64,000 bases of DNA from positions 29,506,166-29,570,165 of the forward strand of contig CAIIXF020000011.1 of NCBI GenBank assembly GCA_903813345.2, written 5' to 3'. The translations under genes were made by a program, and so were the position numbers. The stretch comes from Owenia fusiformis (lineage: Eukaryota > Annelida > Polychaeta > Sabellida > Oweniidae). A model generated the notes under the pieces. That model saw nothing but the letters and a program-made list of their open reading frames with translations, did no database searches and was not told the DNA's origin. Of the stretch, positions 1 to 64,000 are shown piece after piece. Position 1 is the stretch's first letter, and each line of letters opens with the position of its first letter.

Positions 1-1
1 G

Positions 2-1514
2 CTGGAACGTCTCGCCAATAATCGGGTGTTTCCGGAAAAGCCGAGTAGTTATCTTTGTGACTCTTGTCAAGACAACTTTGAGTCTTCCAACGCTCTTGAG
101 TATGGTGATGAATATGGCTACAATGAGCAGAAAGAGCGAGAAGCTGTCACCAAAGCAGGACTGGATTACTACCACTTACCAGTTGGTAAATATATTAATC
201 TACATATGGTTCATCTTGATTACTTGTCTTCGGAGCAGTCAATAAATGGTAAATCGATTTTAACGTTGCATTTTCAGATAATGCTGCACGTCTGAAAGTT
301 GACACATTCTGGAAATACAAAGACTCATTGATGGAGGCAGGGAACAAAGGACCAGTCATTATACACTCTGGCTCAGGCCACAGGGCAGGTATAAGTTTAA
401 ATCTGATTAGCACACTTAACGTAGCCTTGATCTAACATTTGCAGCCCCCCCTCCATTATCTTTTTTCTCCACTTACTGTTATCTAGATGTTACTATGCAC
501 CACTTTCTCAATAGAGATAGTCGTTGAACTCCCATTACGTAGATGACATGTGGCTGAAAGGGCCACATAAAGTGGTTGATGCAAGGGCTTAACAGAACAG
601 TATTCCAAGATTTTTAATACATAGTGGTAAACTTTTATAACATTCTATAATAAAGTGATTTTAGAAATAGTATTCTACATATTCCTCATAAATATCCATA
701 CGTAAGCCAATTTCGGTAAGTTTACGTAAGCCAATAGACTAGGTGCGAGTAGAAATAATCTTGATTTACGTCATTAAAAATTCAAAATTCAGTCAAACTG
801 ATGTCATATTTCGAATCTACATGTAAGATTGCATCTAGAAATGTGGTTTTGATAAGAGTTTATCAACTTTGAAAATTTAATTTTCTTTGAAAATGTGACT
901 TCTAGGTTGGGGAGATTCCCCATAGAGCCCATGTTGTAAAATCACAAAAAGTGAAATATCTTTTCTTGTGTTGGGCAGATAACATTATCCTTTACTGGAC
1001 ATGTTTTAATTTGTATAACTATCAGATACATAAGGGTAATATGAAAAGTGAACCACTAAAACTGATGAATATTCAAGTTTAAGGGAACTTTGTAATACCC
1101 TGCCATGTTATTTCCCCCGAATTAGCCACCTGGTGCCGAAACTGGTAACTAGTAACTACCTACTCGCATCTGAGTAATTTCAGTAGCATTATTTCACATT
1201 AGCGGACAAATATTCCGTTGACATCGCGTTCCCGTTATTCCAGTTTATTCCCCGTGATTCTCTCCCAATTCAAAGACAAACAGACGATTAATTTTCTGTC
1301 AGTAAGAATATACATATGGGCATTGTACTGTAGCACTGTTTTACTTGTTTTAGTTGTATTTGGAATACTTGCTGCCGGGTACCAGTATGGCAAAGATTCA
1401 GCGTGGGCCCTTCAGCGAGCGCACTCTATCGGTCATTTCTATACAGCTGAAATAAATCCTGATGTCATCCAGATATTTAAATCTGTTTTAGATGGTAGAA
1501 AACAGGAACTCTAA
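2..1514 (+). CDS. phosphatase-fold protein (CxSGxRxG type) with Cys replaced by Ser; 3' part of gene
   Basis: Three in-frame exons are visible: 2-185 (ends in a phase-1 GTAAAT donor), 278-388 (after TTTTCAG, donor GTATAAG) and 1354-1514 (after TTGTTTTAG, ending TAA). Joined, they give the last ~151 residues; earlier exons lie off the window. The fragment has an acidic Cys-containing stretch, an AGLDYYHLPV strand, then VIIHSGSGHRAG followed by a small hydrophobic helix and a ~40-residue tail. The HSGSGHRAG loop matches the short phosphate-binding loop HCxSGxRxG of BLH/DUF442-type phosphatases. The expected nucleophilic Cys is Ser (TCT), so I infer a catalytically weak or dead, perhaps substrate-binding, protein. 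A possible poly(A) signal AATAAA lies at 1884-1889. The family call rests on the loop and its context; the splice joins are well supported by frame. Confidence 0.72.
735..1178. repeat. interspersed repeat family A, copy 1 (intronic)
   Basis: This copy lies in the last intron of the phosphatase-like gene. It is recognisably the same sequence as 2072-2495: shared blocks include GTAGAAATAATCTT near the left end, GCATCTAGAAATGTGGTTT, GGGGAGATTCCCCATAGA and CTACCTACTCGCATCTG at the right end. GCGAGTAG-type sequence at both ends in inverted orientation suggests a short-TIR, non-autonomous DNA element. No coding capacity was seen. Confidence 0.7.
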
Positions 1515-3234
1515 TGGACTAAACGTATGTTTGTGTTAAAACTACTTAAAACACAAGTGACTCTTGCAAAATGAGCACTTAAACAAGGGTGTTTTGGATA
1601 TTAGACCACAATAGAGTATCTATGAATGGATAACCATCTCATATTTGAATACTGGCTGGTATTGGCTTCTTTATGTAAAAGTATAATCCCTTGGATATTG
1701 AACTTTGTAAGTACTTTAAAGTTCATTGTGACACAGACTAAATACTATCAAAAACTGCTACATACAGTATGAATGTTTATCTACACATTATTTGGTAGTA
1801 GACGTATAATTTAAAGCTAATAGTGCATTATATACTCACACCAAAATAAGACAGAATTTAGTATATCCCAAAACATTTTTCTTAATAAACAAGAGAACTT
1901 TGACATAAGGTAAAGTTCATTTTCTACTTAAAATATTTTGAAAAAATGAAAATTTTAGTTTAATTTACAGTGAATCTCATAAATTGATGTGTGCGCCAAA
2001 ATTTAAAACTGCGCAGGCGCAGCGCTCTCGCTAACCTATATAACTAAGTAGAGGAGTGTAGAACAATATTCTAGATGTGATGAGTAGAAATAATCTTTAT
2101 TTACTTCAAAATTATTCAAAATTTAGTTAAAGGGATATCATAGTCTACATGTAAAATTGCATCTAGAAATGTGGTTTAAAAAAGTATTTATCAACTTTGA
2201 AAATTTAATCTTCTTCGAAAATGTGACTTCTAGGTCGGGGAGATTCCCCATAGACCCAATATCACAAAAATGAGATATCTTTTCTTGTGTTGGGCAGATA
2301 TTTTTTTTTACTGGACATATTTTCGTTTGTATAATTATCAAACACGTAAGGATTATATGAAAATTGACCCACTTAAACTGATAATATTCAAGTTTATGAG
2401 AAAGCTCTTATACGCATACTTGCCATGTTAACTAACCCGAATCAGCCACCTGGTGGTGAAACTGGTAACTACCTACTCGCATCTGGGTAATTCACGTTAT
2501 AAGTTTTATTAGCCACTAATGCCATCTTTCTTTCTCTTCAGTTAAAGGTCACTAGGGTTCTTCAGCAGATTGTTGAAGTCTATTTTTGCTTGTTTTTGCT
2601 AAAACCAATGGACCATGAACACAATTTTCGGCCTAACATCCACTCTTACTCTGGAAGTAATCTCTCCCTAGTGTTTTTAACAAACGTTATAAGAAAGTTC
2701 AAAAACAGTACAATGAGTATACTTAATAAATAGTTTCTTTATTTCTCACCAATTTTCTCTAAAAACAAACTCAACAATCTGACTTGTAAATAAAGTTACA
2801 TGCAAACCCATGTGGCAATGAAATTCAGCAATATAAATTGTAACCAGGCTATTATGACATATAACTCCAGTTGGCAATTAAAAAAGTTAAACTTGCAATA
2901 TGAGTTGTAGAAAGGCTTTTTAATTTAAGACATACAAATCTATTTAGCAATGAAAAAAGTTCTCGGCTCAAATAATTTTACACATCTAGCAAGTGATCAG
3001 TTATCCATGCATGAAAGATATCAGCACAGATGATACAAGTAAATTGTTTAACAATGGACTTTTTTGCAAGATGGACCAAAATAATAAAACAACAGAGCTT
3101 GTACCAAAATAAAACAGCAGAGCTAGTCTACTAAAGACAACAGTTTTTAATATTCTCAGTGTATATTCCTTAATAAGATCACAACATGTAGAGTATCTGA
3201 TATTACTGATGATTCATCTATAGTTCATTAAATG
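1515..3234. other. spacer between convergent genes, with repeat A copy 2
   Basis: This is the shared 3' flank of the phosphatase-like gene (+) and PDHA (-). Repeat family A copy 2 occupies about 2072-2495, with the same orientation and ends as the copy at 735-1178. A GC-rich NRF-1-like word (TGCGCAGGCGCA) sits near 2011-2022, just outside it. A minus-strand AATAAA at 2738-2743 is a good candidate for the distal PDHA poly(A) signal. No other gene was seen. Confidence 0.6.
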
Positions 3235-3402
3235 TTATTGCCTAGATTCTGCATTTACAAAAGGATCTACTGTACGTGCAGTAAAGTCTTTAGGGGCATC
3301 CTTGAATACATGGTCGTATAGTAGTTCCATAGGTGGCTCAGGGTCAGCCTTTGCTCTCTTTACTCCTTCTTCCACAGTTTTACGTACCTCTGTTTCAATA
3401 GC
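3235..3402 (-). CDS. PDHA1: PDHA alternative terminal exon 9b (distal)
   Basis: Preceded by ACTTCAG on the minus strand, phase 0 with exon 8, open for 55 codons to TAA. It encodes [19 protein letters not shown], then [14 protein letters not shown] and a divergent tail. The ADPEPP block is the canonical one in animal E1-alpha. By eye it is only about one-third identical to exon 9a, so the duplication is not recent. A minus-strand AATAAA at 2738-2743 could serve as its poly(A) signal. Confidence 0.9.
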   Translation of the reverse strand, partial: AIETEVRKTVEEGVKRAKADPEPPMELLYDHVFKDAPKDFTARTVDPFVNAESRQ

Positions 3403-6400
3403 CTGAAGTGCATAAATATAATCAGTTGAATGTTAAAATATATGTAAATATTAAAGATGCTACATGCTAAGGACCTGTGTCAAATATGTGTCATATTTAC
3501 ATGTAGAAATAGTTGGGGGAGGAGAGCTGAAAATATTGAGGGTCTTATCATGTGTTAAATCAATTACTTGACAATTTGACATGACTCCTAAAGTATTCCA
3601 ATAGATGAATTTTCTGACTCCTAAAGTATTCCAATGGATGAATTTTCTGTTGTTTACTCCCTCCTGTTAGTGATCATAATAGAAGTAGTTCTACTGTCTT
3701 GTGGAGGAACAAGAGAAATATAAAACAATTCATAAAAAAATAGTACTACTATACATACAATATACCTGGATATCAAATAATCATATAAATGTGCAGTTTT
3801 AAGCACATAAATATATTTTAAGTTTTACAAAGCATCAGCAACATACTTGTAAGAGTCACATTTGCTCTCTGATTAGTCTGTTAGTGTAGCATTTGTAATT
3901 ACTCATTCATATATTAATAATAAAGCACATTGTCATGATTTCAAGCACACAATATTAAGTGATATGAATGTTGATGATGGGCAAATCAAAATGTTAACAT
4001 GAAAAGCAACAGGGCAGTAACTTGCATTAACAAAATGTTACCACCTGCCATTTGTTACAGACAGCGACCGCCAGATGTCAAACAATGTCCACAAAAATGT
4101 TGGAGACTATAATAATATGTCACCACTTGTGGAGGTGAAATAAAAAACTATTGAAGCACAAAGTTTAGAGCTCCAAACTTCCAATCTCAGTCCTTCAGTC
4201 TCATTCATCAACCTAAATAATAAATTGTGTTTTAGATCTACAATACACCGATGGCTTGATGGTTTAATGCATAAAGCAGAATTTACAGCCTTGCATTTAA
4301 AAGCCAAGAACAAAACATAGATTTTATTTTTCTGTCACCATTTAGTGACCTGTGACAAATGATAATTGCTGCAAGACAGAGCAAGGCATTAACATGCAAA
4401 ATATCACCACCTGCCATTTTTACATATGCCAAGCGGTGTTACAGATGCAGACAGCCAAACACAAACCGCAAACACAAACAGTACTTCTGGTGGTGACATA
4501 ATAAATGAAGGAAAAACTAGATTTACAATGATATACACTCAAATTAACATGTAGCATATAGTTATAAGTGTCTTAACAGTTTGAAATACTGACACCAAAT
4601 TAATCCAATATGCTGTAAGCAATAGAAGCCTATGTTCCTTCAAAGTGTACAGAAAAGTAAAGCTGTCATACAAGTTGATTTTACCATAGGTATGGTTCAC
4701 TTATTGAGCAACTCCAGATGTTATGCTTTGACATCCCCTTATTGGGAAATCTTTCGCTTGGTCTACATATACATGTTCATATAACGCTTCTAGCTCAATC
4801 TCAGGGTCATTGCGAGATCTTTCAACTGCACTATCCACCTCTTTGCGGACTTGCTTGTCAACAGCCTGCGAGGATGCAATTAGAGTTGAAATAAAACAGA
4901 TATAATTGCACATTTTGTGTATTAATTGGTCAGTGGGGGCAAATCATCAAAATAACACAAATTAAATAAATAAATAAAAACAACCAGACCAACGGCAACG
5001 CCAAAGCGTGGCAAATCCCATCGAACAGAAATGGCTGGCATTTTTACAAACAAAATATATAGCAAATATCATAAAACAACACACCAGAAAGGCCACCATT
5101 TTCAAAATGGTTGCTCACTAGCCAAGTTGTCATCAGAAGAAATAATATGCTTTTAAATAGCCACCTATAAAATTCGCACAGATGTACTTGTAAAATGGTG
5201 GCCATTTTCAAAATGGCCGACTACTCCCCAAAGTTTTATTAGACAATGTGCCATGCTTAAAGTATTAACATATCAAATATGAACAAAATCGCTCCACTAC
5301 ATTTCGGGTTACAGTAAAAAATGTAAAAATGACAGCCATTTTTTAAAATGGCCGCCTTCTATCCGAAGTGTCATGAGACAGTGTGCAATGCTCATGAGTA
5401 TTCACATATCAAATATGAACAAAATCGCTTCACTACTTTTCAAGTTATAGTAAAAACGTAAAAATGGTGGCCATTTTTCAAAATGGCCGCCTACTACCCA
5501 AAGTGTCATTAGACAGTGTGCCATACTTATAGTCTTCATATAAAATATGAAACATACCAAATATGAACAAAATCGCTGAACTACTTTTCAAGTTATAGCA
5601 AAATATGTTAAAATGGTGCCATTTTTCAAAATGGCCACCTTCTACCAAAAGTGTAATTAGACAGTGTGCCATGCTTTAAGTATTCAGAAACCAAATATAA
5701 ACAAAATCGCTCCACTACTTTTCGAGTTATATTAAAATACGTTAAAATGGATTTTTTAAAATGGCCACCTTCTACCAAAAGTGTCATTAGACAGTGTGCC
5801 ATGCTTATAGTATTCACATACCAAATATGAACAAAATCGCTTCACTACTTTTCGAGTTATAATAAAATACGTTAAAATGGTGGCCATTTTTAAAAAAAAA
5901 ATTCAAAATGGCCGCCTTCTACCAAAAGTGTCATAGGACAGTGTGCCATGCTTATAGTATTCACATACCAAATATGATCAAATTGCTCCACTTCTTTTCG
6001 AGTTATAGTAAAATATGTTAAAATGGTGGCCATTTTGAAAAATGGCCGCCTTCTACCAAAAGTGTCTTTATACAGTGTGCAATGTTTATAGTATTCACAT
6101 ACCAAATATGAACAAAATTGCTGTACTACTTTTCGAGTTACAGCAAAAATCGTAAAATAACGAGTAAAGGCCGCCATTTTTCAAGATGGCTGCCATGTGC
6201 TTTTTTAATATCTACATTTGTAGCTTTATTAATGTCCTTTATAATTTTTTTACATTTAAAACATATTGCTATTACAGTTTTACATATTGCACCTAAATTA
6301 CTGTAAAATCGGCACTAAAATGGCCGCCATTTTGAAATGAGTGGCCATTTTGAAAATCAGCTTTCGAGCAGAACTTCAACCTCCATAGGGTATATGTGTA

Positions 6401-9400
6401 CAAAATATGAACAAAATCGGGCCAACGGTATTTGAGTTATTGCCCGGACGGACGGACGGACGGACGGAGGCGTTCCCTATATCCCTCCGAACTTCGTTCG
6501 ATGGGATAATTAATCAAAAGATAAAATGAAGCATTCATCAATGTTACACTGCAAAAATCATTCTCTAGTTTCAACAGACATCTCTTCAAATACACTGTAC
6601 ACTGTAGGGTAATCATGCAGTCTCTCGTATTAGGTAACCTGGTTTATTTGTGAAAAATGTGTAATACAAGATGTCAACATTTGAGACAGCTGAACACTTA
6701 CACAAAATGTTTTTTGCTACTAACCTTGATCTCATCAGCTGTAGCTAGATTTGATGTTAATATCTTTTCTTTAAAAAGCATGATGGGGTCCCTTTTTTGT
6801 CGCACTTCTTGAACTTCATCACGACTTCGGTAACTGCAACAAAAAATAAATGTTCATCACTAATTCAAGAAAGGTGTCTGAGATTAATAAAAATTATTCA
6901 CTTGTTTCCATTGGAAACACAAAGGTTAATTTCTAACATTTGCAGTGGCCAAAAAATTATAAAAATCTGTATTTGCAATCCAAATCAATCAACAGATTGT
7001 ATTGTGAAAGTGAAAAGACACACAGGCAATCAAACTCTCACCTTGTACCAGGATCACTCATACTGTGGCCACTGTACCTATAGGTGGCCAACTCCAACAG
7101 GATTGGTCCCTTGCCTGAACGACAATAATCTGCAGCATACTTAGTGGCCTCACGAACTGTCAGCACATCCATTGCATCAACCTGATTAAGACAATTAAGA
7201 AATAAACCCTATCTAGAAAACATAACTGGCTTACTGGAAGTTCATTATCCTTTTACTATCATGGTAACAACAGGGGATTCTCGTAACTGTTCAGATAATG
7301 TACACCAGATTATTAAAAGAAAAGTATGACATATTGTGTTTCTTACGTATATTCCTGGTACATAGTCGCCTCTTGTATAGTAATCAGTGCTAGCAGATGC
7401 TCTCTCTACGCTGGTTCCCATCCCATAACCATTGTTCTCACACACAAATATGGCAGGAACATCCCAAAGTTTAGCCATATTGAAAGCTTCGAAAAGTTGC
7501 CCTTGGTTTGCTGCGCCATCTCCATATAGTGCTATTGTGACATTGTCCTTGCCTTGGTACTTCTGAGCGAAGGCTATGCCAGCCCCTAGAGGAATCTGAA
7601 ATCAGAATTCATTGAACAAGTCAAGAAAATACAGTTACTATGAATACATGTACTTTAAATATGGTTCTAATTTCTCTTGTTTTTCACCTCTTGTAGTCTC
7701 ATATATGACACAAAAAACATTCAGTTTACAAACTTGTAAAGAATCTAATACAAAACATATTACTGTGTTTTAAAGATAAACCCAAAACACCACTTGATAC
7801 AGCCCTGATGATGCATTTTACATTTTTCCATCTTCTCAAGACAGAACTAGAAACCCATCAAAATAAAATGCCAAAAGTCTGGCACAGAGGGCTTTTACTA
7901 GGGGCTCATTCGATGACTAATAATGTCACGTTTGAATTTTGAGACAGTTGATATTTTCATTTACTTAATATAGGAAGATAACAGTGCAACTGTACCATAT
8001 TAATATCATGGTGTTATGTAAGTTGCTCACCTGTGCACCAACAATACCATTTCCACCATAGAAATTATCAGTGTACATGTGCATGGAACCACCTTTGCCC
8101 TTAGCACAGCCAGAGATTCTACCTGAAAACAACATGATCAACTTTATACCAGATATACGAGTACATGTTAATAAATGATGGACCTTTTGAACTTGCTTTA
8201 CAAATTTTTCACTGGTTGGTTATCTACTATATGCTTCAATCTACTGAACAAAAACAGACATGTATATATGTATATACATGTATATTAAAACGAATATGAC
8301 AATAAAAGACTTTGAGACATCAACATGTCAACAACAAAAATGCAGAAAAAATGCTTTCAGAATTCCATTGACAAAGATATCATTGTTCTAGCGCAATTAA
8401 AATTACTCAAACGACTAAAATATTTTTCACTTCTCCAAAAGGTTAGATCAGCAAAATAGAACCCTTGGAAAATCAAAAATTGTCGCATTATCGAATTGTC
8501 GAATTAATAATGCAGTCTTTACTATCTCAACCTACTGTTAGTGAGATTCTAAGAGAATAAGGAAGAGGAGGGTGTGGTTTACCACAATGCAATTCATAAT
8601 AATCTAGTTGTTCACCTGTAAGTTCAGCTAGTACACCCAGGACAGGCACTCCACGCATGTAAGTCCATCCATGTGCCCTATATGCAGTGATCACTGCATC
8701 ATCAGGTCTAATACCTGCCTCCATCCCAACACAGCATGCTTCCTATAATGTAAATGGGTAACAGTCTCCTCTTAACATTACCCTGTATTCTCATCAACTA
8801 AATACATCACCCTCTGAGAATAACAGAGGATTCTACAGTTTTGTTACCAATAATATTTTAACCTTTACCATGCTGCCTTATTTCAGCAAATATATCCCAC
8901 GCAACTGGCTTATTTTTCAAAGAGTGCAAAAAATGATATACCTGGACTAAATAATTAATATCTCAATAACTACTGAATGAATCTGGATAAAATTTTCACA
9001 AAGGGAAGATACAGTGGCCTGGCTCATGAAAAAAATGTTCTCATGAATTTTTTCGTACATTAACACGACTGGGCATAAATATACCATGAATACTCCTCCG
9101 GAATCCGCCGCTCCGCCTCTTCGTCTGGTCAGAATCCAAATCTGAATTTGCAGCGATCGAATGTTCAATTTTTCAATTCAGAAAATATTCTAGTTTCTAT
9201 TTTCGATGACCGTTATCGGCTTCCAAGAGCCTAAAGAGCTCGAAATCGTAATCCATTTCCTCCACATTTTCGTTGTTATCGTATTTGTCCACCATTTTGT
9301 ACGATTCGTTCACTAAAAACGACTAAAACACTGTTTAAATTGTTGAATTGAGAATTATTTTTCGAAATATCGCCATTTCTAGGTCAACAGGAAGTCATGT

Positions 9401-12400
9401 TAGGCACTGAATAAATCGGGCAATCTAATTGGACAATACGAATGGCGCGAATAAGTAAAGTTTTTAAAAGTTTGAAATCGGGCGTACGGGTCCGCCCGCA
9501 GTTGTGAGAGACATTTTAGTCTCGGCGGACGAGTCCGCCGGCAGCACGCTAAAGGTTAATGAAAACTGCTTGACTATTCAAAATATACTCATGGATTATG
9601 GCTGTAAGGCAATTTTCAAAAGATCAACTGTTTGCCGAGGAGTAGTGAGGAAAACACGGTAAAAGACCTGACAAAGACTAGCTTGCTATATATGCACACA
9701 CCTGTCCAGAATAAAGATGGCAGAATCCTCTGATGATCTTTTCTTTGTAGAGATTCCCAGCTGCCGTCTCCATACGTCTTATAGTCTGCATCTGTTGGTA
9801 GAACTTGAGGGCGTCATCACGGGTCAAGGTCGACTCACTGGCTGGGGGTGTGTCCAGTCTATGTAGCTTGTATTCCTGGAATGTCAATATGAATATATTC
9901 TGAAGATGTGGTATAGTTGTAGAATGCAATATAAAGAACTATAATACTAAGACGAGTTAACATTTCTACATATAAAATATAACCTTCTCCAGTAGTATGA
10001 TAGATATTGTTATCGCAACAGTATTACTCAACTTACAATATCAATGCAATGTACATACAGTATATGTCGGGGGTTTCATTAGCAACTGGCAACAGGCGAT
10101 TTTCACCAATTGTTTTTACTAAATTGTCTGATGTTTTAAGGGACTTCAACTTTTCCATGTTAAATTGATGATTTCCATTAATTTTGCCCATTGTTTTCAT
10201 TTATTTAGCCTGTTGTGAGAAATTCTAGTGAAACCCCTGTACATGTACATGCAAACTGTATACAAATTGATATTCTAATGATGCATTTCACTCAACATAT
10301 TGTATAGGAGCCCTGAAATGAGCCTACCTTAGTGGGGAAAGTGGCTTCAGTCACTGTTGAGCTGAAATCTCTGGTCACTCCAGCACTGCTAACCTCCCTA
10401 CCAGTGGTGTTTCTGGCTGCAAGACCAACACTCTGAAAATGTATAGCATCATTTAATGATGAGAATACATAACAATGTAAAAAACATGATATAAAATATA
10501 ATCATAGACCCAGAACGCTATTAACATGGACTAGGCCTAGTAACCACCTCATATAGAGGAATGTGTTGAATAATAGTAGAAATGCTCCTAAAGAGACACA
10601 ATAGACAATACAATCAAATGTTACATTCTTATATCAAAATTCATTATAAAACTCTGATAAAAACTATTCCTATGCAATTTATACTATGTATGGATACTTT
10701 CCTATAACATTTTGAAGAAGGTTACTATTTCTTTGTTTCTTAATACTAGACATTACAACTTGAGCCAGCGTTGATACTGACAATGACAATGCAGACAGAG
10801 AATAAAACATAAACGGAAATAAAAAAATAAAAACATTTAATTAGACATTCATTGAAAACAGAAAATGATGCCATGCTATTGCATTCTATCACAGTATTTT
10901 AATGTAAAAGAAACCAGAATTTCTTTCAGAATACAGCCATGATAGCAAATAAAGAAACAGAAAGACAGGTAGGTTAACATTACATTTCAAAACAACCAAG
11001 AAGATATTCACGGTGTATAACCCAAACGCTCCTACATGCACGACGGAGCGTTTCATTTACGCGGAAACGCTCCGGAGCGAAATAAAATGGCGGCTAATGA
11101 AGATTCCACTATGACCGTAAGTATTGTTCCTCTCGTTTCTCTTACATATCATATGTTATGGTGAAATATTATGTACCATTCGATGAACGATACCGTGAGC
11201 AAAGATCTGATTTATTCATCTTCTGGTGGTAAACTGTTATTTGCTTGATCAAAGCTCCGTAGTGTAGATCGAACGAATCTGAAGATGACGATTTGACCAC
11301 AAATTACGAATTAAACTAGTATTTCTATGAAAACGTTAATCTTTCTGTTAATGTAGTAGATCACAAACTAGTATATTCTCATTTCCTAAAATTCCAGTCC
11401 AAATCCATTACTTGTTCTCGAGAAATCGCTTGTTTTCCTCGAAACGCTCCGTCGATTTAGAACACAATTTTAGAAACGCTCTTACCATTTTGTTTTGATA
11501 TAATTTTCAGATTATTAGAGAAGAGTTTCGAATCGAATCTATCTCTCAAAAACGTGTTGTACTTGTTAGGTAAATTGAAACATGTGAACCTGGTGGTGCT
11601 AAACGTGCAACTAGCTGATTTAAGCCTACATTAGATGATGTCATGCCTACATATGTGCTAAATCATAAAACTATAGTAAAAACGAAAATTTATATGTGAA
11701 TTAATCTTTCTTCTATTGATGCCAAGGGGTATAATAGATCTTTTCTTTCTCTTCCTGAAAAGAAAATGCAAGCTATATATTTTCTAAACTGATCTAGACT
11801 ACTGGAGCATTTCCAGTTCACTGTGTTAACCAGATCGGAGCGTTTCTTGAATATGAGAATGTCATCATTTTTAAGACTGGATTTTCTATCATCAAATCAC
11901 TATTACGATAATGTATGGTGCGTTGAAGCATTGGAATTTGACTAAAATATACGTTGGTGCTCTAATCTTAGCTCAACTAATCACATGTCTCGACAAAAGG
12001 GGTTTTGACCGGTAGAATGACAAATACGTTTTTGAATTTTGATAACTATACTGCTATGTACAGCTCTTCCTAATTGCTTCAAACCTCAACAGCCAGCCAA
12101 GTACAACATGAATATCACACCCATCGAATGGTATACTCGAAATATGTAACTCATACCTCTTATTCCCATTATTGGGGAAATCGTCAGACGGCTCATCATT
12201 CCCGCCAGTCAGTATTCCTACTCCGTAGCGGTTCTTTGTTTAAGTTCAGTAATGAAACGCTCCGTCATGCATGTAGGAGCGTTTGGGTTATACACCGTGA
12301 TATTACAGTTTGAATCATTTGGACACTTTTTAATAAAATTTTAAAGTTTAGCTAATAATGTCTACCATTGTCTGGTTGTTGCAGCTGTTGCTTTGAAAAA

Positions 12401-14371
12401 ATATATATATATGAAAGGTCTTGAGCAAAGAGCAACACTTTTGACTTTTATGATATTCTTAAAAAAGCTATTGATTTTTTTCCATTAAAAGCAGTGTTTA
12501 TTCACTGTTAATTTGGGTGTAAATTGGTTCCTGGGAAGGATGCATTTTTCAACTCGAGCCTTCCTCGGTTTCTTTTTTTATAAGCTATATTCTATTAAAA
12601 GATTCTGGCTACTTTACTTGAAATGGCTACCTATAACAATGGGGCTACATCATTGTACAAAAGTCAAGACTTGATAACAAAATCAAAATCATGCAAACTC
12701 AAAGACTAAAATATAAGAAATAATATATATCACAATTGTGTTGACGTCATTGATCACTCTTTTCACAAAATGCATTTAAAGCTAGCATTCGTCTAGCTGG
12801 AACCATATCATTTGCATTTAGAGTCTAGACCTTGAATAATCCAAACCTGAATTACAAGTTTTCTGGTATTACATTCCATTAATAAATGATATAGTCAAAT
12901 CACATTAAATCAATGAATATTGTTTTTTAAATGCGTACTTTTTAACACATGTTACTTGTAACATTTTAATTGGGGAGTCATTTGATTAATACTTGAGTAT
13001 AATATGCCTCCTAGTAGACAGAATAACTAAATAGAATTGCTTGTATTTAAATACCTCAGCGATGTATTGATAGACCTGTTAAAACACATTATACACGTGA
13101 TGAAGATAAATGTACATAAAAGTACATGTTTTAACTGTTACAAATATATATTTGCTGCACCTTTATGGTAAATGGTCTTTTGCCTTTGACCATAACTGGA
13201 CTTGACAGTTTGGCCTACTATTATGTGACATTCACATCACATTGACCAGCTGATACCTATAGGGGCCTTAAAATCACAATAATATCAATATAATGACCTA
13301 GTAATTAACTTTGACCTACAAAAGGCAATGAAAACCTCAGTAGTGAATGAATTAGGTCTGAAACTTTTTAATTCAATGAAACAATTCCTAATGCAAGCCA
13401 GAAAATCATTTTGAACTGAACTGTGTCAGAAATAAACTCATGTCTGAGCACTCTTCCAGTTTGTTTGTAGGCTGCAGCACTATAATCCTTGATACAGCAA
13501 TACTTACAAATACAAGGCTTGCCACTGTTTGGTTAAAAATTGTATATCTAGCCTCAATCTAATCTCATAATGCAAACCTATCCAAAATCTTGTTGTAGAA
13601 AGAATCAAAATACAAGGTAATAAGACCAAAACTCGCAATTCAAATTGTGATGTGGAAAAATGGCAAACATTCAGACTTCAAATTTCATGATTACGACATG
13701 ACCATATATAGCGACATGATTCACATCAGGCAGAGTAAATAACACGCAGGGATTTATCTTTGGACAAAGGCCACGATATAGTGGCCATAGAAGAAGGTAA
13801 ATTTCAACCATGGGGCTAATTTCGACGTTGTCTTATATTCTTAAGTCCGCCATGTTTTTTTGAAAAATTTAAATCTCCAATAGGCGAGATCTTAGTTCAA
13901 GATGGCTGACCCTGGAAATTGCAATTGTGAAAATAACCCCATGGTCGAAGTAGCCCGATGACGAATGAATCCTACAAAGTTCGATGCATCTCCCCTATAC
14001 ACAGATTACAAAAGTTCCCTTTTAGAATCCACTTTTCATGTTGAAATACAGAACTCTATCCTATTCTCATGAATTTTGCTGCTGTCGATGTGTCAAGATC
14101 ATATCCTGAACCTCAATCAGAATTTTCAAAAATTGAACTGTTCGACATTCAGACTAAATATTAATCATTTCTTTGCAGATTCATAATTACTAAATATTAA
14201 GAATTCTGTGCCGCATTGACAATTAAGTAGGCTTAAACCAGAAGCTAAAAAGTCGCCTAAAATAAAATCCATCCGCTGATGATAAAATTATTTCGAAAAA
14301 CTTACCGCTTTTAAGTTTGATCCGAAGTATTTAACACATCTGGAGGTTTTACTCAACATATTTATGCTCAT
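3235..14371 (-). CDS. PDHA1: pyruvate dehydrogenase E1 component subunit alpha, mitochondrial
   Basis: TPP-dependent decarboxylase subunit of the mitochondrial pyruvate dehydrogenase complex. Exons, in minus order: 14306-14371, 10328-10432, 9702-9875, 8616-8742, 8031-8122, 7347-7595, 7042-7181, 6725-6833, then alternative last exon 4701-4865 or 3235-3402. All have GT/AG borders and agreeing phases (0,0,0,1,0,0,2,0). The product is 408 or 409 aa, against ~390 in human. The N-terminus, rich in Ser, Lys and Arg, looks like a mitochondrial presequence. The TPP motif GDG (residues ~213-215) to NN (~242-243) is present. The regulatory serines are all kept: MGTSVER (~S250, site 3), YSGHSMSD (~S311, site 1), PGTSYR (~S318, site 2). 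The His two residues before the site-1 motif's GHS in human is Ser here. Introns host a satellite-bearing element, a piggyBac-like MITE, a small MITE and a Transib-like element. Confidence 0.95.
4020..4500. repeat. repeat family C, two copies (about 4020-4135 and 4385-4500)
   Basis: Both copies start with CATTAAC near a CACCTGCCATTT block and end at GGTGACATAATA or the related TATGTCACCAC word. The reverse complements occur at about 26835-26965 and 29300-29430, in GDAP2 introns. Copies are ~120-130 bp with terminal GTCACCAC/GGTGGTGAC words, consistent with a MITE. Family membership is clear; the class is not. Confidence 0.6.
4701..4865 (-). CDS. PDHA1: PDHA alternative terminal exon 9a (promoter-proximal)
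   Basis: Preceded by a CAG acceptor (CTCGCAG on the minus strand), phase 0 with exon 8, open for 54 codons to TAA. It encodes a C-terminal PDHA segment: [26 protein letters not shown], then KDFPIRG, the counterpart of the FEVRG tail in mammalian E1-alpha. A minus-strand AATAAA at about 4323-4328, roughly 375 nt past the stop, could end a short mRNA. It has no frameshift or premature stop, so it is not an obvious pseudoexon. Use of 9a or 9b is mutually exclusive because each carries its own stop. Confidence 0.88.
   Translation of the reverse strand, partial: AVDKQVRKEVDSAVERSRNDPEIELEALYEHVYVDQAKDFPIRGCQSITSGVAQ
4979..6511. mobile_element. satellite-bearing repeat element, copy 1 (PDHA intron 8)
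   Basis: About 1.5 kb. One end carries ACCAGACCAACGGCAACGCC and the other CCTCCGAACTTCGTTCGATG; between them is a tandem array of about seven 133-147 bp units (marker CAGTGTGCCATG near 5246, 5382, 5515, 5662, 5795, 5942 and 6078). Each unit carries AAAATGGC/GCCATTTT inverted words. A (GGAC)n tract lies at about 6446-6468. The same organisation occurs inverted at 42936-44362. Several short reading frames run through the units in parallel; they are products of the repeat, not genes. The transposition class is unknown. Confidence 0.75.
8862..9555. mobile_element. piggyBac-like non-autonomous element, copy 1 (PDHA intron 3)
   Basis: Flanked by TTAA on both sides (8858-8861 and 9556-9559). Inverted ends are CCTTTACCATGCTGCC and GGCAGCACGCTAAAGG. 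TTAA target duplications with a CC..GG end are the piggyBac hallmark. The element is 694 bp and lies in an intron of PDHA. It is almost identical to the copy at 47676-48358, which lacks 11 bp near the left end and otherwise differs at about two positions by eye. Confidence 0.85.
9197..9295 (-). pseudogene. piggyBac-type transposase N-terminal remnant, copy 1
   Basis: A 32-codon frame starting ATGGTGGAC encodes a strongly acidic peptide ([20 protein letters not shown]) and ends in TAG. Downstream on the same strand, another frame reads [12 protein letters not shown]. Acidic N-termini are typical of piggyBac transposases, so this may be the 5' piece of the parent transposase left in a deletion derivative. 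No catalytic region is present. Confidence 0.4.
10068..10239. mobile_element. short MITE with GGGGTTTCA ends, copy 1
   Basis: A 172-bp sequence with inverted ends (GGGGTTTCATTAG and CTAGTGAAACCCCTG), closely related to 57789-57962. The shared core includes TGATTTCCATTAATTTTGCC and AGCCTGTTGTGAGAAATTCT. It lies in PDHA intron 2. The ends resemble hAT-type CAGGGG termini, but no clean 8-bp duplication was found. Confidence 0.65.
11009..12299. mobile_element. Transib-like TIR element with RSS-like CACGGTG heptamer (PDHA intron 1)
   Basis: Perfect 5-bp target duplication ATATT (11004-11008 and 12300-12304). Terminal inverted repeats of 49 bp with one mismatch start CACGGTGTATAACCCAAACG (11009-11057 and 12251-12299). 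Five-bp duplications plus a CACnrTG heptamer are features of Transib, the relative of RAG recombinase. The word GAAACGCTCC or its complement recurs inside (near 11063, 11441, 11471 and 11836) as subterminal repeats. The element is 1291 bp with no recognisable transposase. It may be a new non-autonomous family; the superfamily call is inference. Confidence 0.7.
11087..11569 (+). pseudogene. two short first exons inside the Transib-like element
   Basis: Just inside the left TIR is AAAATGGCGGCT, a good start context, followed by a 10-codon exon (11087-11116) ending at a GTAAGT donor. A pyrimidine-rich TTTTCAG acceptor at 11504-11510 opens a second exon (11511-11569) in the same phase, ending at GTAAAT. 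The joined peptide is [10 protein letters not shown] then [19 protein letters not shown]. No further exon was found before the right TIR. It may be the start of the parental transposase or a captured host 5' end. I do not recognise the peptide. Confidence 0.4.
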
Positions 14372-14484
14372 TTTATAGAAAACTATTCGATGTAACGTCC
14401 CGAATTAGGTTTAATTAAATGAATGGATTACACAAGCTTTACTTTAGGTAAAATAAGTATGCACTAAAAATTTGCCATTTGTCT

Positions 14485-14493
14485 TGACCTTGA
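14485..14493 (-). promoter_or_regulatory. ERR-type response element upstream of PDHA
   Basis: TCAAGGTCA on the minus strand, about 115 bp 5' of the PDHA start codon. This is the full consensus half-site extension bound by estrogen-related receptors, known regulators of mitochondrial energy genes. A TCTCGCGA word lies further upstream at about 14551-14558. The transcription start is not known. Confidence 0.5.
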
Positions 14494-14599
14494 CTTTGTT
14501 ACCCTAGATTTCCGAACGTTCTTCTTTTCATAACTATTTGTTGCAGTGGTCTCGCGAACGAGCAAAACTATTTTAACAATAACTGAATAATATTTGCCG

Positions 14600-15500
14600 A
14601 GGCGATCTCCCGGGGGTTCACTCTGTACATTTGGTATGGCAATGGACCCAAATTTTAGGATCTGGTATGAGAATGTAATTGAGGTATGGCAAATCGGTCA
14701 GATTTTTCCACTGAATGCTACCTCACATTTGCGGTATAGTATTGGTCTACAGGGTGTCCCGAAAGTATGCCCCCCCCCCTAGGCAGACATATACCAATGT
14801 CTCCATAGGATGTGTGATATATCATTTCAAGTAAAGATCATCCAATGTACATTGATCTGCCAAGTATCACGGTTCAACTCACAAATGAGGAAAAAGTTAT
14901 AGGCATTTCAAAATTTAGTGTTTGGTCAAAATTAAAGTCAGTTTTACACCAAAATAATAGTCGGTGTGTCTCCCTAAGCCATGTTAACGGCAGCAGTGTT
15001 TTCCATATATTTTGGCTGTTCCATTTGTCTGCCTCCTATTCAGTATACCCCATGTCCCTCTTTAAACATGCTTCACATTTAATAGGGATTTGGCATTTTG
15101 TAATCCTTATAAACTGATCCTTTTTAAGGTATTCTTTATGATTTACCTTGGAGTATCTACCCGCCCAACTTCCTCTATTAAGAACTCAATATCCATCCTT
15201 TTGTCGACAATAGCACCCATTTCGGTCATCGTTTTTTCCTCATGGATCTGCCTTCTTTTCAGGGCCTTCTTCAGTTTGAATATTAGCTTTTTTTTAGCTT
15301 AATTTGGTATGGCATTGGTCCTATATTTAGACATTTGGTATGGCATTGGTCTAATATCTAGGCATTTGGTATGGCATTGGTCCTACATTTGGACATTTGA
15401 TATGGCTTTGGGGGGTTATTTTGGTTGGTATAGGAGCACATTAAAATTTGGCAGATTGGTATGAGAACATATAGATACTGAGGGATCACCCTAGGACCCT
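14600..15500. repeat. repeat family B copy, interrupted by another element
   Basis: The outer parts carry repeated TTTGGTATGGCATTGGTC words (14628-14750 and 15304-15480) and match 40122-41215, including the closing CCTAGGACCC. At ~14754 a different sequence begins with CAGGGTGTCCCGAAAGTATG, typical of a Tc1/mariner-type terminus, and runs to ~15300. Inside it the minus strand, about 15163-15300, reads LKKALKRRQIHEEK then MDIEFLIEEVGRVDTPR before a stop, a probable decayed transposase tail. No intact gene. Confidence 0.5.
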
Positions 15501-15914
15501 ATCATAAACCTACCCATGATATCAAAATGTGCCATGTGAAACTTTTCAATTGTATTGCAAAAAGTTGATTTTGAAGGATTTATGCTAAAAATATATTGAA
15601 TATATATTCAAATAAAATAACAAAATAATATGTAGCAATGCATAAATCCTAACCTATTTTGCGTCTAAAAATAGAAAATTGGCGAAAAATAAGCAAGAAT
15701 TCGAAATATAAATTGACTCATAGCCTCAGAAAGGTGGTTTAGAGCTAGAGAAAAAGCATTTAATTGAATCCAATGGTCCATAAATATTTAAAAGATGATG
15801 AAAATTTGTTTTCAACCTAGAAAGGTCATCAATATTGCTTTTTGAAAGTTAGCACATTTAGAAAATATTTGTAGAAGAATTTTTTTTATAATTTTTGTAA
15901 AAATATTTTACCAC

Positions 15915-17745
15915 CACAGCGAAAAATGGTGTAATATCCTATAGTTTCCGTACGTATCGCAAATCCCGGATATTTGAGGTATCCTTGAATAACCTAAAAT
16001 ATACCGATACTTCGAACATCCGGAAATATCCTCAAAGGGATATTTTTGGATACTCCAAGTTTCCAACTTTCAACATATCCGATTTAAGGATATTTCAGGA
16101 TAGTTGACTACCCTAGTATCCAGAAATTTTTTTAAGTATCCGGAATATTGATTCCTGGAAATTATGCTAGTACATAAATTATAACGTTCAATTAACAATT
16201 TTAGTGTCATTGAAACATTTGTTTCGCCATATAGAATGTGGAATATCTTGTATGAATTTCTGCAGTGAAACAACATTCTCCTCGTGATATCTTAACTGCT
16301 CAAAATGGCTGCCATCGAAAAACTTGTGTTTGGGAAATTCAGACATATGTAAGACAGGAAATTCATGATGACCGAAGATTACATCGTCAATAAGCTGATC
16401 TTCGAAGAAAAGTTTGCTTCTAAGCATGGAAGATAATATTAAATAAAGTTCCTGGGATATTGTCTAAAATATATCTATTCTTAAATGTTAAGGTTTTAAG
16501 TTATATTCTTTTCAAATTCTATTACTGTTAAATCATATATCTGCTTCATATGGGCTTATGAGCCTTTTGCAGATTATCGACATAGACATAGACACCGATA
16601 CTTCGAATATCCGGAAATATCCTCGAAAGGATATTTTTGGGTACTCCAACTTGTGTTTGTTTGGGAAATTCAATCAACGATTTCATCGACAATAAGCTGC
16701 GCTTCGAAGAAAAGTTTGCTTCTAAGCATGGAGGGTATATTAACGTTTATAACAACTAAAGTAGAAACAACATTTCCTTCATGTCAACTGATTTGTTTCA
16801 ATAATACCATGAATCTGTCGAATTTTAGCTTGTACATTTCGTAGTTTTCTCATTATATCTGGCTTCGGTCGTACTTTCAAGATATAAACGTGAATTCATC
16901 TTGTAGAGAATCTTATGAACTTTACTAGGAAACTTTTGTTTACTACATTTCGATATTCGTAGACACTGAAAATGGCTTTTAAATAAGGTAACAAACACAA
17001 ATATTAGTCGCCATTAAAACATTGCAATCAAACCGGAAGTTTGCTCTCTGACGTCCGCGCGCTATCAATAAATTGAGACGAAATATCGTTACAACTTACA
17101 ACGTTATCAATGCCCCTAATTTAAACATCGAGCATTTTCCTCAAGTCTAAATTCAAATTATTGAACACACAATGATCAGCATGGCAGCCACATCAGTTCC
17201 TAAGTGAAGAAGGACGTCAAGTAGGAGATGTAAAAGTAGCAGAACAGCCTAAGTACATCGATGTGGTCATTGTTATACATCCTTGTGATCAGATGTTTTA
17301 ATGCTTACACCTATCGTACATCTCATTTGTATTGATGATATAATAAACTGTACGTATTTAAATGCGTCATTTCGTGTTTAGTTTGTTAGGTAATATGAAC
17401 GAAAATCTCCTTGCAATCCCGACCGTATTCGTGAATATCCCAAAAATATTACGAACTGTATCCCTAAATATCCCGGAAAATTGTTGAATATTCAGCTATA
17501 TTTGTGAGTATTCGAATCATATATTAGTCATACCCCTAAGAATACGCGAAAAGACGTGATGTATATCAGTAGTATCCAGAACTATGGATATTTCAGGATA
17601 CCAGTGTTCCGTCTCTCACTAATATCCGTGAATCTCCAAAATCGCGATACTTAGAGTATTTGTCACGGATTCTTAAGGATACGTTCCATATCACTATAAT
17701 ATTTCGCAAATATCCAGGCAGGATATTGTATCATTTTTCGCTGTG
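15915..17745. mobile_element. CACTA-like TIR element with GGATATTT subterminal repeats
   Basis: Ends are CACAGCGAAAAATG and its inverted form CATTTTTCGCTGTG, flanked by the 3-bp word CAC on both sides (15912-15914 and 17746-17748). Both terminal regions are dense with short GGATATTT/AAATATCC and ATCCGGAAATATCC words in both orientations, as in subterminal arrays of CACTA/EnSpm elements. The 3-bp duplication alone is weak evidence. Total length is 1831 bp. Confidence 0.55.
16188..16427 (-). pseudogene. unrecognised open frame inside the CACTA-like element
   Basis: A 79-codon frame whose first part reads MLRSKLFFEDQLIDDVIFGH and continues with hydrophilic, coding-like sequence. A second, shorter and diverged copy of its start (MLRSKLLFEAQLIVDE) lies at ~16680-16730, so a segment has been duplicated inside the element. 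It may be an exon of a transposon-encoded protein; no family recognised. Confidence 0.3.
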
Positions 17746-17887
17746 CACCTGAGTGATTCAACGTTTCATCGTGAAATCACAAAATTTTCAAAACACTTTA
17801 CAAGTTCGTATTATTATGTACACTCCCCTCCATAAGTTTGGCAACCTTAATTAGCTCCCCCATTGAACTACGTGTCAAAGCCTCTTT

Positions 17888-18548
17888 ACGAATGAATTTT
17901 TATTTACTTAACCCTTGATGAAAATACTTAAAATATTGATGGAAACGTCACTTGACTTCATTTCCATTACCTCCAAATGTTTCCCAATTTTTTCCTCAAT
18001 TACAAAATGTACAATAGGTCGAAAATTGATGAATTGTAATTGATGACATTGTAAACATAGAAAATTGAATCGTCTAACTTTTTTGTACACTAAGTGTTTG
18101 GTTTACTTGATGAATACTAAAGTTACAGTGCTTCAAAGTCATTTTTTAAAATCATTTTTCGCCTCCTGTGTTATTTCAATGGGAGAGTTTTTTTTAAAAA
18201 AACAATTTTGACTTAAAGACCTATAACTTTGTTGAACTGAAGAAACGTATCAATGTTTGTTTAATAAAGTTAGCAAATTCAATTGCCTACCTCACTTGTA
18301 TTTTTTGCAAGGACTCGGATGGATGGATATTCTGTCATATGGCTTGCGGCAAACCTATCATTTCCCATTGGAATATCGATTTTCAAAAATTCATCAAATT
18401 TATCATCAATTTTCGACCTACTGTACTGTAATTGAGGAAAAAATATAGAAAATTTGTTGGAGGTACTGGAAATAAAGTCAAATTTCGTTTCCATCAATTT
18501 TATAGGTATTTTCATCGCAGGTTAAGTAAATAAAAATTCATATTATTA
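17888..18548. repeat. inverted repeat pair (about 17888-18075 and 18365-18548)
   Basis: The left arm begins ATGAATTTTTATTTACTTAA, and the right arm ends in its complement. Similarity runs through ATTGATGGAAACG and TCGAAAATTGATGAATT for ~180 bp with substitutions. This is probably a TIR element of ~660 bp. No clean target duplication was found. Confidence 0.55.
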
Positions 18549-19043
18549 TGATGATTGCTCGAACTTCTATGTCATCTGTCATATTTTCGTTGACCTGAGT
18601 GTTATTATCTTTTGGCTTTTGTCATTTGATGATAGCTCGTTATCTCCAGTACTCTTGTAGTCCAATAACTGCACTAGATTGATCTCACACAATCATATCA
18701 AACATTAAACAGATATCCCATGACGTTTATTCAGTATGCTTTGAGAGCATTAATTATCAATTTAATTTGGACTTTCCAGACACATGGTCAAAAGCCCATT
18801 TGGATAGGCTATGTGTAGTGTAAGGTAGCCAGCACTGGGCTTGGGATCGGCCCACTGGACTGAAACTACCATTCCGGCGTTAAAGATGTGCGTAAAATAA
18901 GAGCCAACAAAAAAGGAAGGGGCTTATTACAAAGAGCCAAAAGTGCGTCTGTGAAAGAGGTTACAATACCTCTTATTAAGCTTACAGCACCTCTTTGGTC
19001 ATCTGTCTATTGCTACTGTACTTCGGGGCTGAGAATTTGGACA

Positions 19044-19277
19044 ATGGCACTGAGGGGACCCGCCACCATATTTGGTAAAGGACTCCCGGGGACCAGCTGG
19101 CCACCAAAGCAATTTGAAAAGGCCATAGAAGAATACAAAGCAAAACAAGCCCGGAAGAAAGTTGGTAATATAGATGATTGTATAAATGACGAACACGAAG
19201 ACAATGATCTGGGACCTCACCAACAGTTTGGTAAGATTGAAGGTAACACTGGACGAAATATTTATGTTGAGCTTTGA
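19044..19277 (+). CDS. hypothetical 77-residue open frame upstream of GDAP2
   Basis: The first ATG in this frame (ACAATGG) opens 77 codons: GPATIFGKGLPGTSWPPKQF, then a basic/acidic helix (EKAIEEYKAKQARKK) and an acidic tail. The frame is also open for ~150 bp upstream without an ATG, so it could be an internal exon of something larger or a decayed element. The composition looks coding, but no family is recognised. It ends 380 bp before the GDAP2 start codon. Confidence 0.25.
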   Translation: MALRGPATIFGKGLPGTSWPPKQFEKAIEEYKAKQARKKVGNIDDCINDEHEDNDLGPHQQFGKIEGNTGRNIYVEL

Positions 19278-19657
19278 AGAAATACTAAGACTCGCAGTGT
19301 CTGTCACATGACAATCCAATATGGCGAAAGTTCAAATCTAGAAATTTCAGTGTTTTGATTTTTAACTGCCTTTACCTCATTATTAAAGTAATATTACGAT
19401 GAAAACGAAGCAATTATCTTAACCTTCGTTTTCAAGATAAATTTTTTTCATAGATTTTTGATTGAAAATTGTGCAAAAGGCAACTTGATCCATGTGCAAT
19501 GAAATTTCACCAATGAAATTGAAAACCAGGAAGGAGGAAGGAGGAAAAGGCCTATTGGAGAAGGAAAAGTAGATCTGATTCAAAACACTATACAGCCATT
19601 TTAGATACTGAAATAATCTCAACGTACGATAGTACATTTCCATGACAAAACTGTAAA

Positions 19658-22600
19658 ATGGATCCCCTTGGTTCTAATTTAGAAACTGTAGATATTGCCA
19701 CACTGACTCGCTGGGATTCAACAGAAGTTGAAGACTATGATATTCAGATTGACAGCCCAGAGGGCCAGAGGGAGAGTGATTTCAAATTAAATAATGAACT
19801 GAACAGAAAAATAATTTTATGGTAAGTTTTTTGAAATATCAGATGTGGGTTACAGGTTTACCTAGTATGTATCCAACAGACTGACTAGAAGTCAGTCTGT
19901 TATGATGTACTACTTTCCTGTGGAAATTGCAGTGAATTTTTTTGCACAAAATTATCAATTAGAGGAACCATTTCTTCAATAATATAAACATTACAAAATT
20001 TCAATAAAATAGTAAGGTACAATTAAATGCAATAAAAAGTAACACAGCATATTGTAAAGTGGAAATAAAGCTAGTTGAAGTAACAAATGTGCAAATTAAT
20101 TTTACCAACCGGCCATTTTGAATAGCACTTCCTATGTAAACAAATAATTCATATTACCAAACTTTAACATAGGTGCCTTATAGTCTGAATATAATTTAGA
20201 CTAAATAGGATATAGTCTACAGGTTTACCTATGTCAAAGGCTGCTGGCAGATTCTAATATTCAGCCTTAGGTCCCCAAATATCATCCGTCTAGTATTCGT
20301 GACATCTAAATCTGAAAAACTGAATTCAGCGGCTTACTTTCTATCTCCAAATGTTCCTAACATCAATGGCCTTTCCGTTGAAACTATGGAAGGTTTCTGA
20401 AACCATCTGCAAAGAGGCACCAGGGCCTGAAATCATCTGCAAAGAGGCACCTGAAACCTTCCATAGTTTCACCGGAAAAATTACTGATTATATGTACAGA
20501 GGCACCTGAAGTTAGTGTAATGACCTTCGATACCAAGTCGCTACTACAGTCTCAGCTGTAGTGGCTAGCCCTTATGGCTCAGGGGTAGAGCGTCTGACTC
20601 GAGAGCGGAAGGTCCTGGGTTTGATTCCCGTACGGGGCATTGAATTTAGCACATATTATATGCGTGTAAAAGCTGAATATCAGAATCAGTCGGCAGCCTT
20701 TGACATAGGTAAGGTAAGCATAGGCATAGCCAGGAGGGGGTGCGAGGGTGACTAAAAATCTGATTTTTTTTACGATCGCACCCCCCTCACTGAAAGTTAG
20801 CTACGCCCCTGGTTAGATAACAATATACTTGTAAATCTAATTGGAAAGCATTTTATGTAAGTATGAAGATTTGTGTGTTATGTGTATATCCTTACTTTTT
20901 TCCTGAAAGGTTTATAAAAACATAGAAACATATCCTGTGAGGTTGGATGTGATTGAACCAATTACCTCTCACTTCTGCGGGGCTCTATCACTGAGCTACA
21001 GGACTTCATGTAGCTGACTTGTAGAATGCAGCCATTTCTTACATACACACATACACCTACATGTTGTACTATAGTACTTTTATCAGATCATTTATAGCCC
21101 TAGTAGAATTCTTATTTTTATAAATGCCAAAGTGGCTTATAATGTTATTCAACAAAGCCACCCATATGTACTATTATTGTTGTTTGATTTATGGAAATAA
21201 AGTTGAAAAAAATACAAATCTGGTCTGGAAAGGATCTGTGTTGCATCTAGTGGTAGGGGAACATACTAAGTCTCAGCTTTGACACATGTTAAACCCTCTT
21301 GATATAATCAGAATATTACAGTATCCTTGTATAAGGAAGGTGCCTTGTTGTTGCTCTGATGAGTACATCTCACTACAAAACATTGAATGCAGGTACAGCA
21401 TCATGTACACCTAGCCACAAATTTCTCTGAAAGCCTATGACCTAGCTCTCGAAAACAATACCAATCTAGTTTGACTTTTATAGGTCAGGAGACTTGGCAA
21501 GGCTGAACACAGAAGCTATTGTGAACTCAACTAATGAGGGTCTGAATGACAAGAATATACTGAGTGAGAGAATCTTTAGATTTGCAGGATCTGGACTTCA
21601 AAAGGAAATTCGCACAAACATTAAATGTGAGTTTTAATCTAATTGTAATGCCTTCTACATTGTTCTAAGTAAATGGATTTGCAAATTCGAATTTCTTAAA
21701 CAATCTAAACTCTTGTTGTTTTTCTACAATGCTTTTCCAAATCAAAAAGCAATCTCAAAAATTTGGAAGTGGAAAATGAAATTTAACAAAAGAATTTGAT
21801 TTCTTCACTTTCTAGTTTGTTGTATAAAAATAATTTCTAATCTTGATCTATTGATAGACAGAACGATATCCTTCGAATATTTGAATCACGATCTGTCACA
21901 GAACATTGATTTTTGATCAATGACTTTTGGAGTTTGAGATATCCTTGGCTTACTTTCCATGCATGTCTCTTACTTCATGAACGGAACGGAAAACATCTGT
22001 ACAAGTGTCAAATGGGGCAGACCCGTAGCCAGGGGGGAGGGTTTGATGGGTTCCCCCCTCCGGCCAGGTTTTCACTATTCTGAGCTTTTTAAGTGATTTT
22101 GGCCATTTTTGGACCAAAATTGTCAAAAGTGATTTTTTCAAAAAGTGAACCCCCTCTTGGCGGGCCTTTGGAGTGTATTCAAGTATTGTATCATAATATA
22201 TCTTATCTGTTAATAGCTTTTTTAAAATTGACATGTGATTTGTGTTGAGGGCAATGAACTCTTCTGATATTGATAAGTGGTCACAAAATCAAATGCAAAA
22301 AGTTCAAGTTCATGGTTGAGACAAAGAGCTACATGTAGAAGGGGAGCAATCAGGTTTCTGTAATCTGTTTCATGGATTATGAAAAGCTGTCATATTCATG
22401 AATTTATCATAAAATGATATTTATTCAATATTAAATTAATGTTTCATGAGTTCCATGATGGAGAATATTATTATGGCATTTGCATGAGTAATGCAATTTT
22501 TATAATGTGATATTCAAACATTCTTCAGGCTTTGTATAAAAAACCTCTTATCTCATACCCATCTACCCACGTACGTGGGACATGATACAGTATTTGAAGG

Positions 22601-25600
22601 GTTTAATTTTAAAGGTCTTAGTTTATTAAATCTTAGTTTATGATGAATTATAAATGCATTTGTAACGACCCTTGAAAGCAAGTTGTTATTATTACATCCC
22701 ACCTGGGTTCGAATCCCACTCGGGGCATCGAATTTAGCACACTTTCTTTCAATTTCTTTATCTGGCTTGTTGGACCTATGCTTGCAGTCGTTAGTTATTT
22801 ATTCCCTTGGGGAGCCCTCGGGTCATTACATATTAAAATGCACCCATATGCTTTTATTTCGTCGCGTGAGAATAACTTTGTACTAACTGCCATTTTCAAA
22901 AAAATTGAGATAGACATGGAATTTTACTATTTGAAACACAGGCTTTTATCTCAGATACATGCCCCATCTCAATTCCCTCTCATTAAGCTAGAATTCAGTG
23001 TGAAATTGTACCATCTCCAGACAAACAGCTTATTTCTAATTTCAAATTGTCATATCTGATATCAACTGTTTCAACCAATCAACTCTCTAAGAATTGGTCA
23101 TGTGACTTGCAAAACTTGGAGTTCTAACAATCTTATATTAAAACGAAGTATGCCAATATGCATGTTATTGTATCTAGAATGAAATAATGTTTTGTAACAC
23201 AATACCATGCCAGTTTGCATGCCTGGCCTTTCATGTTTTAGTTTTAGAACTATTACAAGTAGATCAAAAAAATAAAATGATACAGTATGTGTAATCCCAT
23301 GCATATTCAAATTATATGCCCTCAATTACTCTTTGTATTATGGATGTTCATTGGATTATTCATGGCCACATGATATGAAATAAAATTACTAATTTCCTCG
23401 AAAACCTAAATCCTTGCTACCAGGGAAGATGAAAAGTACAAATGACCAGTTAATTAGATCATGTGAGCAGTCAAAAGTACCCTTTATCTCCCCTGCTACC
23501 AGGTCTTATAGAGGTTTGAATGGCCAAATGCAATAGAAATGCATATACGAAGCTGTCATCATTAAATGTTGAAAATGAAAGACTACTTATTTGTTTCTTC
23601 AAATAAAGTACATAATAATAGGCTATATACTAGATATAGTAATCAAAACAAATAGTAACTGTCATATTTTGCATTTTTTTATTAGTTATTTTATTACTAG
23701 TATGTTTTTCAGATTTGTCATTTCTTTTGCATTTTTGGGATCTTTGTTTCTAGATCATCTACATTTTATTTTGGAAAAGTAGCAAATTGGTTCAATTTCT
23801 TTACAAAGAGCCACTCTTAGTCTCCACTTCTACAATTGCTTCAATTCCCAATTGTACTCCACAGAGTAGCAAACAACAGAAAATGAATGGATAATGATAG
23901 CTGCATCCCAATGAACAAAATGTGATTACCGAAATCGAGGTTTCATCACTTTCATTAATCTAAAATGAATTAGAAATTATTTTTCTATTTTCAAATTTCT
24001 TCTATGTGCATGTAATAAAAATTGGTTGTGTCTTAGGCCCTACGGATCTGAAACCTGCTGGTCAAAATGGAATTACGGACCAGTTGCAATGTTATTCTCC
24101 TATACCCAGTGAAAAAATCAACTTGTCTGTTTCAAAAATAACCTATGACCAGCGGACTGGCCCTTAGGGGCTACATTGTAATGTGCTGGGAGGTTTAGGC
24201 TACAGGGTTTATACCGAGGGAAATATGTGGGGGACCGTATTGGCATCATTGGTTTCAATGCATTGTACTTCTGCCTTAGTTTCAAAGGCAATAAATTCTT
24301 TTTGAAGGGTGTCCTGAGATTCCAAAATTAAGAAATAATTGTACTTATTTGAGAAATTGTTTTAAAGTTTTATAAATTGAATTTTCTTTATTCTATTAAA
24401 TAATATTCTTTGGTTTTTGAAGATTTTTTTACAAAGCAAAACATTATTTTTCATTCTAGATACAATAACATGCATATTGGCATACTTTGTTTTAATATAA
24501 GATTGTTATAACTCCAAGTTTTGCAAGTCACATGACCAATTCTTAGAGAGTTGATTGGTTGAAACAGTTGATATCAGATATGACAATTTGAAATTAGAAA
24601 TAAGCTGTTATTCCGGTGGGAAATTGTATCAACTCCATTTCCATAGTTTTAAAAAAGGATCTTGTAAATTGTTTCAAGGTATGATATTTCATATAAGATA
24701 TCTCTAGGGTGAGACCTGGTGACATACAAAAAATCAAGTTTCACATACCAATACTAAGTAAGATACAGACCTCTAAACTTTCAAACCTTGATTTCTCAGT
24801 TCCGTAAAAATGTGAGATAGTACAAAGTTATTCTCATGCGACGATTTATGGATCTGTCATCTGTCTAGTCATAAAATAAAGCCGGAGTTGTAGAAATGTT
24901 AATCATTTGAGCTATTTTGAGATTTAATAATCTTTAAAATTGAACCCTTCAATGACTGTATCATGTTCCACGTAGGTGGGTAGGTGGGTATGAGGTAGGA
25001 GGTTTTTTATACAAAGCCCATTCTTCATGCCATAATTTATCAATAAAGTGATACACAATACAGCATCATAGTATTGCATGGGTCATATGATAAATATCAT
25101 AATCAAATGGCAGACTTGGTGAATTACAGGAAATGTATTTGCTAAGATTATTTTTTAAACTTATATTTTTTGCAATTCTTGAGTGATATAATTTTATTTT
25201 TTACTAGTGCGCAATATCACTGACTTGAAAGTGTTTTTTCATGTTTTCCAGCTTGTCGAACTGGAGAAGCTAAATTGACCAAGGGTTATAATCTCCCATG
25301 TCGTTACATCATACACACAGTAGGTCCTCGGTACAACATCAAATATAGGACAGCTGCAGAGAGCGCCCTCTATAACTCTTACAGAAATGTCATGCAAGTC
25401 GTCAAGTGAGTAGATTAAAAATTAACATAATTTTTGATAAATTGAATCCAAAGATAGAATACATTTATAATACAAGGGCTCTGGGGCCTTTCAGAATTGT
25501 GAATATAGAGTGTAAGGAGAAGGGGTTTAGCTACCATAAACATAATCAAAAGATGGTAAGACTCCTCTGCTCATGATTTTCAAGAATATATTCTTTTAGA

Positions 25601-28600
25601 TGCTCTAGATAACCTTCTTAGGCTGATCATTTATTGGAGTCAACCAATTTAAGTAAAATATATTATTGATCATAATGATAAACTTGCATATGTTTTCCAG
25701 AGAGACAGCTATAACATCTATTGGGCTCTGCTGTATCAACTCAATGCGAAGAGGCTACCCTCCTGAAGAAGGCGCACATATAGCCATACGTATGTATAAT
25801 TTCAAATTTCTATTTATTTTCAGAAACATTCAATAGATAAGAAATAAACAACGGTTTCTGTATGAAGCAATTTTTGGTTAACAATTTTTTAGATAAATTT
25901 TTCAATCATGACTAATTCATGAATTGTCTTTTATGATTAATGTAGATGTCTTAGAGGTCAGTTGATTATCTGGTTAAAAATTGAGAAAATGTAGACCTAT
26001 AATTTAGTATTTACATTCAAAATTATGGGATTTATTATGGGATTTATTAGTAGTAATAATTTTTTGGTCATCGATTGATTGATTAAATTTTAGGCACTGT
26101 CCGAAGGTTTCTGGAGAAGTATGGAGATACGATTGATACAGTTGTCTTCTGTGCTACAGAAATAGATGAAGTAAGAGATCACATTCATACAATTTCCTCT
26201 CTGTCAAACATCTGAATTGTTTCATTGCCATCCAAATTTTCCAGGTGGAACTTTATTATAAAAGATACATCTCATAAAAGCCATTATATCATGATCTAGT
26301 GTAGAGATTGAATATGATACAGACATGGTACATGTATAAGTGATAGTTGTTTTGTATCATTGTGAAAACCCTGAAAAATGTTACAGCTAAATCACATAGC
26401 AAAAGGAATCACTGAATTTGCAGGGCTTTGTGAATAAGACCTCAGATCACCTTGCCTTCATCTTGCCTTCATATATTAAAATCCTTCTTGATGTTCCATT
26501 CAAGGATGCAATATTGTTCACCCTGTGTCTAATTGTTTACAAAGTCAACATACCATACATAATAACTACGAGTTCTAAAAATCTTGTTCATTTCTAGATG
26601 GTGTATAAAAGTGTGTTGCCCCTTTATTTCCCACGTACAGTGAATGAGGAGAATTACATGGCTTACCACCTCCCTCCAGAGATTGGCAATGAGTTGGGAG
26701 AACCAGTCATTGAAGAAAGAAAAATACGCATTTTGGATAAACCAATGAGTGAGTATTCTTTGATTATTGAAAAAAACTGAAGTGGATGTCTTCCAACAAA
26801 CATGTATACTATAGCTTATTGTATGTCATTTTATTATGTCACCACAACAAGTGATGACATATTGTTATAGTCTCCAATTTATTCGTGGACAGTGTTTTTC
26901 AGTCAGCATTTGTAACAAGTAGCAGGTGGTGACATTTTGTGTGTTAATGCCTTGTATTTTCTTTTGTATGCCCTGAGCAGCACTCGCAGTACCATTTGTA
27001 GCAATTGACAATATATCACATGTAATACATGTAAGCATTATGCAGTATCTAGTACATTAGAACAGTTTATATGTATTGTATAATGTACATCTACATACTG
27101 TAGTGTTGCTTTAACTCCAGGATTAATTACTCCAACCATTGTTAATTTACTGTACTTACTTCCAAATCAATTTCCTTTCTTGTTTCTATGAAATATTTTA
27201 CAAAATAAACAACTTCATGAAAAACAAACCCAAGTGTTTTTTTTATGTTCCAATGTGTTCCATCATGAAATAAATTATAACTATAAGAAAAATAAAAAAG
27301 ATAATAAAAAATATGGTCATGTTCAATGAACTGAACTAATTTACTAATCACTTCCTCCCTGAAATTTCTTCCAGGGGCCAAGGATCCAGATTCTGGGGAG
27401 TTGGAAGACAGTATCAATCTGGAGGATGAATTTGAACTTTCCGTTGCTATTGGAAACCATGCATTTTCCAAGATGGAGAAGAATCCAGATACTGATAAGA
27501 AGGCAAAACTTCAGGGTAGAAGTACAGAGGAAATGTTAAAACTTGAGAGACAAAGGAGGTAAGATAGTATGCTAGACTTAAAAGGCAAAGGAGGTGAGAT
27601 TGTATGTTAGACTTAAAAGACAGAAGAAAAAGAGGCTTGCACTGCCAAGATTGTTTGTTAGGCTGTATATAGACCAAAGAGGTTTAACTATGTGTTTGAC
27701 TTAAGATACAAAGTACATGATTATGAATATATGTGTATACGTGTAATGGCTATGAATGACAGAATACAAGATAATTTGTCTTGAAAGTTTCAAAGGCAAG
27801 AATGTCTAATTAAACAAACCATCAAACATGATGAAATGAGACATGAGTCCAAGAAATGAATTGTGAGATTTTCTTGGTATTATTAAAGCATTACTTGCTC
27901 CATTTTGAGAAACAAATCTTCAACTCTAGGCTCATAGCCAGGTTTTTGCCAAGGGGGATTAACTTTACAAAAAGTTCCTAGGGGGATGGGGGTCACATTT
28001 GGCAATGTTGGTTCAAAATCACTTGAATGAATGAATGAAAACTGCATGATTTTGGAAGAATTTACTGGCCATTTCTTGTTACAGGCGTGAACTCTTACGC
28101 CTAAAGATTTAATACAAGTCAAAATGTGATTGTTTTGTTCTAGATATGAAAGATGGCTTAAGAGAGCAAAAACTGAAGATCTATCAGAGATTGCCGCACT
28201 GCGGTGTTTCTACCACAGTGGGGTTGACAGGATGGGAAGGCCTGTCGTTATATTTGTTGGCAGGAATTTTGCTTCCGATAAAGTTGACCTTGTCAAGGTG
28301 AGCACAGTATTAACAACTACATATTAATATCACACATAGACCTACCATACCCCAGATCTGCAGTATGAATGCCTGCCTAATTGTTATATTGTTGTATTTA
28401 TTTTTTAATGCACAGAATTGAACATCATCTCTTTTCAAAAGTCCAGAGCAGTTTTAGGCTTTGACTGTATTCAATGTTATTTTCCAGGCGTTGTTATATT
28501 TCATCAACTTGATGGAGCCACTAGTGTCTCAGCCCTACGTGATGGTCTACCTACACACTCTTACAAGCAGAGACAACCAGCCACATATGGGCTTCCTGAA

Positions 28601-29494
28601 GGAAGTTTACTATCTGGTGGACGATAAGTATCGGGATAACCTGAGAGCTCTCTATGTTGTGCATCCAACTGTCTGGACTAGGGTAAGTATGAGATTTCTA
28701 ACACAGTGAGAAAAGTTGCTTAAGAGAATGTAGCAGATAAAGGTACAGAAGGTGGGGCCTCTTCTTTAACAAGGGTATTATTTATAATTCATTTTTGAAT
28801 CATGTTTGTATCATATAATAAGTACATTCAATTTGGAGAAATATGTAGAGATCAAAGTGAAACTCTCTGAATCTATTTGGTGCATATATAATTCCTTAAA
28901 ATACCTAGTATTCAAAACCAGAAATTGTTCTTACCTTGTTCCAGGGTAATCAAAGCTTTTAATGTTTATCTCAATGAATCCATTCTTTTTTTTTCATTGC
29001 AGCTGATGAGTTGGTTTGTGACTACATTCAGTATATCTGGTATAAGAAACAAGGTACACAGTCTTCCAGGGGTGGAGTACCTTTATACAAAGATCAGACC
29101 CGATCAGCTAGATATCCCTGCCTTTGTACTTGATCATGACATACAGGTATGTATTGCCCCTCAAACAAATGGCATATTGTATTTTACATGAGTATTCTTA
29201 ATACATTTAATTAATAATATCTGAATAGTTTAACTGTTTCATGAATGTGAATATAACACTACCATTCGTTTTGACACAACTCTGTCACAATTTTATTATC
29301 CACCACCTGTCAACACCATAACTTTTTTGTGGATGGTTTCAGCATTAAATAGGTGTTTGGTGGTCGGCATTTGGTGTCTATAACAAATGGCAGGTGGTGG
29401 CATTTTGCATATTAATGCCTTGTTTTTATTTATATTTCAGTTAAATGGCACAAACTACTACAATTGTGAAGCTTTGGAGCATGGTCAGCTGTAG
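19658..29494 (+). CDS. GDAP2: ganglioside-induced differentiation-associated protein 2 homologue (macro + CRAL-TRIO)
   Basis: Eleven coding exons: 19658-19821, 21484-21626, 25252-25405, 25701-25789, 26094-26170, 26598-26748, 27375-27558, 28144-28297, 28488-28682, 29003-29146 and 29441-29494. All have GT/AG borders and matching phases. The 502-aa product is close to the ~497 aa of human GDAP2 and shares its MDPLG start. The macro domain (ADP-ribose-binding fold) spans ~50-215: [58 protein letters not shown] variable linker (~260-320) precedes the CRAL-TRIO/Sec14-like domain (~330-480: [30 protein letters not shown]). An ATTAAA at 29655-29660 is a possible poly(A) signal. Intron 2 (3.6 kb) contains a MULE-like element. 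The biochemical role of the family is poorly defined. Confidence 0.95.
20375..20475. repeat. hairpin with internal tandem repeat (GDAP2 intron 1)
   Basis: Arms GTTGAAACTATGGAAGGTTTC and GAAACCTTCCATAGTTTCAC pair almost perfectly. The loop contains repeats of CATCTGCAAAGAGGCACC. It is ~100 bp, probably a small MITE or fold-back. Confidence 0.6.
20568..20639 (+). repeat. tRNA-derived SINE head
   Basis: 72 nt with a tRNA-like A box (TGGCTCAGGGGTAGAGC), a 7-nt anticodon-like loop CTCGAGA and a B box (GGGTTTGATTCCC). The acceptor and anticodon stems mispair, so it is not a working tRNA gene. The following GAATTTAGCACA also follows the fragment at 22697-22770, marking a SINE family body. Confidence 0.65.
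20715..20815. repeat. small inverted repeat (GGGGGTGCGA arms)
   Basis: ATAGCCAGGAGGGGGTGCGA and CGCACCCCCCTCACTGAAAG with GCTACGCCCCTGG form opposed arms around a T-rich centre. GTAGCCAGGGG-type words also occur near 22025, suggesting a dispersed MITE. Confidence 0.4.
20940..21003 (-). repeat. second tRNA-like SINE head, minus strand
   Basis: The minus strand reads CCTGTAGCTCAGTGATAGAG (A box, 20981-20997) and then GGTTCAATCAC (B box, 20948-20958) at roughly tRNA spacing. The stems are degenerate. Probably a SINE promoter rather than a tRNA gene. Confidence 0.45.
22528..25018. mobile_element. MULE-like element with long TIRs and 9-bp TSD (GDAP2 intron 2)
   Basis: Perfect 9-bp duplication CATTCTTCA at 22519-22527 and 25019-25027. 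Ends are GGCTTTGTATAAAAAACC and its complement. Long inverted arms, left about 22528-23198 and right about 24436-25018, share blocks such as ACGTGG.ACATGATACAGT, GAGAATAACTTTGTACTA and CAATATGCATGTTATTGTAT. Long TIRs plus a 9-bp duplication are characteristic of Mutator-like elements. The centre (23200-24435) holds no recognisable transposase, so it is non-autonomous. A SINE fragment interrupts the left arm. Confidence 0.8.
22697..22770 (+). repeat. 5'-truncated tRNA-SINE fragment inside the left MULE arm
   Basis: Contains the B box GGGTTCGAATCCC (near 22705-22717), then GGGGCATCGAATTTAGCACA, matching the SINE at 20568 onward. The right MULE arm lacks this segment, so it inserted after the element formed. 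Confidence 0.6.
26835..26965. repeat. repeat family C copy in GDAP2 intron 6
   Basis: Begins TTATTATGTCACCAC and ends near GTGGTGACATTTTGTGTGTT. It is the reverse-oriented relative of the copies at 4020-4500. A fourth, more diverged copy lies at about 29300-29430 in intron 10. Confidence 0.6.
29300..29430. repeat. repeat family C copy in GDAP2 intron 10
   Basis: Shares CCACCACCTGTC at one end and CAAATGGCAGGTGGTGGCAT with TTAATGCCTTG at the other with the copy at 26835-26965. It ends ~10 bp before the last GDAP2 exon, so it sits against the polypyrimidine tract of that acceptor. Confidence 0.55.
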
Positions 29495-30184
29495 CTCTAT
29501 ACAAGACACTGAGGAGCTTTTCATAGCCCATGATTCTTTTGCACACTAGGCTCTTGTCAGCTTGAGATTTATTTTATGGTTGGTCGAGCAATTATGAAGT
29601 CAGTTTAGAGTCATTATGCTTATAAACCTCCATTGTAAATTATTTTTGTAATAGATTAAAAATTACTGTAGCAGTCAGAATTTTAAACATATGTAATCTA
29701 TATGAGGGTGTGGCAACTTTTATTAGATTTAAAGGGAGAATTAGTCATAAAAATTCTTTTGAGTAAGATTAGTTAGTGTGAATCTTGTTAAAAGGAACAT
29801 GCTGCCTCTTTGATAGTCACCAGTTTAGGAAATTATCCCATTACTCCATGGTATATTCTCCCTTTAAATATAATCTGAAAATTGTAGTTAAAAAACAGGA
29901 GGCATTAAAATCAGCGAAACAGTCAGATTTTATAATTATTATTATTTATTACTAATACCATGTAATTTAAGCACTAATAGATTAGTATGATGTCGTTGAA
30001 ATGATCTTCCATAGAAAACCCTTCTAAAAATATATTGTGAAGGCTGGTTTGATGCTAACGTTTATGCCTAATAAGCTTATGCAGTTGCAGCAGAATTCTT
30101 TTTTAGCATGTGATGTCAAAGTCTATTATACTGAATAGAAAATTGAGTTTTATCCCAAATATGAACCCTTTAAGAACTTACATA

Positions 30185-31275
30185 CGAGGGGTGATTCAAA
30201 AGTAATGGACAAAATTTTATAGGCATACTAAATTTCACCCAATCAGTCTAATTTTTTCACAGTGAATAGATCAATCAATTCTCTACTTTGTGTCGAATTC
30301 TCATTTAAATGCATTTGAAATTGTTTCAGCTATACATAACCATGGTAACAAGGGTGAGCATGGGTGGAATTGGTTTTTTAATGATAATTGAATATTTTTG
30401 TCATTTTGCTCGATTTTGTTTTAATGACTCAATTACCACACATGATATGTCTAACAAGCATGGTAATGCAATTGTCAAGCAAGACTCACATGCCCATGTG
30501 TTTGCTGTTGAGTTCTTAATTCAGCAACCAATTGTGCTATGACATCACAATGATATTTCTAAGAATGATGAGTCACAGTGAAAAGGAAAGACACAAGAGA
30601 CAATCGTTTGTTACACATGGACAATGCCCCAGCACACAGGTCCAAGCTAGTTCAGGATTCTCTTGCAGCATTCATGGACATGCCTCAACTTCCACATGCT
30701 CCATATAGCCCTGCTACTGCTCCTTGTGATTTCTATCTTTTTCCCACCCTTAAGATGGCATTAAAGGGACAATCCTTTCAGACATTAGCTGAGCTGCAAA
30801 TGGCTGTACAAAAACAGATGAACACCATGGCTGCTGATGGATTTGGGCATGTGTTCTCTGCATGGGTGCGCCGACAGAAGAAAGTAATTGAACTTGGAGG
30901 AGAATACATTGAGGATTGAATATAATTCAAATAGATGTGCATCAGGAATATTAAGGAATGATATGGATTATTATTGAACTTACTGCAATATGCTTTTCAT
31001 ATACATCTTGCATTGCAAAATATATTGCACCAGCAAACTTTTCATTGAAAATCCATTTGTTATTATGATGAAAATAGCCTTAAAAATGGATTCCGGGTGT
31101 ATGCACCATGATCCAAGAGAAGTGCTCTATCTCAAAATGTATTTGCATTTAGTTAATGAAATTTTAACATATAATAGATAATTGATTAATCTTTATTTGT
31201 ACAAAGTTTCATTCAAATCTGGTAAAGGTCAGCGTGCCTATAAAATTTTGTCCATTACTTTTGAATCACCCCTCG
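30185..31275 (+). mobile_element. mariner-like element, defective
   Basis: TA duplications at 30183-30184 and 31276-31277. Near-perfect ~40-bp TIRs start CGAGGGGTGATTCAAAAGTA at both ends. At 1091 bp it is shorter than a full mariner (~1.3 kb). Only the C-terminal part of the transposase is readable (30578-30919). It lies ~700 bp downstream of GDAP2 in the same orientation. Confidence 0.92.
30578..30919 (+). pseudogene. mariner transposase C-terminal fragment
   Basis: A 113-codon frame to TGA with the second catalytic Asp in HMDNAPAH and the third in PCDFYLFPTLK, ~35 residues apart (mariner-type DDD), and the LPHAPYSPATAP signature between them. The N-terminal DNA-binding region and the first Asp are missing, so the protein cannot be active. 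Confidence 0.88.
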
Positions 31276-31277
31276 TA

Positions 31278-33180
31278 AAAATCCTTTATTTATTGATCCA
31301 TCTTTACATACAAATTGTATATAGTGGTGGTTTAAGTTGAACGCCTACGACAATCATGGACCACACGATGACGCAGAGAAACAAATGGCTCTTGTCACCA
31401 AAAATGTATCAGCGGAGAAGGGAATGAGACTTTTAAAGATTTTTTGAGACTTTAAATCTACTTTATGGGAATTTTCTAGCTTAAAATGTGTATATAAAAT
31501 AAAATAATGTAAAAGGCTATGCGAGGCAATGTGCTAAAAATGTTCTGCTGCAACTGCATTAAATAGACCAATATACTGTACATCTTTTACCATGGACTTG
31601 AAAATTATGAGATGTTAATAGAAGTTTTACTTTTGTAAATGTAAACAGATAGTGAGTTTATACAAATATTTCATTTTATGTTAGTCTCAGGTCCTACTGA
31701 GGTTTTTGGGAATATTGCTTGTGAAAGATGCACAGGTATTCACAGAAAATAGAAAAGTACTCTATCTGGTAGGCTATTTCTTTTTTTATTTATTCACTGT
31801 TAATATTCCTCACTCAAGATTTTCAGTGATGTTTTTGCTGCCTTTACCTGTTTAATTACAGTGTCATCTGAATGGTTATTACCATGCATTTATATATAAA
31901 AATACACTGGACAAAATGCCAGCCAATGGTATATGGTTTAGATTACACTGGATAAACTCACAACTTGGGAATATATAGAGGTTATTTCATGGGAGGGATT
32001 GAATATGAATTTTATTCCGAGGGAAAATATGATATTGGCCATGGAAAATGTAGGACGTAGACCAATCACAGAGTGAGGAATATGACAGTGAATAGTAATT
32101 TGTGATGTTCATACCTTGTTTCTATTATAAACTATTTGGGGTATTTCTTACTAATTGCAATTCCTTACTAATTGTCTTGTGTATTAAACTAGATAATTAG
32201 TCGAGATTATTATTTTATTATTTATTTCAACCAAAATGTGCTTATTACTGTAACAGAATGAGTAAGAAATATTTTACGTACATCTGGAAAAAACTTGTAC
32301 ATTCTTTCCTCCAATACTAATGTTCAACCACTAATATTTCCTGTATGATAGGTTAATTTAAAAAAATCAATCTCTATATTTATTTTTCTTGGAAATTCGA
32401 TATTGCAAATATATACAAAATTCAACTAGTATGTAGTTTGACTATTGAACAAGATTACATTATATAAACAAACACCTTGTAGATAGGTTTTCTGTTTATA
32501 TGTTGAATATATTATAATTGTTATAATTGAAAATAAATACTATGTATCTCCTTATTTACTTAGGGCAATAAATTTACAAAAACTATATTAGATACATCAA
32601 CTAGTTGAAGTGGCATGTCAATGTCCAAAGGTATTATCAGGCCTGTACCAACTTCTATCAGGAGGGACTTTCAATTTCAGAGAGGCTCTAATATTTAAAG
32701 CAACAGGCTTCCAATTTGTCTTTTGAACTTGAAAGTTTTGCAAATTTGATTTTAGAAATGCTAATTTTGACCCAAATTAAGGCAAAGTGCAAGTTTTCAA
32801 AAAGTATAATTTTTAAGCAAAGGTATGCCAATACACTTGGGTGTTTGGCAATGAGCATGATTGTTTTGTAAATGCACTTTTTATGATTATTATTATACAT
32901 ACACATGATCTGTTATTATCATACATGAACTGTGTTGACTAAAAAGTAGTGTTCACCATTTGCACAATAAAATATCTAACATCTTAAAAATGTGTCCATG
33001 TTAGTCATATGCTAGGAAAACTGATGAATCAAGTTTAATGGAACTTTCTAATACCCTGCCATCTTCAAATATTCTGAGTATTTTATAAAATAAAACGTGA
33101 CACAAGTGTTTGAACATCGGGATTTGAACAACATCTATGTTTCGTCCCCGGACAAAACTTTCCGGACACCCTGTAACCAT
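31278..33180. other. AT-rich spacer, no gene seen
   Basis: No frame with coding character or paired splice signals. 32985-33060 contains a diverged fragment of repeat family A (AACTGATGAATCAAGTTTAA, TAATACCCTGCCAT). Confidence 0.5.
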
Positions 33181-33181
33181 C

Positions 33182-33234
33182 CACGTGCTTATATTTTGAC
33201 ACGTGACTTCCTGCAATTTTTCTGCGCATGCGCA
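33182..33234. promoter_or_regulatory. candidate promoter core: two E-boxes and an NRF-1-like palindrome
   Basis: CACGTG at 33182-33187 and 33200-33205 and a perfect TGCGCATGCGCA at 33223-33234 within ~50 bp of otherwise AT-rich DNA. Downstream, TTG|GTAAATAT at ~33384 could be a first-exon donor. No gene is assigned; a distant start for a rightward gene is possible but unproven. Confidence 0.3.
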
Positions 33235-35147
33235 CCGAATGTTAATGAAGAGGGAGATTTGTTTGCTCAGACATTCGATCCTCCACATAAAACACTTTTT
33301 AACAAAGAACGACGACAACTACAACATAAAGACGACGCTTGGATATACTCTAATGTACGAATACTCTACTTGCGCAAAGATTGGTAAATATATTCTTCAA
33401 TTATCTCAGAATGCTACAAAATCCTGTAAATTGTTGACTGACACTGATTTTACTGAACACAGCTGTCTCTTACTCTATGTTTGCACAAGTGATAGCCTGG
33501 TATCACATTCACAATATGGAGCTGTGTTGTCAGTCAAACAGGTTACTTTTTAACCCCTTTGCATTGCCGGATCATCAAGAAACTAACAACAATTTTTTGG
33601 GGGGAGGGGTGGGCACAGCAACTCGTAGTCCAACAACATTAGACCTAGCCTGGGCCTCGTTTCTTATCTGACATGTCTTATGGCCCCGGCTAGGTCTAAC
33701 TTCCATGATCATTTTGCCCTTGTTGCGATCATTTAATCGTTCAGCAGGTTTCGACATGCGGAACAAATTAAACCGTAATAAGATGGTATCGTTACAGAAA
33801 TAATGTGATCAACACATGCATACATACCTTATGAATAAATACAAATCATCACATACCCCCCTGTAACCTCATCGATGTATAATTATGAAAATGTTGGGAG
33901 AAGGCTTTTTCTTAGTTTAGAAAACTCTGTTCTGGTTCCGGTAACATCGAAATGGCAAATCCTTTCAGGAATAAACCGCCGTTAGCAACACTGAACGAAA
34001 CAAGTTCATAAAACGAAACGAACCCCGGTTATCCTATATATAAGTACAAAATATTGTAATACTGTAGGAGGCTTGCGATAAACATGATTAAGTTTCCTAC
34101 TTTTTTTCCTGTTTTATTTTCAGAATTATGGTAAATTTCTGGCTAAAATGCTAAAGCTTTCAACAACTTTGGACAAACGCAAGCATGTGATACTGAATAA
34201 TTAGATATTTTTCTTAACATGTTTAAATATATATTGTGCCAAAGTTTTCTCTCCCAGAAAGTCAGTGATTTCCCATTGTAATAACTCAGATGCGAGTAGG
34301 TAGTTACCAGTTTCACCACCAGGTGGCTCATTCAGGCCACACAGCATGACATAGTTATGCAAATTAAAATAATGTATCTGTCCAATACAAGAAAACATAT
34401 TTCACTTTTTGTGACTTTATATGTTGAATCTCCCCGTAGTAGCATTTACATTTTCCAAAACAAATTTTTTTCAAAATTGATCAACAATATTTGAAGCAAT
34501 ATTTCTTGATGTACTTTTACATGTACATTTCAAATACTAGATAGTATGACATCATTTTGACTGAATGTTTAATGACGATCAAGTAAGGTTTTTTAACATT
34601 AGAGTAATGAGATCGAAAAAAGCTGAAAAGTGTTGATTTGAAAAAAATCAGATTTGGAGGTATCGAGATAAATCAGGTGTGAAGTATCTATAGGTTAAAA
34701 GTACATTTACTTGCTCCAATATCGTGGTAAAACACATGTGTTTAACTTTTCTCTCATTGAGTAAATGAAATATCATTGTAGAAAAATATGTTTTATAAAA
34801 TAGCATAAACAAAACTTTAATTTTATTAAGAACATCATACATTTAAGAGCTAGGAATAAAACAACCATGCTTATACATCAGTGTTCTCCCCAAAAAAAAT
34901 TTTCAACTGGGTGCAAGATTTCAAGTCTAAAAAAATCAGCACTCGGCGCTACGCTCACAATATCTCAGTGTAGTTGCTTACTTCACTCATTCTTTAAATC
35001 AGAAGTTGAAGTGACATGGGGAGATCACTGTACATGTAATCTTATCACAATACATCACCACATTGAAGTTATTAAAATGTAACAATTGTTACAAAGCATG
35101 TATGCTGAGTAAAATACATGATCCCAGTTATAAACAATTGAGTGTAT
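33235..35147. other. spacer with repeat A copy 3 and a small hairpin
   Basis: Short frames at 33239-33390 lack family resemblance. TTAGACCTAGCC and GGCTAGGTCTAA form a hairpin at 33637-33700. About 34284-34560 is repeat family A in reverse orientation, starting AGATGCGAGTAGGTAGTTAC. Nothing else was recognised. Confidence 0.5.
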
Positions 35148-38068
35148 CAGTGGAGACGATTAGGTCGTTTAACGTTTATTACGACAATTGACGTCATTGT
35201 GCGTTAATTGCCGGGTATCGCGTTAATTGACGTACTTCAAATTCAAATTGATTTAGACGTTATTTTCGTTGCATTTCATACTTTTTGGTGATATTTATAC
35301 ATACAGATAAGCTTAAATTTTTCATTATTTAGCATACAGAAGAACATGGCTTCACTTCTTTCTGTTTCAACCAGGCTTTTAGCACACGCAAGAGAGGCAC
35401 CTGGGACATGTTTATTACAATTTGGGCAAGATGTTTTTACTTTTATTCGAAGCATTGGATAGATATCTTCAACTTCCATGTGGGAATTGTGTTTTCTATG
35501 ATGCAATATTTTTTTATAAAGCAATAATGAAGACGTTGTCGAAATATGGAGTCGCGACTCCATTAAAAAGTCGCAATGACTCTATAGCATAATGATCACA
35601 GTCTCATTGCATCGCCAATGAATTTCTATTATGGACAAATTGTGTTGGTATATTTTATTGAACAAAATTAGATTTCCATATTGATGATGAAATTAAATAC
35701 AACATTTTGAATGTTTCATCCTAGAACGGGCCCGTATTGCCGATTTCTCCCGAGTGCATCTGACTAAATAAAGTCCACTTCAGAATTAAACGAAATATCA
35801 CAATTAGAAGAAAAAATATAAATATGTTCTTCATATTTATGATGATAAGAACGTCTTTTATCATGTCCTTGAACAATTTTAATGATTGTTTTTACATTTA
35901 ATATGAAATTTAATTTTTTTAAATTTAATTTTTAATTTTAGTAATTGCTGAATATACGTAACACTGCGAGTCGGATCCAATTCATAATTTATGATAATGA
36001 TATACAGGTTCAGTCAATATGGTATAACGAAAATGGGACTTCTGCGCATGTTAAAATTTTTCGTCAAAACTCAACTTTTGTTCAAGTTGATACGATTGTC
36101 TTTCGAACTAGAGACTTACCTCATTCGAAAGATCATAAAAGACTTTATCTATACTGAAAATCTTAGATCCAAACATAGTAGAATACACCGTCAGTCCGCA
36201 TTTGATTTTTTGAACTGAGTTTCGTAGATCGTCAGATTTCTCCGACTGATATCGGGTTATCTCAAATTGGTTCGTTTATAAATACGAATTCTTTACCGTT
36301 GTAAGGCGCATGCGCAAAATTGATTTATAAAACATTATTGGTTGATGGTTTTTCTCCTGAGCATGCGTGAAGTCTGATGACACTTATGACGAAGACCGGA
36401 GCAAACATTACTAGCTCTGGAACGAAATTCCAAGATTCCGATCATTTCGCCGTGTTTGCTAAGCGTGTATACGTGAATGACAAGCTCTTTTGAGTAGATC
36501 AGGTACCTGTTTTAGACACAACATTGATTTAGCTTGACATTGATGTGCTCATTGGGCCTTTTGAGTATGTTAATACAAGTTTTTACACTCTTAGCACGAG
36601 ACGGGTTTTCGAAAAATCTGTTATCTGATTCACTCGATTATCGTATGGATATGTATTTCTGCTGACATTTCAACACCACATCACATAGAATTACGATGCA
36701 GAATGATAATAAAACACAAAACAACGACTAAATTCCACTTGTTATTTCACAGGAGGTAAAAATGCAAACTGCCTAGATTCTTTGTAAGGGTCGTCAGACA
36801 TCGGATTGGCCGCCATATTTGAAATGAAAATATCACTAAATAGAGGTCTGCGCATGTCTCAACATTTCGACTGGGTTAAAAGTCAGTAGGTCAGACGATT
36901 GGCCAATGAGGGTGGCTCAAGATTTATAAGTATAAACATTTAGAAGGTTTAGATGGGGTCTTCCGGGGGCCCGGTCCGGGGGTCTTATTCATGTTCTTAT
37001 TTGCAGCAGAAATCTACTTCGATTTATTAATTAATCAATCTTTTAATCAGTATAGCCTATCGCAAATATGTACTACTAGTTGAACATCGCATATCATCTG
37101 TTAAAAATTGTCACCTCAATATTCACGGGCTTTAATTTAGTAAAGGCTAAAAAGACAAACTATCAGGGGACAGCAGATAGTATCTAACCGATATCGTTTT
37201 TGAAAGAGGTCCGTGATTTCAAGACGTAAGTCTGCCAGTTATGAATCGAAATACGCGTAAATAAATTATACAACTGTTTATAATTTATAATAGACGCTTT
37301 TTATCGATTCTCACAATTTCAAACATTGACAATTTCATCAAGAAGTACTAATGAGGTAGGTACATTTTTACTCGAGTCTCTAGCTTACAGCTAGACGAAA
37401 CTTCATTGATTTCGTATGTACTGTGCTATACGCACCTACACGCACCTAGAACTCATTTTTAATAAATTTTATAAATATTTTTAAGAATATTAATCATATT
37501 AAGGATGAAGCGTTGCTTGTCTGGATTTAGATATTTCAAAATTTCATTTCGGAGTTTGACAGATGGTGAAATTTTCTCGCTGTAGCTAAAAATGGCTTCC
37601 GGTTCTGGACGTGAATAACATTTGAAATTATTCTCGCTTAAAGAAATCAAATATAACAATAGATTCAGACGGGGATGTGAGCTGATGTTCTTCAAATCTA
37701 TACATAAAGGTATATTTCATATTATTATGCCATATTTACTGTGCGTGTGACACAATGATTTACAATATTTATAATACTAAGGCAGCTCAATCTTCCTCCT
37801 CAAAGCCGGAATATAGAGAAGGCTTTGGACCGAAGTAAGTACATTTCGGCCAGTTACCTTGGTAATGGGCGATAATAAAAATACGACCTAGCCCGTACGA
37901 CAATCAACGTTCCCGCACGTTGATTATACGATTACACGTAAATTGACGCGATTGATTACACATGCGCAATTGAAAAACATAGAACGTCAATTAACGTAGT
38001 ATCCGTCAATCAACTACAATGACGTGAATTGACGGGATAAACGTTAAATGACCTAATCGTCTCCACTG
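35148..38068. mobile_element. 2.9 kb TIR element with 5-bp TSD and AATTGACG subterminal repeats
   Basis: Duplication TGTAT at 35143-35147 and 38069-38073. TIRs of ~80-90 bp start CAGTGGAGACGATTAGGTC and contain TTTAACGTTTAT. AATTGACG/CGTCAATT words recur at both ends. The inside holds NRF-1-like GCGCATGCGC (~36307) and short minus-strand frames, but no transposase I can name. The class is uncertain, since few superfamilies make 5-bp duplications. Confidence 0.7.
35276..35563 (-). CDS. hypothetical Cys-containing frame within the 2.9 kb element
   Basis: A 95-codon frame from ATG to stop. Its middle reads KTSCPNCNKHVPGASLACAK, a CxxC zinc-knuckle-like start faintly recalling the zinc ribbon of UPF0547/C16orf87-type proteins but lacking its second CxxC. 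It could be an element-encoded exon. A second minus-strand frame (37459-37695) lies upstream. Function unknown. Confidence 0.25.
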   Translation of the reverse strand: MESRLHISTTSSLLLYKKILHHRKHNSHMEVEDIYPMLRIKVKTSCPNCNKHVPGASLACAKSLVETERSEAMFFCMLNNEKFKLICMYKYHQKV

Positions 38069-38602
38069 TGTATTCCTAGGTACGTTTTTGCAAGCAGAAA
38101 ACCATGAACAATTACCATAATTTAATATTTAGGCACAATTATTCAACACAATCACAATCTAGCACAATCAATGACATCTATATTTCTTTGAGCTGAAATT
38201 ACCAGTACTCAAATGCATCAATAATGTTGCTTTTTAAAGTTTTTATAAATAACAATAGAGTAAACTTGGGTGAATACACGCGCTGTTTGAATAAAGCAAA
38301 GATTCGTGTCATACTGGATGGTTATAATAAATATCAATATTGAAGAACAATTTCGTTTCGCTGACCAAGTGTACTTTGGCGACGCACAGACAGACATTGC
38401 CGGTTGAAATATTCGTCTCATAAATTGGTAAGAATAAGACTCATTTTACGATTAAAAATGAACATTTAACACAATAATATTATGTGAAATCGCCTGATGA
38501 AATGTGGTTTTATATTATTGTTAAGTATCAGTGTCATATTAGCGAGGAAAAGTGGTTTCGATAGATCCACAACTTGCATCAAAGGAAAGAATAGCATGGA
38601 GG

Positions 38603-38664
38603 TTAAACTCAATAATGGCCCCAAGAAAATTCCTAATAATAAAGAACGCCGTTATTGAGTTTAA
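38603..38664. repeat. short near-perfect palindrome
   Basis: TTAAACTCAATAATGGC pairs with GCCGTTATTGAGTTTAA around a ~28-bp loop. It lies just left of the fold-back element at 38719. Confidence 0.55.
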
Positions 38665-38718
38665 CGACGTTGAACTAAGCAACTCGAAGCACCTAATATG
38701 GTGGTATAGTTTTGATTT

Positions 38719-39519
38719 ATCCCATGCCAAGACCATAGTCCTGAGAACGTCTCAATCTTTTGCCTCGAGGATTTCAACATGGGAGAATTTTCTACGCTTC
38801 TTACACTTAAGATACCTACTTCAATAGTTTCCTTGGTATTTTAGCATTCTTTTCGTGTAGTTGAATCCACAATTGTCTGGGTTTATCGGCAGAACGAAGA
38901 AATTTTCCTTTTTGATCGCAATATTTGCGTGTAATATTTAACTAATTTCAACCGTCAAATTCCTCCATTTATTGGTACTTCCGGGCCAGTCAAACAGAGA
39001 ATCCCCTTTTAAATCCTACCGCCATCTTGAAAAGTGATGGAATCTCTCTTGATAGAAAAAGAAAAATGTTCCTGTTCTGCCAATATACCCAGAAAACTGT
39101 TGATTCAACTACAGGAAAAGAATGCTAAAATACCAAGGAATCTATTGAAGTAGGTATCTTAAGGTCAGGGCAGTTCGAAGAACTGCGTATTAGATGTCCG
39201 TGGGGTGCATGATGGGAAATTTTCTGCATTTCTCAATTGAGTCACATGTTATTTTTCAAACAGGAATCACTCCTTCCTCATATTGTCTATATCTTCCAGT
39301 TTTGCGCAAAGAGTTTACTTATGTGCCTAGAAAAGACTTGTGAGAAGAATGTTTTGATAAAGTGTATAAAAAACGAGAAAATTGAGTGAAAATTTTCTTA
39401 ATTTTTCACTGAATTTTCTTGTTTTTTATATGTTTAAGAGGTGTAGAAAATTCTCCCATGTTGTAATCGTACAGGCAAAAGATTGAGGCGTTCTCAGGAC
39501 TATAGTCCTGGCATGGGAT
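38719..39519. repeat. fold-back element with ~200-bp arms
   Basis: The ends are ATCCCATGCCAAGACCATAG and a right end terminating GTCCTGGCATGGGAT. A second arm block pairs 38806-38910 (GATACCTACTTCAATAG, TTGGTATTTTAGCATTC) with 39063-39165. The right arm carries ~270 bp of extra sequence (39165-39430). No coding frame. Target duplication unclear. Confidence 0.65.
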
Positions 39520-39548
39520 AATTTTTTTATATGCTGGCTTATATGGAC

Positions 39549-39995
39549 TAGTGCTCGGACCGGTAATGAAAAGTGGTGCCGATATTACCGTATGTCATTA
39601 CCGATATTTACCGACTATTTAGCAATTATTTTGAAAAAAGCTAAAAAAAAGTTTTCCGCGGGTATATTTCGCCAAAAATCTCATAGTACGCCATACATAC
39701 CACTTAATTTTTTATCTTTAGAAACAGTAAAACCCACTCAGAATCATTTTAAACCACTAAACAATCCTGATTCTAACGGTTCATGTGATATAAACTCGTA
39801 AAATAAATATGAGTGAACTTCAAATCGGGCGATAATAGGTGGAGTGAAACTTCAACGTCAGGAAAATGTCATAACAGTTTAGTTAATAAGTGAGATTCTG
39901 CTGAATGCTGTCCATTGCCAGTAAGAAGATTTTGGTGCCAACATTAGGTCAAATTAGTGCCGTTGTCGGTAATGCGGTATTATCTCCGACCACTA
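39549..39995. mobile_element. hAT-type MITE
   Basis: Perfect 8-bp duplication ATATGGAC (39541-39548 and 39996-40003). Ends are TAGTGCTCGGA and TCCGACCACTA, with CGGTAATG-type words just inside both ends. It is 447 bp without transposase. Eight-bp duplications and short TAGTG ends fit hAT. Confidence 0.75.
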
Positions 39996-40121
39996 ATATG
40001 GACTCTAGTCTAATAGGGTGTAGAGTGCGGGGAGGGGCAACACTAGGTTGGTTGGTTATATCCATCTGGTGCTTTATGTCACCGAAATAGTTAACATTAA
40101 AAATCAAAAGGGCCCCATACC

Positions 40122-41215
40122 AGGGGGGATTCACTGTATATAAACATTGATGGGGATTGGGGATCCTCGGCGCACATGACATGGGTTACCTTTTTTTTGA
40201 CATTTGGTATATGGTCACGTGGACCCAAATCTTGGTATGAGAATGCCTGCACATTATGACTTTTGATGGAGACTATGGTAATGGTTGGATTTTTCCACTT
40301 TCTAGTTTTAGAATGGTCATGGAAAATATGTTACCTCACACTTGTGGTATGGCATTGGTCTAGTAGTTACACATATCCTCAATTTGAGGTTGTTGGCCCA
40401 AAGAAGGCCAAGTAATGCCCAAAAAGGCTTTGAGGCCCCACAAAATTTTTGGGCCCAAGATTCAATTTTGTTATACATGTTCCCGGGGCCTATGAATATG
40501 ATTCAAGTGTCCTGTTTTAATACATGGGCATTGGGTTTACAGAAACCAGTGGTGGAAAAGTAAGCAAGTCACAATCTGAACCCATACAGAATGCAGTAAT
40601 CTCCCAGGTGTTCACTGTATATAAACCTTGACAGGGATCCTCGGCGCACATGGGGTACCTTTTTTGACATTTGGTATGGCAATAGACCCAAATTTGAGGA
40701 TCTGGTATGGGAATGCCCCCCCCCCCCAAATTATGACTTGAGGTTTGGCAATGGTTGCATTTTTCCACTTTCTGATATGAGAATGGTCATAGAAAATATG
40801 TTACATGTATATCTCACTTGTGGTATGGCGAATCCTTAATTTGAGGTTGTTTTGGATCGTTTTACTCAAAGATCCGCCTTCTTATTAGGGCTTTAGACAT
40901 TTTGAATGGCCTTGGTCTTATATCTGGATATTTGGTATGGCATTGGTCCTATATTTGGACATTTGATGTGGTATTGGTCTTATATTTGGATATTTGATAT
41001 GACTTTTGGGCGTTATTTTGGTTGGTATGGCTTTTGGGCATTATTTTGGTTGGTATGGCTTTTGGGCATTATTTTGGTTGGTATGGCTTTTGGGCATTAT
41101 TTTGGTTGGTATGGGAACACATTGGACAGATTGGTAATTGGTATGGGAATATATTGATATCCGAGGGTTCAGCCTAGGACCCCCACCAAATTTTGTATAC
41201 AGTGAACCTACCGGG
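40122..41215. repeat. repeat family B, two copies in tandem, with minisatellite
   Basis: Two related units, ~40122-40600 and ~40605-41215, each opening with TTCACTGTATATAAAC and GGATCCTCGGCGCACATG. The second closes with GTATACAGTGAACCTACC, the inverted form of the opening. The body is made of TTTGGTATGGCATTGGTC-like words. The same family is at 14600-15500. Reading frames through it are low-complexity and not genes. Confidence 0.6.
41004..41116. repeat. 28-bp minisatellite, four units
   Basis: Four near-identical copies of a 28-bp unit built on GGGCATTATTTTGGTTGGTA followed by TGGCTTTT. It lies inside repeat family B; the equivalent stretch at 15304-15420 is only loosely periodic. Confidence 0.8.
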
Positions 41216-41253
41216 AGTTATCCGTTGGGAAAGGGTGATACATTGATTTTGTA

Positions 41254-41349
41254 AGGGGAGGCATCAAAAGTTCAATGTATGATAGGAAACTAAATAAATC
41301 TAGTTTTGAGTTGAGTTCTATCAGACATTGATCTTTTGATGCCTCCCCT
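41254..41349. repeat. ~96-bp hairpin (AGGGGAGGCATCAAAAG arms)
   Basis: AGGGGAGGCATCAAAAG pairs with CTTTTGATGCCTCCCCT, and the pairing continues inward with ATGATAG/CTATCAGACAT. A typical MITE-sized fold-back. Confidence 0.65.
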
Positions 41350-41896
41350 AAGGACACACATTTGTCTCTCCTGATTGGAGACTAGAGAGCTCTTCCATTC
41401 CGTGGAAACGAGCATTAAAATGTACTTTGTATCCCCATTTTCCCTAAATGCAAAAACTGTTAGGGCAGATCTAGAACACCCGATCATAAATAGAATATAA
41501 CAACCTTTAGTCATCGCTATTCTTGTAGAGTTAATGAGGTAGATGAAAGGGGAAGTTGAGTAGTGTCAGACTTAGCCCTTTAGTTAATCTCTTACCAGAC
41601 AAATAATGAGAAGTTTTCTTGACATTTTGATTCTTCCTATTTATCTGGTTTTTAACCTGTATTATAACATACCTATGACGAAGTATAGTGTAAACTGTTC
41701 ACAAGAGAGCCGGCCAATATAACTTTTGAAAAGCCCGCGCCCGCTAACTTTCTGATTGGTCAAGCGCTGGGACTACGTCATACATTAGGCCTAGGTCAAA
41801 TTGACTCGTACATTTGTTATATACAAACATGGGAATACATTATCATTTCCGAACCATCGCTAGTCAATTAGATAAGAAATGTATGTTATAAATCGT

Positions 41897-42010
41897 TTAT
41901 GTCACTATAGTTGCACATATGCCCTCGGTTCTCAGTGATCAATGTCCCTCCCAAGGTCGGGCCATATACCACTGAAACCCTCGGGCATATATGCAACGAT
42001 AGTGACATAA
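41897..42010. repeat. ~114-bp hairpin (TTATGTCACTATAGTTGCA arms)
   Basis: TTATGTCACTATAGTTGCAC and its complement TGCAACGATAGTGACATAA form long arms continuing through CATATGCCC/GGGCATAT. Single copy in this window; a MITE-like palindrome. Confidence 0.65.
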
Positions 42011-42935
42011 CCTCTAAATAAATACTACAACATACTTTAATGTACATTCTTTCTTGCTTTTAGGCAAAAAATGTTGTGGAAATTCAAATTCTCATAAATA
42101 TCAATGCAAATATTCTGTGAGCTTGAAATGATAAAGATTTTGAATTTTGTGTCATAAATTCTTTGCTTCGTGGTAGTTTTGCTTATTGATAGGGATTCTG
42201 GGTAAAAATACTCAATAGTTTAATAATTTCTCTATTCATGTTCTAACGATATGTATTATGAATCATTAAATTTTTATAGCAGGAGAGATCTGAGCGATCA
42301 AATAAACTGAAGTATTAATTTTTGATTAATGGCATTTATTCGTTTTATAATCAAGATGTTTTCTAGATTATACATTTATCATGGCAACTTAACTAATATT
42401 TGATTTTTATGTTACTATGGTTTCACTAAGTGAGATAATATTCTTCAAGCAGTTAACCTCATGTTAAGCGTCATGTTTAAAATACAGAAAAGTAAGTGGT
42501 TAAGAGTGGAATAACAGAATTCTAATTAATTAATATAAGTAGATTGAATAGAAATGGAGCCTTATAATAGAACATGGAAATATTTTACAAAATCAGACAA
42601 TTCGTTGAAATAGAGAAATGTTGATTTGGTGGGAGAACACGAAACAAAGTGACATTTGCAGGTTTTATCAACTCTTGTCATGGAACATTTTAGCTTGAAT
42701 CACTTTTTCTTTAAATTGATTAACACCTCTGACATGGCTCTCATTTTTCAAAAATGCCCATCAAGTCACATTGGTAGCAAACAATGAATTCTGTTATTAT
42801 TATGTTGTTAATAATTTCAGGGATAAGTCAGAGTTAGTTTGAAAAATATCAAAACGGGTTTACATTTAAGCTCTTGAAATTCCCAAGAATTTTTCTTTGG
42901 CCCTTATGCATGTCTATCATGTCTATGCAATTGTT

Positions 42936-44362
42936 ATCCCATCGAACGAAGTTCGGAGGGATATAGGGAACGCCTCCGTCCGTCCGTCCGTCCGTCCGTC
43001 CGGGCAATAACTCAAATACCGTTGGTCCGATTTTGTTCATATTTTGTACTCATATACTCTATGGGGGTAGAAGTTCTGCCCAAAAGCCGATTTTCAAAAT
43101 GGCCGCTCATTTAAAAATGGCGGCCATTTTAGTGCCGATTTTACAGTAATTTAGGTGCAATATGTAAAACTGTAATAGCAATATGTTTTAAATGTAAAAA
43201 AATTATATAGGACTTTGATAAAGCTAAAAATGTAGATATTAAAGAAGCACATGGCAGCCATCTTGAAAAATGGCGGCCTTTACTCGTTATTTTACGATTT
43301 TTGCTGTAACTCAAGAAGTAGTGGATCGATTTTGTTCATATTTGGTGTGTGAATACTATAAGCATGGCACACTGTCTAATAACACTTTTGGTAGAAGGCA
43401 GCCATTTTGAAAAATGGTATCCATTTTAACTTATTTTCCGATAACTCGAAAAGTAGTGGAGCGATTTTGTTCATATTTGGTATGTGAATACTATAAGCAT
43501 GGTACCCTGTCTAATGACACTTTTGGTAGAAGGTGGCCATTTTGAAAAATGGTCGCCATTTAAATGTAATTTACTCGGCCTTTACTCGCTATTTAACAAT
43601 TTTTGCTGTAACTTGAAAAGTAGTGGAGTGATTTTGTTCATATTTGGTATGTGAATACTATAAGCAAAAACTTATTTTCTGATAACTCGAAAAGTAGTGG
43701 AGCGATTTTGTTCATATTTGGTATGTGAATACTATTAGCATGGCACACTGTCTAATGACACTTTTGGTAGAAGGCTGCCATTTTGAAAAATGGTATCCAT
43801 TTTAACTTATTTTCCGATAACTCGAAAAGTAGTGGAGCGATTTTGTTCATATTTGGTATGTGAATACTATAAGCATGGTACCCTGTCTAATGACACTTTT
43901 GGTAGAAGGTGGCCATTTTGAAAAATGGCCGCCATTTAAACGTAATTTACTCGGCCTTTACTCGCTATTTAACAATTTTTGCTGTAACTTGAAAAGTAGT
44001 GGAGTGATTTTGTTCATATTACCAAATTGGTATGTGAATACTATAAGCATGGCACACTGTTTAATGACACTTTTGGTAGAAGGCGGCCATTTTGAAAAAT
44101 GGCCACCATTTTGAAGTATTTTACCATTACTCGAAAAGTAGTGGAGCGATTTTGTTCATATTTGGGATGTGAATACTATAAAAAAAAGCATATTACTTCT
44201 TCTGATGACAACCTGGCTAGTGAGCAACCATTTTGAAAATGGTGGCCTTTCTTATGTGTGTTATTTTATGATATTTGCTATATATTTTGTTTGTAAAAAA
44301 TGCCAGTCATTTCTGTTCGATGGGATTCGCTACGCTTTGGCGTTGCCGTTGTTCTGGTTTAA
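42936..44362. mobile_element. satellite-bearing repeat element, copy 2 (inverted relative to copy 1)
   Basis: Starts TTATCCCATCGAACGAAGTT, then a (GTCC)n tract at ~42977-43001, then five or six ~135-bp units (markers near 43370, 43500, 43741, 43877 and 44050). It ends with GGCGTTGCCGTTGTTCTGGT. It mirrors 4979-6511 block for block. Units here show a higher-order duplication: ~43430-43640 and ~43800-44000 are nearly identical. Confidence 0.75.
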
Positions 44363-46100
44363 CACGAGCTTATGTTGAACAAAAATTATCATGTAATACC
44401 AAGAGTAAGGATTTTCAAGAGTAAAGATTGATGTATACGTGCAGAATCGTGATTCTTTTGATACCTTAAAGACTGAGATTTGACACCATTATCATCTGAG
44501 ATGAAATATGAGTAAAAATCCCATCCCGTGAAAGGCAATACCAAGTGTCGTTTAATAATTAGTTTACTCTCCTTGCATAATCAGAAGTCCCATCATTCAA
44601 TTCAATGAGTGTAATGATTACATTGTAAATGTGACAAGTCCACTTATTTATTACCATAACCAGTCTTATTGCAACACGACATGATTACAGATAATACACT
44701 GTTATTGATTACTCTCAAAGACCTTATAAGGTCACTGTGGCGCAGATGATGCCGCCTTTGCATACCATTCCCATTAATGGAATACATGCTAGAAGAAACA
44801 ACCTTGATTTTTTTCATTTAAAATCTTCAAAATTTACCTTAAGTGGTATCAATGTCTCAGGTTGGTAGATTCCTCTTAGAGCCCATGTTACAAAATCATG
44901 AAAACTGGAATGACTTTTGCTGGACTGACAAAACAATTCTTAATAATGCTTGAATATTATAAGAGTAGTTTATCAACAATATAAGCCACATTTGAGTTTT
45001 CTGTGTTATCAATAACATGTTTTTCCATGATTGATATTAGCTAGACAGCCCTCAGAGGCAATCCAATATCAACAATAGGAAGTTAAAGCATGTATAAAAT
45101 ATGAAAATTGAAGGCTAGTTGATTTAACCATTTGGTTTATCATCGACTGCCGTCTAACTTGGTACTACAAATGTAAAGATTTATGCAAAGAGAACTACAG
45201 CTAGTAACCGAGTCAGTATTTTTTTATGAAAGAGCGCAATATTTATTACTCATTACTTTTTTTAATTTATTTATATTTCCTTGATATTGATATGAATACA
45301 AATGTATGCCTTTGTTAACTTATTAACATTAGCGGCAAAGTAGAACATAAAAATATAATATAGGAATTTACACAATACAAAAACAACGTAATATGTTCAG
45401 TCTGTATCTCATTACTCAGAATAAGATAGCTCCCACAATTCTTTCATATTCTATCGTATTTGGGGATTCCCCAGTATATGGTATCCAATCAAATTGCAGG
45501 ATGTGATCATGTGAACAATCATGAGCATGTGCTGTCTCAGTGCCTCATATGCACATTTTGTAAACTTTAAAATCGTGGAAATGGCGTTTATTTCAGTTCA
45601 ACATCATTTCAACATCATCATTTCAAAACCAAGGTAATACTATTGAAGTTACTCGATAGCAACTTGTAGAGAATTTTCATAAAACAACAGCGAACATTGT
45701 GGGATCCATTTCAATGGCAAATGAGGCCTGTTTATATTTAATTGGTTATCGAACATGCCAATACCAAAGGTCATCTTTGGGAAATCTCCCCCCTTGTCAT
45801 TACTCATCATAAAAAATCATGTACACCACCCGATATTCGTGAAAAATGAATTTGCTTTAAGCCTCGACTACTCATCGAAATTTACTCATATCTGAATGTC
45901 AAGATATAGTCCCTAACCATATTGTTAATAAATATAGTCAGATGCCACTGGGGGTCATTAAGGCTACATTTGTATCAGCTATTACATTGCACAAAACATG
46001 ACTCTTCTATTGTTTGTTATCTGCTGTTACATAATTGTCTTTGTTCTAGCTTTCTGTTGTAGGTTACCTCCTCCGTAAGCAAGCAAGAATTTAGCAATTA
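44363..46100. other. spacer, no gene seen
   Basis: A fragment of repeat family A is recognisable at ~44850-44960 (GATTCCTCTTAGAGCCCATG). The rest has no coding frame or clear repeat. Confidence 0.5.
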
Positions 46101-46923
46101 CACTGGTCAGTATCAAGCGAAGGTAACGGCTGTCACCTTCCCATCAAAAATGGTGGACGGGAAGTGTCGGTTTTGATATTTTTAGTTTTCATCGAATTAA
46201 ACTACTTTATTGTTGGCGTAATGCTTGATATTTGAACCAAATTAGACTCATATGACACGGGAACCTTTTTGGTCATTACTGGGCCTTTTAAGGCCTTATT
46301 TTTTATTTAATTCCAGGCCAAATTTTGAAGAAAATGGCCCTCAAAATTTCATAATATGGGCCCATCTTTGGGTTTTATGGGCCCAACATTTTTTTCGCCC
46401 AAGCGCCAAAGCTTTTCTTTCTGAACTGAAATTTGGGCCCCTCCCCCCTTATTAGTTCCCAGATCCGCCTCTAATGATAATTTGTTCATATAGCATGTGT
46501 GGGTCCCTCAGTTCAAGGATTTGTTTCACCGAGAAAGTAACTGGAAATGCAAGATACGGTTAACAGTCATGTTAGTTTTCAATACACAGTAATGAGACAT
46601 TTTAGCTCTCCATTATAAACTCTCATAACGTTACCGCATATCAGTTATCTTATCATCTGTAAAACCAAAATCCCAGTTACCTTCCCTTAAGCGGTGAAAG
46701 ATATCCTTGAACTGTAGCACCTATGCATGGTATATGAACAAATGATCATACCCCAGAGTTTCCAATGTCATATAAGTCGGGTTTAGTTCAAATATCAAAG
46801 CACTACGTTAACTATAAAGTAGTTTAATTCTATGAAAACTAAAAATATTGAAATCAACACTTCCCGTCCGCCATCTTTGATGTGAAGGAGACGGCCGTTA
46901 CCTTCGCTTGATACTGACCAGTG
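46101..46923. mobile_element. TIR element with 5-bp TSD and CACTGGTCAG ends
   Basis: Perfect duplication AATTA at 46096-46100 and 46924-46928. TIRs of ~135 bp (46101-46236 and 46788-46923) begin CACTGGTCAGTATCAAGCGA, with ~12% mismatch by eye. It is 823 bp with no transposase. The 5-bp AT-only duplication and CAC terminus parallel the element at 11009-12299, but the ends are otherwise unrelated. Confidence 0.75.
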
Positions 46924-47675
46924 AATTAGGGTAGTTCCATATGTTCAGCAATTCGAGAGGCTTCCAGATTGGAGTTACATGTTATTTTCATGGACTCATT
47001 CCATACATAGTCTAGACCTTTAAATTTTGCATAAATGTACCTGCTTAGTTAAGCCTTAGTAACATTTGCTCTACGATGGGCATACGGCAGCCGTAACTTC
47101 ACAAAATCGATAAAGAAAATCTACATCGAACTGCTTATCCCTATATTTTATGCTGCGTATTTCTGTTGATTTTGGAAGGTTACAGCCTCTGTATGGTTTT
47201 CATACATCAAATGTGACTGAAGCATTAAGGATTGATCAGTTCAAACAATGTATGACAATTCAGTAACCTAAGTTTTGAAAGTACAAAAAATGTAGGTCAC
47301 TAAATTATCTCCTTAGTATATGTATCTAAAATGGTATCTATTTGTGCTCAACTAATAATCTATGTATACTCAAAGTGTAAAACTAAACATTGTATATGTA
47401 TGGAATGAGTATGTATCCAATTAAAAAGACATTAAAATTTCTGAACATGCAGAACTACCTTAAATGGTCATAAACTATGGTTGTGAAAATCAACATTTAT
47501 ATAGTTGTTGTTTAGTTGCTAGCCTAAGAACACACATTTTTTGAGGTGCAATTGGCGAAATGACCATATATGTAACCTAAAGAGTTTTTTTTTCAATTTC
47601 AATTTAGATATGGACATTTTTTGATTACAACTGTAAAACATGTCTCATTGCTGTTAAGGTGTAAAATGTCTTTAA

Positions 47676-48358
47676 CCTTTACCATGCTGCCTTATTTCAG
47701 CAAATATATCCCACGCAACTGGCTTATTTTTCAAAGAGTGCAAAAAATGATATACCTGGACTAAATAATTAATATCTCAATAAATCTGGATAAAATTTTC
47801 ACAAAGGGAAGATACAGTGGCCTGGCTCATGAAAAAAATGTTCTCATGAATTTTTTCGTACATTAACACGACTGGGCATAAATATACCATGAATACTCCT
47901 CCGGAATCCGCCGCTCCGCCTCTTCGTCTGGTCAGAATCCAAATCTGAATTTGCAGCGATCGAATGTTCAATTTTTCAATTCAGAAAATATTCTAGTTTC
48001 TATTTTCGATGACCGTTATCGGCTTCCAAGAGCCTAAAGAGCTCGAAATCGTAGTCCATTTCCTCCACATTTTCGTTGTTATCGTATTTGTCCGCCATTT
48101 TGTACGATTCGTTCACTAAAAACGACTAAAACACTGTTTAAATTGTTGAATTGAGAATTATTTTTCGAAATATCGCCATTTCTAGGTCAACAGGAAGTCA
48201 TGTTAGGCACTGAATAAATCGGGCAATCTAATTGGACAATACGAATGGCGCGAATAAGTAAAGTTTTTAAAAGTTTGAAATCGGGCGTACGGGTCCGCCC
48301 GCAGTTGTGAGAGACATTTTAGTCTCGGCGGACGAGTCCGCCGGCAGCACGCTAAAGG
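47676..48358. mobile_element. piggyBac-like non-autonomous element, copy 2
   Basis: TTAA on both sides (47672-47675 and 48359-48362). Same ends and orientation as copy 1 at 8862-9555. It lacks an 11-bp stretch present near the left end of copy 1 and otherwise appears to differ by about two substitutions, so both copies are young. Confidence 0.85.
48000..48098 (-). pseudogene. piggyBac-type transposase N-terminal remnant, copy 2
   Basis: The same 32-codon acidic frame as at 9197-9295, with one amino-acid change (second residue Ala instead of Val) and a further synonymous substitution. It ends at the same TAG. Confidence 0.4.
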
Positions 48359-48362
48359 TTAA

Positions 48363-49845
48363 AATGACATTTCAGCGAATTTGTGTGAAAAAGAATGGAA
48401 ACTGACAATAAAATCATTTTCAGCAATCTAAAATATTTTAGCTAATATCTTGATCAATGCTTGTGTGTTTTGAAATTTTTGTTATGTAATATAAACCAAA
48501 ACTTGCGATTAAAATCTGAAGTAAAAAATGGCCTACAGTTTAATTTTGAATTTTGAAATTATGACATCCTTCAAGATTGGGTTTATTCAAGGGCTTGTTA
48601 AAAACCCAGGGCTTAGTATGTGTACCGATCAAAAATGAAAGTATATCTGATTGCATTCTGGGAGCCAATTCTCTTTGGTAGTAACAGGTACAATAAATCC
48701 AATAAAATTTGGCTATGTGGTCTTTGCAGTAAAATAAATGGTCAGTTATCGTCTTGAGATGCCACAGGCCTATATTTATTTAATGCAATAACACACCAAG
48801 GCAATGATGAAGTACTGGATGATAAGTTGCTCCCTTAATAAAGTTGCAATTATTACTTATCGAAGAACTAAGTGGGTTGAACAGTATTAACAAATTGCTT
48901 GCCATTGAAAGCCTTTACAGTATACAATTATCTATAACATGTCCGTAAGGTGCAATTTTCAAATTAAAAATGCAACTGGCAATGACATCGCGTTTTTCAA
49001 CATCCGTTCCCATGGAAATATTCTGGTTTATTTTACCTAAAAGGATGTTTATGACATAATTTCAGACTTTGGTAGAACTGATGTCCGTGATGTGAAAAGA
49101 GTGATGGATGGAAGACGCTATAAAAGACTCAAACAATATGTCATGGTCAATCTTTAAGCCTGTTAAGGTAAATGAAGTACAATTTATAGATACACACAAA
49201 TAAGGAATGTTGATTTAACATAGAATCAATATAAGGTATTTTGAATTTGTACTTTATATTCCAACGTAACTATTGACATGAAAATGTGAAAAATTTTATC
49301 AATTATAAAGTTATTAATTAAATCATGAAAATTACTGAAACAAGTCTTATCATGTGGAACTACCTTAATGAGACTAAGTTTAGTTTTTATACTAAATGTA
49401 ACCTTATATGTTATAGGTATCATTTTATAATTCTGTAAAACATATGCGCTAAGCGCAAAGAATAATTAATTATAAAGCTCTGATTTTCTCTATATTTCCA
49501 TAGTTACCACATAATCGTGATCTACTGATGTTGAATTTCAATCAACAATGTAGTGAATATAATGGATAGCATATATGCAAATAAGTTATTTGCAGCATAC
49601 AGAATCCTATTAGGGTTTCTAGATATGCATTTTTTCTATTATTTATCCTTACTTGCCTCTATGATCTTATTATTTTATGTCTAAGATTCAAATTGAGCTT
49701 GAAGGCTCGTCTTACATCTTGATTGGTCGTTACTCATTTCTCTCTTATTCACGCTATAAATGACAGTTCAGTACCTAGAAAATTCTGCACATTTACATTT
49801 CAATCAAATGTTTCACTTTTCACACCCAAATCTGATCTTTTAGAA
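48363..49845. other. spacer, no gene seen
   Basis: AT-rich sequence between the piggyBac-like copy and the LINE. No family or paired splice signals recognised. Confidence 0.5.
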
Positions 49846-52537
49846 AGGTAATGGGTGATGTTAACTGTGATCTGAATACAGATACCTTATCAAAATCAAC
49901 AAAGGATTTATTGTTTTTAAGTGAACTTCATAATCTAACACAAATTGTGTCTCACCCAACACGCATCACTCGCGACAGTATATCACTTATTGATTGGATA
50001 TTGACTAATAACCCTGAGAAATACACTCCAGCAGTGGTCACTAGCTGTAATTTAAGCGATCACAATATAGTTTCCACAGTGCGACCAACCAGGAATGTAA
50101 AATATACACATAAAACACTAAAGTATAGGAGGTTCAAACATTTTAATCACAATGACTTTGAGCGTGACTTAAATAAAGTCTCATGGGGTGATATCAAATT
50201 ATGTAATGATGTAAATAGTGCCTGGATGAGCTTTAAGTGCCTGTTTATGGAGGTAGTAGACAAACATGCACCAATTGTTGAAAAGCGCATGAAAGCAGGT
50301 TCAAAGCCATATATTAATGATGAAATTCTACAACTTATGAACAAGAGAGATTATTACAAGAAAGTTGCAGATGCAACGGGAAGTGAAGATGATAGGAGAA
50401 ATTCAAATAGATTAAGGAACAGAGTAACATACCTAATCAGAGAAGCTAAAGCAAAATACTATAAAGACAAAATTAAAACGAACGAGCATAAACCCTCTAA
50501 CATGTGGAAGTGCTTAAAAACTCTACTGCCACAGAAAATGAAAGAAACTCAAAAATCGTTAATTGTTGAAGGAAATGAAATATCCTCCCCATATGAAGTG
50601 GCCAATGCCTTCAATAACTTTTTCAGCAATATAGGACCAACAATATCTAAAAAGATTCAACAGACTGGAAAAAACCCACTTGATTATATCAATCAACATA
50701 ATACCTCATTTGAGCTCCAAGAAGTTACTTGTGAGTTTGTAATCAAAACAATTAAGGACATGACCTTATCCAAAGCCACTGGACTTGATGGTATCAGCTG
50801 TAAATTATTGAAGCTAGCCAGTAATATAATAGCACCATATGTGACCTTTATCATTAACATGTCATTAAACACCAGTGAAATCCCTAATGAATGGAAACAT
50901 GCCAAAGTAGTGCCTGTTTACAAACAAGGCAACAAATATGAAACTAATAATTATAGGCCTATTTCAATACTTCCTATTATATCAAAAATACTAGAGAGGG
51001 CTGTTCATAATCAATTATATATGTATTTTAAAGCCAACAACCTATTTTCAATATGGCAATCAGGTTTTAGAGATCACCATTCTACAGAGACAGCACTTCT
51101 TTCTTTATGTGATGAATGGCTAAAAAATGTTAACGAAGGTAAAATAACGGGAACTATATTTTTAGACCTGAGTAAGGCGTTTGATCTTGTTGATCATTCG
51201 ATCTTACTAGAAAAGTTAAAATTGTATGGTGTAGGCAGTAAAAGTTTACTTTGGTTTCAACACTACTTAAAAAATAGGAAACAAACTGTTATTTTAGATG
51301 ATACACCTTCGCAAGAAGCATCTGTCTCTTTGGGAATTCCACAAGGATCGATAATTGGACCTTTGCTCTTCATAATCTTTATTAATGACTTAGCCAAGGT
51401 AGGCAGTCAAGATGGTTGCATCAGACTGTTTGCAGATGATACTACTTTAACTAGGTCAACTTGTGATGTACCATCTCTTCATACACTACTTCAAAACGAT
51501 ATTAACTGTATTGATGAATGGATGAAATGTAATAAGATGAATTTAAACTATAGTAAAACAAAATTAATGAAAATAGGAAATACCTCAAAGTATGGAAATG
51601 ATGAAGATACCATAACAATATCAAATAATGTGATTGAAAATGTTGAAACTTATAAATATTTAGGTGTTATTGTGGACGACAAATTAGCATTCAAAGTACA
51701 TATTGAAAAGCTTTGTTCAAAGATTTCTTGTAAGATAGGTATTTTAAGAAGGCTTAAACCATTTGTTTCAAAGGAAGCACTCATCACAATTTATAATACA
51801 ATCATATTACCAGAATTTAATTACTGCTCAATTGTCTGGGGAGAATGTTCTAATAAAATCTATCTGACTAGACTAGAGAAACTTCAAAAGATGGCAGCAC
51901 GAATTATACTGAGAGCTAATTTTGATATTTCAAGTGTCACTTTATTTCAGTCCCTAAATTGGACTCCAATTCAGGAAATGATTAGATATAGGAAATCAAT
52001 TTTAATGTACCAGGCTATTTCATGCATCTCTCCCCCATATATTCAAAACTGTTTCAAAGAGACAAAGTCTGTCCATAATTATGCCACTAGAGCAGTTGTG
52101 GAAAATTCACTTTATGTACCAAAACCAAAACTTGAAATATTTAAGAAAAGCATATCATACAGTGGTTCACATCTTTGGAACAAGCTTGATAAGACTGTCA
52201 AAGAGTCTGATTCTGTAAACTCTTTTAAGAAAGCATATAAACAAGTGTATCAGATCAGAAAATGAAAATCATGTAAATGCATTATTTAAAGACATTGTTC
52301 CTTATATTCATGTAATTCTCTTATAAGTTGTTCTCTATGTTTCATGTAAATGCATACTTTGAAGATGCATATATATCAAATTGTTCTATATGTCCTATAT
52401 ATCTATTTGTATGTTTCTATATTTATTGTACACATTGTAAATAATTGTAAATTATTACTGGGCCTCTAGGAAGACCAGTTTTTGTACTGATAGAGCTACC
52501 CAGAATAAATATAGTTTTCAAATCAAATCAAATCAAG
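49846..52537 (+). mobile_element. 5'-truncated LINE (CR1/jockey-type) with ATCAA repeat tail
   Basis: Contains an intact ORF2 fragment (49851-52265), a ~240-bp 3' UTR and a terminal short tandem tail (AAATCAAATCAAATCAA, ~52515-52537), as in CR1/L2-type LINEs that end in microsatellites rather than poly(A). The left edge is set where endonuclease similarity begins; an in-frame TGA lies a few codons upstream. No target duplication was identified. Confidence 0.88.
49851..52265 (+). CDS. LINE ORF2 fragment: endonuclease C-terminal part plus reverse transcriptase
   Basis: 804 codons with no stop. It begins inside the apurinic-type endonuclease (GDVNCDL; SDHNIV near residue 70), so about the first half of that domain is missing. 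Reverse transcriptase follows: YRPISILPIISKILE, GFRDHHSTETALL, motif A FLDLSKAFDLVDH (~433-445), motif B GIPQGSIIGPLLF, motif C FADD (~526), then YLGVIVDD and a C-terminal region LEKLQKMAARIIL. The family is CR1/jockey-like. The ATG is probably only the first Met left after truncation. The uninterrupted frame suggests a fairly recent insertion. Confidence 0.93.
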   Translation: MGDVNCDLNTDTLSKSTKDLLFLSELHNLTQIVSHPTRITRDSISLIDWILTNNPEKYTPAVVTSCNLSDHNIVSTVRPTRNVKYTHKTLKYRRFKHFNHNDFERDLNKVSWGDIKLCNDVNSAWMSFKCLFMEVVDKHAPIVEKRMKAGSKPYINDEILQLMNKRDYYKKVADATGSEDDRRNSNRLRNRVTYLIREAKAKYYKDKIKTNEHKPSNMWKCLKTLLPQKMKETQKSLIVEGNEISSPYEVANAFNNFFSNIGPTISKKIQQTGKNPLDYINQHNTSFELQEVTCEFVIKTIKDMTLSKATGLDGISCKLLKLASNIIAPYVTFIINMSLNTSEIPNEWKHAKVVPVYKQGNKYETNNYRPISILPIISKILERAVHNQLYMYFKANNLFSIWQSGFRDHHSTETALLSLCDEWLKNVNEGKITGTIFLDLSKAFDLVDHSILLEKLKLYGVGSKSLLWFQHYLKNRKQTVILDDTPSQEASVSLGIPQGSIIGPLLFIIFINDLAKVGSQDGCIRLFADDTTLTRSTCDVPSLHTLLQNDINCIDEWMKCNKMNLNYSKTKLMKIGNTSKYGNDEDTITISNNVIENVETYKYLGVIVDDKLAFKVHIEKLCSKISCKIGILRRLKPFVSKEALITIYNTIILPEFNYCSIVWGECSNKIYLTRLEKLQKMAARIILRANFDISSVTLFQSLNWTPIQEMIRYRKSILMYQAISCISPPYIQNCFKETKSVHNYATRAVVENSLYVPKPKLEIFKKSISYSGSHLWNKLDKTVKESDSVNSFKKAYKQVYQIRK

Positions 52538-53967
52538 TAAAAAAGGCTCATGTTAGGCTGAATTATGATATCGTACAGAGAGGCCTTTGTTAACTCACAC
52601 AGTCATAATATCTTCTCAGCTCCGCCGGCAGACCAGGTGTTTGTAATGGATTCCTTATTAGTTGTGCAATATCTTATGTGCAATATCTGTGCTTGATAAT
52701 TATGAGATTACACAGGATTTGTTTATTACCTGGCTTTATTACAACTGCCTTCTAAGATGTAACTAGCTCAATATGTTTACTATATCAGTAGTATACTGAA
52801 TCAGAGTTATTGAATGCCAAGTTGCCAACCTACCTATGGCACTGAGACTCTTTGTTACTTATTAGGGAGTCAGCGGTTATTGTTTGCCACTGTAGGCTCA
52901 ACAAAGTGAAATATGAGCCTGGCCATGGGAAAACCGGTTTTATCACAAAAATTTAAATTGTGCTACAGAGCCAAAAATGTGCCCAAGATTAAGAGGGAAA
53001 TATGCTAAATTCAAATCATACTTTTTGGTCTATATATGCATGGAAAAATTGCTAAGACATAAGCCATGGCTCATTTGAAAGGTCTCTTTGTGCTTTTTAA
53101 GAATATTGAAAAAATCTCTGATAAGACCCTTTTCCTAAGCCTGGCTCATAAAGTATGATGTACATGTTACACAGCAGAGTTAAATTGCTTTGTTTACGAA
53201 GCATTCTGACAAAAAGCTTGTGTTTAAAGATATTTGTGTCGGTGAAACATCTCGACATGTAACAGGTACCATAGAAAATTTGTTGTGATGGTCATGGTAT
53301 GTTCTAGTGTGTTCTCAAATATGCTTGAAATGCTGGTAGAGGATTCTGGATTTAGTAGATGTTCCATAACATGGAATATGTTAAACATTGTTATGACCAC
53401 ATTGCAATTAGTTAACAATTTGGATGATTTCTGTTTTCAGATGGATCTTCAACCGAACTGTCCAGACATTACAGAACAAAAAATGAAAATGAACTATTGA
53501 ATAATAGTACTTCAGCATAACAGTACATTTGGGTAACAGAACCAATGGATTGCAACCTAACTGAAAGAGATATTAAAATTAAAGACCTCAAACATAGATG
53601 TGATAATTATCAATTTCCTAATATATACAATGTAATTCCACTTGGAGTCTGTGCATCACTCTAGACTAATTAAGAGCTCAATTAACATTGAGAAGTGATG
53701 ATTTCTAATTATCACTATCGGAATATATATTATCCCACTTGGAACGGTGTGTCATTCCAGAATAAGCCTGTTGTACTGAACAATTACCAGTGAGCTGACA
53801 GAACAAAAGCTACATGTGACATATTGTTTGATTTGATATGGCAGTAAACCATGAAACAAATGGATGAAAATGAGGAGGCGTATATGCCATAATACTAATA
53901 TAACAGTAGCATCCATACTAAAAGGATTTTAATCAGGTGGCTGTTATATTCCTGTAGGGATCTTAGC
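52538..53967. other. 5' flank of the GPCR; possible untranslated exon
   Basis: No protein family seen. GATTTCTGTTTTCAG at ~53427-53441 and TTTTAATCAG at ~53926-53935 could be splice acceptors, so the receptor mRNA may have upstream noncoding exons. The receptor frame has an in-frame TAA at 53896-53898 and no other ATG before 53968. Confidence 0.4.
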
Positions 53968-55473
53968 ATGGTGATGTTGAATGGGATTTGCACGAGTGCT
54001 GAAGCCAATACATCCACGGAGATTAACTGGTTTCTTTACCAGCGTGAAAATGACACAACAAAACACTATGCCTTGAGACAATCAGATGTTTGTCAAGCAG
54101 TGAATGAAACTAACTGGAAAAATTGTAGCGGGGAAAGTCCAAATTATACACCATGGGAAAATTTATATACAAAAATTTTAGAATGCAATGGAGGGTTTAA
54201 TGAATCTCGACTTCTCAGGAATTGTGGAGGTTTTCCAAATGTAACGTTCGAGTTGGAGTGTTTATATCCGCATAATTACTCCAATGAATATCATTCCCAT
54301 CTACAATTATGTAATCTGAGTTCAAACATTGAGGAAACAAATAGAACGTTTTCCTTGGAATCTCTTTGTAATGACGTAGCGCCACTAATAGATGGAGCTG
54401 AAGCTGAATATTATTTACCAATAGGACTCAAAGTCCCACTGGGGATTTTAATGGTGCTTATGATATTTGTTAATATTTTTGGAAATAGCGTAGTCTGCCT
54501 TATTGTGTATCAGAAACAGGCGATGCGTTCTGCTATCAATCTACTCCTAGCTAATATGGCTTTTAGTAACATTCTTCTCGCTGCTTTGTGCATGACGTTG
54601 AGTTTTCTGACGCTAATCACGGATAAATGGTTGCTGACGGAACCTGTATGTAAAGCTGCCGCATTCTTCCATTCGTTATTGGTCTGGGAGGCAATTGCAG
54701 TCTTGTGCACTATAAGCCTAGATCGTTATCTCATCATTGTGCGGCGGAAAGACAAACTTAATCCGTCTCGGGCAAAAATATTTATCTCAACTACATGGTG
54801 CTTTGGGGTGCTGTTAAGCCTACCCCCTACACTGGGGTGGGGTATGTATTACTTTTATCCAGGACATGTACAGTGTGTCCTGCATGAATATCGCAATATT
54901 CCTGATCTGATGTATCTTCTTATATGGACAAGTGTTACATTTTTCATCCCAATGCTTACAATGACTTATGCTTATTTTTACATCTTGAACACAGTGCGGA
55001 AAAATGCTTTACGTATTCATAATCATCCTGAAAGCCTCACTGCCAGTCAAGCTAGCAGACTGGGCTTATCAGGGTTAAAAAGACCTCCGAGGGTTAATGT
55101 TGACATGAGTTTCAAAACCCGAGCATTTAAGACGATTCTTATATTATTTATTGTGTATATCATATGCTGGGCACCATATGCTATATCAATGGTAGTTTCT
55201 AATGTGACACATTCTATGAAGACTAACTATATCTCAAACACGATTATCCTGTGGATAAGCTACATGAATAGTTCGCTGAATCCTGTCATTTACTGCTGGC
55301 GGATTAAGAAATTCCGGGAGGCATGCAGGGAACTTATTCCAAAGTCTGTTCGTCTACTACCCAAATTACCACAGTCAACAAAACGACGCATCAATCCAAG
55401 TGCCGTGTATAAGTATAATTCGGAACAACCAATGGCTGACTTGCCCTCTCATTCTCACCAGTCAACTGTATGA
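53968..55473 (+). CDS. orphan class A GPCR, GPR63/GPR45 (PSP24) type
   Basis: A single-exon frame of 501 codons encoding a seven-helix plasma-membrane receptor. Helix I starts ~155 (GNS at 172-174), DRY is at 252-254, C228 and HVQC (ECL2) form the usual disulfide, CWAPY lies in helix VI and NPVIYCW in helix VII. The family-specific blocks QDKLNP-like KDKLNPSRAKI, ILNTVRKNALRIH, SQASRLGLSGLKRP, FKTRAFKTILILF and TKRRINPSAVY match vertebrate GPR63 and GPR45, nearer GPR63. Unusual features: position 2.50 is Asn (N201) instead of Asp, and the ~150-residue ectodomain has eight Cys and ten N-glycosylation sequons, without an obvious signal peptide. Possible poly(A) signal AATAAA at 56860-56865. Ligand unknown. 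Confidence 0.92.
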   Translation: MVMLNGICTSAEANTSTEINWFLYQRENDTTKHYALRQSDVCQAVNETNWKNCSGESPNYTPWENLYTKILECNGGFNESRLLRNCGGFPNVTFELECLYPHNYSNEYHSHLQLCNLSSNIEETNRTFSLESLCNDVAPLIDGAEAEYYLPIGLKVPLGILMVLMIFVNIFGNSVVCLIVYQKQAMRSAINLLLANMAFSNILLAALCMTLSFLTLITDKWLLTEPVCKAAAFFHSLLVWEAIAVLCTISLDRYLIIVRRKDKLNPSRAKIFISTTWCFGVLLSLPPTLGWGMYYFYPGHVQCVLHEYRNIPDLMYLLIWTSVTFFIPMLTMTYAYFYILNTVRKNALRIHNHPESLTASQASRLGLSGLKRPPRVNVDMSFKTRAFKTILILFIVYIICWAPYAISMVVSNVTHSMKTNYISNTIILWISYMNSSLNPVIYCWRIKKFREACRELIPKSVRLLPKLPQSTKRRINPSAVYKYNSEQPMADLPSHSHQSTV

Positions 55474-56382
55474 TCGAATTTTTTTCTGCTTTGCCATATT
55501 TTGTAAGGTTAATACTATAATTCTAGTACCAGTATTTATACAATTTATATACAGTATTGAAAAAAGTCTTTTGGGCTTAAATGGGTTCCATTCCATTTTG
55601 TTTTATTTTTGAAATACATTTTAGAATATTTCTTTCTTTTGCCAAATTAATAGCTTTATCAAAGTATTATTCTATGGACAAAAACAATTTGAACTCGCAT
55701 ATACATGTAACTAGGTATGATATATGAATACTAGTATCACATTTCTGACAACCAGTAATAATATAACATTGTTGATTTTTATTTCTAAGTAAAATGTCAT
55801 TCTCTGTTTCCTTCCCAAAAATTTGAAGTTCCCACCCTGTGAGACTAGTCCGTTAAAATTTGATTTTATTAGATTTTATAGGGAAGATCAAAAGAGGGTT
55901 CATTAGGACATCTATATAACTGTGGACCCACCTGTATAGTGTTTGGCATTCAACCTAATTCCAATTCACACGATAAATTATTTGTAGTCTTCTAATTGTA
56001 CATATTTTCAACCCATTTAGCCTTACTCACGTACAATATAGAAAAATAACAATTTGTCTGTTTGTACATTGAACTCCGAGCACCAAAACAAGTAAACAAT
56101 ATATTTACGAAAGGCACCCAAGAATTTTATTATTAGAAGCTGTTAATTTGTTTTAGATTATTATTACCACCTTGCAGGGCCTGTTCTAGGGGTTTTAGTA
56201 CTAGTTGAGAAGGCATTTAAATTGCTATATTGACGTGAGCAATATTGTGTCGGGCGTTAATGACTTTAGTCAGGCAATAATGACATTATCCGCCCGGCTA
56301 TGTTTCCCGTGAAAAGTGATATCGTTCAGTGCGTAAGATTTTCAAATTTGCTATTTTAGCCCTGGTCATTAACGGTGGTAAT

Positions 56383-56497
56383 AATAGTAATAATGTCATT
56401 TCTGCGGGCAAAATAGTGAAATATTGGACCTTGGGCCTGCGGCCCTTGGTCCAATATTTCACTATATTGCCCTTTGAAATGACGTTATTGTACTATT
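56383..56497. repeat. long hairpin (AAATAGTGAAATATTGGACC arms)
   Basis: Arms AAATAGTGAAATATTGGACC and GGTCCAATATTTCACTAT pair around GGGCCTGCGGCC, extending outward through AATGTCATT/AATGACGTTATT. An outer pair, ATTATTACCACC (~56160) and GGTGGTAATAAT (~56374), suggests a ~340-bp MITE with nested palindromes. Confidence 0.6.
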
Positions 56498-57788
56498 GAC
56501 TAGGTTATTATAGGGCACAGTACCTCATACTAAGAATATCCTCATTTGGGAAGAAGTTCAGTATTATTTACCTTAAATTTTTTTTTAATTTTGCCTGTTA
56601 TATTTATCAGTACTGTTTTTATGAAAATATGTAGATTGCCTAGTGGTCTAGGATCTGGGAATGTTCTCTAACATTTGGATTTTATCGATATATCTGTCCA
56701 ATGTAATTCTTAGCTTTATTGTAAAAAACAATGGCAAATGTATTGTCCCAAGATGGCCTCTGTTAAATCTATTGAACGATTTATTTATGTTTATGTAGAA
56801 CTTACATTTAATGTCGTATCCATCAACAACCATGCAGAATTATCTGCTGGAATACAGAAAATAAAGTTCAAACAAATGAATTAATTCAATGGATTAACAA
56901 GGATTAACAGAAAAAGGGAAATAGAATACAACATTGAGAATTGATAACAGATATACGAGTAAAAGCTTTACTAGGGTGAAATAGGATGAACTATTTTAAC
57001 TAGGTAATCAATATGTTTTTCGTATCAATATGTCAGCTTGTCATCGCAGAATTGTAACTTTATTAACATGTCATTGTAATTTCCCGAGGTTGCACATAAT
57101 AATTGTTTATAGGTAGGAATATCATGTTGTATGAATGTATGAATACTGTAAATCCAGGACTTTTTGCATGATTCACTAAAACTTCACTTAGATGATATGG
57201 GATCACTTGCTTCAGTAGATTATTGTAAAATAATGTCAACTCCAAATTTTGGGCTTTTGTGTTTTATATGATTTGGTGATCTCTGGTTGAAATTGTTATC
57301 GTCTGAGCAAAGAAATGCAGACATCATCTTCTTCTCCCCTGCGATCAGCGGATTCAGATACGCCTGAAATCAATGGTCAAGTGACAAAAGTAATGGTTTT
57401 TTATTCATGAAGGAGGAAGGAACATGGTAGACAATGCCTTGACGCCTGTGATCAGAGTCTAGAATTATATTGCATGGATATCATCTAAGTTTACAGTAAC
57501 AATTAATAATTCAAGACGATCATTATTTTTATTATTATCTATTCACACATTAACAGAACATCTTTTGTTATTAGAGGCTTCAATGAGATATAATAGAATA
57601 ATGATCATGCATGGAGGTATTATTCCCTTGCAGTCATATCTTCTGGGGTATTAGGTACTATGTCTAAGAATAGAATAATGTGAATGTGAAAGATTAATGA
57701 AGTTATTGTCACTTCGATGAAAAGTAGAATAGAAGGGATAAAATAAGTTAAGACTAAGTTTTGAAGAATGCTTCCCTAGGTGTAGTAC

Positions 57789-57962
57789 CAGGGGTTTCAT
57801 TAGCAGCAGGGAGGAGGTGATTTTCACCAGTTGTTTTCACAAAAGAGCCTGTTGTTTTTAGGAACTTTTAAAATTTTCCATGTTAAATTTATGATTTCCA
57901 TTAATTTTGCCTGTTGTTTTCATTTATTTAGCCTGTTGTGAGAAATTCTAGTGAAACCCCTG
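57789..57962. mobile_element. short MITE with GGGGTTTCA ends, copy 2
   Basis: 174 bp, ends CAGGGGTTTCATTAG and CTAGTGAAACCCCTG, closely related to 10068-10239 in the same orientation. Confidence 0.65.
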
Positions 57963-60350
57963 TAGATTGTTTTGGATGTGCACTTTGATTTGACAATGAA
58001 CCCATTTTTTATACAAGATTGCCAATTTAAATTTTTGTCAATAAAGGAAAAATAGTTTACATTCTTTAAAATTTTAATGATTTTAAAAATTGAGAGTAGG
58101 TCCAGGCAAACTCAATCTACAGCGCATCTGTGTGTTGGTTTCTTGTCCACTCATTTTAATAAGTATATGCTATCAAGTGTGAAAATACATACAATAAACC
58201 CATTTATATTTCATAATGATTCTTTTTATTGTTTGACTGTTTTTACAACAGTGGTCATTAATCATTACGTACTATCAAGCCTATTTTTAGTGAAAGATAT
58301 AAATATTTTGAAATTATAAGACTTTCCAATTGTTAGATCATCTGAATTTTTATTGAGGTGCCTTCAGTCTAACATCAGGAGCCATCAGGGCTTGAGCTAA
58401 GGGCTGGTCCACTCACTGGTCATTTGGCAGACCACTTTTGATACGGACTAGCTGATTTTTTCAGTAGGTATAGGAAAATTACATGGCAACTGGTCCGTAA
58501 TGTCATTTTGACCAGCTGCTCTTAGAACCTTAGCTCAACCACTGCCTAACAACAATAATATTTTAAAAAGTACACAAATGTGTTATCCAATTGATAGAAA
58601 TCTATTTATTAGTTTTTATTAGTTGGAATTGACTATAAATAACCTTTTATCGTGTTTATTGAAATGAGTATGCTCTCATCTATCAATTTATTTACTTTTA
58701 ATCTTCAGTAAAAAAATGCAATTTCATAATGATTGAACTGATCTGGTTTGATGTTGCAATAGACTCTTGACACAAAAGCTCTTTTGTTAGTGCTTCAAAA
58801 GATGGGAAATATATTTATTTAAAGTATTATGGATTTATAATATTACATGCATAATTATATGACGACCAATGTGAAAAGATGAATATATATTTTTTGAAGA
58901 GAAATTATACTTATCAAGTGTATTTTACTATGTGCATCCGCTTATCCTTTTTAGCAGTTGTAATTTCTCTTCTAAAGTATTGTTTCTTATTGGAGTAATA
59001 TTATTGCCTTAAAAATGCCATATCTGTGATGTAATACTATTGCTTATATGATATATAATTATATATATATTAATGTTCTCTGTACTATAAGGAACATTTT
59101 GTAAAATATATTTAATATTTGTATAGAATAATGTGCAATTACTACAATGTGTCATAATGTGTTGAGATTATGTATTTATTTTGTAAATATAAATATTTGT
59201 AATCTAAACTGATTTCTGTTTTATGTTAAATCTTTGGCCAAGTAATGCATTCTGATGTATATTCCCATAATCATTCATATACAAGTGTTTTGTTCTCTAT
59301 CTGTGATACCATGGTTTCCATGGTTACTACAATCGCCTATGGATTTTCAGTTTAATATCCAGAATCCAGATGTATATCACAATTTGTAATACTGAAACAT
59401 GGATAGCAGTTTTTCCTCTTTTCACCTATTTTCTGTTTCTCTGTTCAGTTTGTATTAGTGTGGGCTTGATGCAAGACTAAATTAATCTATGAGAAAAAGT
59501 TATGTCAGTACAATATTCTTGTTGAGGGGATAAAGATTTTATTCCTATTATGAAGAACATTGACCCAAAGATTAAGAACTGTTTTCATTGATCACACTAG
59601 GCATTGTTAATGTCGCAGGTGTCAGATCACTGTGGAAGATTGCATAGTTATCCATTTGTTTTAAAGATGGTGCAATGATCCCATGGTAAATGTTTTGCAC
59701 CATTTTCAGTGGTCTTAATACATCATGTATCATAGAACCTATACATTAGCCTAATGAATTCAATATTACTTCCCCAGTCCTTCAGTCTGATCCAGGTAAA
59801 GTTTGTGAAATGCTGTCTGATTGTGGCAATTAAGTGCTTTTCTTTCCAGTCTTAAATCAAGTCTCTGGATTGAAACCCCCTCCACCCTCTACACAGAAGT
59901 GATCAGTAGAGGAGGATTGATTAAAGATGTAAACATCTCATTTTTGATTTTATTGTGAGATAACTTGATCTGTTGAATGTGACAAATATTCCTTGATTGT
60001 GATGTTTTAATGGCCAGTGGCATAAGTGTAGAATGGTGGAAGATGGCATATTGATTATTTGTGACAAAATATGGTTGATTGAATGCATACAGAAACTGAC
60101 TGATGACACAGATAAACAAAATATACAATGGATACAAACAAATTGAATGTTTGTTATGTTGATTGTGACATGATATGATTGATTGTCTTGATTATGATCG
60201 AATACAAACAAATTCTGACAGATGACTGACTGACAAACAAAAATATAATCCCATGGTTGCAAGGATATAGATTGAATATCACATGAAGATATATTTGATA
60301 TGTGGATCAAGATATCATATTTTAGCAAAATAATGCTCAAACCATCGCAT
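57963..60350. other. AT-rich spacer, no gene seen
   Basis: Only short, low-complexity frames. No recognised repeat or paired splice signals. Confidence 0.5.
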
Positions 60351-60359
60351 CGAATATCA

Positions 60360-60905
60360 TTTTTAAACTATCGAATATCACTTCTTAAAAAGTGATATTC
60401 GGTGGACAATCGCTGCGCTCACTCACGAAGGTCACAGCACTTCTTGTGATTTTTCTTTGACCTATGACTGCTGACCTATACCGGCAATTACTAGAGTGCC
60501 GCTAACTTGATAAAAGGCTGGCGTTGGCTAGAATTGTCTATGGTTCTAGCCAGGATAAAGATACCAGTTCTTCAACTCAACAATGGGAAGAACTGGTCTA
60601 CCTTAGTGACTAATATGTCATGATATGACATCTAAAGAGTCAATAAAAGATATATATATTTATCCCATGGTTACAAGGATATAGATCGATAATAATATCA
60701 TATCGATAATAATATCAATTATATCCACTCATGGATATCAATCTTCACTCATTCGCTGCGCTCACTCGTAAAGATATCTATATCCACTCATGGATATAAA
60801 TGATATTTTTTCAAAACCATAGGATATTCCTATAATATAAGATATCGATATCCACTCATGGATATAAATGTTATTTTTTCAAAACCATAGGATATTCCTA
60901 TAATA
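60360..60905. repeat. AT-rich palindromes and a ~63-bp tandem duplication
   Basis: GAATATCACTTCTTAAAAAG with its complement forms a palindrome at ~60362-60391. CGCTGCGCTCACTC occurs at ~60410 and ~60753. ATATCCACTCATGGATAT recurs four times, and the stretch from TATCCACTCATGGATATAAA to ATTCCTATAATAT is repeated at ~60780 and ~60850. The mixture looks like a composite of nested fold-back elements. Confidence 0.5.
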
Positions 60906-61299
60906 TTAGTGAATGAGAACTTGGAAATCAGTTTGAATGCACTGGAGTAAATACAGCACCAATCAGTCACAGCCAATAGACACAAACATGGGCTATTAAT
61001 GTCAATAAAACCAGGAATAAAACTTTGTTTGATTGGTAACAGTGGTTGTGACAGTTGTTCAGAAGTGAATAAATAGTGACTGGTTTTGAGGGTCTTATAA
61101 GAGCGTTTGCTTTTTGCATTGATTAGCTTTTTGACTATTACCACTGGTTTTCACCCACCCCGGTAATGATTGTATACAGCATTTTCGTGCGGTACATAAA
61201 GCAGGTGCGTGAAAAAGAAATACGTTCCACTCCCAAACAACAACCTTGAACTATGACCTCATATTTCTCGCATTTGATTGGTTCGTGTTTCCAATGTAA

Positions 61300-61487
61300 A
61301 TGGACATGGCGACCATGGAGCGGGAACGTTAATCAGCTTAGATTGAAGTGTTGATTTTGTTTATCATAAACTGATATCAAAAACAATATACACTTGAGAT
61401 TATCGTCTACAAGTCCGAGGATCTATTGTGCCAAATACAGCTAATTTCTACCACGAATTTAGGGAACAGAAGCATTCAAAATAATAG
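61300..61487 (+). promoter_or_regulatory. candidate first (untranslated) exon with a 9-codon uORF
   Basis: GACATGGCGACCATGGAGCG at ~61303 contains an upstream ORF of eight residues (61306-61332, MATMERER then TAA). The region ends at a good donor, AATAG|GTAATT (61488). A GATTGG (inverted CCAAT box) lies at ~61277. It could splice to the acceptor at 63034. Inference from signals only. Confidence 0.35.
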
Positions 61488-63038
61488 GTAATTTTTTTTG
61501 TTTTCATTTTTTTAAGTTTTTTACACCTGTGCACACCTGCAGTAGATCTATGCATTGACTTCTAATTTATGACGAATATCACACGTTAAAATGTATTTAA
61601 ATTGTTTGACCTTAGATGTCAGTTATATTTACATAGGGTATAGATCTGATGTCCTGAAGATGTATTTCAATGTTTCAGTTTCTCTTACCTGGACAATTAA
61701 TATGTCACAGTCACACATTTTGAATGTATATAAATTTGTAGTGTGGGCTCATCAAGTCACATGCTTTTGAAACTCTATAGTTAGAGAAGTCTAGTAGTGT
61801 ACATTACAATCATGATAGAATATAGAGCTTTTTTGAATGATGACTTCAGGATTTGAAACTGACGAACATCCTCCCATTTCATGGAGTATAGGAATAGCTG
61901 AAGAGATGAATAATTTTGATTATCGATCCTTAAAAGAACATCCAAAATTTATTCTCAAAAAATAACAGCATATGCTTCATCCATGTATAGTTGTTAGTTC
62001 TATAATTGATTGATATTTCTGAAAAAGTCTTAGCTATAGAAAAGAAGTACTACAGGAGTGTATAGTACATCATATTCTTTTAGTCATACAGTGTACATCA
62101 AACTTAAGAACTACTGTATGAACACCTGGGATTACCATGCTAAATACATTCATCTCAGGCCAACATCAATATCTAATTCCATTGAAGTTTGTTTAAATCT
62201 TGTTTTGACATCAATTCATTTCACAAAGTGAGACCCTCTGGCTTTTAAATTGCAAAATTCACGCCCAATAACACAGTCAAGTGTACTAGCTTTGGGAATT
62301 CGGTAGCCAATAACATGTCTATGTACAACAATTTAGATTTAATGTAAATGTGCTGGATGGGGGAATCACCCTCAAATTTACATGTGATGGTAGACTTTCA
62401 AAAAATAGCAATAAAAGTTGTTAATCCTTTGATCTTATAGCAAACATCAGTTCAATGTTATATCATATTTAGAGCCTTATACCTTAAATAAATATTTTTC
62501 ATTGTTCTTATTTGTCTGAAAGTAATACTTCATTTTTTAGTTTTAGTAAACTACACACTTGATTGGCCAAAAACGTAATCACTTGCATAATTGAGGAATC
62601 TTGGGTAAATGCATCTTGTGCTAAAGGAGGTATCACATGTCATAATGTAAAATTACTTATATGTCAATCCTGTTTGCTTGAGGGCTAATACCTTGGATAA
62701 ATTATTACAAAGGACTTTCATAATCCATTTTATAGAACCTAATCATCTTGGATCAGTTTCATGGACCCAATTTATGAATGCTACTAAAACTAAGTTATTA
62801 AGTACATAAACATGATATTACTTGGTGTGGTCAAGTAAAATAGTAAATATGTGTATGAGAATTTTAGCTTTCTAGCTAGCTACTAGGACCTTGGTGCGGA
62901 ATGTCACTTTTCCTAGTTAATTATTTCAAGTCCCTATGTTAAATGACTACTGTATTAGGGTTAGGACATATTAGAAAACCACATTTTATTTCCCAAAAAT
63001 TGCTGTGGCTGATCTTCAAAGTTCCACTTTTCAGAGAA

Positions 63039-63504
63039 ATGACAGACAAATCTGCGGATGTCAGATTTTTCTGGCATCGCACGGTAGCAACCAGAGTGGG
63101 AGCTGTGACACTGGATGCAACATTTCAAACAGTAAGTAGGCTTTAAAATCACTAATCATGTCATCATAGTAATTGTGTTGTTTGTGAAGCAAATACTTTG
63201 CATTTTGTCTTTTTTTCTAACTTATCTCATCTAATTGATGTTTATAGATCTTATTCGATCAGTGTCATATTTCTTTTTTGTATAAATCAATATAAAATTT
63301 ATTGTTCAGCATAATCCTATATGTTACAGGGCAAGAGTGTGACCCTGTCATACAACAAAGACAAAAATGTATATGAGTCTGAGGAAATGGCAGTAGCATG
63401 TGGGACATACAAAGGACACATTACCATAGAAAACAGAAAGTACCAATTAGAACCTATAGACATCAAATCATACACATTTGAAGTTGACTTGGAAATCATC
63501 GAAG
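63039..63504 (+). CDS. unrecognised gene, first two coding exons (runs off window)
   Basis: The exon 63035-63131 follows CACTTTTCAG, opens with AGAAATGAC and codes 31 residues (FFWHRTVATRVGAVTLDATF). A GTAAGT donor leads to exon 63330-63504 after ATGTTACAG, phase 0, coding 58 residues (SYNKDKNVYESEEMAVACGT, then ITIENRKYQLEP, then FEVDLEIIE) and ending at a phase-1 GTATGT donor. The alternating polar and hydrophobic pattern suggests a beta-sandwich such as a C2-like domain, but I do not recognise a family. Both junctions keep frame, so the exons are likely real. Confidence 0.65.
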
Positions 63505-64000
63505 GTATGTATCATTGTCTTTCACCTAGATATGCATTATACTTTACTTTATAAATGCATTTCTCCCTCCAGTTCTCAATGATGAAGCCTGTATATAAAT
63601 CAAGGAAAAAGCAAATCATTTGATGTATTAAATTCATTACACTCATTGTATTTTGCATCACCATGAACATTCTGCAGTACATTTTGGATTTGAAAGACGT
63701 TGAGTACGAAATTGGCAATATCCTTCAGTGCTGTCATGGTTTTATTTGTATTAAACACCTCACACTTATAGTGCTTGTTCCTTGAACAAACACTGACCAT
63801 TTTTTCACTCATACACCAAACATTTTAAACACACAAAAAGGTAGCCTAAAAATGACAGTGTCAAAAATGTATGCTACTTCAATATACAATGTACATATAT
63901 GTGTGTAAGACAAACATAAAATTGTTGATACTGTTAGTATAGAAATATGTTTTTGAGAGTCTGACTCAAATGATGTTTGTCCAGGCTTTCACTAATGTAT

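Follow-up and report, generated by a model that had tools for sequence, protein, structure and literature searches.

Candidate alternative last exons in the only detected pyruvate dehydrogenase E1-alpha gene of Owenia fusiformis

Pyruvate dehydrogenase connects glycolysis to the citric acid cycle. The isoforms of its E1-alpha subunit come from separate genes in mammals (PDHA1 and PDHA2) and in Ascaris (PDHA type I and type II). PKM has alternative exons that are internal, with splicing as the sole means of choosing between them, and Drosophila aldolase has alternative last exons, a case that was not found in the literature among the best 12 of 34 matches listed. Enzyme isoforms obtained by switching of homologous exons, namely, PKM (PKM1/PKM2) and PFKP, are described in the available part of one paper (PMC7954323). 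According to the available text of another paper (PMC3228551), homologous alternative 3'-terminal exons form a recognised class that is distinct from the strict mutually exclusive type. That paper gives human capping protein beta as a case with separate poly(A) sites, and in its test set 14 of 101 terminal exons with a mutually exclusive annotation have the features of the homologous type. In Drosophila pip, terminal exons occur in tandem clusters; this gene is named among untranslated-region cases in the accessible part of its source (PMC9013439). Alternative last exons in PDHA were not found in the titles and abstract starts of the open-licence literature, among the matches listed.

In this study, the PDHA gene in a stretch of 64,000 nucleotides of Owenia fusiformis DNA (the window) was analysed, and genome searches were performed on the 498-Mb assembly (498.3 Mb, 525 contigs). 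The full gene lies between 14359 and 3235 of the window, on the minus strand, and consists of eight shared exons and two candidate last exons, 9a and 9b (Table 1). The shared exons have AG acceptors and GT donors with a single frame throughout, and exon 8 ends in phase 0 at the donor AAG/GTTAGT. The predicted isoforms comprise 404 aa with 9a and 405 aa with 9b; the first 350 residues are the same, and the last 54 or 55, which form the C-terminal part of the E1-alpha chain, are different. The position of exon 8 and the two following phase-0 exons, each with a CAG acceptor, 54-55 codons and a stop of its own, had been recognised in a preliminary description of this DNA and were recovered here, and the span 3235-4865 given there encloses both last exons. 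Exons 9a and 9b are probably alternative last exons of one PDHA gene, and we infer from the anatomy of the locus that both are used in mRNA through a regulated choice. They show several features of homologous alternative last exons: they are neighbours with related sequences, similar lengths and the same phase, and neither depends on the other for an acceptor or a stop. A strict mutually exclusive cluster is internal, with further exons around it, and its members are selected by splicing only; here 9a and 9b both end in a stop codon, and no further coding exon of PDHA was found 3' of 9b.

Table 1. Positions in the window of the PDHA exons and candidate poly(A) signals, in order of transcription
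Feature	Position	Strand	Remarks
PDHA exon 1, coding part	14306..14359	-	predicted mitochondrial leader; donor GTAAGT; joins exon 2 in phase 0
PDHA exon 2	10328..10432	-	gene model
PDHA exon 3	9702..9875	-	gene model
PDHA exon 4	8616..8742	-	gene model and E1_dh match
PDHA exon 5	8031..8122	-	gene model
PDHA exon 6	7347..7595	-	gene model; best E1_dh match in the genome
PDHA exon 7	7042..7181	-	E1_dh match; has the shared loop GHSMSDPG
PDHA exon 8, last shared exon	6725..6833	-	E1_dh match; ends in phase 0
Candidate alternative last exon 9a	4701..4865	-	54 aa (ending SGVAQ) and TAA, after CAG
AATAAA, possible poly(A) signal for 9a	4323..4328	-	372 nt past stop, then GT/T-rich stretch
Candidate alternative last exon 9b	3235..3402	-	55 aa (ending AESRQ) and TAA, after CAG
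ATTAAA, possible poly(A) signal for 9b	3146..3151	-	83 nt past stop, first of several
AATAAA, possible poly(A) signal for 9b	2738..2743	-	491 nt past stop

Both exons had been assigned to the C-terminal region of PDHA, and matches to human PDHA1 and to a bacterial profile bear this out. Exon 8 joined to 9b matched human PDHA1 with an E-value of 1.5e-20, in register up to residue 82 of 91, and exon 8 joined to 9a with 3.2e-18, in register up to residue 82 of 90; both values include the contribution of the common exon 8. Exons 8-9 are nearer to human PDHA1 than to human BCKDHA, for which the values were 0.018 with 9b and 0.68 with 9a. The Dehydrogenase E1 domain (PF00676) matched the joined exons 4-9a with 1.7e-107 (profile positions 34-298 of 300) and the joined exons 4-9b with 2.5e-108 (positions 34-299 of 300). 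Against a bacterial PDHA profile, the exon 9 peptides alone scored 19.1 bits (9a) and 21.5 bits (9b); this profile consists of 77 of 80 fetched PDHA-like proteins, mostly alphaproteobacterial by title, which a search with the 9b isoform had retrieved, with a possible slight bias to 9b, and which were aligned alongside both isoforms, a step that may slightly favour both exons. Twenty exon-9 columns are at least 70% conserved in these proteins, and 9a keeps seven and 9b eight of them. Exon 9a scores slightly below 9b in every comparison, and has Ile at the second Pro of the DPEP motif, where 9b, the human protein and 77/77 of the bacterial ones have Pro. Open frames alone gave no excess over chance: 4.7 kb contained 17 starts directly behind an AG that open a frame of 50 codons or more, four of them inside 9a or 9b. 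The assignment thus exceeds chance through the homology of the two exons to PDHA, and not through open frames or AATAAA.

The peptides of 9a and 9b, which the preliminary description judged about one-third identical by eye, measured slightly higher, with 20/54 identities overall (ungapped) and 20/46 in the core. Core identities with human are 17/45 for 9a and 19/45 for 9b. The divergence between 9a and 9b is thus about equal to that of each from human, and given these identities neither exon resembles a decayed copy of the other. Silent sites of the core show 22.25 differences in 30.2 sites, corresponding to a rough dS of about 3, near saturation; replacement sites are less changed (dN 0.58). 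In a simulation of free drift to the observed distance, the mean was 10/46 identities, and none of the 5000 runs started from each exon gave 20 or more; the frame was still open in 3.3% of the runs from 9a and 4.2% of those from 9b, with substitutions only and no indels. Since free drift never reached 20/46, neither exon drifted freely for most of its history. The simulation averages over the whole time since duplication and is blind to a recent loss of one exon. Such a loss would leave a single exon in use, either 9b or 9a, with the other being a former duplicate that is still undecayed. This reading is unlikely: the missing Pro of 9a would agree with it, but frames, stops and acceptors are intact in both exons, the conserved columns are kept to a similar extent, and the simulation is incompatible with long-term neutral drift. 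Both 9a and 9b look like maintained coding exons in view of their homology to PDHA, 20/46 identities at near-saturated silent sites, the drift simulation and the detection of no second PDHA.

Searches of the assembly with exons 9a and 9b at E-values up to 10 returned 9a, 9b and exon 8 only, and thereby no third copy of the last exon. A search with the E1_dh profile gave 19 matches, four in the PDHA gene of the window (contig C11) and 15 elsewhere, distributed over C8 at 20.57-20.60 Mb (6), 36.17-36.18 Mb (5) and 6.58 Mb (1) and C9 at 21.31 Mb (3). Six loci from these four regions were read (L002, L003 and L005-L008). Those at 20.57-20.60 Mb (L002, L006 and L007) and 36.17-36.18 Mb (L008) of C8 have the loop RxGHHSTSDDSSAYRS, which we take to be of the BCKDHA type. 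The locus at 6.58 Mb matched PDHA weakly (best E-value 3.4e-4), and that on C9 had no tblastn match; in view of neighbouring Transket_pyr matches, both were taken as oxoglutarate-dehydrogenase-like. Among the six loci read, all taken as BCKDHA-type or oxoglutarate-dehydrogenase-like, there was no sign of a second PDHA gene or of a retrocopy that would reveal which junction is used, and the searches of the assembly, which are of a kind that can miss weak matches, detected none either. The branched-chain E1-alpha appears to be gene-duplicated (two C8 regions), whereas PDHA has a duplicated last exon.

The same searches bear on an artefact of assembly or haplotype, in which one of the two exons would come from another locus or allele. 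No point in support of this was found, and it is extremely improbable: 48% of the core bases differ between 9a and 9b, far above the allelic level, and this divergence excludes allelic copies; each exon has its full-length match at one place only; and a blastn comparison of the DNA around the two exons (2.9 kb for each, E-value limit 0.1) matched neither exon to the other, its three rows being the stretch common to both queries and short repeats within that stretch.

Splice signals of the two exons were compared with those of the rest of the gene. Of the 22 positions counted at each acceptor, 15 are pyrimidines in 9a and 13 in 9b, and the seven shared PDHA acceptors have 12-16. Donors were scored with simple weights based on the general donor consensus. 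Donor-like sites in 9a and in the next 535 nt reached 1.4 at most, and seven of the eight real PDHA donors scored 3.3-6.8. This contrast counts against 9a serving at times as an internal exon ahead of 9b, with 9b then 3' untranslated (differential inclusion). The TAA within 9a would permit such inclusion, and a stop-carrying exon is differentially included in Drosophila muscle myosin, according to the available text of PMC3228551. The real donor of exon 6 scores only 0.5, below the best site in 9a and below the highest-scoring donor-like site between 9a and 9b, at 3846 (2.6); donor scores are therefore not decisive against an internal 9a. On the whole, differential inclusion is regarded as very unlikely, and the choice between two last exons is retained as the most likely explanation of the locus.

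Plausible poly(A) signals had been proposed for both exons in the preliminary description. Hexamers are indeed present behind 9a and 9b, with a further ATTAAA 60 nt beyond the AATAAA of 9a; the presence of AATAAA is not significant, as it occurs within 500 nt in 28.5% (9a) and 38.5% (9b) of shuffled sequences. Inverted repeats, which might form competing RNA structures, were represented by a 28-nt pair at 3774-3801 and 4901-4928 (71%); it lies in AT-rich DNA and was given no weight as evidence.

Several repeats were observed around the two exons. The 3' region of 9a (4031-4503) contains paired short repeats at 4031-4053 and 4397-4419 and at 4053-4073 and 4437-4457, together with an inverted GTCACCAC pair at 4113-4126 and 4490-4503, and these resemble a small repeated element. 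Two tandem 33-bp copies, 97% alike, lie at 3582-3647, about 180 nt upstream of the 9b acceptor. Intron 8 holds about seven tandem copies of 135 bp at 5191-6148 (within about 5020-6510), flanked on the outer sides by the similar words CCATCGAACGAAGTTCGG and TTCGATGGG; this array has the appearance of a mobile element that contains a satellite and entered immediately ahead of the alternative exons.

The arrangement probably arose by an old duplication of the last coding exon in the only PDHA gene detected. The exon 8 donor would be spliced to the proximal 9a, followed by cleavage and polyadenylation behind 9a, or would alternatively be spliced past 9a to the distal 9b, and the choice would be regulated through proximal splicing and poly(A) use against skipping. 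The two isoforms would then tune the E1 heterotetramer and leave untouched the shared part, with its catalytic and phosphorylation sites; the last exon may plausibly affect how the heterotetramer assembles or how stable it is. The loop with the serines of GHS and GTS, which we take to correspond to the two main sites of regulatory phosphorylation (sites 1 and 2), lies in exons 7-8 and does not differ between the isoforms. A direct difference in kinase or phosphatase handling, as first proposed, is therefore unsupported. E2 binds mainly E1-beta, so an effect of the last exon on the E2 contact would be indirect. Two isoforms by last-exon choice remain the favoured part of the earlier proposal, with two intact homologous exons and signs of coding constraint on both, and the direct kinase or phosphatase effect and the claim of a new mode are dropped. 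Homologous alternative 3'-terminal exons have already been described, for example in capping protein beta in the available text of PMC3228551, as has homologous exon switching in the enzymes PKM and PFKP (PMC7954323), and the PDHA case is therefore not a new mode.

Such a mechanism is already known. A PDHA gene that has no detectable paralogue may long have carried two selectable C-termini, and the choice of last exon may allow the lineage to adjust the assembly or activity of E1 to tissue or stage, in parallel to what the PDHA1/PDHA2 gene pair provides in mammals; this broader proposal is tentative, and we hold it somewhat less probable than its converse. If both isoforms are made, the locus would constitute an exon-level switch at the pyruvate dehydrogenase step. 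The depth of divergence between 9a and 9b predicts that the pair is shared by related lineages.

The locus resembles capping protein beta and pip in that its last exons are adjacent, homologous, alike in length and in the same phase, have their own stops and would give alternative C-termini. It differs from them in that PDHA is a mitochondrial enzyme subunit, the exons are far diverged (20/46 in the core) and the poly(A) signals are candidates only. As in PKM1/PKM2, PFKP and aldolase, enzyme isoforms would be set at the exon level by a homologous stretch able to affect subunit contacts or regulation; unlike in PKM, poly(A) use would also take part. Finally, two E1-alpha isoforms per animal are predicted here, as in the animals with PDHA1/PDHA2 and with Ascaris type I/II; in those animals the isoforms belong to separate genes, whereas here they would come from one gene with two last exons.
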